DNA from: Actinopolymorpha alba DSM 45243
GTDB lineage: Bacteria > Actinomycetota > Actinomycetes > Propionibacteriales > Actinopolymorphaceae
Assembly (NCBI RefSeq): GCF_000373925.1
Contig: NZ_KB892823.1
Location: 1 to 64,000, forward strand
Direction of reading: 5' to 3'
Length of the DNA stretch: 64,000 bases
Shown here: positions 1 through 64,000 of the stretch, piece by piece
Numbering within the stretch: the first letter of the stretch is position 1
Layout of the letters: every line of letters starts with the position of its first letter
Position numbers and translations under genes: made by a program
The notes under the pieces: generated by a model
Told to the model about the DNA's origin: nothing
Seen by the model: the letters and a program-made list of their open reading frames with translations, nothing else
The model's database searches: none

Positions 1-243
1 TGCGCGTTCCCCGGCTGCGACCGCCCACCCGCCTGGTGCCACGGCCACCACATTCGTTCCTGGCTCAACGGCGGACCCACCACCCTCGCCAACGGGGCAC
101 TGCTCTGCGGCTACCACCACCGCCTCATCCACCAAGACACCTGGCAAATCCAGATAGCCGCCGACGGCGCACCCGAATTCACCCCACCCGAATGGATCGA
201 CCCCAACCGCAACCCCATCCGCAACAACCGACTCCGAACCTGA
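1..243 (+). CDS. HNH endonuclease domain, C-terminal fragment (DUF222-type protein)
   Basis: The reading frame enters from the left edge and closes at TGA 241-243, giving 80 residues of a C-terminus. The visible segment carries a classic HNH pattern: CHGHHIRSW, then GGPTTLANG, then LLCGYHHRLIH. These supply the paired Cys/His and Asn of the beta-beta-alpha-metal fold. This layout is that of the multicopy actinobacterial DUF222/HNH proteins, which are usually 400-600 aa. Metal-dependent nuclease activity is expected from the family, but the biological role of the DUF222 group is not established. The start and the DUF222 part lie outside the window. No partner gene follows on this strand. Confidence 0.85.
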   Translation, partial: CAFPGCDRPPAWCHGHHIRSWLNGGPTTLANGALLCGYHHRLIHQDTWQIQIAADGAPEFTPPEWIDPNRNPIRNNRLRT

Positions 244-360
244 CAGACCAGGAGCAGCAGCGCGCCACCGCGCCAAAACGGTGCCCGGAACCACACCGCC
301 CATCGAATGGGGTGCGGGCCTGCATTACGGCGCGGGCACCGAAAGGGGTGCGAGCTCGGT

Positions 361-413
361 TTGGGTCGGGGCACCCTCGGCCACGAGAGCCGTACAAGGG
401 TGCCCCGACCCAA
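361..413. repeat. GC-rich hairpin, dispersed family copy A
   Basis: A perfect 17-bp inverted repeat lies at 361-377 and 397-413. Its left arm reads ttgggtcggggcaccct and its loop ends in agccgtaca. A sister hairpin with the same stem and the same agccgtacaaggg loop end lies at 22895-22947. This copy sits between the HNH fragment and the 3' end of the convergent ABC permease, so it could stop transcription from both sides. There is no U-tract. Bases 418-469 just beyond it contain short cgctcagcc-type repeats running into the permease stop. Confidence 0.7.
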
Positions 414-466
414 GACCTCAGCCGCTCAGCCACTCGGCCCGCTCAGCCACCCGGCCGCTCAGCCGC

Positions 467-2071
467 TCAGCCGACCGCGGCGTCGCGGCGGCGGAAGCCG
501 ACCAACCCGGCGAGCATGAGGACGAGCGTGACCGCCAGCAACCACAGCAGCGGCTCCGCCGTGACCGCCCCACCAGGCACCTTCGGAATGTGCGTGAACG
601 GCGAGACGTCCAGCATCCACTGGTCCAACCCGAGCACCGCACCGACCTGGCCGAGGAACAGGAACAGCGCGAACGCCCCCCAGCTCGCCGCCGCAACGCG
701 GGGCAGCAAGCCGAACAACGCGACGGCGATCCCGGTCAGGACCCAGACGGCGGGTAGCTGTACGAGCGCAGCCCCCAGCGCGCGCGGCAGCTGCTCACCC
801 ACGTCGCCGGCGTTCAGGCCGTGCACCAAACCAGCCGTCGCACCGGCAGCTAGCAGCGCCACCACCGGTCCGAGGACCGAGAACACCAGGTGGCTACCCG
901 CCCACCGCAGCCGACCGACCGCGGTGGCGAGGAGGGGTTCGGCCCGCAGGTTCGCTTCCTCCGAGCGCAGGCGCAGCGCCGCCTGGATCGCGTACGCCGA
1001 CGCGATCAGGCCGAGGATGCCCATGATCCCGGCGAGGTAGAGGTCGATGAGCCCACCCCGCCCGCCCATCCGGGCGAAGATCTCCTGCAGCTGAGGGTTG
1101 TCCTCGACCATGTCGCCTACGCCGTCGGCGACACCCCCGAAGATCAGCCCGAGCGCCACGAACCCGGCAGTCCAGCTCATGAGCAGGCCACGGTGCAGCC
1201 GCCAGGCCAGGGCAAATGGGCTGCGAAGGCCCGGTGCGGCGTCCGCCGGGCCGAGCCGCGCGGCCAGGATGCCGGCGCCGACGTCGCGGCGCGCGGACAC
1301 GGCGGTGGCGACGGCGATCAGGACCGCGGCGAGGGCGGCGCTGAGGACGAGCACCCACCAGCGTTCGCCCCCGAACGCCTGGATCCCGTGCGCCCACCCG
1401 ATCGGGGACAGCCACGACAGCCAGGACAGCTCGTTTCCGGTACCACCCACGTCACCGGCGACCCGCAGCACGAACGCCAGACCGAGAACGCCGAGCGCGA
1501 TACCTCGTGCCGCACCGGCCCCCTCGGTCAGCTGGGCGGCGACGCCGGCGACCGCGGCGAACACCCATCCGGCGAAGGTCCAGCTGAGGGTGAGCGTGAA
1601 CGCACCGGATGCCGGCAGGCCTCCGCTCGTCAGGACCAGCCCACTCAACAGCCCGAGGACCAGCGTGGCGGTCATCGTCACGATGAGCGCCGCGGCCAAG
1701 CCAGCGTGCCGGCCCACGACCGTCGAGCCCAGCAGCTCGCGCCGTCCCGCCTCCTCCTCACCGCGGGTGTGGCGGATGACGGTGAGCAGGGCGATCAGGC
1801 CCACGATCAGGGGAAGGAAGCCGGCCCGCTGGGCGACCAGGCCACCCACGCTGGTGGAGTGGAGCGGGCCGTAGAGCGCAAGGAAGGTGGGGTTGGTGCC
1901 GCTTGTGGCGGCGTACTGCGCCCGCCCCGCCGCCGTCGGATAGAGCTCCTCGATGCCGGAGACGTACGACACCGGGATGACCGCCAGCAGGACGATCCAG
2001 GCCGGCAGGATGAACCGGTCCCGTCGCAGGATCAGCCGGATCAACCCGCCGGTGCCCACGAGTGCGTTCAT
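467..2071 (-). CDS. ABC-2 type exporter permease
   Basis: This 534-aa integral membrane protein has about 12 hydrophobic segments arranged as two similar halves. It starts [19 protein letters not shown], with a helix following at once. It is the membrane subunit of an ABC exporter, and its size matches the duplicated permeases of actinobacterial multidrug/antibiotic exporters of the TetAB type. A charged cytoplasmic stretch ([14 protein letters not shown], about residues 102-115) precedes the next helix block. Its ATG overlaps the ATPase stop by 4 nt (ATGA), so the two are translationally coupled. Substrate is unknown. Drug or lipid efflux is an inference from the neighbouring regulator. Confidence 0.9.
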
Positions 2072-2985
2072 CGGGACGCCCCCTGCGGCTGGGAGCCGGT
2101 GAGTTCGTCCTGGTAGTGGCGGAGGAAGAGCTCCTCCAGGGTCGGCGGTTGGCTGGTCAGGCTGCGTACGCCCAGGGTGGTGAGCTGCCGCAGCACCGGG
2201 CCGAGCTGGTTGGAGTCCACCTCGAACCTCACCCGGGTGCCGTCGACGCGCAGGTCGTGAACGCCGCCGAGCTGGGCGAGGCCGTTCGGTGGGCTGGCCA
2301 GTTCAGCGCTGATGGAGGTACGCGTGAGGTGGCGCAGCTCGGCGAGCGTACCCGTCTCCACGGAGGCGCCGTTCCGGATGATCGTCACCCGGTCGCACAG
2401 CCGCTCCACCTCGGCGAGGATGTGACTCGACAGCAGGACGGTCCGGCCCCGCTGGCGTTCCTCCTCAATGCAGGTGGTGAAGACCTCCTCCATCAGCGGG
2501 TCGAGGCCGGAGGTGGGCTCGTCCAGCAGGAGCAACTCCACGTCGGACGACAGCGCCGCAACGAGGGCGACCTTCTGCCGGTTGCCCTTGGAGTAGGTCC
2601 GGCCCTTCTTCCTCGGGTCGAGGTCGAAGCGCTCGAGCAGGTCCGCCTTGCGCTTCGGATCGAGGCCGCCACGGAGCCGGCCGAGCAGGTCGATGACCTC
2701 CCCTCCTGACAGGTTGGGCCAGAGGGTGACGTCACCGGGTACGTACGCGAGCCGGCGGTGGAGCGTGGTCGCGTCCCGCCAGGGATCGCCGCCGAGCATC
2801 TCGACATGGCCCGCGTCGGCTTGCAACAGGCCGAGCAGGATCCGGATCGTGGTCGACTTCCCAGCGCCGTTGGGCCCCAGGAAGCCATGTACTTCGCCGG
2901 CCCGGACGGTCAGGTCAAGTCCGTCCAGGGCCTGTGTCGGGCCGAAGCTCTTGGTGAGAGCCGCCGCAACGATGATGTTTTCCAC
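2068..2985 (-). CDS. ABC transporter ATP-binding protein
   Basis: This 305-aa nucleotide-binding subunit pairs with the downstream permease. It has Walker [10 protein letters not shown] near residue 40, Walker [14 protein letters not shown] near 155, and an H-loop histidine in LLSSHIL. The ABC signature reads YSKGNRQKV, the relaxed form typical of DrrA/CcmA-like exporters. The C-terminal 90 residues form the usual DrrA-like extension. The start is GTG at 2985; no strong ribosome site precedes it, so a leaderless or weakly translated message is possible. An operator-like palindrome lies 20-35 bp upstream, suggesting repression by the divergent MarR-like protein. Confidence 0.92.
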
Positions 2986-3005
2986 GCGACAGACGCTAAT
3001 GTGTT

Positions 3006-3021
3006 TTCACAACTTTGTGAA
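3006..3021. promoter_or_regulatory. Operator-like palindrome between exporter and regulator
   Basis: TTCACAA, a 2-bp spacer, then TTGTGAA form a perfect 7+7 bp inverted repeat. It lies in the short AT-rich patch (2990-3055) between the divergent ABC operon and the MarR-like gene. Dimeric winged-helix regulators commonly bind such sites, so autoregulation plus exporter control is a reasonable inference. No binding evidence exists here. Confidence 0.5.
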
Positions 3022-3107
3022 TCTAACTGAATGTGTTAAGCATCAAGAAAGCGTTAAGACGTCATCCGTCGGGGGTCGGAGGACGCCAATGAGGAGGAGA
3101 CACAGAC

Positions 3108-3602
3108 ATGAGCACCCTGGCCCGTCGCGACGACGAGGAGGTACGCCGGGTCGTCGAGCACATGGCGATGACCTTCGCGACCTGGGGCTTCCCCCGCATG
3201 CCGGCGCGGGTCCTCCTGACACTGATGGCCGCCGACGAGGACTCCCTGACGGCCGGCGAGCTGTCCGAACGGCTCGGCGTGAGCGCGGCCGCGATCTCGG
3301 GCGCCGTGCGCTACCTGACGCACCTCGGGATCATCGTCCGCGAACCCGTCCCCGGCTCGCGCCGTGACCGCTACCGCCTGCCCGACGACGTGTGGTACGA
3401 GAGCAGCCTCACCAAGACCGGGTTGTACAAGGGTTTCGCCGACCTGGCCGACGACGCCGTCAAGGCGCTCGGCGGCACTGACAGCCCGGGCGGCCAGCGG
3501 ATGGGCGAGATGCGCGACTACTTCCTCTTCGTCAACAAAGAGGTGGTTCAGCTGCTCGACAAGTGGCGGGCGACGAGGGCCCGCACGGGCGAGGCATCCT
3601 GA
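3108..3602 (+). CDS. MarR/GbsR-like winged-helix transcriptional regulator
   Basis: This 164-aa protein has a winged-helix DNA-binding core in its first half. The recognition region around residues 45-70 contains LTAGELSERLGVSAAA, followed by YLTHLGIIVREP, the wing and its Arg-rich tip. The remainder is helical and would form the dimer interface. ATG 3108 is supported by gaggagg about 9 nt upstream. It is divergent from the ABC-2 exporter, and the palindrome at 3006-3021 is its most likely operator. Proteins of this type typically sense a small ligand and de-repress an adjacent efflux pump. The ligand is unknown. Confidence 0.85.
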   Translation: MSTLARRDDEEVRRVVEHMAMTFATWGFPRMPARVLLTLMAADEDSLTAGELSERLGVSAAAISGAVRYLTHLGIIVREPVPGSRRDRYRLPDDVWYESSLTKTGLYKGFADLADDAVKALGGTDSPGGQRMGEMRDYFLFVNKEVVQLLDKWRATRARTGEAS

Positions 3603-3623
3603 GCGACCGCCACGACGCCCCGA

Positions 3624-3752
3624 AATGATCACGTTTACGTGGTCATTTCGGGCCTCGCATGGTGCCGACACCGTGTGAAGCAGGTACCCGCCGCGCGAAG
3701 CAGGTACCCGCCGCGTGAAGCACGCACCCGCCGTGTGAAGCAGGCACCCGCC
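3624..3752. repeat. Truncated 86-bp palindrome copy with 20-bp tandem expansion
   Basis: Bases 3624-3647 are the left arm of the palindromic family seen complete at 19165-19250 and 41507-41592 (aatgatcacgt, tt, acgtggtcatt). The 38-bp spacer follows at 3648-3685. The right arm is missing. Instead, the spacer end is amplified into four contiguous 20-bp units (3673-3692, 3693-3712, 3713-3732, 3733-3752) built on gtgaagcaggtacccgcc. The element lies between the MarR-like gene and the propeller gene on the same strand. The left arm alone folds into a hairpin extending over 3619-3652. Confidence 0.8.
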
Positions 3753-3810
3753 ACCGGTCAACAATTCCACCCAAGACAGGTCATTCCGTACGGATGGGTA
3801 TTCTTCCGCG

Positions 3811-6720
3811 GTGGAAAAGATCAACGATGACCATTCCAACGATGAAGGCCATTCCCAACGCCCCGGCGGGGCCGAGTTCGTGGAGCTCCCTGTCCCGGCT
3901 GCTGGCCCCGAGGCGTACCTGACGACGCTGCAGAACGCGGATTGGTCGACGTTCACACCCTCCCGCGACCTTTCCAGACTTCGCACCTCACTTACCGAGC
4001 TCGAACAGACACATGGTGTGACGGACGCTCACTGGTTCGCAACCGGACAGATCGAGAAGGCTGGTGCGGTACTCCGCCACCCTCACAGCCATCCGGTCGA
4101 GATCGATGCTCTGGCACTGAGTCCATGCGGCCGTTACCTCGCGGTTGGCTCCTGGTGCGGTGACGACTATGAGCGTGGCGGTGCGCTGCAGGTTTGGGAG
4201 TTGGCCACGGGGCGATGCGTCAACGTTCTCGACGGTATCCACGGTGGCATCGGCTGGCCGAATTATGCGCGGACGATTCAATGGTCGGCCAATGGCGACC
4301 GGCTCGCCGTGGCGTTCAACACCAACATCGTGGGATTGTGGAATCCGTTCGGGGAGGATGTCGAGCCGATCGGCACCGCTGACGTCACCGATGGAAATTC
4401 CCGTCCGCCCGAGTTCGCGGTCGCGCCAGAGGGGACGCACGCCTACATAGCGACGTGGTCGCCATATGACGTGCTGGGCTGTATCGCCCCGCTTTCTGAA
4501 GGAAGCTTCTACTACAACTCGTATCACGAGGAACAGGTCCCGCAGTGGTTGGACAGGCCTCTCCCCGAGGCGGTCAAGGACATCCTCGGGGACACGAAGG
4601 TCTCCTTCGATCGAGTTTTCTGGTCCCGCGACGGGGCTCGGATTTACGGATACGGCCGGGCCGGCTGGGCGTGCTCGATCGATGTCGTGAGCCGGCAGGT
4701 CTCCTGGATCACCAAAGTCGGGGACAAGGCGGAGGCCCCGGTGTGGAGCCGGGACGAGCGTCTGTTCGCCACCGTGCTCGGCGGCCAGGTGGTGATTTCC
4801 GACGCCGAGACCGGACGGCCAGTTGCCGAGTTGCCTGACTGTCCCGGGGCACTCGGCCTTTCGTGGGGTGCTCGCGGAAATGTCGCGAGGTTGGCCGTCG
4901 CGCTCTCGGCTGACGACGACGAACACGGCAGGAAATGGTTCCGTCGTTGGGGACGGTCGAAAACGTCGAGAAGTGGCGTGGCCATCTACGACGATGGCAG
5001 ACATCGCTACGACGTCGACGTGATGGTGATGGACAGCGGTGATTGGAACCTGTGGGATGCCACTCCTTGGGCGTGGGCGCCGGATGGCGAGCGGGCCGCC
5101 TGTCTCACCTATGACGGTATCGAGATCTGGTCGCTCGCTGACAAACCGAAGTGGCTGCGGACCTTCGACGCTCCGGAGGGCGTCTTCGGCCTGCTGTGGG
5201 GCGCGGACGACGTAGTGGTCGCGGTGGGTATGCACGTGCCGATCGAGGAAGTCAACAACACGCTTCGGTTTGTCCGGGCCAGCGACGGTGAGGTTCTCGG
5301 GGACTTCACGTTCCTGCGGGAACCATCCGGGCCGCGGCCGTTGGAACTCGACGGCGAGGATGTCGGCGAGGATCTGCGGGCGGATGGGTTCGGGGATCCG
5401 ACATTCGTGCTCGATGACGAGACCTGGGCGGCTGCGTTCGGCCAAGGATTGGTCATCGCTCCTGAGGATCGGCGAGACGACCTCGACGCGCTCCTCGCCT
5501 GGACCGTCGATCGACGCTTCGCCTGGCCGATCCGCTGGGGCGGACTCGACGTCGTTCCCGATGCCCTCGCGGCCGCAGAACGCCTCGGCTCACCGCTGGA
5601 CGAGTATCTCGAAGAGTTTCGTGGTCGGACCGGGCCGCCACCCGCCGCCGAGGCGTGGCCGCCGCCCAACCCGGCCACCCTGGACGACCTCTTTCAGGTC
5701 GCGCTCGAATCCGTCCTCCCGCTCCACGAGGGATGGGACACCCACGTCAGCGAGAACCTTCGTCATGCTGCTCGGCTGCGGGCGCGCCGTGGCGAGGTGC
5801 CGGGTGCCACGGAGCTGCTGGACGCGATCCCGACCGAGAGCGAGCGGCTTCGGGGTACGGCCGATGTCGCGATGATCCTCGCAATGGCCGGACGAACCGC
5901 TGAGGCGCGCGAGATCTTCACCCTCACCGATGCCGACGTCAAAGAGGTGCTGGACGACTACAACATCGCGTTGGGCGCGTCGTCGGTCGGTGGTGCCTGC
6001 GCGGCACTCGGCGATACCGCTCGTGCCGACGTGTGGTTCGACCGTGCACGTGCCGGAATCGAGCCCGAGACCAATGAGGGCGAAAACCGTCTGGCGGTCG
6101 CGTGGGCGCTGGTCGAGTGCGGCCGCGTCGACGAGGCCCGTGCTGTTTGGCGAGAAGTGACCACAACACCGTCGACCTTCTACAGCGCTCCTCTCCTGGC
6201 TTACCTGGTGCGCAGCGGCCGGGACGACCTCGTGCGGGAGATCCTGCCACTCAGGACGAAGTCGGGAATGGAGTACGTCACCTGGAACGACGGCGAGGAA
6301 GAACCACTAGGGCACCTGGAGGAGGGGTGGTTCGACGGTTGGGAAGCGGTCGAGGTGTTCACCAGCCTCGGGCGTCCGGACCTGGTTCGCGAATGGGCAC
6401 AGATCTACGGCGACAGGTACGCGTGGGAAGAACTCCTCGAGAAAGCGGAGAGGAACGCAGCACTGGGCCGCGCGTCCAGGCCGACGGAGGCGGATGTCGC
6501 CGGCCTCACCGACGAGTACGCAACACTCCAGAAAACTCCGCGGGCCAAGCGGGAACACCCGACCGAACTCCTCATCCAACAGGCCGCCATGTGCAATCAC
6601 CTCAGCGCGGTTCTGAGCCTGATACCGGCGCTGCCTGACGACGATTTCAACGGTCGCGCGAAATCCGCGTTCCGTTCGCTGTGGATCGCCGCTACGAGAG
6701 CTGACGTCGAACCCTGGTGA
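3811..6720 (+). CDS. Large beta-propeller plus TPR-like protein, function unknown
   Basis: I do not recognise this 969-aa protein as a named family. Residues about 85-560 contain repeating WD40/propeller-like blades: LALSPCGRYLAVGS, IQWSANGDRLAVAF and AWAPDGERAACLTY are blade signatures, several ending in a W or an IW/LW. Residues about 640-960 are helical with TPR-like spacing of Ala/Gly and Leu (ATELLDAIPTESER, MILAMAGRTAEAREIF, ACAALGDTARADVWF). There is no signal peptide or membrane helix, so it is probably a cytosolic scaffold. GTG 3811 is the first start in frame and has no strong ribosome site. It stands alone between a repeat-rich leader and a long hairpin, and its codon use looks slightly less GC-biased than its neighbours. 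Confidence 0.85.
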   Translation: MEKINDDHSNDEGHSQRPGGAEFVELPVPAAGPEAYLTTLQNADWSTFTPSRDLSRLRTSLTELEQTHGVTDAHWFATGQIEKAGAVLRHPHSHPVEIDALALSPCGRYLAVGSWCGDDYERGGALQVWELATGRCVNVLDGIHGGIGWPNYARTIQWSANGDRLAVAFNTNIVGLWNPFGEDVEPIGTADVTDGNSRPPEFAVAPEGTHAYIATWSPYDVLGCIAPLSEGSFYYNSYHEEQVPQWLDRPLPEAVKDILGDTKVSFDRVFWSRDGARIYGYGRAGWACSIDVVSRQVSWITKVGDKAEAPVWSRDERLFATVLGGQVVISDAETGRPVAELPDCPGALGLSWGARGNVARLAVALSADDDEHGRKWFRRWGRSKTSRSGVAIYDDGRHRYDVDVMVMDSGDWNLWDATPWAWAPDGERAACLTYDGIEIWSLADKPKWLRTFDAPEGVFGLLWGADDVVVAVGMHVPIEEVNNTLRFVRASDGEVLGDFTFLREPSGPRPLELDGEDVGEDLRADGFGDPTFVLDDETWAAAFGQGLVIAPEDRRDDLDALLAWTVDRRFAWPIRWGGLDVVPDALAAAERLGSPLDEYLEEFRGRTGPPPAAEAWPPPNPATLDDLFQVALESVLPLHEGWDTHVSENLRHAARLRARRGEVPGATELLDAIPTESERLRGTADVAMILAMAGRTAEAREIFTLTDADVKEVLDDYNIALGASSVGGACAALGDTARADVWFDRARAGIEPETNEGENRLAVAWALVECGRVDEARAVWREVTTTPSTFYSAPLLAYLVRSGRDDLVREILPLRTKSGMEYVTWNDGEEEPLGHLEEGWFDGWEAVEVFTSLGRPDLVREWAQIYGDRYAWEELLEKAERNAALGRASRPTEADVAGLTDEYATLQKTPRAKREHPTELLIQQAAMCNHLSAVLSLIPALPDDDFNGRAKSAFRSLWIAATRADVEPW

Positions 6721-6727
6721 CGACCGA

Positions 6728-6779
6728 ACGCCGATCGCATTCGGCCACTCCAGTCGGGGTGGCCGAACGCGATCGGCGT
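6728..6779. terminator. 24-bp stem-loop at convergent junction
   Basis: Arms 6728-6751 and 6756-6779 pair over 24 bp with only two G-U-compatible mismatches around an agtc loop. It begins 8 nt after the propeller gene's stop and lies just before the 3' end of the convergent alkyltransferase-like gene at 6808. It most likely acts as a bidirectional terminator, although no U-tract follows. Confidence 0.7.
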
Positions 6780-6807
6780 CAGTCAAACGTCGCGGACCCC
6801 TCGAGGC

Positions 6808-7116
6808 TCAGTCAGGTTGGCAGTCCCACCGGGCGCGCGACATGTCGATGCGATCGCCTGCCGGCTCGCGAAACGGCGTACCTTCCGAACGCAACCGGCG
6901 GATCGCCTCGCCCGCATGGCAGTCCGCGGGACGCCCGTCTGCGCGCACCACGCGCCACCACGGCACTCCCCCGCCGTAGTGCGACATCACCCAGCCGACC
7001 TGGCGCGGCCCGCCGAAGCCGAGGTACTCGGCGATGTCGCCGTACGCCATCACCGATCCGGGCGGGATGCGCTCCACAACGGAGAGGACCCGCTCGACGT
7101 ACTCCTCCGAGGGCAT
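6808..7116 (-). CDS. Alkyltransferase-like (ATL) MGMT-family DNA-binding protein
   Basis: This 102-aa protein has only the DNA-binding fold of O6-alkylguanine-DNA alkyltransferases. Landmarks are VERIPPGSVMAYGDIAEYLG (helix-turn-helix part) and GGVPWWRVVRADGR. In true alkyltransferases the last motif is PCHRV with an acceptor cysteine. Here Trp replaces Cys, which is the hallmark of ATL proteins that flag alkylated bases for nucleotide excision repair instead of removing the alkyl group. I set the start at ATG 7116 because the longer frame upstream runs into MoeZ. The 16-bp gap after MoeZ suggests co-transcription. The two genes also neighbour each other in mycobacteria, as far as I recall. 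Confidence 0.87.
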   Translation of the reverse strand: MPSEEYVERVLSVVERIPPGSVMAYGDIAEYLGFGGPRQVGWVMSHYGGGVPWWRVVRADGRPADCHAGEAIRRLRSEGTPFREPAGDRIDMSRARWDCQPD

Positions 7117-7132
7117 CGGCGGGTGCGGGATC

Positions 7133-8305
7133 TCAGTACGACGGCTTGTCGGGCTCAATCTGGTTGACCCAGGCGAGCACTCCGCCGGCCACGTGCACCG
7201 CGTCACCGAAGCCGGCACCCTTCGCGGCGGCCAGCGCCTCGGCCGAGCGACCGCCGACCTTGCAGTGCAGCACGACCTGCTTGTCCTTGGGCAGCTTCTC
7301 GAACGCCTCACCCGTCAGGAACTCGCCCTTGGGGATCAGCACCGAGCCGGGGATGCTGACGATTTCGTACTCGTTGCGCTCCCGAACGTCGACCAGCACG
7401 AAGTCGCGCTCGCCTCGCTCCCGGGCGTCGAGCCAGTCCTTCAGCGTGCGTACGTCAATCGTCGAATCCACCACAGCCTCCGCCGCTTCGTCTGAGATCA
7501 CACCGCAGAACGCCTCATAGTCGATGAGTTCGGTGACGGGCGCGGTGTCGGGGTCCTTGTTGACCTTCAGCTCACGCCAGCTCATCTCCAGCGCGTCGAA
7601 GATCAGCAGCCGGCCGATGAGGGGATCGCCGATGCCGGTGATCAGCTTGATCGCCTCGTTGACCATCACCGAGCCGATCGAGGCGCACAGGACACCGAGC
7701 ACACCACCCTCGGCGCAGGACGGAACCATGCCGGGCGGCGGGGGCTCGGGGTAGAGGTCGCGGTAGTGCGGACCGTGCTCGGCCCAGAACACGCTGACCT
7801 GGCCCTCGAAGCGGAAGATCGAGCCCCAGACGTAGGGCTTGCCGAGGATGACGGCGGCGTCGTTGACGAGGTAACGCGTCGCGAAGTTGTCGGTGCCGTC
7901 GAGGATCAGGTCGTAGTCGGCGAAGATCGTCAGCGCGTTGGAGGAGTCGAGCCGCTCCTCGTGCAGGTTGACCTTGACGTAGGGGTTGATCTCCGCGATC
8001 GACTCCTTGGCGGAGATCGCCTTCGGCTTGCCGACGTCGCTTTGGCCGTGGATGACCTGGCGCTGGAGGTTGGACTCGTCCACGACGTCGAAGTCGACGA
8101 TGCCGAGCGTGCCGACGCCGGCCGCGGCGAGGTAGAGCAACGCGGGGCTACCGAGCCCACCGGCCCCGATGACGAGGACCTTGGCGTTCTTCAGGCGCTT
8201 CTGGCCGTCCATCCCGACCTCGGGAATGATGATGTGCCGCGAGTAACGGCGTACCTCATCAACGCTGAGATCGGGAGCTGGCTCGACAATCGGCGGCACG
8301 GACAC
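7133..8305 (-). CDS. moeZ: MoeZ: adenylyltransferase/sulfurtransferase
   Basis: This 390-aa two-domain enzyme activates C-terminal Gly-Gly sulfur-carrier proteins by adenylation and then transfers sulfur to them. Pathways include molybdopterin synthesis and, in actinomycetes, CysO-dependent cysteine and thio-cofactor routes. The N-terminal MoeB/E1-like domain shows the ATP-binding GAGGLGSP near residue 48 and QRQVIHG. The C-terminal rhodanese domain ends in LHCKVGGRS with the persulfide cysteine at residue 348. The zinc CxxC found in E. coli MoeB is absent (HYRD), as is usual in MoeZ. GTG 8305 is chosen because gaggag lies 7 nt upstream and homologues begin VSVPPLVEP-like. An extra 59 residues are possible in frame but unlikely. 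Confidence 0.93.
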   Translation of the reverse strand: MSVPPIVEPAPDLSVDEVRRYSRHIIIPEVGMDGQKRLKNAKVLVIGAGGLGSPALLYLAAAGVGTLGIVDFDVVDESNLQRQVIHGQSDVGKPKAISAKESIAEINPYVKVNLHEERLDSSNALTIFADYDLILDGTDNFATRYLVNDAAVILGKPYVWGSIFRFEGQVSVFWAEHGPHYRDLYPEPPPPGMVPSCAEGGVLGVLCASIGSVMVNEAIKLITGIGDPLIGRLLIFDALEMSWRELKVNKDPDTAPVTELIDYEAFCGVISDEAAEAVVDSTIDVRTLKDWLDARERGERDFVLVDVRERNEYEIVSIPGSVLIPKGEFLTGEAFEKLPKDKQVVLHCKVGGRSAEALAAAKGAGFGDAVHVAGGVLAWVNQIEPDKPSY

Positions 8306-8426
8306 GGCGAATCTCCTCGGGTGGTCGGGATCCTCTCTGGCACCAACCAGCGGTGAGGCCCTCATGTTCCCGCACCGGCCCCGCCCACGGACGGGCAGGG
8401 TCAGTGCGGGAACGGCGCCGGCCCGG

Positions 8427-8516
8427 TCACTCTCCGGCGTCCGCCTTCTGGAGTGCCGCGAGGTCGAGCTCGCACTCCTCACACGTCCCTGGTCGCGCCG
8501 TACCTGGGTATGACAC
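8427..8516 (-). CDS. Possible 29-aa Cys-containing peptide (weak)
   Basis: A short frame from GTG 8516 to TGA 8427 is preceded by aggagagg about 5 nt upstream, a good ribosome site. It encodes 29 residues with a CEEC motif followed by ELDLAALQKADAGE. I know no family for it. It lies on the MoeZ strand, about 120 bp upstream. The rest of 8306-8636 contains no other gene I can support, and divergent promoters for MoeZ and the esterase remnant must lie there. It could equally be chance. Confidence 0.25.
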   Translation of the reverse strand: MSYPGTARPGTCEECELDLAALQKADAGE

Positions 8517-8636
8517 CGGCGCCTCTCCTGTGGCCCCGGCGTACTACGGACCCTTCAAGGGACTTTCCGGATTCAGCCGACACCTGCCGCGGATGACGAT
8601 GGAACGCATCAGAGCAGACACGACAGGGAGGAACGA

Positions 8637-9449
8637 ATGTCGCGAACACCGCACACGATCCGCCGGCGGACCCTGATGACCACGGCGATGTCGGCAGCGG
8701 TCCTGGCGGGCGCCGGCTCGGTGGCACCCGCGATCGCAAAGACGGAGGCGGAGGCGGAGGTGCCCCAGCGGGGAACCCGGGCGGCGACGGTGGCCAGGGA
8801 AAAGGCGACGGTGGTCGAGGAGAAGCGGGTCGGCCGGCGACTGGTGGACCTGACGATCCAGTCGCCCGCGCTGGGCGGGAAGGGCGAGGTCCGCCTGCTC
8901 ACGCCCGATGGCTGGGACCGGCGGCGGCCCGGCCAGCGTTGGCCGGTGTTGTACCTCCTGGCCGGCGGTGACGGCGACCACCTGACCTTCACCCGGGACT
9001 ACCACGTGCAGGACAACCCCAGGCTGCGAGACACCCTCGTCGTGATGCCGAACATGCCGTTCTTCGGCTTCTACAGCGAAGCGGATCTGGGGCGACCCGG
9101 TGAAGCAGCGCCACATCTGGGCCGCGAACGATCCCTACTATCTCGCCGACAACCTCAAGGGCATCCCCGTCTACATCTCCGCCGGGGACGGCACCAAGGG
9201 CCCGCTCGACCCGCCAGACGTCGAACCCGACGAGGTGATCCCGGGCCTGGAGCACCTCAGCGAGCTCTACCCGCCCGAGGTGATCTCGCTGACCGAGGCG
9301 ATCATGGGCGACGAGTCGCGCGCGGTGGCGTACAGCTCAAGCAGGCCGGGGTACCCGTCACCACGCACTTCACCCGCGGCACCCACAGCCCGGCGTACTG
9401 GAAAGACGAGCTGACCAGGTCCCTCCCGATGCTGCTCAAAGCGTTGTGA
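8637..9449 (+). pseudogene. Exported Ag85-like esterase, internally deleted and frameshifted
   Basis: The 5' part (8637 to about 9087) reads as a Tat-type signal (RRRTLM, then AGAGSVAPAIA) followed by the start of an antigen-85/esterase-D fold: VRLLTPDGW, WPVLYLLAGG, MPNMPFFGFYS. Homology then moves to another frame: WGDPVKQRHIW, NDPYYLADNLKGIPVYISAGDG, up to about 9340. It then returns to the first frame for TTHFTRGTHSPAYWKDEL, ending at 9449. The roughly 130 residues that should contain the GxSxG nucleophile are missing between FYS and WGDPV. A second break removes residues near 9335-9345. The product cannot be a working hydrolase. An intact relative lies at 31199. Confidence 0.82.
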
Positions 9450-9489
9450 ACCCACCGCGGCCGCCAGCTGACGGATCGCGGCCCCGGCG

Positions 9490-10221
9490 TCAGCCGAACG
9501 CGCTGAACGTGGCTTCCGCGCGGTCGCGCTTGGAGTACAGCTCCCAGGCGGCGTCGGCGAGGTCGTCGGGGTTGAGGGTGCGGTCTCCGGCGTCGCCGAA
9601 CGCCGCCGGCTGGGACTTCACCAGCTGGTAGATGTCGCCGCGCTCGACGAGCCCACCGATGATCAGGGCGCCGGCGTACATCCCCTGATCAGCCAGCGCC
9701 GCGTGCAGGGTCAGGGCGTAGTTGCGCAGGGCCGCCGAGGAGATCGCCAGTCCGCCGAGGGCGGGCATCGGCAGAACGGCGCTGAGGCCGCCAGCGAACA
9801 GGAACCCGCCACCACCGCGTTCGGTCATGCCGGGCAGCACGTGGCCGACCACGTCGATGGCCGGGTAGACCCAGCTCATCGCCTCCTGGACGCCCGCCGC
9901 GTCAGTCTCGGTGATCGACCGCGGCCGGGCGTCCAGATCCATGACGCCCGGTCCGTAGTAGACGAGGTCAATACCTCCGTGCCGCTCGGTGATGTCGCCC
10001 AGGACCGCGAGCAGGCGCTCACGGTCGCGGACGTCGGCGACGAATGCGCTCGCCTCTGCGCCCGCCTCGGCGAGCGAAGCGAGGTAGCCGGCATGCCGGG
10101 TGTCACTGCGGGACACCAGCGCCACGGCGTAGCCCTCGCGGCCGAAGCGATGCGCGATGGACATGCCGAGCCCCGGGCCAACCCCGATGACGACGGCTGT
10201 CTTGGAAGTCGATGTGGACAT
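9490..10221 (-). CDS. SDR-fold protein lacking the catalytic Tyr/Lys
   Basis: This 243-aa Rossmann protein of short-chain dehydrogenase type begins AVVIGVGPGLGMS, a cofactor loop of the classical TGxxxGxG kind. It continues with VADVRDR for the adenine pocket. Where SDR enzymes carry YxxxK, this protein reads GGLAISSAALRNYA, so both the tyrosine and the lysine appear substituted. It may bind NAD(P)H without performing standard SDR catalysis, or may use other residues. ATG 10221 has ggaagg 8 nt upstream. That ribosome site overlaps the start of the TetR remnant on the other strand, implying the neighbouring regulator was lost while this gene was kept. Confidence 0.85.
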   Translation of the reverse strand: MSTSTSKTAVVIGVGPGLGMSIAHRFGREGYAVALVSRSDTRHAGYLASLAEAGAEASAFVADVRDRERLLAVLGDITERHGGIDLVYYGPGVMDLDARPRSITETDAAGVQEAMSWVYPAIDVVGHVLPGMTERGGGGFLFAGGLSAVLPMPALGGLAISSAALRNYALTLHAALADQGMYAGALIIGGLVERGDIYQLVKSQPAAFGDAGDRTLNPDDLADAAWELYSKRDRAEATFSAFG

Positions 10222-10230
10222 GGCGGCGCC

Positions 10231-10728
10231 TTCCTGCGTACGAAAAGCCGGGAGGCGTTCTTCGACGCGATCTTTCCCGAGCGACTGACTGCCCTTGACC
10301 GGATCACGGAAGCGGCGCTGGCCGAGCCTGACGCGTGGGACGGGTTCGTCGGATTCCTCGAAGGGCTCTTCGCGTTACAGGCTGAGGATCTCGGGCTCAA
10401 CGACGCACTGGCCCAGCGGTTCCCCGCGGCCACCCAGCTCAACGACGCCTGTCATCGCGGCTTCCAGCAGGCGGACCAGATCATCACCCGAGCCAAGAAG
10501 AGTGGGCAGCTGCGCGAAGACTTCGATCCGCAGGACCTCGCGACCCTGGTCTGGGCGATGTCGCAGGTGATCCGGGGATCGATGACGGTGGCACCGCAGG
10601 CCTGGCAGCGCTGCCTGGCGTTCTTTCTGGACGGACTTCGGGCGGACGCCGCACATCCGATCAAGGTCCCACCCCTGACGCCGAAGCAGGTCGCGGAGGC
10701 CATGCGGAGACCCGCCAACCGCACCTGA
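10231..10728 (+). pseudogene. TetR-family regulator remnant without HTH domain
   Basis: The in-frame protein from REAFFDAIFPERLTALDRI onward matches the ligand-binding C-terminal half of TetR regulators, ending at TGA 10726-10728. The preceding helix-turn-helix half, which should supply some 45-50 residues ending in a YRHFPT-like motif, is absent. Upstream of about 10231 the frame runs antisense into the SDR gene. No credible start or ribosome site is visible. The most economical reading is a 5'-truncated gene that once sat divergent from the SDR and controlled it. Confidence 0.72.
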
Positions 10729-10776
10729 CCCAGGCACGCGGGCGCCCGGCCGCTCTCGGACCTCGACGGGGAGCAG

Positions 10777-11454
10777 CTACTCGTCGAGGAGCCCGGCGTC
10801 GTGGGCGAGCAGTGCGATCTGGACCCGGTTGTTGAGGTCGAGCTTGGCGAGGATGCGCGACACGTGCGTCTTGACCGTGGAGACGCTGAGGTGGAGGGCC
10901 GCACCGATCTCGGCGTTGGATCGGCCCTGGCCGACGGCGACGGCGATCTCGCGTTCACGGTCGTTGAGCTGGGCCAGCCGGCTTCGGGCCCGGGTCCGCC
11001 GCCGCTCGTCCTCCGGATCGGCTACCCGGGCGATGAGCCGGCGGGTCACCGCGGAGGACAGCACCGGATGCCCCTGTGCCACCCGGCGTACCGCCTCGAC
11101 GATCTCGGCCGGCGGCGTGTCCTTGAGTACGAAGCCGGCCGCACCCGCCCGCAGGGCGCGCAGTACGTGGTCATCGGCGTCGAAGGTGGTCAGGATGAGC
11201 ACCTCCGGCGCATCAGGCCGCGCGCGCAGGACCTCGGTCGCCGCGAGGCCGTCCATCGCCGGCATGCGGATGTCCATGAGGACGACGTCGGGCACCTGCT
11301 GCTCCACCAGTGGCAGGACCTCGGTGCCGTCGCCGGCCTCCCCCACCACCGCGATGTCGTCGGCGCCGCCCAGCATCATCGCCAGGCCGGCACGCAGAAG
11401 CGGATCGTCGTCGACGATGAGAACTCGGACGGCCATGGTCTGCGATCCGGTCAT
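10777..11454 (-). CDS. NarL/FixJ-family response regulator
   Basis: This 225-aa regulator has a receiver domain: the acidic DDD pocket near residue 15, the phospho-acceptor Asp61 in VVLMDIRMP, and the switch lysine in VLKDTPP. It is followed by a LuxR-type HTH (LNDREREIAVAVGQG, then EIGAALHLSVSTVKTHV). It ends LAHDAGLLDE. I place the start at ATG 11454, which overlaps the kinase stop as ATGA. A start three codons earlier at 11463 is also open. It is translationally coupled to the sensor kinase directly upstream. Targets are unknown, but the divergent DUF418 gene is the obvious candidate. Confidence 0.92.
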   Translation of the reverse strand: MTGSQTMAVRVLIVDDDPLLRAGLAMMLGGADDIAVVGEAGDGTEVLPLVEQQVPDVVLMDIRMPAMDGLAATEVLRARPDAPEVLILTTFDADDHVLRALRAGAAGFVLKDTPPAEIVEAVRRVAQGHPVLSSAVTRRLIARVADPEDERRRTRARSRLAQLNDREREIAVAVGQGRSNAEIGAALHLSVSTVKTHVSRILAKLDLNNRVQIALLAHDAGLLDE

Positions 11455-12611
11455 GCCGGCCACGGTAGCCAGGCCGACAGGACGAAGCCGCCGTCGGTGG
11501 TGGGGTGGTGCTCGAGGCGCCCGCCGGACAGCGAGACGCGTTCGGCCAGACCGATGAGTCCCTGCCCTGACCCGTGGGGTGTGGTGGCACGATCCGTCAT
11601 CGTCACGGGGGCAGCGTTACGGATCTCCACGGTCACCCCCTCCCCGGGGGCCCCTCGCACCGCCACGGCGACCTCGGCTCCGACCGCATGCTTGCGGGCG
11701 TTCGTCAATCCCTCCTGGACGATCCGATAGGCGGTACGCCCCGCGTTGGCGGGAACGCCGTCCGCCCGGGCGACGTCCAGCGTCACCGGCGTTCCGGCAC
11801 GTACGGATTCGGTGACGAGGTCATGCACGTCCGCGAGGGTGGGTTGGGGAAGCTCGCCGACCGGCGCCCGCAGGACACCGATGACCTCACGCAGGTCCTG
11901 GAGCGCCTGATGCGCGCTCTCCCGGATCACCTTCGCCGCGCGCGCGATCTCCTCAGCCGGCGCGTCGGGGCGGTACTCCAGCGCCCCGGCGTGGACGCTC
12001 AGCAAGGACAGCCGATGCCCGAGAACGTCGTGCATCTCGCGGGCGATCTCCTCCCGGGCCAGGTGCTGCGCGTGCTCGGCGCGCAGGCGAGCCTCGGTCT
12101 CGGCGCGCACGGCGCGTTCCCGCAGGGACAGCACCAGCTGCCGACGGTGGCGGATGAAGAGACCCCAGCCAACCACCGCGATGGTGACGACCAGCCCGAG
12201 AAGTACCACGAAGAAGGGGGGTACGCCGGGGTCGGGACGCACGAGCGTGTACACCGGCACGCTGACCAGGCTCAGCAACCCGATCGCGAGGGTCACCCTG
12301 ACCGGTCGGTAGATCGCGACGGTGAAGAGCGCCGCCGCCTGCGCGCCGGCCACGAGTTCGGAGTACGCCGAGACGGGGATGAACGCCAGGGAGAGCGCGA
12401 CCGGCCACCGGCGGCGCCACCACAGCGCCACGCACCCCAGGGCGCCGGTGATCTGGTCGACCACGAGCAGCCAACCCGGCACGGTCGGGTCATCGAGGCG
12501 GTCCAGGTACATGAAGAGACCCATCACCAGCGCGGACAGGAACACGCAGGCGTCGACGAACCAGTCGCGCCGGGTGCGCGAGCTGGTCGGCGTGCTCACC
12601 GAAGCCTCCAC
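11451..12611 (-). CDS. Sensor histidine kinase, HisKA_3 type
   Basis: This 386-aa membrane kinase pairs with the response regulator. The first 150 residues hold four to five hydrophobic helices with very short loops, so the sensor acts within or close to the membrane rather than through a large external domain. A linker coiled coil (RAVRAETEARLRAEHAQHL) leads to the phospho-acceptor box EIAREMHDVLGHRL. The C-terminal ATPase shows the N box in QEGLTNARKHA and the G box in GSGQGLIGL. ATG 12611 is the upstream end of the two-gene operon. The 180-bp gap to the divergent DUF418 gene should hold both promoters. Confidence 0.92.
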   Translation of the reverse strand: MEASVSTPTSSRTRRDWFVDACVFLSALVMGLFMYLDRLDDPTVPGWLLVVDQITGALGCVALWWRRRWPVALSLAFIPVSAYSELVAGAQAAALFTVAIYRPVRVTLAIGLLSLVSVPVYTLVRPDPGVPPFFVVLLGLVVTIAVVGWGLFIRHRRQLVLSLRERAVRAETEARLRAEHAQHLAREEIAREMHDVLGHRLSLLSVHAGALEYRPDAPAEEIARAAKVIRESAHQALQDLREVIGVLRAPVGELPQPTLADVHDLVTESVRAGTPVTLDVARADGVPANAGRTAYRIVQEGLTNARKHAVGAEVAVAVRGAPGEGVTVEIRNAAPVTMTDRATTPHGSGQGLIGLAERVSLSGGRLEHHPTTDGGFVLSAWLPWPA

Positions 12612-12791
12612 GATCGACGAAGCTACCGTCCCACGCCCTGTTGTCCGGGCCGCCGCCTCCGATCAGCGACCAAGGTTCCGCCGGCGCGGTACTTTCGGCT
12701 GACGAACCCCGCACGGTCGGGCACCTTGGTCGACCCGCTCTGCCTCGATGACCGATGGTGGCGGCGTCGTCCCGGTCCTACCGTTCGAGCA

Positions 12792-14192
12792 GTGCGTAGA
12801 TCCCTCCAGGCGCAAGACATCGGCGCGCCCGCCACGCGGCATCCGCTCGCGCGCGGTGCGGTCCAGCTGAGCGAACGCGCGCTCGCCCCTGATCTCGCCC
12901 GCGGCTTCATGCTGCTGCTGATCGTCTCGTCCAACACCGCGTTCTATCTGTGGGCGGCGAAGCACGGTCCGTCCGGATGGCACCCGGTCGAGGGGAACGC
13001 GCTCGACCGCGCCGTGCAGTTCCTGATGATCGTCACGCTCGACCTGCGGGCCTATCCGTTGTTCGCGTTTCTGTTCGGCTACGGGATGATGCAGGTCTTC
13101 CTGCGCCAGACCGCGGCCGGGACATCCGAGCGGGCGGCGGTGGCGCTCCTACGCAGGCGCAGCCTGTGGCTGGTCGTCTTCGGGTTCGTGCACGCCGCGC
13201 TCCTCATGGCCGGCGACATCCTCGGCGCGTACGGCGTGATGAGCCTGCTGCTCGGCTTCTTCTTTCTCCGGCGGCGCTCTCGCACGCTCCTGGTGTGGAC
13301 CGGTGTGGCCGTGGCCCTCGTCGTGATGAGCATGGCGTCTGGCCTCTGGGCCCTGATCACCTGGCAGTTCGACGGGCTCGGCACCCCGTCCGAAGCCACG
13401 ACGGTCTACTACGCCTCCGGTGAGGAGAACCCGCTGGCCGCGGCTGGGACGCGCCTCGCGACCTGGTTGTTCGTCACGCTGGGCGGCGGACTCCTGTCGT
13501 TCCCGGGGTACGCGATGATGCTGCTCGGGTTCTGGGCCGCGCGACGGCGGATCCTCGAGGAACCCCACCGCCACCTGAGCTCCCTGCGGTGGACCGCGGT
13601 CCTCGGGATCACGATCGGCTGGCTTGGCGGACTTCCGGCGGCGCTCACACACCTGGGGCTATGGGACGTCCCGGCGGTCGCCGGCTCCGAAACCGGCCCG
13701 CTCCAGCCGCTCCAGCAGGGCACCGGAATCGCCGCTGGTCTGGGGTACGTCGCGGTGTTCGGCCTGCTCGCGCACCACCTGTCGGCCCGGGCCAGCCGAA
13801 GCCCCGCCATCGTCGCGCTTGCCGCGACCGGCAAGCGGTCGCTGTCGGCGTACCTCACCCACGCGCTGCTCTTCTCGCCGCTGCTGGCGGCGTGGGGGCT
13901 CGGCCTCGGCGCGGCCATGAGCAGCGCGAGCATGGCGGCGTTCGCGGTCGGCATCTGGCTGCTGACCGTCGCGGGCGCGTACGTCCTGGAACGCCGGGGC
14001 CGCAGCGGACCGGCCGAGGTCGTGCTCCGGCGCCAGGTGTACGGCCGGGCGACCCGAACGGGGGCCGCGTACCCTGCTCCCGCAGACGTGACGAAACGAA
14101 CTGCCGCCTCGACCCGCGAGGATGGCGCGGGCGCGTCGGCCGGAAGCGGCGCATCAGCGGGAAGTGGCGCATCAGCGGGGAGTGACACGTGA
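12792..14192 (+). CDS. DUF418-type multi-pass membrane protein
   Basis: This 466-aa protein opens with SERALAPDLARGFMLL (the family's D-A-R-G-F entry helix) and has about nine transmembrane segments, including the conserved FAFLFGYGM region. DUF418 proteins of the YeiB type have no proven biochemical role. The start is uncertain: GTG 12792 gives a 37-residue lead before the first helix, but no clear ribosome site precedes it. The last 20 residues are an 18-bp repeat-encoded Gly-Ala-Ser tail. The stop overlaps the next gene's GTG by 4 nt. Its position divergent from a two-component system suggests regulation by that pair. Confidence 0.83.
   Translation: MRRSLQAQDIGAPATRHPLARGAVQLSERALAPDLARGFMLLLIVSSNTAFYLWAAKHGPSGWHPVEGNALDRAVQFLMIVTLDLRAYPLFAFLFGYGMMQVFLRQTAAGTSERAAVALLRRRSLWLVVFGFVHAALLMAGDILGAYGVMSLLLGFFFLRRRSRTLLVWTGVAVALVVMSMASGLWALITWQFDGLGTPSEATTVYYASGEENPLAAAGTRLATWLFVTLGGGLLSFPGYAMMLLGFWAARRRILEEPHRHLSSLRWTAVLGITIGWLGGLPAALTHLGLWDVPAVAGSETGPLQPLQQGTGIAAGLGYVAVFGLLAHHLSARASRSPAIVALAATGKRSLSAYLTHALLFSPLLAAWGLGLGAAMSSASMAAFAVGIWLLTVAGAYVLERRGRSGPAEVVLRRQVYGRATRTGAAYPAPADVTKRTAASTREDGAGASAGSGASAGSGASAGSDT
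14130..14183. repeat. Three 18-bp coding repeats at the DUF418 C-terminus
   Basis: Units at 14130-14147, 14148-14165 and 14166-14183 each encode GASAGS. The second and third differ by one base (ggcgcatcagcgggaagt versus ...ggggagt). The last unit supplies the gggag ribosome site of the following gene. Confidence 0.85.
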
Positions 14193-15088
14193 CATCGGAT
14201 GAACCTCTGCGGTCGGAGCACCCCGCGCGGTCGGACGACCGTCTGCGTTCGACCGAGTCAGTGCGTTCGACCGAGCCAGTACGTTCGGCCGAGTCGGCGC
14301 GTTCGACCGAGTCAGTACGTTCGGCCGAGTCGGCGCGTTCGACCGAGTCAGTACGTTCGGCCGAGTCGGCGCGTTCGCCTGAGCCCGCGTCCGCCGAAAC
14401 CGTGGTCGGGCAGCCGGCGCTGGAGCGGGCCCTGGTGTGGGGCGGGTTTCCCCTGCTCGGCGCGGGTCTCGGCTGGTTCCTCCGATCCATCGCGGAGTGG
14501 GCGGCATCCTTTCAGTGGATCCCCCGCAGGGGCCCCATCGAGCTGATCGCATCCCTTCCGGAGGGGCCGGCCGCGTTCGGGGGCCTCGGCCTCGGGATCG
14601 TCGCGGGTCTGGTGGTCGCCTATATCGCCAGGCTCGAGTACGCCACGGTCTCGGTCGACGACGCCGCCGTCACCATCACCCGCGGGCAGTCCACGCAGAC
14701 TGCGCGGCGCTCGGACGTCGGGGTGGTGTTCGTCGACGACAAGCACCTCGTGCTGCTCGGCCACGCGACCGAGGAACTCGCCCGACAGGGCGGGGACATG
14801 CCGGACGCCAGCCGGCTCGCGGAAGCCTTCCGGGCGCACGGATATCCGTGGCGTGCCGACGGCGATCCGTACAAGAACGACTATCAACGGTGGGTGGAAG
14901 ACACACCTGGCCTGCCGGCCGGCGCCGAGGCGTTGTTCAGGGCCCGAGCCCGTGCGCTGGAGAAGGGCGACAAGGACGACATCGCCCAGCTGCGTACCGA
15001 ACTCATCCGGCTCGGCCTGGTGGTGCGGGACGACAAGAAGCGGCAGTTCTGGCGGCGTACCCGCCCAGCGGTCCCTCCGGAAGCGTGA
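14189..15088 (+). CDS. YqeB-like membrane protein with repeat-encoded N-terminus
   Basis: This 299-aa protein has four parts. Residues 19-66 are a low-complexity Arg-Ser-Ala/Thr-Glu tract. Two membrane helices follow around residues 83-150 (ALVWGGFPLLGAGLGWFL and FGGLGLGIVAGLVVAYIA). A PH-like strand region contains EYATVSVDDAAVTITRG. The helical C-terminus (DTPGLPAGAEALFRARA, then LGLVVRDDKKRQFW) resembles the cysteinyl-tRNA synthetase C-terminal helices seen in YqeB-family proteins. That family name is from memory. GTG 14189 overlaps the DUF418 stop (GTGA) and uses the gggag of the last upstream repeat, so the two genes are translationally coupled. Function is unknown. Confidence 0.75.
   Translation: MTSDEPLRSEHPARSDDRLRSTESVRSTEPVRSAESARSTESVRSAESARSTESVRSAESARSPEPASAETVVGQPALERALVWGGFPLLGAGLGWFLRSIAEWAASFQWIPRRGPIELIASLPEGPAAFGGLGLGIVAGLVVAYIARLEYATVSVDDAAVTITRGQSTQTARRSDVGVVFVDDKHLVLLGHATEELARQGGDMPDASRLAEAFRAHGYPWRADGDPYKNDYQRWVEDTPGLPAGAEALFRARARALEKGDKDDIAQLRTELIRLGLVVRDDKKRQFWRRTRPAVPPEA
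14243..14386. repeat. Eight 18-bp coding repeats at the YqeB-like N-terminus
   Basis: Eight consecutive 18-bp units begin ctgcgttcgaccgagtca at 14243. They alternate between gtacgttcggccgagtcg and gcgcgttcgaccgagtca, which also makes 36-bp higher-order units. Each encodes a hexapeptide of the RS(A/T)E(S/P)(A/V) type. Copy number is likely to vary between strains. Confidence 0.9.
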
Positions 15089-15128
15089 CCCACAGCAGGT
15101 CGGGCGTGCCGCGCGTGGCGTCTGCCAG

Positions 15129-15161
15129 TGTGTACACCTTCTCCAGTGCGAGGCGGGGCAT
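15129..15161. repeat. 33-bp dispersed repeat, copy 1
   Basis: The sequence tgtgtacaccttct, three variable bases, gtgcg, then aggcggggcat matches 32276-32308 at 30 of 33 positions. It lies in the 424-bp gap between the convergent YqeB-like and aldo/keto reductase genes. That gap holds this repeat and two hairpins but no gene I can support. Confidence 0.6.
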
Positions 15162-15259
15162 ATTCCCGAGGCGTGTCGGCTTCTTTACGGAGACTCCTCT
15201 GCAGAGTCCGGGTGACGCCGGTGGCCGATCTCGCATAGTGAGCGGCCTTCAGGGCAGAC

Positions 15260-15327
15260 CATGATCAACTTGCAGAAATCGCCCACCATTCGCGCGAATC
15301 GTGGGCGATTTCTACAAGTTGATCATG
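15260..15327. terminator. 68-nt near-perfect hairpin between convergent genes
   Basis: Arms 15260-15286 and 15301-15327 pair over 27 bp with one G-U-type mismatch (catgatcaacttg on the outside, gaaatcgcccac inside). The 14-nt apex contains attcgcgcgaat, itself a perfect palindrome, so almost the whole element folds. It lies between a plus-strand and a minus-strand gene and probably terminates both. Confidence 0.68.
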
Positions 15328-15409
15328 AACCGGCGCCAGCCGTCCGGTAAGCCATCCAAAATGTGGACGGCTCGAGGGGCGAGGGCGGACTGTCCATCAC
15401 GAAGCTGCC

Positions 15410-15447
15410 GGTGGGTTCACCAGGCTCCTGCACCTGGTGAACCCACC
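15410..15447. terminator. 15-bp perfect hairpin downstream of aldo/keto reductase
   Basis: The left arm ggtgggttcaccagg (15410-15424) pairs perfectly with 15433-15447 around an 8-nt loop. It lies 65 bp beyond the reductase stop and is well placed to end that transcript. Confidence 0.6.
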
Positions 15448-15512
15448 ACCGCCATGGCGACGTAGGCCGCCTCCACGCGGAGAACCCGCCCGTAAGCCCC
15501 CGCGCGCGGTTC

Positions 15513-16448
15513 TTAGGACCGCGGGACGAGCGCGTCGATCTCGGCGAGTTCTTCCGGCGTCGGCTCCCACTCGGCCGCGGCGGCGTTCGCCTTGACCTGC
15601 TCCGCCGAGGTGGCACCCGCGATCACCGAACCACAGCCCGGCTGCGCCGCGAGCGCGCCGATCGCGATCTCGAGGATCGACCTGCTGTGCTTCTCAGCCC
15701 AGGCGATGAGCGCCTCGACCCGGTCGAGCTTCTCCTCCGTGACGTACCCTTCCCGGCCAGCCAGCCGGGAGTTCGCCGGGATCGGTTGGCCGCGGCGTAC
15801 CTTGCCGGTGAGCAGGCCGTTCGCCAGCGGGAAGTACGGCAGGACACCAACGCCGTAATGCTGGGCGGCCGGGAGGACCTCCTCCTCGGCGGCGCGTTCG
15901 AGCAGCGACCAGTGGTTCTGGGCCGAGACGAACGGCGTCGTGCCGAGTTCGCGAGCGAGGTGGGCCGCCTCGGCGATCTGCCAGCCGGCGAAGTTCGAGT
16001 GCCCGACGTAGCGGACCTTCCCTTCCTTGACGAGCTCGTCGAGCGCCGCGAGGGTCTCGCCGATCGGTGTCAGCGGGTCGGGGAAGTGGATCTGGTAGAG
16101 GTCGATGTAGTCGGTACGGAGCCGGCGCAACGACGCCTCGATTGCCCGCCGGATGTACGCGCGGCCACCAGACGCGCCCGCCGCCGGGCCGTAGCCCATG
16201 TCGCCGGCGAACTTCGTCGCCAGCACGACCTTGTCACGCCGGCCGCTGAGTACCTCGCCGAGGAGTTCCTCCGATCCACCCTGCCCGCCGTAGATGTCGG
16301 CGGTGTCGAAGAACGTGATCCCAGCGTCGAGGGCGGCGTCGACGACCTCGCGGGTACGCGCGAGGTCCAATCGGCCGCCGAAGTTGTTGCAGCCAAGGCC
16401 TACCACAGAGACCCGCAGGCCGGACTGTCCCAGTGATCGATAGCGCAT
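15513..16448 (-). CDS. Aldo/keto reductase
   Basis: This 311-aa NADPH-dependent oxidoreductase has an (alpha/beta)8 barrel. It begins YRSLGQSGLRVSVVGLG. Catalytic residues are visible: Asp and Tyr in FFDTADIYGG, Lys in VLATKFAG, and His in YQIHFPD. The cofactor-phosphate loop lies near SVIAGATSAEQV. It resembles the AKR5/AKR11-like group that reduces aldehydes and sugar-derived carbonyls; the exact substrate cannot be read. ATG 16448 gives the normal length. It is transcribed alone, divergent from the metalloprotease, with a 75-bp inverted repeat in the shared upstream region. Confidence 0.92.
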   Translation of the reverse strand: MRYRSLGQSGLRVSVVGLGCNNFGGRLDLARTREVVDAALDAGITFFDTADIYGGQGGSEELLGEVLSGRRDKVVLATKFAGDMGYGPAAGASGGRAYIRRAIEASLRRLRTDYIDLYQIHFPDPLTPIGETLAALDELVKEGKVRYVGHSNFAGWQIAEAAHLARELGTTPFVSAQNHWSLLERAAEEEVLPAAQHYGVGVLPYFPLANGLLTGKVRRGQPIPANSRLAGREGYVTEEKLDRVEALIAWAEKHSRSILEIAIGALAAQPGCGSVIAGATSAEQVKANAAAAEWEPTPEELAEIDALVPRS

Positions 16449-16499
16449 AAGCCCGAGCCTACGGCGCCCAGGAACGCGTCAGCCGGCCAGGATCGCGCC

Positions 16500-16574
16500 G
16501 GCGGTGGCCGCACTCACTCGCCGAGACGTCAAGGGAGCCTGCGAGCAGTCCGGCGAGGGAGTGCGGCCACCGCC
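16500..16574. promoter_or_regulatory. Long inverted repeat in divergent promoter region
   Basis: The left arm 16500-16515 (ggcggtggccgcactc) pairs perfectly with 16559-16574, and inner ctcgccg/cggcgag segments extend the fold. It lies between the divergent aldo/keto reductase and metalloprotease genes, in a 336-bp gap with no other gene. It could be an RNA structure in a leader or a protein-binding site. Which one cannot be decided here. Confidence 0.45.
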
Positions 16575-16784
16575 AACGCTTGGGACGGGCCTTAACGGAG
16601 GATTCATTCGAAACGTGGGACATCTGCGACATCTTGTGCCACCTTGTGGATCACCTTTTCGTGACCGAGCCGGCGGCTGACTGAGCCCACAGGTGGCCCG
16701 GAGCAGACGGGGACGCCGGCTCGCCGTCGAGCAGCGGCCTACCGCCGGACACCCCGGCGCGTACCACCCGGAAGAAGGAGCGCA

Positions 16785-19064
16785 GTGAGACTTCGCAAAG
16801 CCACCGCGACCGCGGTCACGGTAGCGGCCATTGCCGCCCTGGCCGCCACCGCGGCCGGGATCCCCGCATCGGCAGCACCGCCCGCGGGCGACGTCCCCCC
16901 GGCCCGGACCCACGCGCCAGACGACCTCCCCAACCGACACGGCGACAAGTTGCGGGAAACCCGTAAGGCCGCTCTGGAGAAGGTGCTGCGCGGCGAGGCC
17001 AAGGTCGAGCGCCGTGGCAAGTCCGACGTCGTACGCGTCGGCAAGAACGAGTTCGCCCAGCTCAGCATGGAGAAGACCGACAAGATCTTCACCATTCTCA
17101 CGGAGTTCGGTGACCAGACCGACCCCCGCACCGGCGGCGCACCCGGCCCGGTCCGCAACCAGATCGCCGAGCCCAACCGGCAGCGCGACAACACGACGTA
17201 CTGGACCGACAACTTCGACCGCCAGCATTACCTCGACCTCTTCTTCGGCCAGGACGGCGAGTCGATGTCGACCTTCTACCGCGCGCAGTCCCAGGGCCGC
17301 TACACCGTCGCCGGGGACGTGAGCGAGTGGGTGACGGTGCCGTTCAACGAGGCGAGGTACGGCAGCAACAACATCGCCGACGACGACGGCTACTGGAACT
17401 ACGTCAAGGACACGACGGAGGCCTGGTACGCCGACCAGAAGGCCCAGGGCAAGACCACCGAGCAGATCAAGGCGTACCTCGCGCAGTTCGACACCTGGGA
17501 CAGGTACGACTACGACGGCGACGGCAACTTCGACGAGCCGGACGGCTACATCGACCACTTCCAGGCCGTCCACGCCGGTGAGGGCGAGGAGGCGGGCGGC
17601 GGCGCGCAGGGCGCCGACGCGATCTGGTCGCACCGGTGGTACGCCTTCCCCGACGCCAAGGGCGGCCCGGACGTCAACCCGCGCGGCGGCGTCCCGATCG
17701 GCGACACGGGCCTGTGGGTCGGCGACTACACCACCGAGCCGGAGAACGGCGGACTCGGTGTCTTCGCCCACGAGTACGGCCACGACCTCGGACTCCCCGA
17801 CCTCTACGACACCGCCGGCGGCGAGAACGGCACCGGCTTCTGGACGCTGATGTCGTCGGGTTCGTGGCTCGGCCATGGCGACGACAGCATCGGCACCACA
17901 CCCGGCTTCATGGGCGCCTGGGAGAAGCTGCAGCTTGGCTGGCTCGACTACGAGGTGGTCTCGCCCGACCGGAGGTCCACGACCGTCCTCGGCCCGGCGG
18001 CGGAGTCGACCGCCAACCCGCAGGCCCTCGTGGTGCCGCTGCCCAAGGAGCAGGTCGTCACGGAGTACAACACGCCGTACTCCGGTGCGTACGAATGGTG
18101 GGGCGGCAGCGCCGACGGCCTCAACACGATGCTGAAGCGCACTATCGACCTCACCGGCAAGACGAGCGCCGCGCTCACGAGCAAGGTGTGGTACGACATC
18201 GAGGAGGGCTACGACTTCCTCCACGCGGAGGTCTCCACCGACGGCGGGGTCCGCTGGACCTCGATCGGCACGCCGCTCACCGGCTCCTCCGGCGGCAAGT
18301 GGACCGACCTGAGCTACGACCTGTCGGCGTACGCCGGCCAGAAGATCGTCTTCCGCTTCAGGTACGCCACTGACGGCGGGCTCCACCTCGCCGGGCCGAT
18401 GCTCGACGACATCGGGGTCGCCGCCGACGGCGCGTCGATCTTCTTCGACGACGTGGAGGGCGGCACGAACGGCTGGACCACCAGCGGCTGGACGAGGTTC
18501 GGCGGCACGAGCATGGAGTACAAAGGCACCTACTACCTCGCCGAGAACCGGCAGTACGTCGGGTACGACAGCACCCTCCAGACGGGGCCGTACAACTTCA
18601 ACCGGCCGATCACCAAGCCTGACTGGGTGCAGCACTACCCCTACCAGAACGGCCTGCTGGTTACGTACTGGAACGAGAAGCAGGAGAACAACAACACCTC
18701 CCGGCACCCCGGTGAGGGCCTGATCCTGCCGGTCGACGCCCGGCCAGGTGTGATCCGCTACGACAACGGCACGCTGGCCAACCTGCGGGCGCACGCGTTC
18801 GACGCGACCTTCGGCCTGGAGCGGACCGACGCGATCACGCTCAGCCGCGAGGCCCGGAAGGGTAAGCAGGTCCAGGTCATCATGGCCGACGTGCCCGCAC
18901 AGAAGGCGATCCCCGTCTTCGACGACTCCAAGCCGAACGCCTACTGGAACGCCGCGAACCCGAACAACAGCGTCAAGGTGGCGGGGTACGGCGTCAAGAT
19001 CGGCGTGACGAAGCAGTCCGCTGACAAGCGGCAGTTGACGGTCGTCGTCCAGCCGGCCCGCTAG
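16785..19064 (+). CDS. Secreted immune inhibitor A-type M6 metalloprotease
   Basis: This 759-aa secreted zinc protease has a signal peptide in residues 1-31 (RLRKATATAVTVAAIAALAAT, ending ASAAP). A pro-region follows to about residue 90. The M6 catalytic domain carries HEYGHDLGLPD with zinc ligands His329 and His333, the catalytic Glu330 and a downstream Asp. The C-terminal half contains beta-sandwich/MAM-like segments (YDFLHAEVSTDGG, DDIGVAADGASIFFDD). Family members degrade host or environmental proteins. GTG 16785 is preceded by aaggag. A perfect hairpin terminator follows the stop. It is probably a nutrient-scavenging exoprotease. Confidence 0.93.
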   Translation: MRLRKATATAVTVAAIAALAATAAGIPASAAPPAGDVPPARTHAPDDLPNRHGDKLRETRKAALEKVLRGEAKVERRGKSDVVRVGKNEFAQLSMEKTDKIFTILTEFGDQTDPRTGGAPGPVRNQIAEPNRQRDNTTYWTDNFDRQHYLDLFFGQDGESMSTFYRAQSQGRYTVAGDVSEWVTVPFNEARYGSNNIADDDGYWNYVKDTTEAWYADQKAQGKTTEQIKAYLAQFDTWDRYDYDGDGNFDEPDGYIDHFQAVHAGEGEEAGGGAQGADAIWSHRWYAFPDAKGGPDVNPRGGVPIGDTGLWVGDYTTEPENGGLGVFAHEYGHDLGLPDLYDTAGGENGTGFWTLMSSGSWLGHGDDSIGTTPGFMGAWEKLQLGWLDYEVVSPDRRSTTVLGPAAESTANPQALVVPLPKEQVVTEYNTPYSGAYEWWGGSADGLNTMLKRTIDLTGKTSAALTSKVWYDIEEGYDFLHAEVSTDGGVRWTSIGTPLTGSSGGKWTDLSYDLSAYAGQKIVFRFRYATDGGLHLAGPMLDDIGVAADGASIFFDDVEGGTNGWTTSGWTRFGGTSMEYKGTYYLAENRQYVGYDSTLQTGPYNFNRPITKPDWVQHYPYQNGLLVTYWNEKQENNNTSRHPGEGLILPVDARPGVIRYDNGTLANLRAHAFDATFGLERTDAITLSREARKGKQVQVIMADVPAQKAIPVFDDSKPNAYWNAANPNNSVKVAGYGVKIGVTKQSADKRQLTVVVQPAR

Positions 19065-19076
19065 CAGGCAATGAGA

Positions 19077-19121
19077 TGAGGGCCACCCTGATCCGAGCTG
19101 TTTTGATCAGGGTGGCCCTCA
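19077..19121 (+). terminator. Rho-independent-type hairpin after metalloprotease
   Basis: Arms 19077-19093 (tgagggccaccctgatc) and 19105-19121 are perfectly complementary over 17 bp with an 11-nt loop ending in tttt. It begins 12 nt after the protease stop. No U-tract follows the stem. Confidence 0.75.
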
Positions 19122-19164
19122 GCACATCCGGAAGCGACCCGAGTTTCCCCCACGCCGAGCCCCA

Positions 19165-19250
19165 AATGATCACGTTTACGTGGTCATTGCCTGCCTCACA
19201 CGGCATCGACACCATGCGAAGCGGGTAATGACCACGTATACGTGATCATT
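19165..19250. repeat. 86-bp palindromic repeat, complete copy
   Basis: The element has two 24-bp arms (19165-19188 and 19227-19250), each itself palindromic, around a 38-bp spacer (19189-19226). The arms read aatgatcacgt, two A/T bases, acgtggtcatt, and the reverse complement. The spacer is also largely self-complementary, so the whole element is one large palindrome. It matches 41507-41592 in length and architecture. It lies between the protease terminator and the polymerase-domain gene, 30 bp before the chosen start. Confidence 0.85.
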
Positions 19251-19280
19251 GCCCGGCAGCGGGAATGGCAGGATGGCCCC

Positions 19281-20207
19281 ATGGCGCCCGGCAGCGACAG
19301 GTCAGTACGCGTCCGAGTCGACGAGCAGGTCCTCGCGCTGTCCAACCTCGACAAGGTGCTGTATCCCGAGACCGGGTTCACCAAGGGCGAGGTGATCGAC
19401 TACTACACGCGGATCTCCGGCGTACTCCTCCCGCATCTCGCCGACCGGCCACTGACCCGCAAGCGCTGGCCGAACGGCGTCGACCGGCCGCCGTTCTTCG
19501 AGAAGAACGCCCCTCGGGGCACGCCGCCGTGGGTCCGCACGGTCACCATCGCCTCGCCCGGTAGCTCGCGTGGGACCGAAGAGGTGGAGTACGTCATCGC
19601 TGACCGGTTGGCCACCCTCGTCTGGCTGGCCAACCTCGCGGCCCTGGAGTTGCACGTTCCCCAGTGGCGGGTCGGCCCGTGGGGTGGGGTCCGCCAGCCC
19701 GACCTGCTCGTCATCGACCTCGACCCAGGACCTCCCGCGGACCTCGCCTCCTGCTGCGAGGTCGCCCTCCTTCTCCGCGACCTCCTGGACGCGGACGGCC
19801 TCCAGGCGTGGGCCAAGACCTCCGGAGCCAAGGGCATGCAGCTCTACCTACCGTTGGCGGAAACCTCCGGGGACGCGACGACGGCGTACGCGAAAAGCCT
19901 CGCGGGGAAGCTGGCCCGGCAGCATCCCGACCTGGTGGTGGCGCAGATGACCCGCGCGATCCGGCCGGGCCGGGTGTTCCTCGACTGGAGCCAGAACAAC
20001 CCCGCCAAGACGACGATCGCGCCGTACTCCCTGCGTGGCGTCGACCAGCCCACGGTCTCCACCCCGGTGACCTGGGAGGAGGTCGAGGGATGTCGCACGC
20101 CGGCGGATCTGACGTTCGGCCCCGACGAGGTCCTCGACCGCGTCGAACGTCTGGGTGACCTGTTCGAGGAGCTGGGCTCGACCCGCCAGCGACTACCACC
20201 AATGTGA
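19281..20207 (+). CDS. Stand-alone LigD-type DNA primase/polymerase domain
   Basis: This 308-aa protein matches the polymerase (AEP/PolDom) module of bacterial LigD. It contains NLDKVLYPETGFTKGEV, the catalytic VIDLDPGP with two aspartates, an AKTSGAKGMQLY nucleotide-binding motif, and FLDWSQNNPAKTTIAPYSLR. In full LigD this domain fills gaps and adds nucleotides during non-homologous end joining. Neither the ligase nor the nuclease domain is present here, nor is Ku nearby. ATG 19281 is chosen. A longer frame opens at 19242, but that ATG lies within the 86-bp palindrome. Other starts cannot be excluded. Confidence 0.9.
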   Translation: MAPGSDRSVRVRVDEQVLALSNLDKVLYPETGFTKGEVIDYYTRISGVLLPHLADRPLTRKRWPNGVDRPPFFEKNAPRGTPPWVRTVTIASPGSSRGTEEVEYVIADRLATLVWLANLAALELHVPQWRVGPWGGVRQPDLLVIDLDPGPPADLASCCEVALLLRDLLDADGLQAWAKTSGAKGMQLYLPLAETSGDATTAYAKSLAGKLARQHPDLVVAQMTRAIRPGRVFLDWSQNNPAKTTIAPYSLRGVDQPTVSTPVTWEEVEGCRTPADLTFGPDEVLDRVERLGDLFEELGSTRQRLPPM

Positions 20208-20355
20208 CCGACGACACCCGAACGCCGACTCCCCTGAGCGCGCGTCAGCGGCGATGCTGGTTCCCGTCGTGGGGAATGCCAATGGCGGCGCCGGTCCCCT
20301 ATGAGCCCGTTCACGAGCGGGCTCCAAGCCAACGGGTTCCTCGGAGGAGGCCGCA

Positions 20356-21279
20356 GTGCGCGGCGTCATCACCGGCTTCGCCGTCATCTGGGTCATCGCC
20401 GCGGTGGGTTACCTGATCAGCCGGCACGGAGTCCTCGGCTCCGGGGCGCCCGGCGTCCTGGCCCGACTCGTGTTCTTCGTGGCCACACCGGCGCTGCTCT
20501 TCGCCACGCTCGCCACCTCGACGCTGCGGGACCTGCTGACGCGGGCGCTGGCGGCGTTCGTGTTGAGCACGCTCGCCGTCGCCGCCATCCACATCCTCCT
20601 GTCCCGACTCGTGTGGCGGCGGACGCTCGGCGAAACCACGATCGGGGCGCTCGCCGCGTCGTACGTCAACGCCGGCAACCTCGGCCTGCCGATCGCCGCC
20701 TACGTGCTGGGCGACGTCTCGGTGGTCGCGCCGATCCTCCTCTTCCAGATGATGCTGGCCGCGCCGACCGCGCTCGCGGTGCTGGACGTGGCGACCGGGC
20801 AGGGCCGCCCCTCGGTGCGGCAGCTGGCCATGCTGCCCGCCCGCAACCCGGTGATGCTGGCGTCCGTCGCGGGGATCGGCGTCGCCGCCACCGGATGGCA
20901 TCCGCCCGAGGCGGTACTCCAGCCGTTCACCCTGCTCGGGGCCGCGGCGGTGCCAGCGGCGCTTCTGGCGTTCGGCATGTCGCTGCCGGGAAGCCGACCG
21001 CTACGCCCTGGACCCGACGCACCCGACCGGTACCTCGCGGTGTTCCTCAAGGTGCTTGTCCAGCCGGCGTTCGCCTACCTGATCGGGAGGTACGCGCTTG
21101 GTCTGGAGGGCCAGGCGCTGCTCGCCGCGGTGGTGACCTCGGCGCTGCCGACGGCCCAGAACGTCTTCGTCTTCGCGACGCGTTACCGCCGAGCGGAGTC
21201 ACTGGCGCGGGACTCGGTGATGCTGTCGACCATCGCCGCGGCGGTCGCCATCGTCGCGATCGCCGCCTGGTTGGGCTAG
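20356..21279 (+). CDS. AEC family transporter (auxin efflux carrier fold)
   Basis: This 307-aa permease has about ten transmembrane segments and no signal peptide. It begins FAVIWVIAAVGYLISRHG and has the family's conserved NAGNLGLPIAAY motif near residue 100 and SALPTAQNVFVFA near 265, the two crossing elements that bind substrate. Bacterial AEC proteins move small organic anions such as malate, malonate or amino-acid derivatives. The substrate here is unknown. GTG 20356 is preceded by ggaggagg. It is a single gene, followed at about 200 bp by the acidic peptide gene. Confidence 0.92.
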   Translation: MRGVITGFAVIWVIAAVGYLISRHGVLGSGAPGVLARLVFFVATPALLFATLATSTLRDLLTRALAAFVLSTLAVAAIHILLSRLVWRRTLGETTIGALAASYVNAGNLGLPIAAYVLGDVSVVAPILLFQMMLAAPTALAVLDVATGQGRPSVRQLAMLPARNPVMLASVAGIGVAATGWHPPEAVLQPFTLLGAAAVPAALLAFGMSLPGSRPLRPGPDAPDRYLAVFLKVLVQPAFAYLIGRYALGLEGQALLAAVVTSALPTAQNVFVFATRYRRAESLARDSVMLSTIAAAVAIVAIAAWLG

Positions 21280-21475
21280 GGGCGCGCGAAGCCGACAGTC
21301 GTGGAAGTCTGGCTCGAATCGTGCGTCTTGGCATACCACGAACCCCAGATCAGAGTTAGTGTCGTCGCTAGGCCGTGGCCCCAGACCAGGCTCGAGCATG
21401 CCCATCCCATCCGGCCAGGCTGCAATCGACCGGATGCCAGTCGAACGCCGTGGCCGAGGAGAGGAGGCAAGCACC

Positions 21476-21622
21476 ATGTCGGACATCGAAGTACCGATCG
21501 AAGACACGATCGAGCCCGAGGAGGTTCTGGAGAACGAGGACGAGGAACTCGACATCGAAGCTCCCGAGGCCGACACGGCCGACCAGCACGTCGAGGTCGA
21601 GCTCGACGAAGAGGACTACTAG
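21476..21622 (+). CDS. 48-aa extremely acidic peptide, unknown function
   Basis: ATG 21476 follows gaggagg at 8 nt, a near-ideal ribosome site, which favours this start over a longer frame from 21359. The product has 23 Asp/Glu among 48 residues, no Lys or Arg and one His. It begins MSDIEVPIEDTIEPEEV and ends HVEVELDEEDY. There is no cysteine, no signal sequence and no C-terminal GGE/GGQ. I recognise no family. It could be a disordered acidic partner, a chaperone-like tail protein or a RiPP-type precursor, but no maturation gene is adjacent. It lies between the AEC transporter and the TetR gene, on the same strand. Confidence 0.72.
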   Translation: MSDIEVPIEDTIEPEEVLENEDEELDIEAPEADTADQHVEVELDEEDY

Positions 21623-21764
21623 CCGTCCGACCCGCCTTCACGGCACCCGCGGCCACTCCTCACAGTGCAGAACCCGTGCCGGCGTGCCCGCGCATCGGTA
21701 AGATCTCGGCCCCCAGAACCCCACAGTGCTCAGAACCCCCCAGTCCCCGTCACGAGGAGTCGAA

Positions 21765-22382
21765 GTGACGATGTCCGACGTACGCCCCCGGGGTGGACGG
21801 CTGCCCCGGCAGGCCCGTCGCGCGCAGCTCCTCGACGCCGCCCGCCAGGTGTTCGTGGCCACCGGCTACCACGCCGCCGCGATGGACGACATCGCCGAAC
21901 GCGCGGGCGTCAGCAAGCCGGTCCTCTACCAACACTTTCCGGGCAAGCTGGAGCTCTACCTCGCCCTCCTCGACGCCTCCTGCGACGCGCTGGTCGAAGC
22001 CGTCCGTTCCGCCCTCGCGTCGACTACCGACAACCAGCAGCGGGTCGCGGCCACCATGGACGCCTACCTCGACTTCGTGGGCGATGAGGGCGGGACGTTC
22101 CGCCTGGTGTTCGAGTCCGACCTCACCGGTGAGCAGGCGGTCCGCGACCGGGTCGAGCGGGTGAGTCGTGAGTGCGCCGACGCGATCGCCGACGTCATCC
22201 AGGAAGACACCGGCCTCCCCCGTGAGGAGGCGATGCTGCTCGCCGCCGGGCTCGCCGGGCTCGCCCAGGTCACCGCGCGCTGGTGGGTGTCGAGCGGCGG
22301 CACCATTCCCCGAGGAGAAGCCGAACGCCTGATGTCGACGCTGGCCTGGCGCGGGATCCGCGGGTTCCCTCGGGCGGACTGA
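21765..22382 (+). CDS. TetR-family transcriptional regulator
   Basis: This 205-aa regulator has a canonical N-terminal TetR HTH: RRAQLLDAARQVF, then MDDIAERAGVSKPVLYQHFP. A helical ligand domain ends in the WWVSSG region. GTG 21765 lies 5 nt after gaggag; ATG 21771 is the alternative. The order TetR, DUF3107, ferritin-like protein, DEAD-box helicase recurs across Actinobacteria, as I recall (in M. tuberculosis around Rv3208-Rv3211). This gene therefore belongs to the core block rather than the accessory region before it. Its ligand and targets are not evident. Confidence 0.9.
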   Translation: MTMSDVRPRGGRLPRQARRAQLLDAARQVFVATGYHAAAMDDIAERAGVSKPVLYQHFPGKLELYLALLDASCDALVEAVRSALASTTDNQQRVAATMDAYLDFVGDEGGTFRLVFESDLTGEQAVRDRVERVSRECADAIADVIQEDTGLPREEAMLLAAGLAGLAQVTARWWVSSGGTIPRGEAERLMSTLAWRGIRGFPRAD

Positions 22383-22580
22383 CGCCACGGCCCAGCCATA
22401 TCGAGGCCACCGCAGCGCGGGTGGATCCTCTCGGCTAGCCTCGACAACACCGCCATGAGACGGGCACGCAAGCCCGGTCTCTCCGTCGAGCGGTTTCCAC
22501 GCAAAAACAGCCTGACATCAGGTTCCTGACCGCCGGGCACCCACCCGCACGGGCAGGAAGAACAGGAAGAGGGGTAACCG

Positions 22581-22808
22581 GTGGAGGTCAAGATCGGCGT
22601 CCAGCACGCTCCTCGGGAGATCGTGCTCGAGTGCAGCGACCGGCCCGATGACGTCGAGGCAGCCGTCAGCAAGGCCCTCCAGAGCGAGGACCGCCTGCTC
22701 ACCCTGGCCGACGAGCGGGGCCGCCGCATCCTCGTGCCCGTTGACCGGCTCGCCTACATCGAGATCGGCCCGCAGGCTGAACGCCGCGTCGGTTTCGGCG
22801 CCATGTGA
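22581..22808 (+). CDS. DUF3107 family protein
   Basis: This 75-aa protein runs from GTG 22581, after an agaggggtaacc ribosome region, to TGA 22808. It opens MEVKIGVQHAPREIVLEC and contains EDRLLTLADERGRRILVPVDRLAYIEIG, the pattern of DUF3107, a small actinobacterial family of unknown function. It is a compact alpha/beta protein with no membrane segment. It follows the TetR gene after about 200 bp, in which I see only a weak hairpin around 22456-22484. A strong terminator lies 5 nt after the stop. Confidence 0.92.
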   Translation: MEVKIGVQHAPREIVLECSDRPDDVEAAVSKALQSEDRLLTLADERGRRILVPVDRLAYIEIGPQAERRVGFGAM

Positions 22809-22812
22809 AGTA

Positions 22813-22838
22813 CCTCCGCCCGCCTGGGCGGAGGTTTC
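22813..22838 (+). terminator. Rho-independent terminator after DUF3107 gene
   Basis: The stem cctccgccc (22813-22821) pairs with gggcggagg (22826-22834) around a gcct loop and is followed at once by tttct. This is the best canonical intrinsic terminator in the window. Confidence 0.85.
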
Positions 22839-22894
22839 TACCATTCTGGGGCGGGAGCGCCCCCGTCCAACTGGACCGGGGCGCCTCGTCCGAT

Positions 22895-22947
22895 TGGGTC
22901 GGGGGCACCCCCGTCCAACATAGCCGTACAAGGGTGCCCCCGACCCA
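22895..22947. repeat. GC-rich hairpin, dispersed family copy B
   Basis: Arms 22895-22910 (tgggtcgggggcaccc) and 22932-22947 pair perfectly over 16 bp. The loop ends agccgtacaa, as in copy A at 361-413. A second stem-forming stretch (gcgcccccgtccaa with ggaccggggcgcc) lies just upstream at about 22857-22885. It precedes the 3' end of the convergent ferritin-like gene. Confidence 0.7.
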
Positions 22948-22960
22948 GTACGTCTTGCGA

Positions 22961-23725
22961 TCAGGCCTGCAGGCCCAGGGTCGCCATCCGCTGAGCGTGC
23001 TTCTCGGTGAGCCGCGCGAACATCCGCCCGATCGCCGCCAGGTCCATACCCGGCCGGTCGACGCCCCCGACGAGGAGGGCGGTGAGCGCATCGCGTTCGG
23101 CCGCCACCCGCTGCGCCTGCGAGAGCGCCTCGCCCACCAAGCGGCGGCCCCAGAGCGCAAGACGCCCACCCACCCGCGGATCCTCAGCGATCGCCCGGCG
23201 GACTCGATCGACGACAAAGACGACATGCCCGGAGTTCTCGAGCACCTCCAGCACGAGGGCGCGGGTCTCGGCGTCAACGTACGCCGCCACCTCGCGGTAG
23301 AAGTCAGTCGCGATCCCGTCACCGACGTACGCCTTGACCAGACCCTCCAGCCAGTCCGCCGGCGCGGTGTGGCGGTGGAACGAGTCGAGTGCGGTCCGGA
23401 ACGGCTCCATCGCCGACACCGGGTCGACGCCGAGGTGGTGCAGCCGGTCGCGGAGGCGTTCGAAATGGTGGAATTCCGTGACGGCGAGCGCCGCAAGGGC
23501 CGCCTTGTCCTCCAGAGTCGGCGCCATCGTGGCGTCGTCGGCCAGCCGCTCGAACGCCGTGAGCTCGCCGTACGCGAGGACGCCGAGCAGATCGATGACC
23601 GCCGGGCGATAGACCGGATCGTCGTATGCCGCGACTCCCGGCGCCTGCTCTGATGCCTGACGCCCCGCGGCAGCCGGTGCCTGCTCCGCCGCCTCGCCAG
23701 GGCCTTCCGACTCGCTGCGCTCCAT
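22961..23725 (-). CDS. Ferritin-like fold protein (MiaE-like hydroxylase fold)
   Basis: This 254-aa, mostly helical protein has paired carboxylate/His motifs expected for a di-iron four-helix bundle: LAYGELTAFERLA in helix 1, VTEFHHFERL (ExxH-type) in helix 2, and DFYREVAAYVDAET plus HAQRMATLG later. The first 33 residues are low-complexity Ala/Glu/Gln. It belongs to the actinobacterial ferritin-like group annotated near tRNA hydroxylase MiaE; the substrate is unproven. It is divergent from the DEAD-box helicase gene and convergent with DUF3107, the conserved neighbourhood. An RNA-related role is a guess from that linkage. Confidence 0.85.
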   Translation of the reverse strand: MERSESEGPGEAAEQAPAAAGRQASEQAPGVAAYDDPVYRPAVIDLLGVLAYGELTAFERLADDATMAPTLEDKAALAALAVTEFHHFERLRDRLHHLGVDPVSAMEPFRTALDSFHRHTAPADWLEGLVKAYVGDGIATDFYREVAAYVDAETRALVLEVLENSGHVVFVVDRVRRAIAEDPRVGGRLALWGRRLVGEALSQAQRVAAERDALTALLVGGVDRPGMDLAAIGRMFARLTEKHAQRMATLGLQA

Positions 23726-23856
23726 GGGCTGAGCTTAGAGGTCGCCGGCTCCCGAGGGTCAGTGCGGACGGCGCGCGGCCGTGCCCAAAGTGGGGGCGCG
23801 AGGTCGGCCCCTCAGGCTCCTGGTGAGAGGCTGGAGACATCGACGGCTAGACTCCG

Positions 23857-25665
23857 ATGCCGGGACGTGTCCCGATATCCGGACAGGGCGCCGTTGCTCA
23901 CGGGCCGCTGGCCGGCCCGTCCGCGGCGCGGACCCGATCAACAAACGCCGTCTGGCGTACGAACAAGAGGCGAGAAGCTCTGACGACATTCAAGGAACTC
24001 GGCGCGCTGCCAGAGATCGTCGACGCGCTCGAACGGGTCGGTATCACCGAGCCGTTCCCCATCCAGGAGATGGCGGTACCCATCGCGCTCACTGGTGCCG
24101 ACCTGATCGCGCAGGCCCGGACCGGCACCGGCAAGACGCTGGCGTTCGGTGTCCCGCTGCTCCAGCGCATCGTCGTCCCTCATGATCGGGACTTCGCCGA
24201 CCTGGTCGCCCCTGGCAAGCCGCAGGCCCTGGTCGTCGCACCTACCCGTGAGCTCGCGCTCCAGGTCACCGACGACCTCACCAAGGCGGGTTCGATCCGC
24301 GAGGTCCGCGTGCTCACGGTCTACGGCGGGGTGGCGTACGAACCCCAGCTCGACGCGCTCAAGACGGGCGTCGAGGTCGTCGTGGGCACACCCGGACGCC
24401 TGCTCGACCTGGCCGACCGGTCCGCACTCGACCTCTCCCATGTGAAGGTGCTGGTCCTCGACGAGGCCGACCGGATGCTCGACCTCGGGTTCCTCCCCGA
24501 CGTCGAGCGCCTGATCAGGCTCACCCATGAACTCCGCCAGACGATGCTCTTCTCGGCGACCATGCCCGGCGACGTCGTCCAGTTGGCCCGCCGGCACATG
24601 CGGCACCCGGTCAACGTCCGCGCCGAGGCGGCCGACGAGAGCCAGGTCGTGCCGGCGACCGCGCAGTTCGTCTATCGCTGCCACGATCTGGACAAGAACG
24701 AAGTCGTCGCCCGGATCCTCCAGGCGGAGAGCCGCGGCCGGGCGATCGTCTTCTGTACGACGAAGCGGATGGCGCAGCGCGTCGCTGACGATCTTGGCGA
24801 GCGCGGATTCGCCGCCGCCGCGATCCATGGTGATCTCGGCCAGATCGCCCGCGAACGCGCCCTTGAGCGCTTTCGTTCCGGAAAGGCCGACGTCCTCGTC
24901 GCCACCGACGTCGCGGCTCGTGGCATCGACGTCGAGGGCGTCACCCACGTCGTCAACTACACCTGCCCCGACGACGACAAGACCTACGTGCACCGGATCG
25001 GCCGGACTGGCCGCGCGGGAGCGTCCGGTGTGGCCGTGACGTTCGTCGACTGGCCGGACGTCGCCCGCTGGAAGGTCATCAACACCACACTCGGCCTTCC
25101 CTACCCCGATCCGGTCGAGACCTACTCCACCTCTGACCACCTGTTCCACGACATCGGGATCCCGAAGGACGTCACCGGCCAGGTCGGTGCACCTCGAGGG
25201 AAGGCCGCCGCCAGGCCAACCGAGGGCGAGGGCGAGGGCGAGGGACGCGAAGGCCGCCGGAGCCGGAGCCGGCGTCGCTCCCGGTCCGCCGACCGGGCAA
25301 GCGTGGACCCGTCCGGCAGCGAAGGTGGCGCGAGCGACCACGACGGCGACGAGGAAGCGACGGCGGAGCCAACCCACAAGCGTCGACGTCGCCGGCTCCG
25401 TAGCGGTGTCGTGGTCGCCGAGAATGGTGCCCACACCGACGACTCGACTCCCGCGGACGGTCCGGCCACGAACGTCGAGCCGGAGTCGGCTGCCGTCGAG
25501 GACGAGTCGGGGGACGCCGAGGCGACAGCAGCGCGCCCGGCACGTCGTCGGCGTACCCGTACCCGCCGCCGGCGAGGCGCCGACGAGGTGGAAGGTGCTC
25601 AGGCGGCCCAAGCCGCGGGACTCGAAACCCACGCGGGTTCACCGGCGGGACCAGCGGAGAGCTGA
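23857..25665 (+). CDS. DEAD-box ATP-dependent RNA helicase
   Basis: This helicase (602 aa as drawn) has the full motif set: Q motif PFPIQEMAVPIAL, motif I ARTGTGKT, Ia PTRELALQ, DEAD as VLDEADRM, motif III FSATMP, and C-terminal RGIDVEG and HRIGRTGRAG. The tail after about residue 450 is disordered and basic ([31 protein letters not shown]), typical of RNA-binding extensions. The start is doubtful. ATG 23857 adds 41 residues that homologues seem to lack, and they overlap two hairpins. The recognisable protein begins LTTFKELGALPE, whose Leu is a CTG at 23980 preceded by gaggcgag. Cold- or stress-linked RNA remodelling is the family role. Confidence 0.9.
   Translation: MPGRVPISGQGAVAHGPLAGPSAARTRSTNAVWRTNKRREALTTFKELGALPEIVDALERVGITEPFPIQEMAVPIALTGADLIAQARTGTGKTLAFGVPLLQRIVVPHDRDFADLVAPGKPQALVVAPTRELALQVTDDLTKAGSIREVRVLTVYGGVAYEPQLDALKTGVEVVVGTPGRLLDLADRSALDLSHVKVLVLDEADRMLDLGFLPDVERLIRLTHELRQTMLFSATMPGDVVQLARRHMRHPVNVRAEAADESQVVPATAQFVYRCHDLDKNEVVARILQAESRGRAIVFCTTKRMAQRVADDLGERGFAAAAIHGDLGQIARERALERFRSGKADVLVATDVAARGIDVEGVTHVVNYTCPDDDKTYVHRIGRTGRAGASGVAVTFVDWPDVARWKVINTTLGLPYPDPVETYSTSDHLFHDIGIPKDVTGQVGAPRGKAAARPTEGEGEGEGREGRRSRSRRRSRSADRASVDPSGSEGGASDHDGDEEATAEPTHKRRRRRLRSGVVVAENGAHTDDSTPADGPATNVEPESAAVEDESGDAEATAARPARRRRTRTRRRRGADEVEGAQAAQAAGLETHAGSPAGPAES
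23900..23933 (+). promoter_or_regulatory. Two adjacent hairpins in the helicase leader
   Basis: acgggcc (23900-23906) pairs with ggcccgt (23914-23920), and gtccgc (23919-23924) pairs with gcggac (23928-23933). The two stems share bases 23919-23920 and could be mutually exclusive. If translation really starts near 23980, they lie in a 5' leader, where cold-shock helicases often carry structure. This is inference. Confidence 0.35.
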
Positions 25666-25716
25666 CCCCCGATCGAGGGCCCGTCGCGCACCGCTCGCTC
25701 AGGTCACGGTAAGCCG

Positions 25717-26517
25717 TTACGGCAGGACGATGACCGGCGTACCCGGTGGTGCGAAGTCCCAGAGCGCCTTGGCATCTGGGCGAGCCTGGCGTACACACCC
25801 GTCGGACAGCGACTGGCCAAGCTGGTCAAGCGTCTGGACGGGCTTGTCGTTCGAGATGCTGATCGGGATGTCGTGGAAGCCGATGGCGGCCGTCTTGCCG
25901 AAGGTGAACGTCACCATGTACTGCATTCGTTCGGTGCCGTGGTAGCTCGTGGTGTGGCGGCGGGTGCGGATCACGTCGTAGGAGCCGGCCTCCAGTTGGC
26001 CGAACTTCGTCCCTGACACCAGATAGGTGCGTTGGACCGAGTCGTTGGCGTTGACGAGCCAGACCCGGTTGGCCTTCAAGGCATAGACGACGCGCTTGCC
26101 ACTCCCGGTGTCGAGGTCAGTGGGCAGCGTGTCGTCTGCGCCTGACCCCGGGGTCGCATCGGGGGTCTCCGTGGGCGCGGGGACCGGATCGGGAGTCTTG
26201 GACGACCCGGCATCCCCGCCGTCGGAGGTGGGGGTCGGCTCGGCGCGTCCGGAACGGTCGGCCACGGTCCTGGTGCGCTCGCCGATGTTGGAATGGGACG
26301 CGCTCGCGGCCACGGTGACCGTCTGAACGGGCAGGATGCCGACAGCCCCGAGCAGCGCTACGAGCACGGTGAGAGCCGAGGAACCAGCGGCCACCAGGCG
26401 CCACCGTCGTAGACGCGGACCAAGCCGCTTCTCGACGTGCCTCATCGAGTGGCCCCATTTCTGGTACGTGTCGTCTGGCGCCGCGTCATTCGTGACCGGC
26501 TGGTTGTCACCGAACAT
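25717..26517 (-). CDS. L,D-transpeptidase, YkuD domain, membrane-anchored
   Basis: This 266-aa cell-wall enzyme has a cytoplasmic N-terminus of about 40 residues and one membrane helix (VAAGSSALTVLVALLGAVG). A Pro/Thr/Asp-rich linker spans roughly residues 85-140. The YkuD catalytic domain carries HDIPIS and the nucleophile Cys241 in SDGCVRQ, near the C-terminus. Such enzymes make 3-3 cross-links in peptidoglycan outside the membrane. ATG 26517 is used; ATG 26445 would begin at MRHVEKRLG and still keep the anchor. It is convergent with the helicase, with only 51 bp between and no clear hairpin. Confidence 0.9.
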   Translation of the reverse strand: MFGDNQPVTNDAAPDDTYQKWGHSMRHVEKRLGPRLRRWRLVAAGSSALTVLVALLGAVGILPVQTVTVAASASHSNIGERTRTVADRSGRAEPTPTSDGGDAGSSKTPDPVPAPTETPDATPGSGADDTLPTDLDTGSGKRVVYALKANRVWLVNANDSVQRTYLVSGTKFGQLEAGSYDVIRTRRHTTSYHGTERMQYMVTFTFGKTAAIGFHDIPISISNDKPVQTLDQLGQSLSDGCVRQARPDAKALWDFAPPGTPVIVLP

Positions 26518-26620
26518 CGTAAGGGTTCCGTGACCCGCCGAGTTTCGGCCTCACGTGTGATGAGCCCACGACACCGCTAGCGTGAGGCGCATGAGTGAAA
26601 GCGCATGGGGGGTGTCGCGC

Positions 26621-26700
26621 ATGAGCGAGCGCAGCGAGCGAATCGTTCAACACAGCGTCTTGGGCGCCTCATGCGCGCCCGGAGCGGAGCGAGGACGCGC
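26621..26700 (+). repeat. 80-bp start-codon-associated repeat, single copy
   Basis: The unit begins atgagcgagcgcagcgagcg and ends gagcgaggacgcgc. It is followed immediately by ATG 26701, the start of the hydrolase. The same 80-bp unit occurs three times in tandem at 42871-43110, again ending exactly at a gene's ATG. The first half resembles the start of the nuclease gene at 28890. A partial third motif, cgcatgagtgaaagcgcatg, lies just upstream at 26589-26608. Confidence 0.85.
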
Positions 26701-27603
26701 ATGAGCACGCCGAGGTCTCTGGAGATACCGGACGGTGTTGACAACGGCCGCCTCGTGACCTCCCGGGGGGAGTTCGCCACGCTGGAGGCGAGCCCGCCTG
26801 GTTGGGAACCCGCCGATGCCGATTCCGCGGTCCTTCTCCTGCCTGGATGGACGGGGAGCAAGGAGGACTTCCTCGCCCTCCTGCTCCCGCTCGCCGCGGC
26901 GGGGCGCCGGGTGGTCGCGGTCGACCAGCGGGGACAGTACGAAACGCCTGGGCCGGACGACGCGTCGGCGTACACGCTGGCGGAACTCGGCCTGGACGTG
27001 GTTGCCCTCGCCCGCTCCTTGAACGCCGGGTCGGTCCACCTGGTGGGGCATTCCTTCGGCGGCCTGGTCGCCCGCGCGGCGGTGCTCGCCGATCCGAAGG
27101 TCTTCACGTCCGCCACGCTGCTGTGCTCCGGACCGGCGGGCATGCCGGGCCCGCAGGCGGATCTGCTCCGCCTCATGGTCGAAGCGATTCCGAGCCAGGG
27201 GCTCGCCGCGGTCTATGCCGCCAAGCGTGAGCTCGAGCGCATGAACGGCCTCGCCGACCCGCCGGCCGAGATCGAGGCGTTCCTCGAACGCCGGTTCTGC
27301 GCCAACCACCCGGTCTCGCTCACCGAGATCACCCGCCAGTTGGTCGACGCACCTGACCAGGTCGATGAGCTCGCCGCGGTCGGGGTCTCCACCCTGGTGG
27401 CGTACGGCGCGAACGACGACGGATGGGCGATCGACCAGCAGCGGACAATGGCCGAGCGGCTCGGCGCACCTCGCGCGGTGATCTCGGAGGCCGGACACTC
27501 GCCGGCCGTCGACCAGCCCGAGGCGACGGCGCGTCTGCTGGAGGAGTTCTGGACCGCGGTGGTGAGCGGGCAGGCTCAGCCAGTCGGAAACAACGCGCCG
27601 TAG
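26701..27603 (+). CDS. Alpha/beta hydrolase
   Basis: This 300-aa serine hydrolase has the HG-like oxyanion region LLLPGWTGSKED, the nucleophile elbow VGHSFGG (GxSxG), an acidic residue in YGANDDGW, and the catalytic His in SEAGHSPAV. The fold is that of lactone/ester hydrolases and haloperoxidase-like enzymes; the substrate is unknown. ATG 26701 is the first codon after the 80-bp repeat, and the protein begins MSTPRSLEIPDG. A longer in-frame reading back to 26605 merely translates the repeat. Its 3' end overlaps the convergent small membrane protein gene by 28 bp. Confidence 0.9.
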   Translation: MSTPRSLEIPDGVDNGRLVTSRGEFATLEASPPGWEPADADSAVLLLPGWTGSKEDFLALLLPLAAAGRRVVAVDQRGQYETPGPDDASAYTLAELGLDVVALARSLNAGSVHLVGHSFGGLVARAAVLADPKVFTSATLLCSGPAGMPGPQADLLRLMVEAIPSQGLAAVYAAKRELERMNGLADPPAEIEAFLERRFCANHPVSLTEITRQLVDAPDQVDELAAVGVSTLVAYGANDDGWAIDQQRTMAERLGAPRAVISEAGHSPAVDQPEATARLLEEFWTAVVSGQAQPVGNNAP

Positions 27604-27833
27604 GCAATGAAGCCGAGGCCCCACGCGACGAGAAGGTAGAGCCAGCCCCGGCCAGCCTTCTCGTGCTTCCACCCGAGGACGCTCAGGACGACAACAGGAA
27701 CGAGCAGGATGAGGCTTGGCGGCAGGTCGCCGTTGGACTGCCCAAACGCCCACAGCCCGGCCGCCACCGCGAAGATGACTGTCACGCCGCCGAGAAGTTT
27801 GCGCGGCTCTCCCAACAGGCGAAGCAGATCCAT
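27576..27833 (-). CDS. Small three-helix membrane protein
   Basis: This 85-aa protein has hydrophobic helices at about residues 14-31 (LGGVTVIFAVAAGLWAFG), 39-53 (LPPSLILLVPVVVLS) and 64-82 (WLYLLVAWGLGFIAYGALF). The N-terminus MDLLRLLGEPRK is amphipathic. I do not recognise the family. Coding is supported by clean hydrophobic periodicity and high third-position GC. It overlaps the 3' end of the hydrolase gene by 28 bp on the opposite strand, and the nuclease gene ends about 100 bp upstream on the same strand. Confidence 0.7.
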   Translation of the reverse strand: MDLLRLLGEPRKLLGGVTVIFAVAAGLWAFGQSNGDLPPSLILLVPVVVLSVLGWKHEKAGRGWLYLLVAWGLGFIAYGALFPTG

Positions 27834-27936
27834 GTGATTACCGTAGGCGCCGGATCACGCCCAGGCGAGCCCTGGCGCGCCGAAGATCGCGGCGCGCGAG
27901 GTCGCGCGGAAAGCGAGACCTGCCGGTGGGGCTCTC

Positions 27937-28890
27937 CTAGCCGATCGCCGCGTCAAGACCCTCCCAGGGTCGCCGGGTGGCGTACGCCGAGCGGCCTTCG
28001 GGGCAGTGCGCCGCGAAGTCGCACCATTGGCACTGCGGACCCGGCCGGGGCGGAAAGACACGGTCCAGGTCTGTGCGGGAGAGGCCTTCGGCATAGGCGT
28101 TCTCGGCGTCTGCCGCCTCCTCGCCCAGCTGGTCGGCGCGTTCGAGATGGCGCGCGAGTGACTCCTCGGTGTGCTCCCACGACACCACGGCACCGGTGGG
28201 CAGGTGATGCAACTCGACCCGGCGGCACCGCCGACGCAGAGTGCGGGCAGCGGCGGCGGCGTACACCGCCAGGGCGAGCGAGGTGCGCACGTCGGCAGTC
28301 GTGAGGGTGCGCCGGCCCGTCTTGTAGTCGACAACGACGAGTTCGACCGCGGGGACCTGCGCACCCGTCGAGCCCGGAGCGGGCACCACGGCCTCGTCGT
28401 CGTCTGGGGTGGGGAGCCGCTCGTCGATCCGGTCGATCCGTCCGGACAGCGCGAGGCGGGGTGTGGTCAGCGCGACCGTGCGCTCCACGCCGATGGGTTC
28501 GTCGCTCGGATCGAGGCTCTCGACGTAGGACTCCACCAGTTGCCGGGCGTGCGTGCGCCAGCGGGCGCTCTGGGCGTCGTCGCGGAAACCCTCGTTGATC
28601 CAGGCCCGCTCGAGGATCTGGCCGGCGGCTTCGGGCGTACGGCGTTCGACGGGGAGGCGCCACCACGAGGCCAGCGCCGTGTGCACCGCGGCACCCACGC
28701 TGTTGTGCGCCCACGGCGGGCCCTTCGGCAGTGAGGGCCGGTCGAGGTAGGTGAAGCGATAGCGACGCGGGCAGTCGAGCCATCCGAGCAACCTCGTCGG
28801 CGTCGCCCGGAACAACCTGCGCGGCATCGCCTCGAACCCGAGCTGCTGCGGTGCGCTGTGCTGAATGATTCGCTCGCGCTGCTCACTCAT
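27937..28890 (-). CDS. PD-(D/E)XK nuclease, RecB/Cas4-like, probable Fe-S cluster
   Basis: This 317-aa protein carries the PD-(D/E)XK core: LSGRIDRID (motif with the metal-binding Asp) and VVVDYKTGRR (the D-x-K strand). A cysteine in LDCPRRYRFTY and three more in CQWCDFAAHCPEG are spaced like the 4Fe-4S staple of AddB/Cas4 nucleases. Such proteins act on DNA ends, usually with a helicase, and RecB-like helicase genes may lie elsewhere. ATG 28890 opens MSEQRERIIQHSA, which is the translated first half of the 80-bp repeat family. MPRRLFRATPT at 28827 could be the ancestral start. It sits 61 bp downstream of the PHP gene. Confidence 0.88.
   Translation of the reverse strand: MSEQRERIIQHSAPQQLGFEAMPRRLFRATPTRLLGWLDCPRRYRFTYLDRPSLPKGPPWAHNSVGAAVHTALASWWRLPVERRTPEAAGQILERAWINEGFRDDAQSARWRTHARQLVESYVESLDPSDEPIGVERTVALTTPRLALSGRIDRIDERLPTPDDDEAVVPAPGSTGAQVPAVELVVVDYKTGRRTLTTADVRTSLALAVYAAAAARTLRRRCRRVELHHLPTGAVVSWEHTEESLARHLERADQLGEEAADAENAYAEGLSRTDLDRVFPPRPGPQCQWCDFAAHCPEGRSAYATRRPWEGLDAAIG
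28853..28890 (-). repeat. Half copy of the 80-bp repeat forming a gene start
   Basis: Read on the minus strand, atgagtgagcagcgcgagcg followed by aatcattcagcacagcg matches the first 37 bases of the 80-bp unit at about 31 positions. It supplies the start codon and first 13 residues of the nuclease. Confidence 0.65.
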
Positions 28891-28951
28891 ATGCCCATCC
28901 TGCCAACCCGCACCCCCACGGGCTCGCCGCCGGGTCGGGCATCCGCCACGG

Positions 28952-29845
28952 TTACGGCAGGAAGGGCTCCGGCGTCGCTCGCCCGGACCGCTCGGCGTTG
29001 GCGCGCGCCCGCTCCAGCAACCTCGCGAACTCCCCCTCGTCGGTCGTACAACACCCCAGGTCGTGATCGTTCTTGCCGGCACCGTGGTGGTCACTGGACC
29101 CGGTGACCACCAGGTCGAGGTCGCGGGCCAGCCCGCGCAGCTCCTGGCGGACGGCGTCGTCGTGGTCGAGGTGATCGACTTCGAGGCCGGCGAGACCGGC
29201 GTCGGCGAGTTCGCCGATCACGCTGTCGGTGAGGACATATCGGCTCCTGCGGCCACGGGGATGGGCCAGGACGGATGCGCCGCCGGCCGCCACGACCCGT
29301 CCCATCACCTCGGCCGGCTCAGGCGCGTACCTCGTGACGTACGCCGGCTTCCCCTCACTCAGCCAGCGGTCGAAGGCCTCCCGCCGATCGGCCGCGTACC
29401 CCGCGGCGACCAGCGCGTCGGCCACGTGCGGACGTCCGAGCGACGTCGCGGCCCGCGAGGTCGCGGCGACGTCCTCGGGCGTGAGTTCGATGCCGAGTGA
29501 CTTGAGGCGCTCGAGGATGTGGGGGACGCGGGCGTTGCGGCCCTCGCGGATGCGTTCGAGCATCGAGCTGAGCTCGGCATCGGTAGGGTCCGGGAGGTAC
29601 GCCAGCAGGTGGACGCTGGTCCCCGCCAGCCGGCACGAGACCTCCGCGCCGGGTACGAACCCGATCCCGCACTGCTCGGCCTCGGCGCGGGCCTCGTCCC
29701 AGCCGGCGAAGGTGTCGTGGTCGGTGAGCCCGAGGACGTCAAGGCCCGCCGCGGCCGCAGCACGAACCAACGCGGCCGGCGAGTCGGTCCCGTCCGAACA
29801 GCTCGAGTGCGTGTGCAGGTCGATGCGCACCAGTTCTCCAGCCAA
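28952..29845 (-). CDS. PHP-domain metal-dependent phosphoesterase
   Basis: This 297-aa protein has the PHP metal-site motifs in order: RIDLHTHSSCSDGT near the N-terminus, LGLTDHDTF, GAEVSC, LAHPRGR and TGSSDHHG. These place several His/Asp/Glu around a trinuclear metal centre. Stand-alone PHP proteins of this type (YciV/RnaseAM-like) hydrolyse 3',5'-nucleotide bisphosphates or trim RNA; the substrate here is inferred only. ATG 29845 gives MAGELVRIDLHTH; a GTG at the Val before RIDL is an alternative. It precedes the nuclease gene and follows DUF6758 on the same strand, an order that also recurs in streptomycetes as I recall. Confidence 0.92.
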   Translation of the reverse strand: MAGELVRIDLHTHSSCSDGTDSPAALVRAAAAAGLDVLGLTDHDTFAGWDEARAEAEQCGIGFVPGAEVSCRLAGTSVHLLAYLPDPTDAELSSMLERIREGRNARVPHILERLKSLGIELTPEDVAATSRAATSLGRPHVADALVAAGYAADRREAFDRWLSEGKPAYVTRYAPEPAEVMGRVVAAGGASVLAHPRGRRSRYVLTDSVIGELADAGLAGLEVDHLDHDDAVRQELRGLARDLDLVVTGSSDHHGAGKNDHDLGCCTTDEGEFARLLERARANAERSGRATPEPFLP

Positions 29846-29978
29846 CGAGGGCGGCGTTCCACCCCGTCAGACGCGCACCGACGCTGGCGCACGTCCGGCG
29901 TGGAACATACGAGACGCGAACTTTGCCAGAGAGACCTTAGTGGCCCGCGCGAGAAGTTCCATGGCGGCGACCCGCCTC

Positions 29979-30614
29979 TCAGGTTGTGCGCAGGCGCGGT
30001 GTGAGGGCGCCGTACGGCAGGAGGTCGACCTCGTGCCCGAGCGCGCGGACGTCGGCGAGTTCGATCGGTTCGACGACGAGCGCCCCGGCCGTCTCAGGAA
30101 AGAACACCAGCCACAGCCACGACGCCGCGGCCTCACCGGCGTACACCGCCCGGTCAGACGGCGCGCCCGCCAGCCAGAGGGACGTGGGACGCCCGTCGGC
30201 CTGGACCTTCGCCACGGGGGTGCCGTGGCCGAACGCCTCGCCGGGGTCAGGTCCGGCGATCCCGGCGTACCGCGCACCCAACCCCACGCCCATCTCCTCG
30301 GCCACGAGGATCAGCTCGCCCGCACCGCCCAGCGGGTTGGGGCCCGAGCAGGCCACCACGGTGGCGCGCACGCCCTCGACCTCGCTGCCCACGTGACCGA
30401 CACCGGTGATGACCCACCCGTGCGGGAGGGGCCAGGGCAACCACACCGGCAGGTGGGTACGCGCGGCGAGCCAGCGGACCAGCTCGGGCGAGGGTTGGAC
30501 GAACGGATGGAGCGGTGGGACCGGCCCGTGGACCGGACAGACCCAACTGGCCTCCCACGCCGAGGGAGGCCGCAACGATCTGTTACATCTCGGGCAAACC
30601 GCGTCGCCCCTCAT
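29979..30614 (-). CDS. DUF6758 family protein
   Basis: This 211-aa soluble protein begins MRGDAVCPRCNRSLRPP, a CxxC half zinc knuckle with another Cys in WVCPVHG. It contains the family's strings WLPWPLPHGWVITGVG, VACSGPNPLGGAGELILVAEEMGVGLGARYAG and WLAGAPSDRAVYAGEA. Function is unknown; it is confined to Actinobacteria and is usually next to a PHP gene, as here. ATG 30614 is the start. The 133 bp between it and the PHP gene hold nothing I can name. It is divergent from the Nudix gene. Confidence 0.88.
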   Translation of the reverse strand: MRGDAVCPRCNRSLRPPSAWEASWVCPVHGPVPPLHPFVQPSPELVRWLAARTHLPVWLPWPLPHGWVITGVGHVGSEVEGVRATVVACSGPNPLGGAGELILVAEEMGVGLGARYAGIAGPDPGEAFGHGTPVAKVQADGRPTSLWLAGAPSDRAVYAGEAAASWLWLVFFPETAGALVVEPIELADVRALGHEVDLLPYGALTPRLRTT

Positions 30615-30658
30615 GCGTACGACGCTCCTCCGTCACCCGGCGTGAAGTCAAGGGCCAG

Positions 30659-30711
30659 GCGGGACCGCGGCCACTACGTGCGAGGAGCGCACGCGGCACT
30701 CGCGGTCCCGC
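30659..30711. promoter_or_regulatory. Nested inverted repeats in DUF6758/Nudix divergent promoter region
   Basis: The outer arms gcgggaccgcg (30659-30669) and cgcggtcccgc (30701-30711) are perfectly complementary. A second palindrome, gtgcg-aggag-cgcac, lies inside at 30678-30692. The spacing suits a cruciform or an operator in the 115-bp divergent gap. No regulator is implicated. Confidence 0.35.
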
Positions 30712-30729
30712 GTTCGTAGGCTGGCCGGC

Positions 30730-31149
30730 ATGGCAGGTCCGCGGGTTCCGTGCGTGGGTGCGGTCATCCTGGATGACGATGGCCGGCTGCTCCTCATCCG
30801 GCGGGGCCGACCACCCGGAGTGGGGCTGTGGTCCCTGCCGGGCGGACGGGTCGAGGCGGGCGAGTCGGATCCTGGTGCGGTGGCCCGGGAGGTGGCCGAG
30901 GAAACCGGGCTATGGGTGTCGGTGGGGCGGCTGCTCGGCACCGTCGAACGCCCTGGACCGTCGGGTGAGACGTACGTCATCCGCGACTACGTCTGCTCAG
31001 TGGTCGGCGAGACCCTGCGCGCCGGAGACGATGCGACCGACGCCCGCTGGGTCGCGCCTGCGGATCTCCCGCGGCTGCCGACGACCCCCGGGCTTCTGGA
31101 GGCGCTGACCGGCTGGGGCGTCATACCGCTCCAGCGAGACGAACGATGA
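30730..31149 (+). CDS. Nudix hydrolase
   Basis: This 139-aa protein has a complete Nudix box starting at GGRVEAGESDPGAV and continuing AREVAEETGL, which fits GX5EX7REUXEEXGU. It has the usual N-terminal strand CVGAVILDDDGRLLLIRRG. Such enzymes hydrolyse nucleoside diphosphates linked to another moiety. LWSLPGG before the box is common in MutT/NADH-type members, but the substrate cannot be assigned. ATG 30730 is the start. The exported esterase gene begins 49 bp after its stop and may be co-transcribed. Confidence 0.92.
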   Translation: MAGPRVPCVGAVILDDDGRLLLIRRGRPPGVGLWSLPGGRVEAGESDPGAVAREVAEETGLWVSVGRLLGTVERPGPSGETYVIRDYVCSVVGETLRAGDDATDARWVAPADLPRLPTTPGLLEALTGWGVIPLQRDER

Positions 31150-31198
31150 TCGGGATTCCTTGATCACTGGTACCCCCACTCATGCCACGATTGCCCGC

Positions 31199-32077
31199 AT
31201 GCCTTCGAGTCGCCGTTCGTTCCTGACCGCGGGTGCCGGAATCCTCGCGGCCGGCGCCGCAGGGGTCGGGCTCGTCGAGTCCCGCCTGCTGCCCGGACGG
31301 GTCACGCTGCACACCGCGCTGGGCCTCACCGGTCCTGACGGCAGCGTTCCCCGCACCCAACCCGGACCCCGGGTGACCCGGAAGTTCACCTCACCGGCCC
31401 GCCAGGGCCAGCAGGTCACCTGGTCCGCGTCCTATCCACCGGGAAGCGAGACCAACGCCCGACTGCCGGTGGTGCTGGCCCTGCACGGACGGGACGCCGA
31501 TCATCGGTTCGCGTTCGACGACCTCGGGCTCGACAGGTTCGTCGCCGCCGCGGTCGCGGAATGGCCGACGCCGTTCGTGGTGGTGTCGGTCGACGGGGGC
31601 GCGGCAAGCTTCTGGCACCGGCGCAAGAACGGCGACGATCCGCAGTCCATGATCCTCACCGAACTCCTCCCCCGGCTCGCCGACCGGGGCCTGCGCACCG
31701 AGAAGATCGGGCTGATCGGTTGGTCGATGGGCGGCTTCGGTGCCCTCCTGCTGGCCCAACGCCGCCCCGACCGGGTGGCCGCGGTCGCGGCGGTGAGCCC
31801 CGCGCTGTGGCAGGAGTACGCCGACGTCAGGCCGGGCGCGTTCGACAGCAGGACGGACTTCGAGGCCAACAACGTCTACGCCGACCAGGCGGCGCTGCGC
31901 GGAATCCGGGTTCGCGTCGACTGCGGCCGCGACGATCCCTTCGCACCGGCGACGCGCGCCTTTGTCGAAGGGCTCCATCCGCGTCCCACTGGCGGCTTCC
32001 AGCCGGGGGCCCACACCGGTGGGTACTGGCGCCGGATGGTGCCGGACCAGCTGGCATTCCTCGCCTGGAACCTCTGA
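31199..32077 (+). CDS. Tat-exported Ag85/esterase D-like hydrolase
   Basis: This 292-aa protein has a twin-arginine signal, SSRRSFLTAGAGILAAGAAG, and an alpha/beta hydrolase fold. It has LALHGRD for the oxyanion region, the nucleophile Ser in GWSMGGFG, Asp in CGRDDPF, and His in GAHTGGYW. It belongs to the same superfamily as the broken gene at 8637 but is intact. Acyl-ester hydrolysis or transfer in the envelope is expected. ATG 31199 is chosen as it places RR five codons in. The upstream 13-codon extension lacks any signal character. The ribosome site is weak. Confidence 0.88.
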   Translation: MPSSRRSFLTAGAGILAAGAAGVGLVESRLLPGRVTLHTALGLTGPDGSVPRTQPGPRVTRKFTSPARQGQQVTWSASYPPGSETNARLPVVLALHGRDADHRFAFDDLGLDRFVAAAVAEWPTPFVVVSVDGGAASFWHRRKNGDDPQSMILTELLPRLADRGLRTEKIGLIGWSMGGFGALLLAQRRPDRVAAVAAVSPALWQEYADVRPGAFDSRTDFEANNVYADQAALRGIRVRVDCGRDDPFAPATRAFVEGLHPRPTGGFQPGAHTGGYWRRMVPDQLAFLAWNL

Positions 32078-32245
32078 ACGGACCACTCACGTCCCGGCTG
32101 GCGCACGCTGGTTCAGACCCCGCGGGTTGCCTGCAGGCGTTCCTTGAACTCCTCACCAAGCTGCGTCTTGCGCGTCAACGCTCGACCGGGTCCAGAAGCG
32201 ATCTCCTCAAGGTTTCGCGCTGCGAGATCGACAGGTCTGCCCGCG

Positions 32246-32445
32246 ATGTGAGACAAGGTGGGCGTTGTCTCACATTGTGTACACCTTCTGTGGTGCGAGG
32301 CGGGGCATCTCTCCACCAGGCAAAGCAAATTTGCCTAGTGAGGTGGGGACTTGCCGGGTGAGGTCCGCCAAGGGTGTACGCAATGTAAGACAAAGCCCTG
32401 GTTTCTCACTATTTGATACGGCCGCGTGTACGCCATTTGAGACAG
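32246..32445. repeat. Non-coding patch with inverted ttgtctcacatt/gtgtacgc repeats
   Basis: The 514-bp gap 32078-32591 holds no gene I can support. Bases 32265-32284 (ttgtctcacattgtgtacac) occur in inverted orientation at 32374-32393 (18 of 20 matching) and at 32426-32445 (weaker). A perfect 11-bp hairpin (atgtgagacaa with ttgtctcacat) spans 32246-32275. Another direct repeat, gtggggacttg, lies at about 32344 and 32499. The patch is less GC-rich than its surroundings and looks like a decayed mobile element or regulatory array. Confidence 0.55.
32276..32308. repeat. 33-bp dispersed repeat, copy 2
   Basis: tgtgtacaccttct, three variable bases, then gtgcgaggcggggcat matches 15129-15161 at 30 of 33 positions. 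It overlaps one end of the inverted-repeat unit of this patch, so both features may belong to one element. Confidence 0.6.
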
Positions 32446-32591
32446 CCATCTCACGCGGCAACTCCCCACGAAGAGTGCTGAATTCACCTTGCCCGGTGGG
32501 GACTTGGCGCGAAAGGTCCTGCTATCTCACCCACTGGGCCGGTAGGTGGCTCACGGACCGGACAACCTGGGACCCAAGGCGGGCCGGCGGG

Positions 32592-33182
32592 TCAGGCGTT
32601 CCACTTTCGTAGCGCAGGCGTCTCGCGTTCCCAACCCAGCACGCTCACCGTCGCCACGTCCAGCGCCAGAAAGGCCCCGTCCCGCGGCGGCTTGCCGATC
32701 CAGCGCGCGGCCAGCACCCGCAGGATGTGCCCGTGCGCGAACAGCAGCGCCCGGCTGCGCACGTCCCGGCGTACCCGCTCGATGATGAGGTCGGCGCGCG
32801 CGGCCACCTCGGCCGCCTTCTCGCCACCCGGAACCGGATCGGTCCACAGGCTCCAGCCCGGAACCCGCTCCCGGATCTGCGCGGTCGTCAGCCCTTCGTA
32901 GTCGCCGTACCTCCACTCGTGCGCCGCCGGCTCGACCTGCGCCCGGTCACCGAACCCCGCCAGCCGGGCCGTCTCCCGCGCGCGCCGCAGTGGGCTGGTG
33001 AGCACCAGGTCGAACGGCGTACCAGCCAGCCGGTCACCCAGCGCCAACGCCGCCCGCTCACCATCCTCGGTGAGGGACAGGTCGGTCACGCTCGTGTGCC
33101 GCCCGGACCTGCTCCACTCGGTCTCGCCGTGCCGAGCGATCCAGAGCTGCGGCCTGGTCTCCCCCACCGGCACCTCCCCCAT
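32592..33182 (-). CDS. Histidine phosphatase family protein
   Basis: This 196-aa enzyme has the phosphoglycerate-mutase-like catalytic motif WIARHGETEWS near residue 16, with the phosphorylated His. It has LTSPLRRARETA near 62, WRYGDYEGL near 90, and FAHGHILRV for the second catalytic His. It is a cofactor-independent phosphatase; substrates could be sugar phosphates or phosphorylated metabolites. ATG 33182 sits 7 bp after the stop of the stress-protein gene, so the two form an operon. Confidence 0.92.
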   Translation of the reverse strand: MGEVPVGETRPQLWIARHGETEWSRSGRHTSVTDLSLTEDGERAALALGDRLAGTPFDLVLTSPLRRARETARLAGFGDRAQVEPAAHEWRYGDYEGLTTAQIRERVPGWSLWTDPVPGGEKAAEVAARADLIIERVRRDVRSRALLFAHGHILRVLAARWIGKPPRDGAFLALDVATVSVLGWERETPALRKWNA

Positions 33183-33189
33183 CAGCGCC

Positions 33190-33678
33190 TCACAGGTTGC
33201 CGGTCTGCAGTGCGAGCCTGGCGAGCAGGTTGCGAGCTTCGTCCGCGTGCTTGGGTTCGCAGAGGACGTCGTAGGTGCCGGCGACGACCTGCGTCCGGGA
33301 GGTGAAGTCGCGGTGGCCGCCGGTCGCGCGGTAGGCGAGCCAGCCGAAGATGACGCCGAACAAGGCGCCGATCACGATGCCGAAGATCACCAGGAAGATC
33401 GCGCTCGCTCCGCTGCGGGCGAACAGGCTCAGCAAGATACCCACGAACAGGCCCCACCAGGCGCCGCCGCCCGCGCCGATCGCGATCGCCCGCCCCTGCG
33501 TCAGACGGCCGGTGACGCGCTCGACGAGCTTCAGGTCGCTACCAACGATCGTGACGTTCTCGACCGGGAAGTTGTTGTCAGACAGGAAGTCAACTGCCCG
33601 CTGCGCCTCGACGTACCTCGGATAGGAGCCCACCGGCAGTCCGGTCGGTGGCTCGGGAAGTGGATGTGGCAAGGACAT
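33190..33678 (-). CDS. General stress protein 17M-like membrane protein
   Basis: This 162-aa protein begins with a cytosolic domain (VGSYPRYVEAQRAVDFLSDNNFPVENVTIVGSDL), the signature of the YflT/general-stress-17M group. Two closely packed membrane helices follow at about residues 70-115 (GGGAWWGLFVGILLSLF and IFLVIFGIVIGALFGVIFGWL). The C-terminal part forms another small domain. The family is induced by stress in other bacteria, but its mechanism is unknown. ATG 33678 is preceded by ggaagg. It is the first gene of an operon with the histidine phosphatase. Confidence 0.87.
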   Translation of the reverse strand: MSLPHPLPEPPTGLPVGSYPRYVEAQRAVDFLSDNNFPVENVTIVGSDLKLVERVTGRLTQGRAIAIGAGGGAWWGLFVGILLSLFARSGASAIFLVIFGIVIGALFGVIFGWLAYRATGGHRDFTSRTQVVAGTYDVLCEPKHADEARNLLARLALQTGNL

Positions 33679-34113
33679 CGCTGACCAACCTTCCTCGAAA
33701 CTCGAACCGCACTCGGTGGACCGAGTGTCAGCCGTTCTCGGTTACTCGGCGTTGCGGTCGTCCTCCTTCGAGGATGCCCCAGGCAGCCGGATTTGACGCT
33801 GCTAAACTTGCCGGGGTCGCTCCGTCCGTACCCTTGGTGCTGGACATCCAGCTTGGTCATCTTCGGGATGGATGCGACTTCTTTCTGCCAACGTCGCCCT
33901 TGCGTGGGGCCTGGCGCCGAGGAGGTGGTCTGGGTGAAACCTGGCTATCCACCGAGTACCCCCGTCCTCCGACGCCGTCTGGCCCCGATGCGGTAGCCGC
34001 GCGATCCGGCTCCACCCGGCTGGCCTGGTCCAGTACGGCCTCGGAGGACCTCCGACCGTTCACCTTCGGTGGACACCATCGGTTCCGAGCCCTGGACCAG
34101 GAGGTCGTCGATC
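33679..34113. other. 435-bp gap before corA: hairpins, no gene recognised
   Basis: This long gap separates the divergent stress-protein and CorA genes. It contains a 7-bp hairpin (33710-33716 with 33721-33727) and a palindrome tcggagg-a-cctccga at 34041-34055. Open frames inside it have no ribosome sites or recognisable protein features. A structured magnesium-responsive leader is conceivable given the CorA gene, but I see no known riboswitch core. Confidence 0.4.
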
Positions 34114-35253
34114 ATGGCCGCGCCCACCACCCACGTTCGCCCCGCCCGCAACGCCGTCCTGACTGGCCGGAGCGCCCGCGCGATGATGCGCGCGATCCGG
34201 CGCCGCACCACCCAGGCGGGGAGACCGGTTCCGGAGCCCCGGGTTGCCCCGACCCCCGAGTCGGCGATCGTCGACTGGGCGTTCTACCGCGAGGGCAAGC
34301 GCCAGGAGGACGTGACGTCGTACGCCGATGCCGTCCGCAGGGCTCGGCGAGGTGGCGGCTTCGTGTGGATCGGGCTGTTCGAGCCGACCGAGAGCCAGCT
34401 TGCCGGGATCGCGGACGAGTTCGACCTGCACCCGTTGGCGGTCGAGGACGCCGTCACCGCCCACCAGCGCCCCAAGCTGGAGAGGTACGACGACTCGCTG
34501 TTCGCCGTGTTCAAGACGGTGCGCTACTGCCCGCAGGAGGAGCTCACCGCCACCAGCGAGGTCGTCGAGACCGGTGAGGTCATGGTCTTCGTGGGGGCGG
34601 AGTTCGTCGTGACCGTCCGCCACGGCGACCACAGCGAGCTGGGGCAGGTACGCCGCCAGCTGCAGGACAATCCCGAGCAGCTCGCACACGGGCCCTCCGC
34701 GGTGCTGCACGCCGTCGCCGACCGCGTCGTGGACGACTACCTCACAGCCGTCGACCGGCTCCAGGACGACATCGACGAGCTGGAGATCTCGGTCTTCTCC
34801 GCGCGGGGAGCCCGCAACGTCGGGCGGGTCTACCAGCTCAAGCGCCAGGTTCTCGAACTCAAACGGTCCGTCGCGCCGCTGGCCGTCCCCCTCCGCCAGC
34901 TCGCCGAGCGTCCGGTCCGCATGGTCGCGCCGGAGATCCGGGAGTATTTCCGCGACGTCGAGGACCACCTGACGCGGGTCCGCGAGCAGGTGGCGGCATT
35001 CGACGAACTCCTGACCTCGATCCTGCAGGCCAGCCTCGCCCAGCTCACTGTGGCCGAGAACGAAGACATGCGGAAGATCTCCGCGTGGGTGGCGATCCTC
35101 GCCGTACCCACGATGATCGCGGGCATCTACGGCATGAACTTCACCCACATGCCGGAGACCGACTGGCGGTTCGGCTATCCCGCCGTCCTCCTGCTCATCC
35201 TGACGATCTGCGTGGTCCTGCACCGCTACTTCAAGCGCAACGGCTGGCTCTGA
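34114..35253 (+). CDS. corA: CorA-type magnesium/cobalt channel
   Basis: This 379-aa channel has a large cytosolic funnel domain (residues about 60-310) built on EYFRDVEDHLTRVREQV-like helices. Two C-terminal membrane helices are joined by the family's pore signature YGMNFTHMPE, and the protein ends with a basic tail HRYFKRNGWL. It carries Mg2+ or Co2+ down the electrochemical gradient as a pentamer. ATG 34114 is chosen because aggaggt lies about 7 nt upstream; a frame from 34069 adds only 15 residues. The long upstream gap may hold regulation. An MgtE-N protein sits 5 kb away, but no operon links them. Confidence 0.94.
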   Translation: MAAPTTHVRPARNAVLTGRSARAMMRAIRRRTTQAGRPVPEPRVAPTPESAIVDWAFYREGKRQEDVTSYADAVRRARRGGGFVWIGLFEPTESQLAGIADEFDLHPLAVEDAVTAHQRPKLERYDDSLFAVFKTVRYCPQEELTATSEVVETGEVMVFVGAEFVVTVRHGDHSELGQVRRQLQDNPEQLAHGPSAVLHAVADRVVDDYLTAVDRLQDDIDELEISVFSARGARNVGRVYQLKRQVLELKRSVAPLAVPLRQLAERPVRMVAPEIREYFRDVEDHLTRVREQVAAFDELLTSILQASLAQLTVAENEDMRKISAWVAILAVPTMIAGIYGMNFTHMPETDWRFGYPAVLLLILTICVVLHRYFKRNGWL

Positions 35254-35284
35254 TCCGCTGGCCCGCCTGGGCTTTGCGGGCGCC

Positions 35285-35986
35285 TCATCGGGAGTAGCCG
35301 AGCCGGTCCATCGCGGCCACGTTCTCCGGTTGGGCCCAGAAGAGTTCGTGCAGGTCGTCCGGCAGCTCGTCTCGATGGCTTCCGGTCATCCCCCGCCGGA
35401 AGAACCCGTCGTCGACCCGCCGGAGTTCGGCGAACGACGGGATGGCCGCACCCTCGATCGGCCTCAGGTCGGGCGCCACCCGCGCCATGGCGGTCAGGGC
35501 GTACGTGGCGGGGTCGCGGACCAGATCCTCGTACCGCAGGAGGATCCGCTGGGGTGCGGGCGGGTCCAGCCAGCTCAGGACGTTCCGGCCCCAGTTACCG
35601 GTGCCAGTCGTGCCCGGCCGGAGGATGTGCTCGCGCACGCTCGCCCGGAACCGCGCGTCAACCTCCTCCGGGGATTCCCCGGGTTGCCGCGGAGTGTTCA
35701 GCCGCGCCCATGACACCACCGAGTCCCGCCCGTCACGGACGAGACAGATCGCCGGGTGGTCATCCTCGCGTTGCCGATGGGTCTTGACGAGGTGGACCTC
35801 GCCGGCCTCCGCCATCTGCCGCAGCTCCGCCGGCCGCTCCTGGAAGCCGATGAGGTCCCCTCCCACCCGCTGCGCCACGCCATCCACGTCGTAGACGACG
35901 TACGTCGGCACCCCGAACAAGCGGTTCACGACAATGCGAAGAAAGGTGTTGCCCGATCGGGGATAGGAAGCGAGCCAGACGATCAC
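35285..35986 (-). CDS. Sulfotransferase domain protein
   Basis: This 233-aa protein begins IVWLASYPRSGNTFLR, the 5'-phosphosulfate loop of PAPS-dependent sulfotransferases. It continues with VKTHRQRED and the 3'-phosphate motif CLVRDGRDSVVSWAR, and has LLRYEDLVRDP further on. It would transfer sulfate from PAPS to a hydroxyl or amine. The acceptor is unknown, and no PAPS synthesis genes are nearby. ATG 35986 starts at the strand of the P-loop. It ends 31 bp from the CorA stop on the opposite strand and lies downstream of a GNAT gene. Confidence 0.9.
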   Translation of the reverse strand: MIVWLASYPRSGNTFLRIVVNRLFGVPTYVVYDVDGVAQRVGGDLIGFQERPAELRQMAEAGEVHLVKTHRQREDDHPAICLVRDGRDSVVSWARLNTPRQPGESPEEVDARFRASVREHILRPGTTGTGNWGRNVLSWLDPPAPQRILLRYEDLVRDPATYALTAMARVAPDLRPIEGAAIPSFAELRRVDDGFFRRGMTGSHRDELPDDLHELFWAQPENVAAMDRLGYSR

Positions 35987-36023
35987 GCCGCCAACCTAGC
36001 GTGCGTCTGGTCTCAGCGGTGCC

Positions 36024-36968
36024 TCAGCCGAGGACGATGCGGACGGCGGTGTTCCGGTAGCCGGCCCGCGTGAAGGCCGCCGCCATCGGGGTGTTGCCGA
36101 GATCCGTGTCGGCCGCGATCTCTTCTTCAGCGCCACTGGCGTCCGCGAGCCGCCAGGTCATCTCGGCGAGCAGATCGTCGACGTACCCCCGCCCGCGCTG
36201 TTCGGGCACCACCCCGATGTAGCCGATCACCGGGAGCGCGTGGTTTCGGGCCGGGACGATCAGACCGACGAGCTCACCCTCGGGGGTGAAGGCAAGCTGC
36301 CACCACTCCCGCGGCGACGGGAACCAGCGCAGGTCCTCCAGCTGGATACGCGCGGCCTGCTCTAGTCCGTGCCGCTCGACGTCGCGCCGGCTGTGCGCGT
36401 CGAGCGTCCCGTCGAGGAGACGGCGCAGCACCTCGACGAACTCCGCGTCCTCGACCGGCCGGAACACCAGCCGGTCCGTGCGCTTCGGCAGCCCGTCCGC
36501 TCGCGACCAGCGGTAGCTGAGGCGCTCGACGAAGAACGACAGGCCGGCGCGTTCCGCCGCGGCAATCCGATCCTCGGCGGCTACCCTGACATCGGGAGAC
36601 TCCCGCCAGCCGACCGGCAGGAACAGGTGGTACGCCGGCCGCTCCCCTTCAGACGTACGCAGTTGGTCGTGTGCGGCGGCCAGCAGACGCGCACCGACCT
36701 CGATGCGGTCGGGTTCCGCGCCGGGGTCGAACCAGTCGAGCGCAACGGGGTCGGCGTCGTCGGGCCCTCCCCACCAGGCGGCCCGGGCGACCACGCGGTC
36801 GCCGCGCAGCGCCACCCAGGTCCACTCGGGGCGGTACTCGCGCCTAGCCGCCGTGTCGGCGTACGTCCTGCGTGCCTGCATGCCGACACCAGGGACGGAC
36901 GGGGTGTCGTAGGAGTCGAAGAGGTGGGATTCGCCGTCCTGGAGTGGACGGACAACAAGGTTGGACAT
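36024..36968 (-). CDS. GNAT family N-acetyltransferase (tandem-domain size)
   Basis: This 314-aa protein ends with a clear GNAT domain: LVGLIVPARN, then IGYIGVVPEQRGRGYVDDLLAEM (the acetyl-CoA pyrophosphate loop Q/RxxGxG/A), then NTPMAAAFTRAGYRN. The N-terminal half (TWVALRGDRVVARAAWW) looks like a degenerate second GNAT unit, as in mycothiol synthase-like proteins. ATG 36968 has ggagag 6 nt upstream and is preferred to a longer frame that starts at 37169. The substrate is unknown. It lies 37 bp upstream of the sulfotransferase gene, probably the same transcript. Confidence 0.88.
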   Translation of the reverse strand: MSNLVVRPLQDGESHLFDSYDTPSVPGVGMQARRTYADTAARREYRPEWTWVALRGDRVVARAAWWGGPDDADPVALDWFDPGAEPDRIEVGARLLAAAHDQLRTSEGERPAYHLFLPVGWRESPDVRVAAEDRIAAAERAGLSFFVERLSYRWSRADGLPKRTDRLVFRPVEDAEFVEVLRRLLDGTLDAHSRRDVERHGLEQAARIQLEDLRWFPSPREWWQLAFTPEGELVGLIVPARNHALPVIGYIGVVPEQRGRGYVDDLLAEMTWRLADASGAEEEIAADTDLGNTPMAAAFTRAGYRNTAVRIVLG

Positions 36969-37173
36969 GAACTCTCCGGAGGTGAACGCCCCCGGGTCCC
37001 TGACGGAACGACCTATGCCGCGCCTCGTCCGGGCCGGGAGCTGAGCGTCACAGTGCTGAACATCTGCTCCAACCTCCTTTCGGCCAGCGCGAACGCGTGC
37101 ATGGGGCGCTCGACGTCCGGGTGAGCGTAGCCGACGCTCTGCCCGCCGCCGCGATCGGAGTCGCGGCAACCGC

Positions 37174-38721
37174 TCAGTGAACGAGCCCGGCGCCGAACGC
37201 GTCGTCCGTCTCCGGCGCTCCCGGGACGCCGCGGGTGCCCTGCGTAAAGACCCGCGCGCTCTCCTTGACGAGGCCGACTTCGCCGGTCGTCGATCCGTAG
37301 AACACCGTCACCGCACCCGCGCGGGCGTTCTCACCGGGCGCGCCCACGACGAGGTCCATGCCGAGACCGTGCCCGAACCATCCGGTCGCGAGCCCGGCGC
37401 CCCACCTGTCCTCCGCCTCCGTCATCCCCGGGACCGCCGGGGAGTCCTGCGACCAGAGCACGCTGCCGGTGGCGGTCAGGCCTGCCCGCGAGCCGGGTAG
37501 GACCGAGATGCTCTGGTCACCAGCCGCGCCCATCACGAGTTCGTCGTCGCCGTCGGCGTTGAAGTCGCCGGCCGCGAGCGTGGCGCCCAGCTGATCGTCG
37601 AACTTGCTGTCGCCGAGGACTCCCGGGTTGTTCCGCGTCCACTGCTGCGCGCCGGCCGTGGTCAGCCCGGTCGCGCTGCCGTACAGCACACTGACCGACC
37701 CTGCCCGGTCGTTGTCCTCAGGGTGGGAGAACGCCAGGTCGTCGCGCAGGTCACCGTTGAAGTCGCCGAACGCCACCGTGCTGAGTTTCTGGGAGCTCTC
37801 CGCACCTGGAACGCCGGGAACGTCGCGATCCCAGATCTGCGTCGCCCGGCCACTCCCGAGCCCGTCCGGCCCGCCGTAGAGGACGCCGATCCGGGGATGG
37901 TCGGCATCGGTACGCGGATCGCTCGGCCCGAAGGAGAACGCGAGATCCGCGAACCCGTCACCGTCGGCATCGCCCATGGCAAGCGACCCGACCGCGGTGG
38001 AAGGCCCGGCGTTGACCGGCAGCGGCGCGGACCCGAACTCCAGGACCTTCGCCCTGGCTGGCTCCAACCCGTGAGGACCGCCCGGCACCACCACGATCCC
38101 GAGCCGCACCGTGCCGCGCTCCGTGGTGCTCGCCGCAGCGGTCGCGAGGTCGTCGTGTCCGTCGCCGTCGAAGTCACCGGCGACCGGCCGCGCGATCGAC
38201 AGGTCGCACCCCTCGGCGCAGGCGTTCCAGCGAGCGGCCAGGCCCAGGCTGGTGGGATTGAGGAGCTGGCTACCCGCCGTGGACAGGCCAGCACCCGCGC
38301 TGCCGTACAGAACGGTGAGCGTCCCCTCCGCCCGGACCCGGCCGCGCGCCTGGTTGCGGGTGTCCTTCGGCGCGAGGACGGCGAGGTCGGCGCAGTTGTC
38401 GCCGTTGAAGTCGCCGGTCACCGGGTTGGCGCCGAACCTCGCTCCAGGTCCGGCGGCTCCGGGGACGCCGGGCGAACTCTGGGCGATCGTTCGTACCGGG
38501 GCGAGCCCGTGCGCCGTGCCACTGAAGATCACCACCGACCCCGCGCCGGCGCCGGCCGGGGTGCCCTCCCCCGGAACCCCCACCGCAAGCTCAGAACGCC
38601 CGTCGCCGTCGAAGTCGCTCACCACGTGGGTGCCGCACCCCGCCGCGACCGCGGGTGTGGTGGGCAGGACGAGCAGGACCAGCCCGCTCAGCGCCGCCGA
38701 CAGCGCGCGCGTCCCACCCAT
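37174..38721 (-). CDS. Secreted FG-GAP repeat (integrin-alpha-like propeller) protein
   Basis: This 515-aa exported protein has a signal peptide in residues 1-27 (ALSAALSGLVLLVLPTTPAVAA) and about seven FG-GAP blades. Blades carry Ca2+-binding loops such as DFDGDGRSELAVG, DFNGDNCADLAVL, DFDGDGHDDLATA, DADGDGFADLAFS, DFNGDLRDDLAFS and DFNADGDDELVMG. Streptomycete relatives are common and of unproven function, perhaps adhesion or surface binding. ATG 38721 is preferred over 38751 because gagaagg lies 5 nt upstream and it places the signal peptide at the terminus. It is divergent from the hypothetical gene at 38829. Confidence 0.92.
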   Translation of the reverse strand: MGGTRALSAALSGLVLLVLPTTPAVAAGCGTHVVSDFDGDGRSELAVGVPGEGTPAGAGAGSVVIFSGTAHGLAPVRTIAQSSPGVPGAAGPGARFGANPVTGDFNGDNCADLAVLAPKDTRNQARGRVRAEGTLTVLYGSAGAGLSTAGSQLLNPTSLGLAARWNACAEGCDLSIARPVAGDFDGDGHDDLATAAASTTERGTVRLGIVVVPGGPHGLEPARAKVLEFGSAPLPVNAGPSTAVGSLAMGDADGDGFADLAFSFGPSDPRTDADHPRIGVLYGGPDGLGSGRATQIWDRDVPGVPGAESSQKLSTVAFGDFNGDLRDDLAFSHPEDNDRAGSVSVLYGSATGLTTAGAQQWTRNNPGVLGDSKFDDQLGATLAAGDFNADGDDELVMGAAGDQSISVLPGSRAGLTATGSVLWSQDSPAVPGMTEAEDRWGAGLATGWFGHGLGMDLVVGAPGENARAGAVTVFYGSTTGEVGLVKESARVFTQGTRGVPGAPETDDAFGAGLVH

Positions 38722-38828
38722 GTGAACCTTCTCCGAACGCCAGGCGACCACCAGAAGATGCTCACGATCCTCGCCACAGTACGCCGCTCAGCGCGCGACC
38801 GCGCGGCCCGCTGTGGGAACCTCGAGGC

Positions 38829-39428
38829 ATGACCGAGCCGGTTCCCGCTCCCGAGGTCCTCGCCGCTCTCGTCGAGGAGGCGACCCGGAAGTCCGCCGTC
38901 CTCTGGCTGGACTACGACGGTCTCGACCGTCCGCGGCCGGCCTGGCACGTGTGGCACGACGGTGCGGCATACGTCGTCACCGAACGCTCGGAGAACGCCA
39001 GCGACGACGCACCCGCCGGTAATGCTCACGGCGGACGCACACAGGGGGCCACCGAGCAGCGGCTACCCGGGCTCGCCGCAGCGCGCACGGCCACCGTGAC
39101 CTGCCGGTCCAAGGAGACCCGGGCACGGATCGTCACCTGGCGAGCGGAGGTCCGGGCCCTGACACCTGAGACCCCGGAATGGCAGGACGCCCTGAAGGCG
39201 TTGCGGGGCGAACGCCTCAACGCCACCGACGCCGAGCGACTACCGGAGCGCTGGGCCGCCACCGCCACGATCGTTCGGCTCATCCCCACCGGCGAGGTTC
39301 TCGAAGGGCCCGGACAGATGCCCACCGAGCCTGGCGCCGCGGCGCCGCCAGACACCCCGGCGCTCACCTCCGGACGGCTCCCCTGGGTCGTCCACAAACG
39401 GCCTCGGACCAGGCCCCGCCTGTCCTGA
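38829..39428 (+). CDS. Conserved actinobacterial hypothetical protein
   Basis: This 199-aa soluble protein has ALVEEATRKSAVLWLDYDG, then RPAWHVWHDGAAYVVTE, then LPGLAAARTATVTCRSKETRARIVTW. It looks like a single split-barrel or related beta fold with substrate-facing Trp/His, reminiscent of pyridoxamine-oxidase-like proteins, but I cannot assign it. The last 40 residues are Pro-rich. ATG 38829 is used. It precedes the MgtE-N/DUF1003/Mrp genes on the same strand. A similar hypothetical gene accompanies that set in streptomycetes, as I recall. Confidence 0.78.
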   Translation: MTEPVPAPEVLAALVEEATRKSAVLWLDYDGLDRPRPAWHVWHDGAAYVVTERSENASDDAPAGNAHGGRTQGATEQRLPGLAAARTATVTCRSKETRARIVTWRAEVRALTPETPEWQDALKALRGERLNATDAERLPERWAATATIVRLIPTGEVLEGPGQMPTEPGAAAPPDTPALTSGRLPWVVHKRPRTRPRLS

Positions 39429-39504
39429 CCCTGCCTGCTCTGACCGCCGAGCCCCGCGTACGCCGCGCAGGTTTGTCGCCTCCCCCGCCGAGAAGACTCC
39501 GACC

Positions 39505-39524
39505 GGGGCCCGGCACCGGGCCCC
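39505..39524 (+). terminator. GC hairpin between hypothetical gene and mgtE-like gene
   Basis: ggggcccgg (39505-39513) and ccgggcccc (39516-39524) form a tight stem. It is enclosed by actccga/tcggagt arms at about 39496 and 39551. It lies between two same-strand genes and may attenuate rather than fully terminate. Confidence 0.4.
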
Positions 39525-39584
39525 GCAGTCCACGGGTGTGACTCGGAGTTAGCCTGACCGTGGCGACGAAAGGGGCGCAGGCAG

Positions 39585-40841
39585 GTGAGCGGGACCCCCA
39601 CCAGAGTGTTCGTCGCGCGACTGGCGTCGACGGTCGTCTACGACCCGCGTGGCGACCAGGTCGGCAAGGTTCGCGACGTCGTGGTGATGCTCCGGCCACG
39701 TAGCCAGCCAGCCCGCGTCCTCGGACTGGTCGTGGAGGTTCCCGGCCGGCGCCGGATCTTTCTGCCCATGACCCGGGTCATCAGCATGGACGCGGGTCAG
39801 GTGATCACCACCGGCCTGGTCAACATGCGAAGGTTCCAGCAACGCCCGACCGAGACACTCACGCTGGCCGAACTCCTCGACCGCACCGTCACGGTGCGCG
39901 AGACCGGCGAAGAGGTCACAGTCATCGATCTCGGGATGGATCAGACCCGGGCCCGCGACTGGCTCCTCACCAAGGTCGCCGTTCTCAAGCGGGGCAAGCG
40001 GTTCAGTCGGCGCGGGCAGACGTCCGTACTCGACTGGGATGCCGTGACAGGCCTCAGCCTGGTCGAGCAGGACCAGGGCGCGACGCACCTGCTCGCCACC
40101 CTGGAGAGCATGAAGTCGGCTGACCTGGCGAGTGTCCTGCATGACCTGCCACCGAAGCGGCGCTCGGAGGTGGCCGCCGCCCTCGCGGACGAGCGGCTGG
40201 CCGACGTCCTCGAGGAGCTGCCCGAGGAGGACCAGGTCCAGATCCTCGGCGAACTCGACGTCGAGCGTGCCGCCGACATCATCGAGGAGATGTCGCCCGA
40301 CGACGCGGCTGACCTCGTGGCCGAGCTACCCCAGGACACCGCGGAGTATCTCCTCACGCTGATGGAGCCCAAGGAGGCCGACGACGTACGCCGGTTGCTG
40401 ACGTACGAGGAACACACCGCTGGCGGGCTCATGACCACCGAACCCGTCATCCTGCCGCCGGACGCCACGGTCGCCGACGCCCTCGCGCGGGTCCGCAACC
40501 CCGAGCTCACGCCGGCACTCGCCGCCATGGTGTACGTCTGCCGCCCTCCCCTTGAGACGCCGACCGGCCGGCTGCTCGGAGTCGGGCACATCCAGCGGCT
40601 CCTGCGCGAAGCCCCGTCAGACCTGGTCTCCGGCGTCATCGACACCGAGCTCGAACCCCTGTGGCCAGAGGCGTCCCTCGAGGAGGTGACCAGCTACCTC
40701 GCGACGTACAACCTCGTCGCGGCGCCGATCGTCGACGAAGCCGGGCGGCTCCTCGGCGCGGTGTCCGTGGACGACGTACTCGACCATCTGCTGCCAGACG
40801 ACTGGCGTGAGCGGTTCTCGGAGGTGACTCGTGGCTCGTGA
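39585..40841 (+). CDS. MgtE N-terminal/CBS protein without channel domain
   Basis: This 418-aa protein starts with PRC-barrel-like strands (TVVYDPRGDQVGKVRDVVVM, residues about 15-150). It has the MgtE-N superhelical domain (LASVLHDLPPKRRSEVAAAL, ILGELDVERAADIIEEM) and then a CBS pair (LMTTEPVILPPDATVADAL and YNLVAAPIVDEAGRLLGAV). Full MgtE magnesium channels follow this with five membrane helices, which are absent; the protein ends after the second CBS. It may be a soluble magnesium or nucleotide sensor. The GTG 39585 start follows aaagggg. Its stop lies inside the DUF1003 start region, an 11-nt overlap, so the two are coupled. Confidence 0.9.
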   Translation: MSGTPTRVFVARLASTVVYDPRGDQVGKVRDVVVMLRPRSQPARVLGLVVEVPGRRRIFLPMTRVISMDAGQVITTGLVNMRRFQQRPTETLTLAELLDRTVTVRETGEEVTVIDLGMDQTRARDWLLTKVAVLKRGKRFSRRGQTSVLDWDAVTGLSLVEQDQGATHLLATLESMKSADLASVLHDLPPKRRSEVAAALADERLADVLEELPEEDQVQILGELDVERAADIIEEMSPDDAADLVAELPQDTAEYLLTLMEPKEADDVRRLLTYEEHTAGGLMTTEPVILPPDATVADALARVRNPELTPALAAMVYVCRPPLETPTGRLLGVGHIQRLLREAPSDLVSGVIDTELEPLWPEASLEEVTSYLATYNLVAAPIVDEAGRLLGAVSVDDVLDHLLPDDWRERFSEVTRGS

Positions 40842-41493
40842 CACACAGCGAGACGGATCCGAGCGCCGGCCGCACGAACGGCCGCCCATCCCCAGAGCCG
40901 AACGCCAACGACTGGACATCCCGCGCTCGCCCGCTCGTGGCCCGCGGCTGCGGTACGACCCGGAGCTGTTCGGGCGGTTCGCGGAGGGATTCGCGCGGTT
41001 CATGGGGACGGCGCGCTTCATCGGGTACATGACGGTGTTCGTGATCATCTGGGTCGCGATCAACCTGATCGGCATCTTCGGCCTCAAGTGGGATCCGTAC
41101 CCGTTCATCCTGCTCAACCTGTTCTTCTCGACACAGGCGTCCTACGCCGCGCCGCTGATCCTGTTGGCCCAGAACCGCCAGGAGGCCCGGGATCGCGTGC
41201 AGTACGACCAGGACCGGGACATGAGCGTCCGGACGCGGGCCGACATGGAGTTCCTGGCCCGCGAGGTCGCCTCCCTGCGGCTGGCGATGGGCGACGTCGC
41301 CACCCGCGACTACCTGCGTTCGGAGCTGCGGTCGCTGCTCGCGGAGTTGGACGGACGCCAGAACCAACCAGCCGAGCCCAGCCGGCAGGGAAGGCCCGGG
41401 CCTGTCCCAGCCGACGAACACGACCCGCCTGGATCCGTCAAACCCACCAAGCCGGTCGACACCGCCGAGCCCACCAAACCTGCACCCGACTAG
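40831..41493 (+). CDS. DUF1003 family membrane protein
   Basis: This 220-aa protein has two membrane helices around residues 70-112 (MTVFVIIWVAINLIGIFG and PFILLNLFFSTQASYAAPLIL), which define DUF1003. A cytosolic coiled segment (NRQEARDRVQYDQDRD) and a Pro/Lys-rich tail follow. Its function is unknown; co-occurrence with MgtE-like proteins suggests ion homeostasis. GTG 40831 overlaps the end of the CBS gene and has ggaggtg 4-5 nt upstream. An 86-bp palindrome begins 13 bp after its stop. Confidence 0.92.
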   Translation: MARDTQRDGSERRPHERPPIPRAERQRLDIPRSPARGPRLRYDPELFGRFAEGFARFMGTARFIGYMTVFVIIWVAINLIGIFGLKWDPYPFILLNLFFSTQASYAAPLILLAQNRQEARDRVQYDQDRDMSVRTRADMEFLAREVASLRLAMGDVATRDYLRSELRSLLAELDGRQNQPAEPSRQGRPGPVPADEHDPPGSVKPTKPVDTAEPTKPAPD

Positions 41494-41506
41494 CTGTGGC
41501 GCTCGG

Positions 41507-41592
41507 AATGATCACGTATACGTGGTCATTACCTGCCTCGCATGGTGTCGATGCCATGCAAGGCAGGCAATGACCACGTATACGTGATCATT
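41507..41592. repeat. 86-bp palindromic repeat, best-preserved copy
   Basis: Arms at 41507-41530 and 41569-41592 are exact reverse complements of each other, each built as aatgatcacgt, ta, acgtggtcatt. The 38-bp spacer (41531-41568) is also nearly self-complementary (cctgcctcgcatgg with ccatgcaaggcagg). The whole element could fold as a cruciform. It lies between DUF1003 and mrp on the same strand, 56 bp before the mrp start. Confidence 0.9.
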
Positions 41593-41648
41593 TCCATTCG
41601 CCGCCCACGTCGCGAGACGCGGACCAGGTGGGCCGTAGCATCGTAGGT

Positions 41649-42806
41649 ATGCAGAAGCTTCCCTCGCAGGAGCAGATCCAGGCCGCCCTGGGCGGCGTCC
41701 TCGACCCCGAGATCCGCCGGCCGATCACCGAGCTCGGCATGGTCCGCTCGGCCGAGGTACGCCCTGACGGCACCGCGCTGGTCACCGTGCTCCTCACGGT
41801 CGCCGGATGCCCGATGCGGGAGACCCTCACGCGCGACGTCACCAAGGCCCTGACCGAGCTCCCCGGCGTCACCGCGGTCGACGTCACCCTCGACGTCATG
41901 TCTGCTGAGCAACGGCAGGAGCTCCAGGGACGGCTGCGCGGCGGCGGGCCGGCGAAGGAGAACCCCTTCACCAAGCCCGACTCCCTCACCCGCGTGTACG
42001 CCGTCGCCTCCGGTAAAGGCGGTGTCGGCAAGTCCTCGGTGACGGTCAACCTCGCGGTGGCGATGGCGAACCAGGGCCTGAAGGTCGGCCTCCTGGACGC
42101 CGACGTCTACGGCCACTCGGTGCCCGCGATGCTCGGGATCGCCGACGTGCGCCCGACCCGGGTCGAAGACATGATCATGCCGGTGCCGGCGTACGACGTG
42201 AAGGTCATGAGCATCGGCATGCTGAAGCCGGGCCGCCAGCACGTGGTCGCCTGGCGGGGCCCGATGCTCGACCGAGCGCTCGGGCAGATGCTCTCCGACG
42301 TCTACTGGGGCGACCTCGACGTCCTGCTCCTCGACCTGCCGCCGGGCACCGGCGACATGGCGATCTCGGTCGGCCAGCAACTCACGAACGCCGACGTGAT
42401 CGTGGTGACGACGCCCCAGGAGGCGGCCGCCGAGGTCGCCGAACGCGCGGGCACGATCGCGTCGATGCTGCACCAGAAGGTCACCGGCGTGGTCGAGAAC
42501 ATGTCGTGGCTGCCGTGCCCGCACTGTGGGTCGACGCACCGGATCGATGTGTTCGGCACCGGTGGAGGCACCCGGGTGGCCGCGACGCTGAGCGAGCGAC
42601 TGGGGTACGACGTACCCCTCCTCGGCGAGATCCCGCTCGACCCGCGGCTGCGTACCGGCGGCGACGCCGGCCTGCCGGTGGTGCTCGACGACCCGGGCGC
42701 ACCCGCGTCGGAGATTCTTCACGCACTGGCGAAGGAACTCGCCGATCGCCGGCCAAGCCTGGTGGGACGCTCACTCGGCATCACCCCCACCAACGGGCGC
42801 TCGTAG
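41649..42806 (+). CDS. mrp: Mrp/NBP35-type Fe-S cluster carrier ATPase
   Basis: This 385-aa protein has an N-terminal MIP18/DUF59 domain (residues 1-90, LDPEIRRPITELGMV and TVAGCPMRETL). A deviant Walker A P-loop GKGGVGKS is at 122-129, with DADVYGHSVP, and LPPGTGDM as switch. The CPHCG near residue 287 is the paired-cysteine site that bridges a 4Fe-4S cluster in the dimer. It carries clusters to apo-proteins in the cytosol. ATG 41649 gives MQKLPSQEQIQ; seven extra codons upstream are less likely. In Streptomyces and Mycobacterium mrp lies close to tatB and sigE, as I recall; here about 11 kb of sugar genes separate them. Confidence 0.94.
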   Translation: MQKLPSQEQIQAALGGVLDPEIRRPITELGMVRSAEVRPDGTALVTVLLTVAGCPMRETLTRDVTKALTELPGVTAVDVTLDVMSAEQRQELQGRLRGGGPAKENPFTKPDSLTRVYAVASGKGGVGKSSVTVNLAVAMANQGLKVGLLDADVYGHSVPAMLGIADVRPTRVEDMIMPVPAYDVKVMSIGMLKPGRQHVVAWRGPMLDRALGQMLSDVYWGDLDVLLLDLPPGTGDMAISVGQQLTNADVIVVTTPQEAAAEVAERAGTIASMLHQKVTGVVENMSWLPCPHCGSTHRIDVFGTGGGTRVAATLSERLGYDVPLLGEIPLDPRLRTGGDAGLPVVLDDPGAPASEILHALAKELADRRPSLVGRSLGITPTNGRS

Positions 42807-42870
42807 GGCGCGCTCACCGCGATCCGGCGACGCCCGGTATGGCTGGTGCCTGAGCGGGAACGCCCAAGGC

Positions 42871-43110
42871 ATGAGCGAGCGTAGCGAGCGAACCATCCAA
42901 CACAGCGCCATAAATGCCTCATGCGCGCCCGCAGCGAAGCGAGGACGCGCATGAGCAAGCGCAGCGAGCGAACCATCCAACACAGCGCCAAAAGTGCCTC
43001 ATGCGCGCCCGCAGCGAAGCGAGGACGCGCATGAGCAAGCGCAGCGAGCGAACCATCCAACACAGCGCCAAAAGTGCCTCATGCGCGCCCGCAGCGAAGC
43101 GAGGACGCGC
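42871..43110 (+). repeat. 80-bp start-codon-associated repeat, three tandem copies
   Basis: Units run 42871-42950, 42951-43030 and 43031-43110. Each begins atgagc(g/a)agcg and ends gcgaggacgcgc. The second and third are virtually identical, and the first differs at a few bases. The oxidoreductase ATG is the first base after the last unit (43111), and its second to fourth codons (agcaagcgc) still match the repeat. There are no spacers between units, so this is not CRISPR. The single copy at 26621-26700 has the same arrangement. Confidence 0.9.
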
Positions 43111-44457
43111 ATGAGCAAGCGCTTCGATGTGATCGTGATCGGGATGGGGCCGGGCGGGGAGACTGTCGCCCAGAGGCTGATGGCGGCGGGGAAATCTGTC
43201 GCCGTGGTGGAGAAGGAACTCATCGGCGGTGAATGCCCCTATTGGGCGTGTATGCCGTCCAAGGCTCTGCTTCGGCCGGTCGAGGCCCGGGCGGAGGCCT
43301 CGCACGCGGCGGGGATCAGCACTCCCGCAGTTGACTGGGCAAAGATCCGGAACTACCGCGACATCATTGTCGGCTACCACGACGACAGCAGCCGCGTCGA
43401 TGCCTACCGCTCGGACGGAGCGACCGTCATCAAGGGCGAGGGCCGGCTCGCCGGGCCCGGACAGGTCACGGTGAACGGCGAGCGGCTCACTGCCGACAAC
43501 ATCATTCTCGCCACCGGGTCGAGGCAGGCCTGGCCGTCCGTCGAGGGACTGGATCAGGTACCCGTGTGGACCAACCGGGAAGCCACCAGCCTGACCGAGA
43601 TACCTGAACGCGCGCTGCTCATCGGCGGCAGCGCGGTTGGCGTCGAACTCGGCACGTTCCTGTCCCGGATGGGCAGCCGGGTCACGATCGTTCAGCGAGG
43701 GCCGCGGCTGCTCGGCCGCGAGGTCCCCGAACTCAGTGAGCTCGTCGCCGCCCGCCTGGTCAAGGACGGCATCGACGTCCGTGTCCGATGTCAGGCGCGC
43801 GCGGTCCGACGCGAGGGCCAGGACACGGTGGTCGAGCTCGACGATGGGACCAGCGTGCGCGTCGATGTGGTCGTACTCGCTTCCGGCCGCGCCCTGAGGA
43901 CTGACCTTGGTCTGGAGTCTGTCGGGGTACGTACTGGAGCCCGCGGCGAGGTTCCCATCGACCAGCACTGTCGGGTCGCGGACGGGCTGTGGGCGGTCGG
44001 CGACATCACCGGCGTCGCGCTGTTCACCCATATGGCGTTGTACCAAGGCCGGGTCGTCGCGGACAACATTCTCGGCACACCACACGTCGCGAACTACACC
44101 GGAATACCCCGCGTCGTGTTCGCCGAACCCGAGATCGCCGCGGTCGGCCTCACGACCGACGCCGCCCGCCGGCAGGGAATCGACGTCGCCACCGCACAGA
44201 TCGACCTGCCCAGGTCGATTCGCCGGCCCGAGACGTACGAAACCGAACCGAGCGGCACGCTCGGGCTCATCGCCGACCGGTCGCGGAGGATCCTGGTCGG
44301 CGCCTGGGCCGTCTCGCCGCTGGCCGGGGAGTGGATCCACACCGGCGCCCTCGCCGTCCGCGCCCAGCTGCCCATCGACGTGCTGCTGGACGGGATCGCG
44401 CAGTTCCCCACCTACAACGAGGCCTACTACGAGGCCGCCGCCGCTCTCGGACTGTGA
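43111..44457 (+). CDS. FAD-dependent pyridine nucleotide-disulfide oxidoreductase
   Basis: This 448-aa enzyme of the dihydrolipoamide/mercuric reductase class has the FAD motif VIGMGPGG at the N-terminus. The redox-active pair lies in GGECPYWACMPSKA (CxxxxC). The NAD(P) motif is LLIGGSAVGVELG, and ADGLWAVGDITG marks the second FAD site. The C-terminal catalytic segment, usually HxHPTxxE, reads QFPTYNEAYYEA. The active-site His is therefore not apparent, which departs from classical disulfide reductases. The start codon is set by the end of the 80-bp repeat, and no separate ribosome site is clear beyond gagcgaggac inside it. The electron acceptor is unknown. Confidence 0.9.
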   Translation: MSKRFDVIVIGMGPGGETVAQRLMAAGKSVAVVEKELIGGECPYWACMPSKALLRPVEARAEASHAAGISTPAVDWAKIRNYRDIIVGYHDDSSRVDAYRSDGATVIKGEGRLAGPGQVTVNGERLTADNIILATGSRQAWPSVEGLDQVPVWTNREATSLTEIPERALLIGGSAVGVELGTFLSRMGSRVTIVQRGPRLLGREVPELSELVAARLVKDGIDVRVRCQARAVRREGQDTVVELDDGTSVRVDVVVLASGRALRTDLGLESVGVRTGARGEVPIDQHCRVADGLWAVGDITGVALFTHMALYQGRVVADNILGTPHVANYTGIPRVVFAEPEIAAVGLTTDAARRQGIDVATAQIDLPRSIRRPETYETEPSGTLGLIADRSRRILVGAWAVSPLAGEWIHTGALAVRAQLPIDVLLDGIAQFPTYNEAYYEAAAALGL

Positions 44458-44507
44458 GGCGATCAGGACGCTCCTCGGACCCGACCAAGCCCCAGGTGGC
44501 CATCTCG

Positions 44508-44555
44508 GAGTGTGAAGACTTTGGGGTGCAATAACCCCCCGAAGTCTTCACACTC
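44508..44555. terminator. Strong hairpin after flavin oxidoreductase
   Basis: gagtgtgaagactt (44508-44521) pairs perfectly with 44542-44555, and inner ggggt/acccc extends it. It lies about 50 bp after the oxidoreductase stop and is one of two hairpins in the 308-bp convergent gap to the GH65 gene, which holds no other gene. Confidence 0.72.
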
Positions 44556-44592
44556 TTGCCGAAATTTGCCTTATAGATGGGGCTGCGCTTCG

Positions 44593-44670
44593 GCGAAGTT
44601 GATCAACGGTCCGCAAAACGGGCACTCCCTGCCGTGGGTGTCCGAATTCGGGACCGTTGATCAACTTCGC
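44593..44670. terminator. Long perfect hairpin before GH65 3' end
   Basis: gcgaagttgatcaacggtcc (44593-44612) and its exact reverse complement (44651-44670) enclose a 38-nt loop that can pair further. The motif agttgatca is shared with the hairpin at 15260-15327. It is placed to terminate the minus-strand GH65 transcript. Confidence 0.65.
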
Positions 44671-44765
44671 TCCGGCAACTACAGAAGCCGTCTCCCCATA
44701 GGGAATGGCTCCGCTGCCGTGCCCAGCAAGAGCCGGGCGTCCCGACCTCAGCGATCACCCATGCG

Positions 44766-47141
44766 TTACCTCGTGGTGGCGGGGCGCCGGCGGGCGGGTG
44801 CTCGACCCGGCGGCTGGGAGGGCGGCTCGCGACGTGGTAGCGGCGGAGTCGGCAGGCTGATCTCTTCGCCCGGACCGATGGTGACCGGCTGGCCGTGATG
44901 GGCGAACTCCAGCGGCTTGCCGCGGAACAGCTGGTAGGTCGCGTGGTCCGCGCTGATCTTGACCCTGATCTGCCTTCCCGCGAAGCGCATCCGAAACGCC
45001 AGACCGGCCAGTTGCGGAGGGAGCCGCGGCGCGAAGCTGAGTTGTCCGTGGTGGTCGCGCATCCCACCGAGGCCGGCGACGGTGGCCGCCCAGGCGCCGG
45101 CGAGTGAGGCGATGTGGACGCCGCTCGCGACGTTGTGCTGGACGTCGTGGAGGTCGGCGAAGGCCGCTTCACCGAGGTAGTCGTAGGCGAGTTCAAGGTG
45201 TCCGACTTCGGCGGCGAGCACCGCCTGCGTCGCGGCCGAGAGTGAGGAGTCGCGGACCGTCCGCGCCTCGTAGTACGCGAAGTTGCGAGCCTTCTGCTCC
45301 GGCGTGAACGCATCACCGGCGAGGTGCATCGCGAGCACCAGGTCCGCCTGCTTGACCACCTGCTTGCGGTAGAGATCGACGTACGGGAAGTGCAGCAGCA
45401 GGGGATAGCTGTCCGCCGGCGTAGCTTCGAAGTCCCAGTCCGCGTAACAGGTGAAGTCGTCGCACTGCGGATGAACCCCCAGCGCCTCGTCGTACGGTAT
45501 GGCCATCTTGTCGGCGGCCTTGCGCCACCGGCGAATCTCCGACTCCTCAACGCCGAGCCTGCTCGCCACCTCCGGATGCCGCTCGCACACCGCGACCGCC
45601 TCCCGCAGATTCCGGCGCGCCATCAGGTTGGTGTAGACGTTGTTGTTCTTGACCGCGGTGTACTCATCGGGACCGGTGACGCCGTCGATCCGGAAGCCGG
45701 TTTGCCGGTCGTGGTGTCCCAGCGACGCCCAGAGCCGAGCGGTCTCGACCAGGAGTTCTGCTCCGAAGTCCACCTCGAACGCGGTGTCGCCGGTCGCGTC
45801 GAGGTAGCGGGCGGTGGCGTCCGCGACGTCGGCGTTGATGTGGAACGCCGCGGTCCCGGCCGGCCAGTAGCCAGAGCACTCGTCACCGTCAATCGTCCGC
45901 CACGGAAAAGCAGCGCCGGCCTGGCCGAGTTCGCGCGCCCGTACGCGTGCCTTCGGCAGCGTCGAATGCCGCCACCGCAGGACGTCGCGCGCGGCCTGCG
46001 GCGTGGTGTACGTGAGGACGGGCAGGACGAAGCTCTCGGTGTCCCAGAAGGCGTGCCCGTCGTATCCGGGGCCGGTCAGCCCTTTGGCCGGAATCGCCCG
46101 GGACTCCCCGCGTGCGCCCGCCTGCAGGACGTGGAAAAGCGCGAACCGCAACGCCTGCTGGAGTTCTGGGTCGCCGGCCACCTCGATGTCGGCGGCTTCC
46201 CAGAAGTCGTCTAGGTAGTGGCGCTGGTCGTGCTGGAGCCCCTGCCAGCCGATCTGCAGCGCTCCGTCCAGAGCGGCGTGAACCTGCGCCTGTAACGCTG
46301 GCGTGGAACGGTGGCTCGACCAGCCGTACGCCAGGTACTTCGTGATCCGCAGGCGTCGGCCCGCCGGGACCATGGCGGTGATGGTGAGCCGTGCGCTGTC
46401 CCCGGCGGCTTCGATTCTGGTCCGCAGTTTGTCCGGTGCGTGCACGTGGTGGTCCATCGCGGCGGCCATCCGGAGCCCGGAACGACGCGTGTGATGTCCC
46501 AGAACCGCGCGATAGTGAACCGAGGACGCCGCGTCCGGCACCAGAGGGGCTTCGAGCGCGGCCGCTGCGCGGGGGTCCGCGGACGTCTCGGTCGGTTCGT
46601 TGGCCAGCAGTTCGGACTGGACGACGAGCTGCAACGGCTCGTCCAGTGCTTCGACCTGGTAGTGGATCGCGGCGATCGCGCGCTGGGTGAACGACACCAG
46701 CCGTTCGGACTCGATCCGCACGCGACTGCCGGTCGGCGACTCCCAGTCCGTGCGGCGCCGTAGTGTGCCCGCGCGGAAGTCGATTGTGCGTTCATGCGCC
46801 AGTGTGGAGCCATAGCGCATATCGAGCGGCTCGTCCTCCACCAGCAGCCGGATGATCTTGCCGTCGGTCACGTTGACGATCGTCTGACCGTCCTCCGGGT
46901 CGCCGTATCCGGTCTCGGCGTACGGCAGTGGCCGGCGTTCGAAGAAGCCGTTGAGATACGTGCCGGGCAGGCCGACCGGTTCACCTTCGTCCAAGGAACC
47001 GCGTAGACCGATGTGGCCGTTGGCGAGCGCGAACGTCGACTCGTGGCGCTTGAGCGCGTCGGTGTCCAAGCCATGCCAGCGCAGCCCCCACGGCATCACG
47101 TCGTACCCGGGTGCACCGGGGTCAGGCACGTGGGCTGTCAT
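44766..47141 (-). CDS. Glycoside hydrolase family 65 disaccharide phosphorylase
   Basis: This 791-aa protein has the GH65 layout: an N-terminal beta-sandwich (HESTFALANGHIGLRGSLDEG), a linker, an (alpha/alpha)6 barrel, and C-terminal strands. The general acid is Glu493 in VTGPDEYTAVKNNN, and FWDTESFVLP and WPAGTAAFHINADV are further active-site strings. Members phosphorolyse maltose, trehalose or kojibiose to beta-glucose 1-phosphate. The acceptor loop cannot be typed by eye. The beta-phosphoglucomutase gene upstream overlaps its start by 4 nt, confirming a phosphorylase rather than a hydrolase role. The Pro/Arg-rich tail is unusual. Confidence 0.92.
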   Translation of the reverse strand: MTAHVPDPGAPGYDVMPWGLRWHGLDTDALKRHESTFALANGHIGLRGSLDEGEPVGLPGTYLNGFFERRPLPYAETGYGDPEDGQTIVNVTDGKIIRLLVEDEPLDMRYGSTLAHERTIDFRAGTLRRRTDWESPTGSRVRIESERLVSFTQRAIAAIHYQVEALDEPLQLVVQSELLANEPTETSADPRAAAALEAPLVPDAASSVHYRAVLGHHTRRSGLRMAAAMDHHVHAPDKLRTRIEAAGDSARLTITAMVPAGRRLRITKYLAYGWSSHRSTPALQAQVHAALDGALQIGWQGLQHDQRHYLDDFWEAADIEVAGDPELQQALRFALFHVLQAGARGESRAIPAKGLTGPGYDGHAFWDTESFVLPVLTYTTPQAARDVLRWRHSTLPKARVRARELGQAGAAFPWRTIDGDECSGYWPAGTAAFHINADVADATARYLDATGDTAFEVDFGAELLVETARLWASLGHHDRQTGFRIDGVTGPDEYTAVKNNNVYTNLMARRNLREAVAVCERHPEVASRLGVEESEIRRWRKAADKMAIPYDEALGVHPQCDDFTCYADWDFEATPADSYPLLLHFPYVDLYRKQVVKQADLVLAMHLAGDAFTPEQKARNFAYYEARTVRDSSLSAATQAVLAAEVGHLELAYDYLGEAAFADLHDVQHNVASGVHIASLAGAWAATVAGLGGMRDHHGQLSFAPRLPPQLAGLAFRMRFAGRQIRVKISADHATYQLFRGKPLEFAHHGQPVTIGPGEEISLPTPPLPRREPPSQPPGRAPARRRPATTR

Positions 47142-47890
47142 GGCTGGGCCACCAGTTCCGCGAGATCGGACACCACGACGTCGGCGCCGTGGGCCCGCAG
47201 GGCGTCGGCGTGCGGTCCTTCCCGGAGCTCCTGGTCGGTACGGTCGACGCCGACCACCAGGCCGAAGCCGCCCGCGTGGCCCGCCTCCACTCCCGCGACC
47301 GCGTCCTCGAAGACCGCCGCCGCGGACGGTTCGACACCGAGTGCCTGGGCACCGGCCAGGTACGAATCCGGCGCCGGTTTGCCGCGCAGGTGCCGCTTCG
47401 TGATCACCTGCCCGTCGATCCTGGCCTGGACGAACTGGTCGAGATGCGTCGCCTCCAGCACGGCGGCGCCGTTGTTGGACGAGGTGACCACCGCGATCCG
47501 CAGCCCGGCCTCCTGGGCCGCCCGCAGATAGCGCACAGAGCCCGGATAAGGCTGCACGCCACGCTCGGCGATGAGGGAACGCAATGCCGCGTTCTTCCGG
47601 TTGCCGACGCCATTGACCGTCATCGCCGTCGGAGGATCGTCGGCGGCTCCTTCCGGCAACGTGATCTGCCGCGAGGCGAGAAAATCCCGAACCCCGTCGG
47701 CCCGCGGGCGCCCGTCCACATGGTCGAGGTAGTCCTGCTCAGTAAATGGCGCGAATCCCGGCCCTTCACGCTCTTGGAGAAAAGCATCGAAGGTCGCCTT
47801 CCAGGCCGCCATATGCAGCTTGGCGGTATTTGTCAGAACCCCGTCGAGATCGAACAGGCAGGCGGTAATACCCTTCGTTAATCCGAGCAC
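47138..47890 (-). CDS. pgmB: Beta-phosphoglucomutase (HAD superfamily)
   Basis: This 250-aa HAD phosphatase-fold mutase has the nucleophile/acid pair in FDLDGVLTNTA, VTSSNNGA (motif II), the Lys in RGKPAPDSYLAGA, and the metal-binding FEDAVAGVEAG. It would convert beta-glucose 1-phosphate from the GH65 enzyme to glucose 6-phosphate. The cap region contains HVDGRPRADGV, as in beta-PGMs. The start is GTG 47890; its stop overlaps the GH65 ATG by 4 nt, so the two genes form an operon. It is divergent from transketolase, and the 184-bp gap should carry promoters for both directions. Confidence 0.92.
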   Translation of the reverse strand: MLGLTKGITACLFDLDGVLTNTAKLHMAAWKATFDAFLQEREGPGFAPFTEQDYLDHVDGRPRADGVRDFLASRQITLPEGAADDPPTAMTVNGVGNRKNAALRSLIAERGVQPYPGSVRYLRAAQEAGLRIAVVTSSNNGAAVLEATHLDQFVQARIDGQVITKRHLRGKPAPDSYLAGAQALGVEPSAAAVFEDAVAGVEAGHAGGFGLVVGVDRTDQELREGPHADALRAHGADVVVSDLAELVAQP

Positions 47891-48074
47891 AACTTCGACG
47901 CTACTCGCCTGGGCGGTTGCGCCGGACGGTTGTACACCGGACCCGGGCAGGTAGGCCCTCCCCGATCAGGGACGTGCGACCCATGCCTTCGTCGGTCCCT
48001 TTGTAACAGGCTGTTTTGTGCAGGCGATAAGGCGACAAGTGGAAGCGAGACCCAAGGCACTGGGCCAGGCAACG

Positions 48075-50186
48075 ATGACGGACTTCGACGCACTGTCGGT
48101 CAGCACCATCCGCGGGCTGTGTATGGACGCGGTGCAGAGGGCAGAGTCCGGACATCCTGGAACGCCGATGGGAATCGCACCTGTCGCTTATACGCTCTGG
48201 CAGAGGTTCCTGCGATTTGATCCGCGGGACCCGATCTGGCCGAATCGCGATCGTTTCGTTCTTTCCGAGGGGCATGCCTCGACGCTGCTCTGGTCACTTC
48301 TGCACCTGGCCGGAGTGCGGGCCGTCGACCCCGACTACGAAATACTCGGCACTCCCGCCGTCACGCTGAATGATCTCAAGACGTTCCGCTCGCTTGATTC
48401 GCATTGCCCCGGCCATCCCGAATATCGGCTGACCAGCGGCGTGGAGGCCACCACGGGACCACTTGGCCAGGGTGTTGCCATGTCAGTCGGGATGGCGATG
48501 GCCAGCCAGTGGCTCGCCGCCCGCTACAACCAAGACGGCCCTTCTCAGGGGTCAGGGGGTCGTCCCCCGGGCAACAAGCAGTTCTCGTTGTTCGACTTCG
48601 ACGTATACGCAATCGCCGGCGACGGCTGCATGATGGAGGGCATCTCCTCTGAAGCCGCATCGCTCGCGGGTTACCAGAGGTTGTCCAACCTGTGTTGGAT
48701 CTACGACTCCAACCGGGTGACGATCGAGGGCCATACCGACATCACCTTCACCGAGGATGTCGCCGAACGATTTCTCGCGTACGGCTGGAACGTCACGACG
48801 GTCGCGGACGCGAACGATCTCGAGATGGTCGCGCGTGCCTTGCAATCGTTCAGGGCCGAGCACAGCAGGCCGACGCTGATTCTCGTACACAGCCATATCG
48901 GCTACGGCTCGCCGTTGGAGGATTCACCGAAGGCACATGGCGCACCCCTGGGCGCGGAGGCAGTTCGCGCGACCAAGCGAACGCTCGGCCTACCAGAAGA
49001 CGTCGAATTCTGCATCCCTGACGGCCTGTACGACTGGTTCGAGAGCGGCATCGGCGCTCGAGGCGCGACAGCCCGGGCCGCCTGGGAGGCGAAGTTCAAG
49101 GAGTACGCGAACTCCTTCCCCGAGCTGGCCGACGAGATCGAGCGAATGCAGCGCCGCGAGGTGCCGCCGGGTTGGGACGCCGACCTTCCGGTGTTCTCTC
49201 CTGATCCGAAAGGCGTCGCGACCCGCACCTCGTCCGGTGAAGTGCTGAACGCCGTCGCCCGGAACCTGCCGTGGCTCGTCGGCGGGTCGGCTGATCTCAC
49301 CCCGTCGACGAAGACCTGGCTGCAGGTCGACGGTGGGGCGGCGTTCGCGCCCGAGAACCGTGGCGCGCGCAACGTCCACTTCGGGGTTCGCGAACACGCG
49401 ACGGCCGCGATCGCGAACGGCCTGGCGGTGTCGAAGATCCGGCCGTTCTGGTCGGGATTCCTGATCTTTTCCGACTACGCGCGTGCCGCGATCCGGATGT
49501 CGGCGTTGATGGAGGTGCCCGTCATCCACATCTTCACCCACGACTCGATCGGTGTCGGCGAGGACGGTCCGACCCATCAGCCGGTTGAGCAGCTCGCGTC
49601 GCTGCGCGCGATGCCTGGACTCCTGGTATTCCGGCCGGCCGACGCCAACGAGGTGGTCGAGGCCTGGCGGGTGATCGGTTCCCTGCGCCGGGAGCCGGCG
49701 GCGCTCGTGCTGACTCGGCAGGCCGTTCCGACGTTCGACCGTACGCAGTTTCACAGTGCCGAGGGCCTCGCGCGCGGTGCGTACGTCCTCGCAGATCCAC
49801 CGGATGGCGGTCAACCGGACGTACTGTTGCTCGCCACCGGATCGGAGGTGGCACTCGCCCTCTCGGCACGGGAGGAGCTCGCCCGTGACGGCATCGCCGC
49901 GCGGGTGGTGAGCATGCCGTGCTGGGAGCTCTTCGACCGGCAGCCGGCCGAGTATCGCGATGCCGTCCTTCCACCGGACGTCACCGCCCGCGTCGCGATC
50001 GAGCAGGCGTCGGACCTCGGCTGGGACCGCTACGTCGGTCCCGGTGGCGCCGTCATCGGCATGCACACCTTCGGCGCCTCCGCACCGCTGAAGCAGCTGC
50101 TCGGAAAGTTCGGCTTCACCCCCGACCGGGTGACCGAAACCGCCCGCGCCGTGGTGGAAATGGCCCAAGCGGATCGAAGGGGCTGA
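48075..50186 (+). CDS. tkt: Transketolase
   Basis: This 703-aa thiamine-diphosphate enzyme moves two-carbon units between ketoses and aldoses. It shows [27 protein letters not shown], the ThDP/Mg motif [16 protein letters not shown], and the pyrimidine-side [13 protein letters not shown] with [15 protein letters not shown]. At residues about 156-169 there is an additional 14-residue stretch ([14 protein letters not shown]) where transketolases normally run straight from RxN to the LFDF strand; its DNA contains a palindrome. ATG 48075 is chosen over GTG 48018 since the extension is not conserved-looking. It is followed at 2 bp by transaldolase: one operon. Confidence 0.95.
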
Positions 50187-50188
50187 CC

Positions 50189-51325
50189 ATGATGACCACA
50201 GCCGCCACTCGACAACTCCACGAGCGCGGCCAGAGCCTGTGGCTGGACAACATCACCCGCCAGATGCTCGACACCGGACAGATCCAGCACTACATCAACG
50301 AGTACTCCATCACCGGACTCACGTCCAATCCGTCGATCTTCGACAAGGCGATCGAGTCCGGCTACTACGACGACGCGATCCGCGCCGCGGCAACTCCGAC
50401 CCGCACGCATGAGGATCTCTTCTTCGAGCTGGCGATCGAGGATCTGCGGCGGGCCGCGGATCTCTTCCTGCCCATCCACGAACGCACCGATCGCGTGGAC
50501 GGCTGGGTGTCGCTGGAGGTCTCGCCACTACTCGCGTACGACACCGATGCGACGATCCAGGCCGCGAAGACCTTGCACGCCAGGGCCGGCCGGCCCAACC
50601 TGCTCATCAAGATCCCCGGCACGAAGGAAGGCCTTCGGGCCGTCACCGAGTGCGTCGCGGCCGGCATCCCTGTCAACGTCACCTTGCTCTTCTCCGCCGA
50701 CCACTACCGCGCCGCCGCCAGCGCCTACGTCGACGGTGTGGAGCGCCGGGTCGAGCAGGGCCGCGATCCCGCGGTCGGCTCGGTGGCGTCGGTGTTCATG
50801 TCCCGCTGGGACGTGGCGGTCGCCGACCAGGTGTCCGCTCAGAGTCCTCTCCAACCCCAGGCGGGCTCCGCCCGCCTGTCCCCGCCCCCATCCCTGAAAG
50901 ACCAGCTCGGCCTGGCGGTCGGGCTGGACACCTATCGGGCGTACCGGCGGTTCCTCGACTCCGACGCCATGCAGCGGCTGGACAACTACGGCGCCCGGCC
51001 GCAACGGCTGTTGTGGGCGAGTACCCGTACCAAGGACCCGGCGGCGTCGGACACGCTCTACGTGCATGGGTTGGCCGCTCCGTTCACGATCGACACGATG
51101 CCGGACACCACGCTCGAGGCGTTCCACGACCACGGCAAGGTGGGCGAGCCGATGCCGGCCGATGGCGGGGCGTGCGACGTGATGCTCAGTCACTTCGCCG
51201 ATGCGGGCGTCGATGTTGTCGCGCTCGCCGAAAGGCTTCAGCGAGAGGGCGCGCAGGGGTTCGTCGCATCGTGGAACGACCTCCTGGCGCGGATCTCTGC
51301 GCAACGCGCCGCGCTTTCCTGCTGA
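50189..51325 (+). CDS. tal: Transaldolase
   Basis: This 378-aa enzyme begins QLHERGQSLWLDNITRQML. It has GLTSNPSIFDKAI, the Schiff-base Lys in NLLIKIPGTKEGL, and NVTLLFSADHY plus FMSRWD, all standard for TalB-like actinobacterial transaldolases. Between VADQ and GLAVGLDTY there is an extra Pro/Ser-rich segment (SPLQPQAGSARLSPPPS) with a DNA palindrome at 50858-50878. ATG 50189 follows the tkt stop by 2 bp; a second ATG is the next codon. It regenerates fructose 6-phosphate and erythrose 4-phosphate from sedoheptulose 7-phosphate, the step after transketolase. Confidence 0.95.
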   Translation: MMTTAATRQLHERGQSLWLDNITRQMLDTGQIQHYINEYSITGLTSNPSIFDKAIESGYYDDAIRAAATPTRTHEDLFFELAIEDLRRAADLFLPIHERTDRVDGWVSLEVSPLLAYDTDATIQAAKTLHARAGRPNLLIKIPGTKEGLRAVTECVAAGIPVNVTLLFSADHYRAAASAYVDGVERRVEQGRDPAVGSVASVFMSRWDVAVADQVSAQSPLQPQAGSARLSPPPSLKDQLGLAVGLDTYRAYRRFLDSDAMQRLDNYGARPQRLLWASTRTKDPAASDTLYVHGLAAPFTIDTMPDTTLEAFHDHGKVGEPMPADGGACDVMLSHFADAGVDVVALAERLQREGAQGFVASWNDLLARISAQRAALSC

Positions 51326-51365
51326 CCGAAAGGACCGAGCGGACCAGAATTTCGGGAGGACGACG

Positions 51366-52436
51366 ATGGCCACCGACACACCCATGCAACTCGGCATGAT
51401 CGGGCTCGGCCGGATGGGCGGCAACCTGGTCCGGCGGCTGCTGCGGGACGGCCACCGGTGCGTCGTGTATGACCGCAGCGAGCGCGCCGTCCAGGAGCTC
51501 GCCAGCGAAGGCGCGGTCGGGACGGCCACCCTCCAGGAGTTCGTGGCCGCGCTGGACAAGCCGCGGGCGATCTGGCTGATGGTGCCGGCCGGGGTCGTGC
51601 AGTCCATGCTCGACCAGTTGGTCGGGCTGCTCGAACCCGGCGACATCGTGGTCGACGGCGGCAACTCTTACTACCGCGACGACATCACCCGGGCGAAACA
51701 GCTTGCTGAGCAGCAGATCCACTACGTCGACTGCGGGACCTCCGGCGGTGTCTGGGGCCTCGAGCGTGGCTACTGCCTGATGATCGGTGGCAGCTCCCAG
51801 GCCGTCCAACGCCTGGATCCGGTCTTCGCCACCATCGCCCCCGGGGCGGGCAGCGCGGTTCGCACCCCCGGACGCACCCGGAACGGAACCGCCCCCGAGG
51901 GCTACCTGCACTGCGGCCCCAATGGTGCCGGCCACTTCGTCAAGATGGTCCACAACGGGGTGGAGTACGGCATGATGGCGTCGATCGCCGAAGGGCTGTC
52001 CATCCTCCAGCACGCCAACATCGGTAAGAAGGATCGCCCCGTCGACGCGGAAACCGCGCCACTGCGCGACCCCGAGGCCTATCAGTACGACATCGACGTC
52101 GCCGAGGTTGCCGAGGTCTGGCGGCGCGGCTCGGTCATCGGTTCGTGGCTCGTCGACCTGGTCTCCGACGCGCTCGCCCGCTCACCCCAGCTCGAAGGCT
52201 TCCGCGGCAAGGTTTCCGACTCCGGCGAAGGCCGGTGGACGGTGATCGCCGCGATCGAGGAGAGCGTGCCGGCCGCGGCCATCACGGCTGCCCTCAACGA
52301 ACGCTTCGAGTCGCGCGGACTCGGCCACTTCGCCGACGCGGTGATGTCCGCGATGCGGAGCGAGTTCGGCGGCCATGCCGAGAAGGGCGCAGGGCAACAG
52401 AAGGGCGGGGAAGTTCATGGGACAGGAACGCGTTGA
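51366..52436 (+). CDS. gnd: 6-phosphogluconate dehydrogenase, decarboxylating, short form
   Basis: This 356-aa protein belongs to the short 6PGDH group (GntZ/YqeC-like), compared with about 470 aa for the classical enzyme. It has the Rossmann loop [24 protein letters not shown], the substrate motif [14 protein letters not shown], and catalytic Lys/Asn in [16 protein letters not shown]. The strand-2 acidic residue (VVYDRSE) may favour NAD over NADP, although the next Arg keeps NADP possible. ATG 51366 has ggaggacgac before it. It begins 40 bp after transaldolase and its 3' end overlaps the G6PDH start by 20 nt. Confidence 0.92.
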
Positions 52437-53790
52437 CGCGATGGTCATCTTCGGCGCGACCGGAGATCTGGCCAAGCTGGAGACCTACCCGGCCCTGGTC
52501 AGCCTGGTCGAGCGGGGCGCCCTGGACGTTCCCATCATCGGGGTCGGGCACCGCGAGTGGCAGGCAGAGCAGCTCCGCGAGTACGCCACGGCGTCGCTGA
52601 CCCGCAACGGCATCGATCCGCGGAGCCGACCGGCCGAGCGGATGCTGAGCCTGCTCGACTACGTGAGCGGCGACCTCAACGACGACAGCACCTACCAGGC
52701 GATCTCGGACCGGCTCGGCGCCCGCAGGCGCACCCTTTTCTACCTGGAGGTGCCAGCCCAGCTGTTCGAACGCATCACTCACGGGATCGCGGCGGTCGGG
52801 CGCGAGCGCGATGCGCGGATCATGGTGGAGAAGCCGTTTGGCACCGACCTCGCAAGCGCGCAGGAACTCAGCGCCACCATGCACAAGGTGTTTCCCGAGG
52901 ACGCGATCTTCCGCGTCGACCACTGGCTCGCGCTCGAATCGCTCGAGAACATTCTGTACGTACGCTTCGCCAACGCCATCCTCGAGCCATTACTCAACCA
53001 CCGGTACGTCGAGAGCATCGAGATCACGATGGCGGAGGACTTCGGCGTATCCGACCGGGGACGGTTCTACGATCAGACCGGCGCGATCCGCGACGTGTTA
53101 CAGAACCACCTGCTCCAACTGCTGGTCAGCGTCATCGCCGACGAGCCGAGCCACGGCGTGCGGACCTGGCGTCACCAGCGGACCCGCGCGATGCAGCAGC
53201 TACGGCCACTAGGACCGGGTGATGTGGTCCGTGGCCAGTATGCGGGCTACCGCCAGGTCGATGGTGTGGCGCCGGACTCGACGGTGGAGACGTTCGTCGG
53301 CGTTCGACTGACCTCCGACGCGCCGCGATGGTCCGGCGTACCCATCTACGTTCGGGCCGGCAAGTGCCTGCCGGTGACCGCGACCGAGGTCACCATCAGA
53401 TTCCGCCCACCAGACCGGAACGTCTGCGGCATCGAGAACTTCCGCGGAGTGAACGAACTACGGTTCCGTGTACGCCCGGAAACGGCGGTGGCCCTCACTC
53501 TGGCCGGCAAGAAACCCGGCATTGCCGCCCAATCCCAGACCGAGGAGCTCAACTTCGCTCAGCAACCAGGACTGGACCCGCGCCCTTACGACCGGCTGAT
53601 CGGTGCCGCCCTCGAGGGTGATGAGATCTACTTCGCCCGTGAGGAGTCTGTGGAAGCCGCCTGGAGGATCATCGACCCGATCCTCGGCGATGTCGTTCCG
53701 ATCTCGGCGTACCAACCGGGCAGCTGGGGCTCTTCGGAAGCGGACAGCCTCCTGCCCGGCGGCGAGACCTGGCACAACCCGATCGGATAG
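52417..53790 (+). CDS. zwf: Divergent glucose-6-phosphate dehydrogenase
   Basis: This 457-aa protein has the G6PDH scaffold: [19 protein letters not shown] (normally GASGDLAxRK), VEKPFGTDL with the conserved Lys, [19 protein letters not shown], and IYVRAGKCL. The substrate signature usually written RIDHYLGKE reads [10 protein letters not shown]. The Asp-His pair remains, but the Tyr and phosphate-binding Lys (Tyr179 and Lys182 in the Leuconostoc enzyme) are Trp and Leu. It belongs to a divergent clade, and sugar-phosphate use should be tested. ATG 52417 lies within gnd. It ends 15 bp before the convergent tatB stop with no hairpin between them. Confidence 0.88.
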
Positions 53791-53804
53791 GCAAGCGGCC
53801 GGTG

Positions 53805-54371
53805 TCAGGTCGCCTCGAGGTCGAAGCGCGGCCGGTCAGAGCGGCGCTCCGTCGCGGAATCGGCGTCCGAGTCGTCGTCGCCGGACTTCGCCTCGGCGTC
53901 CTCAGGTGATGTGACCTTGTCGGGCGCGCGATCGGTCTCGCCGGCATCGCCGGCATCGCCGTCCGCGGTCGCGTCCTTACCGTTGACCTGACTCGTGCCG
54001 TTGGCGGACCCGTTCGCTGATCCGTTGGCTGAGCCGTTGACCGCCTTCGTGGAGTCCTTGTCGCCGTCGAGGTCGACGCGGAGGTCATCACGCAGGTCGA
54101 GGTCGCGATCGATGCGCAGGTCGTCCTCATCGATGCCGTCGAGCACGTGCTTGCGGATGAAGGACCGGGGGTTGAGGTCGCGGATGTCGAGGTCCTCGAA
54201 CTCCGGTCCCAGCTCGCGCGTCAGCTCTCGCCGCGCGTTGGTGGCCATGGACCGCACCTGACGCAGTCCGCGGGCGGCCTGCCGCGCGATGTCAGGTAAC
54301 CGGTCAGGCCCGAAGATGAACAGTGCGGCAATCGCCAGCACGAGAAACTCCGGGACACCGATGTCGAACAC
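53805..54371 (-). CDS. tatB: Twin-arginine translocase subunit TatB
   Basis: This 188-aa protein has a single N-terminal membrane helix in MFDIGVPEFLVLAIAALFIFGPDRLP with the conserved Glu near residue 8 and the FGPDRLP hinge. An amphipathic helix (ARQAARGLRQVRSMATNARREL) follows. The C-terminal 100 residues are highly acidic and include three GSAN repeats. It recruits folded Tat substrates in the membrane; the RR-signal proteins at 31199 and elsewhere would be clients. The tail is longer and more acidic than typical. It is in the conserved SigE neighbourhood but separated from htrA by the oppositely oriented SnoaL-like gene. Confidence 0.92.
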   Translation of the reverse strand: MFDIGVPEFLVLAIAALFIFGPDRLPDIARQAARGLRQVRSMATNARRELTRELGPEFEDLDIRDLNPRSFIRKHVLDGIDEDDLRIDRDLDLRDDLRVDLDGDKDSTKAVNGSANGSANGSANGTSQVNGKDATADGDAGDAGETDRAPDKVTSPEDAEAKSGDDDSDADSATERRSDRPRFDLEAT

Positions 54372-54615
54372 GGGCCCAGAGTAACCCCCCTTGCGCCACT
54401 CTGCGGAGGGCCGGCCTTCGCAGGTCCTCCGCCGGTCATGTCGCGTTGTCGCTTCAGCCGAATCGAGATGGTGGGGTTCCAGCCCGACTGGTCACGCTCC
54501 GCGTTCATCGTGTGCTTGCGTGCAAGAAGACGTGCTTCGCGTCCGCCACCGTTGGGGCACGAAGGGATGTGCCGGTCCGGAACGGCTTGACCTCAAGCTT
54601 GGTTGAGGTCCCAGG

Positions 54616-55074
54616 GTGATCTCCATGAGTGCAGACCTCGACACACCGACCGGCGCGGCCGAGATCGACACGATCAAGCAGGTGATCGCTACCGTCGAGC
54701 ACGCCCAGAACAACGAGCTTCCCGACGAGTTCCTCAGCCTGTTTCGGGCCGACGCCATCTGGACGACGGGTGGTGGCAAGCGCCTCTTCGGCCGCGATGC
54801 GATCGCGGCATTCACCCGTCAGGTGCTTCCTGGTGGGATGCGGGGCCTGACGGTCACCTTCGAGCTGGAGCATGTGCTGTTCATTCGCCCCGACGTCGCC
54901 GCCGTCAAGGTGCGCCAGGTGTACCAAACACCCGACGGGCCGGACGTGGGCACTCCGCTGTGGGTCATGGCCAAGGAGGACGGGCAGTGGCTTCTGACTG
55001 CCTGCCAGAACACCGGCGTGCTCGACGACGAGGAGGTGTCGCCGGATCGTCCGATCTTCGGAACCAGCGAGTGA
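54616..55074 (+). CDS. SgcJ/EcaC (SnoaL-like) small protein
   Basis: This 152-aa NTF2-fold protein has EIDTIKQVIATVEHAQNN, FLSLFRADAIWTTGGGKRLFGRDAI, AAVKVRQVYQTPDG and a conserved C-terminal DGQWLLTACQNTGV. These strings are typical of the SgcJ/EcaC group annotated as oxidoreductases on thin evidence; the pocket could bind a small aromatic or polyketide-like ligand. GTG 54616 sits 7 nt after gagg; ATG 54625 is an alternative. It is inserted on the plus strand between tatB and htrA, both minus. The 244 bp before it contain nothing I can identify besides its own promoter region. Confidence 0.85.
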   Translation: MISMSADLDTPTGAAEIDTIKQVIATVEHAQNNELPDEFLSLFRADAIWTTGGGKRLFGRDAIAAFTRQVLPGGMRGLTVTFELEHVLFIRPDVAAVKVRQVYQTPDGPDVGTPLWVMAKEDGQWLLTACQNTGVLDDEEVSPDRPIFGTSE

Positions 55075-55122
55075 GGCCAGAACTCACCGGCAGAACCAAC
55101 GGGCCGCGAACTCCTCAGTCGA

Positions 55123-56556
55123 TCAGCCGGTCTCCTTGCCGAGCGTGACGATGACCTTACGTTGCTCGCCGTCGCGCTGGTACAGAAGCTCGACCCGTTG
55201 CCCGGGGAGGTGACTGCGAATCTGCACGATGAGGTCGTCGGCGCCAGTGACCTTGTGGCCGTTGATGACGGTCACCAGGTCGCCCATCCGCAGGCCAGCT
55301 CCCGACGCGGCGCTGCCCGGCTGGATCTCGCCGAGCCGAGCGCCCGGACCCTTGTAGCGGACATCCACGACCGCGCCGATCACCGGATAGACGGCGCGGC
55401 CCGTGCTGATGAGCTGGTCAGCGGTCCGTCTGGCTTGGTTCATCGGGATGGAGAAGCCGAGGCCGATGCTCCCCTGCTGCTCGTCCTCACTGAACGGCCC
55501 CTGCGTACCGATCGTCGCGATCGCGGAGTTGACGCCGACCACCTCCGCGCGCAGGTTGACCAGGGGCCCACCGGAGTTGCCCGGGTTGATGGCCGCATCG
55601 GTCTGAAGGGCGTTGATGAACGACATCTCGGTCTCTCCACCGCCCGCGGTGACGGGGCGGTTGCGGGCACTCACGATGCCGGTGGTGACGGTGCCCGCAA
55701 GGCCCAGCGGAGACCCGAGCGCCACCACCGGCTCGCCGACCTTGACCTGATCGGAGTTGCCGAGCGCCACCGGCTTGAGGTTCAGGACGCCCCTGACCCG
55801 GATCACGGCGAGGTCGTACGTCGGACTGCGTCCCACGATGGTGGCCGGAGCCTCCTGGCCGTTCTGGAATCCCACCTTGATCGAGCCACCGCTGGCCGCG
55901 GGGGCGACGACGTGGTTGTTGGTGAGGATGTAGCCGTCCTTGCGGATCACGAATCCCGACCCGCCCGTGTTGCCCTGGGACGCCGTCACCTTGATCTGGA
56001 CCACGCTCGGGAGGAGGGCCCGCGCCACCGTGGAGACGTCCTGAGGTTTGGGGAACGCTGACGCGGTCGAGCCCAGGTCGTCATCGATGGGCGCCGGCGT
56101 GGTCGAGATCAGTGCGGGTCCGAACCGCAACGTCGCGAGGACTCCGGCGCTGGCACCCAGGGCGCCCGCCACGAGCGCCAGCGTGATCCCCAGCGCGACC
56201 AGGACGCCCCGGCGCGGGAACCGCCGGGAGGAGTCGCGGTCACCGCTACCCGGCGTGACCCCGAAGGGCACGTTCGGAGGTCCCGGCTGTCCGGCACCGG
56301 GAGCGGGATGGGCCCACGTCGGCGGTGGTTCGAAATCGGGGCGCTCAGCCGGGTAGCCGAAGCCCCGCCCAACCATCCGTTGCGGAGGAAGGTGGTGTGG
56401 ATGCCGCACGCCGAGGGGAGGTTGTTCGTGAACCTGGGAATTGGGTACATGAGGGGCGCCTGGCACCATGCGCCGCGCGGAGGGAGACGCCGCGCCGTCC
56501 GGCGGAGCTGGTGTGCCGTCCCGTCGGGCCTCCGGCCCCTCGCGTCGCTCGGTCAT
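55123..56556 (-). CDS. htrA: HtrA/DegP-like serine protease with PDZ domain
   Basis: This 477-aa membrane-anchored protease has a long Pro-rich cytosolic lead (residues 1-115). One membrane helix follows (GVLVALGITLALVAGALGA). The trypsin-like domain has catalytic His in LTNNHVV, Asp in TYDLAVI and Ser in NPGNSGGPL. A C-terminal PDZ domain contains GAGLRMGDLVTVINGHKV. It degrades or refolds damaged proteins outside the membrane and, in mycobacteria, the orthologue is linked to SigE control. ATG 56556 is preferred to 56580. It lies 57 bp after the RseB-like gene on the same strand, as part of the SigE operon. Confidence 0.92.
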   Translation of the reverse strand: MTERREGPEARRDGTPAPPDGAASPSARRMVPGAPHVPNSQVHEQPPLGVRHPHHLPPQRMVGRGFGYPAERPDFEPPPTWAHPAPGAGQPGPPNVPFGVTPGSGDRDSSRRFPRRGVLVALGITLALVAGALGASAGVLATLRFGPALISTTPAPIDDDLGSTASAFPKPQDVSTVARALLPSVVQIKVTASQGNTGGSGFVIRKDGYILTNNHVVAPAASGGSIKVGFQNGQEAPATIVGRSPTYDLAVIRVRGVLNLKPVALGNSDQVKVGEPVVALGSPLGLAGTVTTGIVSARNRPVTAGGGETEMSFINALQTDAAINPGNSGGPLVNLRAEVVGVNSAIATIGTQGPFSEDEQQGSIGLGFSIPMNQARRTADQLISTGRAVYPVIGAVVDVRYKGPGARLGEIQPGSAASGAGLRMGDLVTVINGHKVTGADDLIVQIRSHLPGQRVELLYQRDGEQRKVIVTLGKETG

Positions 56557-56613
56557 ACGGCCCAGCCTTTCCCTCGTCACACCCGAAGTGGCGCCGCCCC
56601 ATTGCGCAACCCG

Positions 56614-57759
56614 TCAGTCGAAGGGATTCAACCAGGACACCATCCGAGACATCCCGCGGTCCAGCCGTTGTGCAAGACCGGTCCCAGCTCGCCCGGGATC
56701 TTTGTGCGGAAAAGCCGCGAGCACCGCATCCAGACCTTGGGGCGTATCGCAGACAACGGTGTAAATCATGCCGTTGTCCGCCCAGACCGCGTACGAGGAC
56801 AAGCCGTACCGGACGTACACCTCGCCGCCGCCAGCGCGCCGGCTGAACCCGTCGAGCGACGAGGCGTCCAAGCTGCCGCGCTGCTGGAAGACCGAGGCGG
56901 TGCTGAGCCCGTCGGAGTACGACAGGTGGAGGGTCGACGCGGGAGTGCTCCGGCGGACGTCGTACAACCTGAAGCCGCTCGGGAGTACCTGGTCACAGCA
57001 GGTCCAGCCCTCGGCCCGTAACGCGGCGTACTCGGCCGGCGGGACCAGGTCTCCGTGGTCGGTCGCCAGCATCGGCGGCAGATGCGACACGAAGCGTCCG
57101 GGCTCGAAGCTGACGTCCACGAACGCGCTGGCCCGCTGGAGCACCCCGCCGGGGGCGTACAGCTCGCGCCGGAGCAGTAGCGCGTGCTTCTCGTCGATCC
57201 AGAATCTCGCGGCCACGGAGCCATCCCGCCGCGCTGCCTCCACGACCACCGCGGACCGGCCGGCCGAGGTCGCGCGGCCGGCGAGGCGGACGGCATAGGA
57301 CTGCGCGAGCACGTCCAGACCGCCGGCTCCGGCACGGTCAGTGTCGCTCTGACCCGTCGCCTGGACCGTCCAGGAGCCCTGGGTGACGAAGGCTTCGGAC
57401 GCGTCCGCGGCCGCGCCTCGGGCGCGCACGACGGTGCCGTGGCCGGGGATGTTGGTGACGTCGACGAGCTCGGAGGTGCTGCCCGCCTCGCTCCATACCG
57501 CGACGAACTGCGTCCCGGAGTAGGACATGTCCTGTGCGGCGGCGGCCGCTCGGCGCAGCGCCGCCAGGGCGCGCGGCTCGTCCGGGCCCCCGGCGCGCTG
57601 GTCAGGATCGTCGGGCGCCCGGTCAGGGAGCCGGCCGCCAGCGAGGTCACCGGTCTTGTTGGCGAGGGCACCGTCGGCGAGACCGCTGGTGAGGAGCAGC
57701 CCGGCCAGTACGACAAACGCGACGAGCCGCACCGGTGTTGAGGACACGGCGGATCTCAC
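56614..57759 (-). CDS. RseB/MucB-like sigma-E regulatory protein, exported
   Basis: This 381-aa protein has a signal/anchor in residues 9-31 (PVRLVAFVVLAGLLLTSGLADG). A lipoprotein-transporter-like beta domain of the MucB/RseB type follows (MSYSGTQFVAVW, ARFWIDEKHALLLRRELY) and then a smaller C-terminal domain (GSLDASSLDGFSRR). In proteobacteria RseB shields the anti-sigma factor and senses envelope damage. Here it lies 6 bp after the anti-sigma gene, so a similar role is likely. Two adjacent cysteines (GWTCCDQV) near the domain boundary are worth noting. Confidence 0.85.
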   Translation of the reverse strand: MRSAVSSTPVRLVAFVVLAGLLLTSGLADGALANKTGDLAGGRLPDRAPDDPDQRAGGPDEPRALAALRRAAAAAQDMSYSGTQFVAVWSEAGSTSELVDVTNIPGHGTVVRARGAAADASEAFVTQGSWTVQATGQSDTDRAGAGGLDVLAQSYAVRLAGRATSAGRSAVVVEAARRDGSVAARFWIDEKHALLLRRELYAPGGVLQRASAFVDVSFEPGRFVSHLPPMLATDHGDLVPPAEYAALRAEGWTCCDQVLPSGFRLYDVRRSTPASTLHLSYSDGLSTASVFQQRGSLDASSLDGFSRRAGGGEVYVRYGLSSYAVWADNGMIYTVVCDTPQGLDAVLAAFPHKDPGRAGTGLAQRLDRGMSRMVSWLNPFD

Positions 57760-57765
57760 CGCGTC

Positions 57766-58368
57766 TCACCGCCCGGCCGGTAGCTCGAGAAGGCTTCGCT
57801 CGAAGGACGCGCTGACCGCGCCCGGGTCCGAAAGGGGAAGGTTGGACACGGTCTCGGCGTGCTCGATGGAGTACTGGCGTACGGGCGGAACGACGGTCAC
57901 CTCGGTGGTGGGCGCGTCACCTCCGGCCATGAACGCCGCCCCGAACGCCACCCCCGCGATGGCCGCGACGCCGGCCACGCCCACGCCTACCCGGCGGTGC
58001 AGGCGCCGCTGCCGGCCGGGCGCCACCAGGGAAGTTGCCCGGCGAGGGCGTCTCGAACCCGGCTGGCCGGGCGGCCCGCTCGCCAGGGGCGCAGGGACTC
58101 CACGGACCGGGGCGTTTCGGCCACGCGTCACGGAGAGTTGCGCCGGAGCCCCGCCAGACTCGGCGACACGGAGCAGGTTGGCGTGCAGGCTGGTTGAGGG
58201 GCGCGGCTCCGGCATGCCTGACAACAACGCCTTGACACGGCGCTCGGTATCGACAGCCGCGCGACACTCGTCACAGTGCGCGAGATGAGCGAGGAGTCGA
58301 TCCCGGGCCTCGTGGTCGAGTTCTCCGTCGACAAGTGCGGACAGTCGGGCGTGGTCGTGACTCACCAC
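57766..58368 (-). CDS. rseA: Anti-sigma factor, zinc-finger ZAS type
   Basis: This 200-aa protein opens with a zf-HC2 domain: [14 protein letters not shown], then [12 protein letters not shown] (His-x3-Cys-x2-Cys), which grips the sigma factor in the cytosol and often senses thiol stress. A membrane helix lies near residues 128-147 ([22 protein letters not shown]). The external tail ends PAGR. Between these is an Arg/Pro-rich linker. ATG 58368 overlaps the sigma gene's 3' end by 7 nt, the usual arrangement for a sigma/anti-sigma pair made in fixed ratio. The name rseA is by position and fold. Confidence 0.9.
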
Positions 58369-59090
58369 GCCTTCCCTCCCCCACCCCCGGCCGGTTGGGC
58401 AGCCGGGTGCGACTCGGAATCGCGCTGGTCGTCGTCGGCGACCTTCGCCGGCAGCACCCCAGCCTGGCCCGACTCGTGTGGCCTGGCGGGCATGCGGTGG
58501 GCGAGCGCCTCGCGGAGTTGGGACCGGCCACGGTGAATCCGGCTACGGACAGTGCCCAACTTGACGCCGAGTGTCGCGGCGATCTCTTCGTACGAAAGCC
58601 CCTCGATGTCGCACAGCACCACGGCCGCACGGAACTCCGGCGGCAGCGCCTCCAGCGCCGCCTGGATGTCGGCGTCGAGATGCCGGTCGTCATAGGCCTC
58701 GGCCGGGCTCGGCTCAGATCCGGGCAGCCGCTCGGGTGCGTCCTCGGGCAGCGCGTCGAACCTGATGCGTTGGCGACGCCGAGCGAGGTCGAGGAAGAGG
58801 TTGGTCGTGATGCGGTGCAGCCAGCCCTGGAACGTGCCCGGCGTGTAGGTCGACAACGAACGGAAGACACGGACGAAGACTTCCTGGGTCAGGTCTTCGG
58901 CGTCGTGCCGGTTGCCCGTCAGGCGGTAGGCAAGACGGTAGACCCGGGAAGAGTGCGTACGGACGATCTCGTCCCAGGACGGGGGCGCCCAGGCCTCTGC
59001 CGGCACAGTGCCTACAAAGTCCTCAGCCACCGGACCACCTCCCCGCATCGCCACCAGTGTCGCTTGTGGCAACCACTGGTCTACCACCAC
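58362..59090 (-). CDS. sigE: ECF sigma factor of the SigE group
   Basis: This 242-aa ECF sigma factor has region 2 [39 protein letters not shown] with [16 protein letters not shown]. Region 4 is [41 protein letters not shown]. The sequence is very close to actinobacterial SigE that governs envelope stress. The C-terminal tail is Pro/Gly/Ser-rich and extends past the usual end. GTG 59090 is used; ATG 59048 ([10 protein letters not shown]) is also possible. Its own promoter, with ECF-type elements, is visible at 59163-59189. The gene is followed by anti-sigma, RseB-like and HtrA genes. Confidence 0.94.
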
Positions 59091-59162
59091 CTGCCCGCCG
59101 AATCAGCAACGACTCCGTCAGGCGTCCACCGGATCTGTTCGGCGGATGCTTTCATTCTCCCC

Positions 59163-59189
59163 AACGCACGCCCAAAGTGACTCAGTTCC
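59163..59189 (-). promoter_or_regulatory. ECF-type promoter of sigE (autoregulation)
   Basis: On the minus strand GGAACT (59189-59184) and CGTT (59166-59163) are separated by 17 bp. This matches the -35 GGAAC/-10 CGTT pattern known for ECF/SigE promoters. It sits about 73 bp upstream of the sigE start, implying positive autoregulation. Transcription would begin around 59155. Confidence 0.65.
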
Positions 59190-59370
59190 GCCCCTGGTCT
59201 TAGCCCCTTCTTAGAAACTTCCAAGGTCAGGGATCACCCTGACCTGTGGCCCGTCCTGGGCACCCTGCCGGCAGGGTCGTCCGTCCCGGACCTGGCCGAG
59301 AGCAACCAATATCGTCCTGACCAGGAGTAAGGCCCGAATCTTGCGCGAAAGGGCACTAGTCTTTGGTGAC

Positions 59371-59399
59371 GGAATGTGTCCGGCCGCCGGACACATTCC
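59371..59399. promoter_or_regulatory. 29-bp perfect inverted repeat abutting the O-methyltransferase start
   Basis: ggaatgtgtccggc (59371-59384) and gccggacacattcc (59386-59399) are exact reverse complements around one base. ATG 59400 follows immediately, so if that start is used the repeat occupies the ribosome-binding region. It could be a repressor site or a hairpin that blocks translation. Confidence 0.5.
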
Positions 59400-60095
59400 A
59401 TGAATCGGGACGAATCGCCCCCAACACAAGCACAGGGCCTGACGAAGGAGGTAGCCATCTCCACCGGGATGAAGCCCGCTACCTGGTCATATGCCGAAAC
59501 GTTCATCGTCGAGGACGACGTCCTCTCGCGGGCAAGGGCGCGCGGCGCCGAAGTCGGGGCGATGCCAATCGGCCAGGGCGGCGGAGCCGCCCTTCGCTTC
59601 CTCGCCGCCGTCCTAGGCGCCAAGACCGTTGTCGAGATCGGCACGGGCTGCGGGGTCTCCGGCATCTGGCTGTTGCGCGGCATGCGGCCCGACGGCACCC
59701 TCACCAGCGTCGACATCGAGGCCGAGCACCAGCGACTGGCGCGCGAGTCGTTCGCCGAGGCGGGCATCACCTCACAGCGCACCCGCCTGATCCTCGGCCA
59801 CGCCCTCGACGTCCTGCCGCGGCTCACGGACGGCGCGTACGACCTTGTCTTCTGTGACGGTGACAAGAAGGAGTACCCCGACTACTACGAGGAAGCTCTG
59901 CGGCTCCTCCGGCCGGGCGGCGTGGTGGCGATCGACAACACTCTCTGGCACGACCGGGTGCCCGACCCCGCACAGCGCGATCCTCAGACGGTCGCGATCA
60001 GGGAGCTCGGCAAGCGCATCCAGGACGACGATCGGGTCATGCCGGTGCTTCTCCCGGTCGGCGACGGCCTCCTCTGCGCGGCCAAGCGCGGCTGA
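59400..60095 (+). CDS. SAM-dependent O-methyltransferase (class I)
   Basis: This 231-aa enzyme (as drawn) has the SAM-binding motif VVEIGTGCGVSGIWLL, acidic VDIEAEH, DLVFCDGDKKEY with the metal-binding Asp, and VVAIDNTLWHDRV with Asp-Asn. This is the catechol/caffeoyl-CoA O-methyltransferase fold. In mycobacteria the same family sits divergent from sigE. Start choice: ATG 59400 follows an inverted repeat. ATG 59469 (MKPATWSYAE) is 17 nt after aaggagg, rather far. No start codon lies at the ideal distance from aaggagg at 59445. The acceptor is unknown. It is convergent with glgC. Confidence 0.9.
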   Translation: MNRDESPPTQAQGLTKEVAISTGMKPATWSYAETFIVEDDVLSRARARGAEVGAMPIGQGGGAALRFLAAVLGAKTVVEIGTGCGVSGIWLLRGMRPDGTLTSVDIEAEHQRLARESFAEAGITSQRTRLILGHALDVLPRLTDGAYDLVFCDGDKKEYPDYYEEALRLLRPGGVVAIDNTLWHDRVPDPAQRDPQTVAIRELGKRIQDDDRVMPVLLPVGDGLLCAAKRG

Positions 60096-60139
60096 GCACG
60101 GGTAGGCCGGGCGCCGATCACGGGTGACGGGAACGGCGA

Positions 60140-61369
60140 TCATGCGTCGGGCACGCGTTGCCCCTTGCCCAGGACCGTGATGCCGTTCGCGCTCACCGTG
60201 AAGCCGCGTTCCCGGTCGAGCTCCGGGTCCACGCCGATCTGTGCACCCGGCGGCACGGTGATGTTCTTGTCGAGGATGGCGTTGCGGATGACCGCCCCCG
60301 GGCCGATCACGGTGCCGTCCATGATGACCGAGCTGTCGACCCGCGCGTCCCGAAGGACCCGGACGCCGGGAGAGAGTACGGAGTGGCCGACCTGCCCGCC
60401 GGCGATGACCGACCCCATCGACAGGATCGACTCAGTGGCATGGCCGCCTTCGACGAGCTTGGCGCCGGGGTACTGCGGGAAGCTCGTATAGATCGGCCAT
60501 TCCAGGTTGTAGAGGTTGAAAACCGGATCGCTCGACACGAGGTCCATGTGGGCTTCGTGGTAGGAGTCGAGCGTTCCGACGTCCCGCCAGTAGCTCCGGT
60601 CGCGGTCCGTCGCCCCGGGGACCTCGTTGTCGGCGAAGTCGTAGACGTGCGCGTCACCCTTGTCGGTCAGCATCGGGATGATGCTGCCGCCCATGTCATG
60701 CACCGAGCCCTCGTCGTCGGCGTCCATCCGCAGGGCGTCGAGGAGCGCGTCGGTAGTGAAGACGTAGTTGCCCATGGACACGAACGTCTCGTCGGGGCTG
60801 TCCGGGAGTCCGGGTGGGTTCGCGGGCTTCTCGAGGAACGCCTGGATCGTACGCCCATCGGGCCCGGTCTCGATCACTCCGAACGACGAGGCCTCCCGCC
60901 GCGGCATCCGGATCCCGGCAACGGTCACGCCGGCCTGGGACTCGATGTGGGCATCCACCATCTGGGAGACGTCCATGCGGTAAACGTGGTCGGCGCCGAA
61001 CACGATCACATAGTCGGGCTGGTCGTCGTAGATCAGGTTGAGGGACTGATAGATCGCGTCCGCACTCCCCTGGAACCACCGCGGCCCCAACCGCTGCTGC
61101 GCCGGCACCGGCGTGACGAAGTTGCCCAGAAGCGTCGACATCCGCCAGGTGAGCGAGATGTGCCGGTCGAGTGAATGCGATTTGTACTGCGTCAGGACGC
61201 AGAGCCGGCGGATCCCACCGCTCACGAGGTTGGACAGCACGAAGTCGATGAGGCGGTAGGTGCCACCGAAGGGCACGGCAGGTTTCGCCCGGTCTGCCGT
61301 CAGGGGCATCAGGCGCTTTCCCTCGCCGCCGGCGAGGACGATCCCGAGTATTCGTGGGTCCTTCCCCAT
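60140..61369 (-). CDS. glgC: Glucose-1-phosphate adenylyltransferase
   Basis: This 409-aa enzyme makes ADP-glucose from glucose 1-phosphate and ATP. It has the nucleotidyltransferase loop [47 protein letters not shown], the catalytic [13 protein letters not shown], the substrate string FLEKPANPP, and a C-terminal left-handed beta helix ([20 protein letters not shown]). ATG 61369 (MGKDPRILG) matches homologues; the 28 residues upstream are not conserved-looking. It is close to and divergent from the GT4 enzyme, with two small genes between, a pairing seen near sigE in mycobacteria, as I recall. Confidence 0.95.
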
Positions 61370-61417
61370 GCCCGCACCATAGTCCTCAGACGTTTCTCGC
61401 GCGTCACAATGGGCAGC

Positions 61418-61957
61418 ATGCCGAAGCTGGTCGCTCCCACCACCGATGTCCACGCGTCGTTCCTTCAGGCCATGACGGAGTTCCAGGCCGAGGGACGCGG
61501 CGGAACCGACGACACCACGATGGTCGGCCGGGAGACACGGGAGTACTCAAACGTCTGGGAGACCCCGGACGGGTTCGCGGTGTACGTCGCCGACCTACGG
61601 AAGGCCAGCCTGGAAGAAACCCCGCGGCCGAATGGGTTCGTGCCGTCCACCACGCTGTGGTTCGTCGAGGAGCACACCTACTTCGGCCGGCTGGCGATCC
61701 GGCACCGGCTCACGCCGTTCCTTCTCGAGGTGGGCGGCCACATCGGTTACGACGTACGCCCGACCGCCCGGCGCCGCGGTCACGCGACGGCCATGCTGCG
61801 AGGCGCGCTCCCGGTGGCGCACGATCTCGGCATCGACTCGGCCCTCGTCACCTGCGACACCGACAACGTGGGATCCCGCAAGGTGATCGAGGCATGCGGC
61901 GGAGTGCTCGAGGACGAGCGCTCGGGCAAGCTGCGCTACTGGGTGCCGACCAGCTGA
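61418..61957 (+). CDS. GNAT family N-acetyltransferase
   Basis: This 179-aa protein starts [19 protein letters not shown] and contains [27 protein letters not shown] (acetyl-CoA pyrophosphate loop R-R-x-G-H-A) and [19 protein letters not shown]. It is typical of RimL/aminoglycoside-like small acetyltransferases. ATG 61418 is favoured; ATG 61409 adds three residues. It is divergent from glgC, with under 50 bp between the starts, so the two promoters overlap. The substrate cannot be inferred. Confidence 0.9.
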
Positions 61958-61998
61958 CCGCTGTCAGCGATCTGGGCCGGCGCCGGGACGCCGACCGG

Positions 61999-62364
61999 TC
62001 AGCCGCTCGCGTCGAGGTGCGCGAGGAGCCGCTTCGGGGCGACGGTGCGGTAGGCGTCCTCGACGATCTCGGACACCCGGTCCCAGTCGACCTCGACGTC
62101 GAGATAGACCCCGAGCCAGCCGCGGTGACCGACGTACGGCGGCCGGAAGAACGCCTCCGGCTCCTGGTCGACGAGCATGGCCTGGACCCCGTCGGGTGCG
62201 GCGCACCAGAAGCCGAGCCGGTCGCTGTGGTGGTAGTTGGCGTACATCACGAAGGCCTTCCGGTCGCGGACGAACCAGGTCGGCTCACCGTGGCTCAGCC
62301 GCTCGGTGACCTCCGGCAGGGACAGGCAGATCGGGCGCAGCCGTTCGAGCGGGTCCTTCACCAT
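61999..62364 (-). CDS. MmcQ/YjbR family protein
   Basis: This 121-aa single-domain protein has the double-psi/CyaY-like fold of the MmcQ/YjbR family. It has LRPICLSLPEVTERLSHGEPTWFVRDRKAFVMY, GFWCAAPDG, RPPYVGHRGWLGVYLD and VEDAYRTVAPKRL. Annotated DNA-binding is an old structural inference, and the true role is unknown. ATG 62364 is the start. It is convergent with the GNAT gene (41-bp gap) and divergent from the glgM gene (79 bp). Confidence 0.9.
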   Translation of the reverse strand: MVKDPLERLRPICLSLPEVTERLSHGEPTWFVRDRKAFVMYANYHHSDRLGFWCAAPDGVQAMLVDQEPEAFFRPPYVGHRGWLGVYLDVEVDWDRVSEIVEDAYRTVAPKRLLAHLDASG

Positions 62365-62443
62365 TGGCCGATGATGGCACGATCGGCAGAATTCTGGACA
62401 CGGACGGGCTGGCGGCTGCGGTCAGGCGCAATAGAGTCCGGGT

Positions 62444-63598
62444 ATGCGCGTCGCCTTGCTCACGCGGGAGTTCCCGCCGGACGTCTACGGCGGTGCCGGC
62501 GTCCACGTCGACTACCTCAGTCGCGAGTTGACGTCGCTCGTCGATCTTGACGTGCACTGCCTTGGCGCCCAGCGGCCGGACGCGACCGCCCACTCCGAGG
62601 ACGACCCGCGCCTTGCCGGCGCCAACCCCGCGCTGCGGATCTTCGCGGCCAACCTCGAGATGGCGGCACAGGTGGGCGTCGCGGACCTGGTGCACTCCCA
62701 CACGTGGTACGCCAACCTCGCCGGCCAACTCGCGAAGCTCCTCCACGGGATCCCGCACGTCATCACCGCGCACTCGCTCGAACCCCGACGCCCCTGGAAG
62801 TCCGAGCAACTCGGCGGCGGATACCGCCTGTCCTCCTGGGCAGAGGAGGCGGCGTACGCGAGTGCTGACGCCGTGATCGCGGTGAGCAGCGCGATGCGGG
62901 CGGATGTGCTGGCGTGCTACCCCGCCGTCCCGCCGGAGCGCGTCCACGTGATCCCCAACGGCATCGACACGCTCGTGTACGCGCCCGACCCCCAGACCGA
63001 CGTCCTCGAACGGCTCGGCATCGACCCGGGCCGACCGTCCGTGGTGTTCGTCGGGCGGATCACCCGGCAGAAGGGCGTCACCCACCTGCTCCGCGCGGCC
63101 ACGTCCTTCGATCCGGCGGCCCAGCTCGTCCTGCTCGCCGGAGCTGCCGACACACCGGAGCTCGCGCGGGAGTCCGCCGCCGCCGTCGAGCATCTTCGTT
63201 CTACCCGGGACTCCGTCGTCTGGGTCCAGGAGATGCTGCCCCGAGGCGAGGTGATCCAGGTGCTCTCGCACGCGACCGTCTTCTGCTGCCCCTCGATCTA
63301 CGAGCCGCAGGGCATCGTCAACCTGGAGGCGATGGCCTGCGAGACGGCCGTCGCCGCGAGTGCGGTCGGCGGGATCCCGGAGGTGGTCGTCGACGGCCAG
63401 ACCGGCCTCCTCGTCGACTACGCCGAGAACGATGCCGGCGGGTTCGAACGCGGACTGGCCGAGGCCGTCAACGCGCTCATCGCCGACCCGGCGCGGGCGA
63501 GGGCGCTCGGCAAGGCCGGTCGCGAGCGCGCCGTACTCCATTACGGCTGGGACGCCATCGCCCGGCGTACGGTCGAGGTCTACAGCTCCGTGCTCTAG
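62444..63598 (+). CDS. glgM: GlgM-type GT4 glycosyltransferase (maltose-1-phosphate/glycogen synthase)
   Basis: This 384-aa GT4 enzyme has MRVALLTREFPPDVYGGAGVHV, DLVHSHTWYANLAG, HVITAHSLEPRRPWK, HVIPNGIDT, VVFVGRITRQKGV and the nucleotide-sugar site CPSIYEPQGIVNLEAMA. It is the actinobacterial GlgA/GlgM type. In mycobacteria this enzyme makes maltose 1-phosphate from ADP-glucose and glucose 1-phosphate for the GlgE pathway. Alternative glycogen synthase activity cannot be excluded. ATG 62444 is the homologues' start. glgC nearby provides its donor. A perfect 18-bp hairpin lies 47 bp after the stop. Confidence 0.93.
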   Translation: MRVALLTREFPPDVYGGAGVHVDYLSRELTSLVDLDVHCLGAQRPDATAHSEDDPRLAGANPALRIFAANLEMAAQVGVADLVHSHTWYANLAGQLAKLLHGIPHVITAHSLEPRRPWKSEQLGGGYRLSSWAEEAAYASADAVIAVSSAMRADVLACYPAVPPERVHVIPNGIDTLVYAPDPQTDVLERLGIDPGRPSVVFVGRITRQKGVTHLLRAATSFDPAAQLVLLAGAADTPELARESAAAVEHLRSTRDSVVWVQEMLPRGEVIQVLSHATVFCCPSIYEPQGIVNLEAMACETAVAASAVGGIPEVVVDGQTGLLVDYAENDAGGFERGLAEAVNALIADPARARALGKAGRERAVLHYGWDAIARRTVEVYSSVL

Positions 63599-63645
63599 AG
63601 CCCGCGCCCCTATCCGCGCGACCTCTAAGACGGACCAGACCAGGG

Positions 63646-63690
63646 ATGATCCGTCGCCGCTCGCCACCGGGTCGAGCGGCGACGGATCAT
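63646..63690 (+). terminator. 18-bp perfect hairpin after glgM
   Basis: atgatccgtcgccgctcg (63646-63663) pairs exactly with 63673-63690 around a 9-nt loop, followed by tctggtt. It is well placed to end glgM transcription. Confidence 0.78.
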
Positions 63691-63776
63691 TCTGGTTGCG
63701 GGCGACCTACGGCCGGCACGCACACTCGCGGTGCTTGAGTGTTGCCCCACGCGTCGTCCGCCGCCGCCTCGACGCA

Positions 63777-63823
63777 GACGTACCCTCCCGCGGCTGCGAT
63801 CGAAACCCGCGGGAGGGTACGTC
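63777..63823. terminator. 17-bp perfect hairpin downstream of the terminal minus-strand gene
   Basis: gacgtaccctcccgcgg (63777-63793) pairs exactly with 63807-63823 around a 13-nt loop. It lies 32 bp beyond the stop of the minus-strand gene at the window end and probably terminates it. Confidence 0.7.
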
Positions 63824-63854
63824 GACTTGGAGGTCGCGCGGACCTCTTATCGAG

Positions 63855-64000
63855 TTATCGAGCTGCGGCTCCGCTGTCGGATGCGACCGCGTACGCGCGG
63901 ATGATCGTCTGCTCGGCCGTGTTGCCCTTCGTGTCGGTCGCCTTCGCGCGGAGCGAGACGTACTTCGCCCCGGACTTCGGCGTGACCACCAGGGCGAGCC
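63855..64000 (-). CDS. C-terminal end of a probable S8 (subtilisin-like) peptidase
   Basis: The frame enters from the right edge and ends at TAA 63857-63855, giving about 48 residues. It reads VVTPKSGAKYVSLR, then AKATDTKGNTAEQTIIRAYAV, then a short Ser/Ala tail. The A-x-D-x-x-GN-x-x-x-Q-T-x-x-RAY ending is characteristic of the C-terminal beta domain of secreted actinobacterial S8 peptidases. The catalytic part is outside the window, so the call rests on this motif only. Confidence 0.6.
   Translation of the reverse strand, partial: LALVVTPKSGAKYVSLRAKATDTKGNTAEQTIIRAYAVASDSGAAAR

Follow-up and report, generated by a model that had tools for sequence, protein, structure and literature searches.

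Metabolic modules gathered between mrp and tatB in Actinopolymorpha alba: a lineage-specific locus with a predicted route from trehalose to pentose phosphates and an altered zwf

Why does a set of sugar-phosphate genes stand between mrp and tatB in Actinopolymorpha alba DSM 45243, and do their products act together? In the window, the 64,000-nucleotide stretch of DNA analysed here, the block is flanked on the left by mrp, encoding an Fe-S carrier ATPase (41628..42806, forward strand; Pfam ParA, 289.5 bits), and on the right by tatB (53805..54371, reverse strand; Pfam TatA_B_E). Our reading, to which we give a probability of about 0.6, is that of a lineage-specific composite locus, in which modules of the genus and an oxidoreductase gene have been gathered and would together provide a route from trehalose into the pentose phosphate pathway, with an altered zwf.

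Reading of the open reading frames, together with Pfam and curated-family scans, confirmed the gene content and order described in an earlier note. On the left lies a gene for a FAD/NAD(P)-dependent disulfide-type oxidoreductase (43111..44457, forward strand; Pfam Pyr_redox_2, 194.6 bits), which reached the cut-off of none of the 25 NCBIfam families listed (of 57). Aligned with 2eq6 it retains the CPYWAC disulfide motif, and FPT replaces the C-terminal HPT of 2eq6. A repeat search placed a 33-nucleotide inverted repeat (44593..44670) between this gene and the convergent gene that follows, a position that makes it a probable two-way terminator. The reverse strand then carries a GH65 phosphorylase (44766..47141; Pfam GH65 N, m and C) and pgmB, encoding a beta-phosphoglucomutase-family HAD enzyme (47138..47890; TIGR02009, 168.6 bits, cut-off 153.35). 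Facing them on the forward strand are the genes for transketolase (tkt, 48075..50186; TIGR00232, 768.7 bits, cut-off 682.25, scanned from 48078), transaldolase (tal, 50189..51325, a start taken from direct reading of the sequence; TIGR00876, 261.6 bits, cut-off 233.75, scanned from 50183) and a short NAD-type 6-phosphogluconate dehydrogenase (gndS, 51366..52436; TIGR00872, 380.3 bits, cut-off 297.2, scanned from 51429). The last gene, zwf, encodes a glucose-6-phosphate dehydrogenase (G6PDH) homologue of the 'DHW' clade (52417..53790; Pfam G6PD_N and G6PD_C); it overlaps gndS by 20 bp and its stop lies 14 bp from tatB. As the earlier note had stated, the genes of the block include neither pgi nor a gluconolactonase by ORF and Pfam reading.

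The block had also been said to look inserted, and comparison with relatives agrees. The mrp-tatB interval is 10,998 bp in A. alba DSM 45243; in the five genus relatives, G001 to G005, where mrp is 88-89% identical and adjoins tatB, the gap is 80, 60, 115, 12 and 66 bp respectively. Outside the genus but in the same family it is 9 bp in G006 and 2.8 kb in G007, giving an empty site in 5/5 genus members and in one of the two other family members. The block is a lineage-specific insert. So sharp an insertion, confined to one lineage, speaks for a classical mobile genomic island delivered by an integrase, an origin that we nevertheless regard as very improbable. The window yielded no tRNA gene, the ORF list and Pfam scan of the block showed no recombinase, and no flanking direct repeats were seen on searching positions 41500-45500 and, for the core of the cassette described below, the whole window. 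Composition is near-ordinary (GC 0.675, against 0.690 for the window), and GH65, tkt and zwf have genus-level affinity. A mobile element was rejected, as these searches gave no integrase, tRNA site or flanking direct repeats.

The long direct repeat near the block is an array on one side only, formed by three tandem 80-nucleotide leader cassettes (42871..43110, forward strand; found by repeat search and genome-wide pattern search). Its copies begin at 42869, 42949 and 43029, and identity to the first copy is 94% or more. Each cassette forms a mini-ORF of 27 codons, its TGA stop and the following ATG overlapping as ATGA; the third cassette also overlaps the oxidoreductase gene at its start. These repeats had been taken to mark the left boundary of an island. 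They belong, however, to a dispersed genome-wide family at gene starts and so mark no such boundary: the pattern has 50 matches in the genome and none in a reversed-pattern control, and of 37 arrays, 36 either stop exactly at an ORF of 100 aa or longer or continue into it, while a contig end truncates the other. Within the window a further copy lies at the start of a 300-aa ORF (26621..26704, forward strand), and a 317-aa ORF on the reverse strand (27937..28890) begins with a diverged cassette fused in frame, with four substitutions in the 22-base core. The cassette can form a hairpin, with the start codon in its 3' arm, that folds better than shuffled sequences (z -2.54). We do not claim that this hairpin is conserved; a double change occurs in one of 11 pairs, in three distinct units of one array, and that same pair is broken in 7/28 distinct units. 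Searches for the array in plasmids or phages gave no match at E 0.001, and a 30-base pattern had no match in viral contigs. The cassettes are a separate lead, as 80-nucleotide mini-ORFs sitting precisely at the starts of some 36 genes in one genome.

Where, then, did the parts come from? A pgmB-GH65 pair occupies a separate conserved locus in 5/5 genus relatives, and in our tree the A. alba GH65 is sister to these genus-locus copies (96/94). It is about 71% identical to them, while they share 82-95% among themselves; being more diverged than they are from each other, it may be an old paralogue rather than a relocated orthologue. In A. alba the flanks of the genus locus are split over different contigs, and beside the transporter flank neither pgmB nor GH65 was found. 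Because contig C107 stops at one end of this old locus, the assembly gap could hide a further pgmB-GH65 copy. A tkt-tal-gnd operon is present at another place in one genus relative, G003, in which pgl and rpiA were named by reading the sequence. The A. alba tkt is sister to that of G003 (100/99) and 80-82% identical to it, and gndS is 85% identical to G003 gndS. The A. alba zwf is sister to that of G002 and then to that of G003 (both forks 99), and each of these homologues has its own separate locus. Foreign origin of the whole block was rejected on these genus affiliations of GH65, tkt and zwf, the oxidoreductase lying outside this comparison. The inserted DNA combines pieces resident in the genus and is not a recognisable mobile element, and the comparison shows the gathering of modules at one locus. 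We envisage that the pgmB-GH65, tkt-tal-gnd and special zwf modules came from separate places into the convergent mrp-tatB gap, which the oxidoreductase gene, headed by its three leader cassettes, would also have joined.

The GH65 enzyme of the block has the domain set of a trehalose phosphorylase (Pfam GH65 N, catalytic and C). It aligns with the maltose phosphorylase 1h54 over the region of the catalytic Glu, the KQ segment and the His segment. Its score against NF010380 falls below the cut-off (429.3 against 838 bits). In alignment to 1h54 and 3wiq, loop 3 reads SGYWPAGT, giving the triad SGY. One study lists the loop-3 triads as SAY for trehalose phosphorylase, HNE for maltose phosphorylase and TPK for kojibiose phosphorylase (PMC8537180); against these types SGY matches SAY in two of three residues and does not match HNE or TPK, and maltose and kojibiose were rejected as substrates on that basis. 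An S[GAS]Y triad was read in the alignment of all 29 related GH65 loci examined, which represent 23 distinct genes as six are present twice, and the homologues of G142, G225 and G282 have SAY itself. Of the TRIGPP motif, Arg, Ile and Gly align with 3wiq at 392, 394 and 402, the other three positions lying at or near alignment gaps. Trehalose is the most likely disaccharide on sequence grounds, and the enzyme would be a trehalose phosphorylase (EC 2.4.1.64). Its partner PgmB reaches subfamily level only, scoring 95.8 bits against a cut-off of 189.4 for the equivalog TIGR01990 bPGM.

Together these enzymes suggest the following route. GH65 would convert trehalose and phosphate to glucose and beta-glucose 1-phosphate, and PgmB would isomerise this phosphate ester to glucose 6-phosphate at no cost in ATP. 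A tkt-tal-gnd set dedicated to the route would oxidise the carbon and recycle it, yielding NAD(P)H. The earlier note had proposed such a path from a disaccharide to pentose phosphates. That proposal holds for a phosphorylase and pgmB facing a pentose phosphate operon, and needs amending where the zwf product was read as a G6PDH.

The zwf product scores 138.1 bits with G6PD_N and 250.3 bits with G6PD_C, and misses the TIGR00871 cut-off by 1.7 bits (398.9 against 400.6). In human numbering, a published account gives Asp200 and His263 as the catalytic dyad and His201, Tyr202 and Lys205 as ligands of the substrate phosphate (PMC11448927). The A. alba protein retains the dyad as Asp168 and His231, together with His169, Lys139 and Lys316. 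In the phosphate site the histidine is kept, whereas Tyr202 is replaced by Trp170 and Lys205 by Leu173, so that two of the three ligands named in that account are lost and the label 'G6PDH' cannot be assumed. The protein, a divergent G6PDH in the earlier note, belongs to a 14-member actinobacterial clade in which the phosphate-binding lysine is Leu or Phe; the lysine is present in 86/86 other homologues and 0/14 clade members, in a sample that includes the best 80 of 581 confirmed zwf loci, some on contigs of 3-10 kb, and an alignment that omitted tblastn matches spanning fewer than 250 residues. A long stem (0.88) leads to the clade, which has several further changes at conserved alignment columns. 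Its members, recognisable by the motif DHWLGL, include the homologue of Kribbella steppae, with which G053, from the same order as A. alba, groups in the zwf tree. The A. alba genome also carries a canonical zwf (C1:80530-81981).

We think it probable that the zwf product does not act as an ordinary G6PDH, and likely that it oxidises a sugar that carries no phosphate or is phosphorylated differently, for which the glucose half of trehalose is the simplest candidate. The neighbours of zwf elsewhere are of interest here. With the same sample (including the best 80 of 581 loci), gnd was near zwf at 0/13 other clade loci against 54/72 non-clade loci, and a GH15 gene at 7/13 against 4/72, counts whose Fisher tests take the loci as independent, although clade members share descent and two loci (L067 and L071) belong to one MAG. 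A gluconokinase gene adjoins the clade zwf at one locus (L070) and lies near it at another (L063). It is possible, though we put it forward tentatively, that the clade comprises distinct Zwf-fold dehydrogenases that have given up the 6-phosphate site and oxidise free glucose to gluconolactone; the glucose would be released from trehalose by GH65 here and by GH15 trehalase-like enzymes elsewhere, and gluconokinase would return the carbon as 6-phosphogluconate. If so, both glucose halves of trehalose would reach the pentose phosphate pathway.

A serious possibility, if short of an even chance, is that the protein is still a glucose-6-phosphate dehydrogenase with the phosphate bound by other residues, the island being a plain duplicate of the oxidative pentose phosphate route. 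The retained Asp168, His169, His231, Lys139 and Lys316, the Pfam domains with the near miss at TIGR00871 and the overlap with gndS all fit this view, as does the G003 homologue in the same clade, whose position adjoining pgi points to a phosphorylated hexose. It is harder to reconcile with a lysine lost throughout the clade, the long stem with its further conserved-column changes, and the lack of gndS at the 13 other clade loci. A catalytically idle or regulatory paralogue would account for the lost ligands and for the canonical copy in the same genome, but we find it improbable given the intact Asp-His dyad, the His201 equivalent in 13/14 members and the absence of stop codons from all 14 matched reading frames. 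An altered sugar specificity remains our preferred reading of zwf. The clade has lost a phosphate ligand kept by all other sampled homologues, while the A. alba protein retains the catalytic dyad, and it is accompanied by glucose-releasing enzymes and not by gnd, which makes it a testable case of misannotation and perhaps a new sugar dehydrogenase.

Do the two halves of the block belong together? The idea that GH65, pgmB, tkt, tal, gnd and zwf travel together as a general rule found no support. GH65 was searched at class level in 197 genomes, and 40 of 114 gndS matches, the top scorers with a hand-picked spread, were examined in 39 genomes; among the 28 genomes present in both match tables, GH65 and gndS lie within 20 kb in two, one being A. 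alba, although many of these assemblies are fragmented, and a contig break between the two genes would hide their linkage. The two operons are therefore unlinked in most genomes, which argues against a general island, and with linkage this rare the modules could have met here by chance. Neutral rearrangement, by which unrelated modules became neighbours through shuffling in a large actinobacterial genome with no joint function, also draws on the pieces lying apart in those genus relatives that have them, and on the absence of GH65 and pgmB from all 85 other zwf loci, some on short contigs, in the sample including the best 80 of 581. We consider it unlikely. All the pieces except the oxidoreductase are sugar or sugar-phosphate enzymes, and a tkt-gnd-zwf-pgmB-GH65 run recurs in G225 and G282, members of another family (f22), with different GH65 and zwf lineages. 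These runs speak for functional coupling of the two halves. The island illustrates clearly how scattered metabolic modules can be gathered at one locus within a genus, and a comparable gathering has occurred in that other family.

The locus can be set against known systems. With the GH65 trehalose phosphorylase and beta-phosphoglucomutase system it shares the GH65 domains, a SAY-like loop 3 and an adjacent pgmB; it differs in standing beside a pentose phosphate operon and in a triad that agrees at two of three residues. The zwf product has both Pfam domains, the Asp-His dyad and the EKPxG lysine in common with 4lgv and human G6PD, from which it departs in the phosphate site, with Trp in place of Tyr202 and Leu in place of Lys205. 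In the runs of G225 and G282 the same five enzyme families lie side by side as in A. alba, but with no tal match, a canonical zwf, all five genes on one strand and a GH65 of another clade. Lastly, six clusters from other phyla (Geobacteraceae, Rokuibacteriota, Bradyrhizobium and Phycisphaerales) hold tkt, tal, gnd and zwf within 10 kb, with a gnd of the short NAD type as in A. alba; unlike the A. alba block, they have no GH65 or pgmB nearby, and their zwf retains the phosphate-binding lysine.

The 10,998 bp between mrp and tatB in A. alba hold ordinary enzyme families that are put together in an unusual way specific to this lineage, and the substrate site of one of them is altered. In the five genus relatives G001-G005, mrp and tatB stand next to each other in convergent orientation, separated by 80, 60, 115, 12 and 66 bp respectively, and the surrounding order of mgtE, DUF1003, htrA, mucB and rseA is constant, which makes the empty site clear. 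Among other family members the gap is 9 bp in G006 and 2,838 bp in G007, which belongs to another genus and carries both genes on one strand. The earlier note had judged that the region looks inserted, and the spacing of 9-115 bp in G001-G006 against 10,998 bp here bears this out; the block is a lineage-specific insertion. Composition hardly marks it, with a GC of 0.675 against 0.690 for the whole window and 4 of 107 overlapping eleven-kb windows as low. A near-perfect 39-nt inverted repeat (95%, 8-nt loop) at 41507-41592, between DUF1003 and mrp, is a candidate terminator or operator.

Domain and family scans agreed with the gene positions and family-level identities first proposed. Corrected starts on the forward strand are ~48075 for tkt (read from the reading frame), 50189 for tal and 51366 for gndS, the short NAD-type 6PGDH gene. 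The zwf homologue, also forward, starts at 52417 within the 3' end of gndS (20-bp overlap), and its stop lies 14 bp from that of tatB.

Apart from the oxidoreductase gene, the block is a composite of pgmB-GH65, tkt-tal-gndS and zwf pieces. In G001-G005 pgmB-GH65 has a conserved home elsewhere, flanked by a large gene and a gene for a protein of ~920 aa, which we read as transporter-like and ATPase. The window GH65 is sister to these home copies (support 96/94), on a longer branch. In A. alba these two flanks are on separate contigs, the ATPase one opening C107 (position 435) and the transporter one at C2:82-85 kb with different genes beside it; either the home locus was broken up or one edge was lost in an assembly gap. 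G003 also carries a second GH65 gene (L056:8457-10814, 62% identity to that of the window) with no pgmB match alongside. A tkt match at E 1e-200 was found in 2 of 57 genomes, A. alba itself and G003. At 3.41 Mb G003 has counterparts of tkt, tal and gndS (80, 77 and 85% identity) in a single operon (L157:10742-16290), followed by a gene read as pgl (6-phosphogluconolactonase), with an rpiA-like gene opposite; from its gene content this reads as a fuller version of the A. alba operon. Comparison of the two operons places zwf directly after gndS in A. alba, in place of pgl. The zwf counterparts, 78% identical in G002 and 72% in G003, each occupy a separate locus. In A. alba the pentose phosphate operon stands head to head with pgmB-GH65.

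We surveyed whether these genes travel together, as the earlier note had suggested. The gndS search gave matches in 112 of 394 class genomes and the GH65 search in 97 of 197; the two genes lie within 20 kb in only 2 of the 28 genomes having both, A. alba and the class relative G225. A second class relative, G282, which is not among the 197, likewise links them. The linkage thus recurs and is rare. In both relatives a run of tkt, gndS, canonical zwf, pgmB and GH65 shares one orientation, interrupted in G282 by an opposing gene call between zwf and pgmB. Trees and alignment place their GH65 in another clade and their zwf in the ordinary type, and since both differ from those of A. alba, the association of GH65 with the pentose phosphate genes probably arose twice. 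Among 40 fetched gndS loci (of 114 match rows) full-length GH65 and pgmB occur only at these two; L224 has a weak pgmB match and L234 a GH65 fragment at the locus edge. Neither GH65 nor pgmB was seen near zwf in 85 other zwf loci, which include the best 80 of 581 matches. Of the 40 loci, 12, all from family f21, have a relative of the oxidoreductase (flavin, pyridine nucleotide-disulfide type; 38-39% identity) no more than 5 kb from gndS, and in eight of these (L206, L209, L210, L215, L216, L217, L223, L226) the distance is under 1 kb; two further matches, at 31%, are from family f7. The block genes may well function jointly.

Three copies of an 80-nt cassette (42871-43110) precede the oxidoreductase gene. 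The unit is a 27-codon mini-ORF, MSxRSERxxQxSxxxASCAPxAKRGRA, whose stop overlaps the ATG opening the unit that follows (ATGA), hence the period of 80 (84 - 4). In the window another lies at 26621-26704, and a diverged copy is fused in frame at the start of the ORF at 27937-28890 (reverse strand); elsewhere in the genome cassettes lie at loci L235-L254 and L256-L269. From the fetched surroundings of the 50 matches in the A. alba genome, and a scan of the window, we obtained 37 arrays of 1-4 tandem units. In 36 of the 37 the array stands exactly at the start of, or fused to, an ORF of at least 100 aa; the other is truncated by the end of its contig. Overlap of the last stop with the ATG of the ORF behind it accounts for 29 arrays (28 ORFs of at least 100 aa, one contig-cut), and in the other eight the cassette is fused in frame to an ORF of 246-448 aa. 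One of the 28, at L260, has a third-position GC that is not coding-like. For rough comparison, the window has 265 ATGA sites, of which 58 open a coding-like ORF of at least 100 aa. These positions suggest that the cassettes may be translationally coupled to the downstream genes. No copy of the cassette core (up to two substitutions) was seen in 2.8 Mb of other loci, a small part of which is A. alba sequence; the family contributes only ~0.36 Mb of this, in which the density seen in A. alba would predict one or two arrays, so the cassette may occur outside A. alba too. Among the papers listed in literature searches on dispersed repeats, on coupled leaders and on the N-terminal peptide (MSERSER), none described the cassette. 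The repeats had been taken to mark the left boundary of the island; rather, this array heads the oxidoreductase gene and is unrelated to the island as a unit.

The window GH65 aligns with maltose phosphorylase 1h54 over the catalytic Glu region and the KQ and His segments, which we take to be phosphate-binding. It has SGY at the aligned loop-3 position. The 29 related loci represent 23 distinct genes, of which 18 carry SGY, three SAY (G142, G225, G282) and two SSY. In PMC8537180 this triad discriminates specificity, with HNE for maltose, TPK for kojibiose and SAY for trehalose phosphorylase, and TRIGPP is the motif of the tested trehalose phosphorylase of Thermobispora bispora. SGY matches SAY in two of three residues, and at motif positions 392, 394 and 402 of the 3wiq alignment the window protein has Arg, Ile and Gly, the other three falling at or near gaps. 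Compared with these published types, triad and motif make trehalose the best guess for the substrate, from which GH65 would yield glucose and beta-glucose 1-phosphate.

Fourteen of 100 aligned zwf homologues (including loci from the best 80 of 581 matches) form one group: those of the window, G002, G003 (two), G053 and nine named or MAG actinobacterial loci, with Kitasatospora, Streptomyces populi, Kribbella steppae and Geodermatophilus represented. On the tree they are one clade (support 100, stem 0.88 changes per site) with the partial row L071 included; labelled without that row, two changes are counted. The clade has also changed its neighbours. At its 13 other loci (L063-L071, L043-L046) gndS, tkt and tal are all absent, GH15 occurs at seven, GMC oxidoreductase at five (directly upstream, within 90 bp, at L063, L066, L067 and L068), the cytochrome bd genes cydA and cydB at four each, gluconokinase at two and pgi at one. 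The Kribbella GH15 has a trehalase-like N domain, and its best NCBIfam matches are trehalases, under the cut-off. The gluconokinase at L070 is divergently adjacent to zwf and exceeds the TIGR01313 cut-off; that at L063 is a 45% partial match. The same scan of 72 other zwf loci, from the best 80 of 581 matches plus relatives, gave gndS at 54, pgi at 18, GH15 at four, GMC at three and gluconokinase at none (Fisher 2.8e-7 for gndS, 8.6e-5 for GH15 and 0.02 for gluconokinase, treating loci as independent despite the shared descent of clade members). From these counts the clade left the company of gnd and joined would-be glucose-releasing enzymes. The window is the sole place seen with a clade zwf beside gnd, and the phosphorylase, also a would-be glucose releaser, is there too. 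This swap of neighbours raises the tentative idea, to which we give a probability of roughly 0.3, that the clade oxidises unphosphorylated glucose set free by GH65 or GH15; the pgi gene adjoining the clade zwf of G003 argues against it.

The residues of the substrate site have changed as well. The motif DHYLGKE becomes DHWLGLD or a near variant throughout the clade, the Lys being Leu in 13 and Phe in one (Lys in all 86 other homologues) and the Tyr being Trp in all 14 (Tyr or Phe in the others). Further conserved columns are altered, for example Trp to Leu193, Met to Ala241 and Glu to Asp392, and the window product scores 1.7 bits below the TIGR00871 G6PDH cut-off. A change in its sugar specificity may be predicted from the sequence. 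In human G6PD, as described in PMC11448927, His201, Tyr202 and Lys205 bind the phosphate of the substrate while Asp200 and His263 carry out the chemistry; the Tyr and Lys replaced in the clade motif correspond to Tyr202 and Lys205, and the catalytic pair is intact in the window product as Asp168 and His231.
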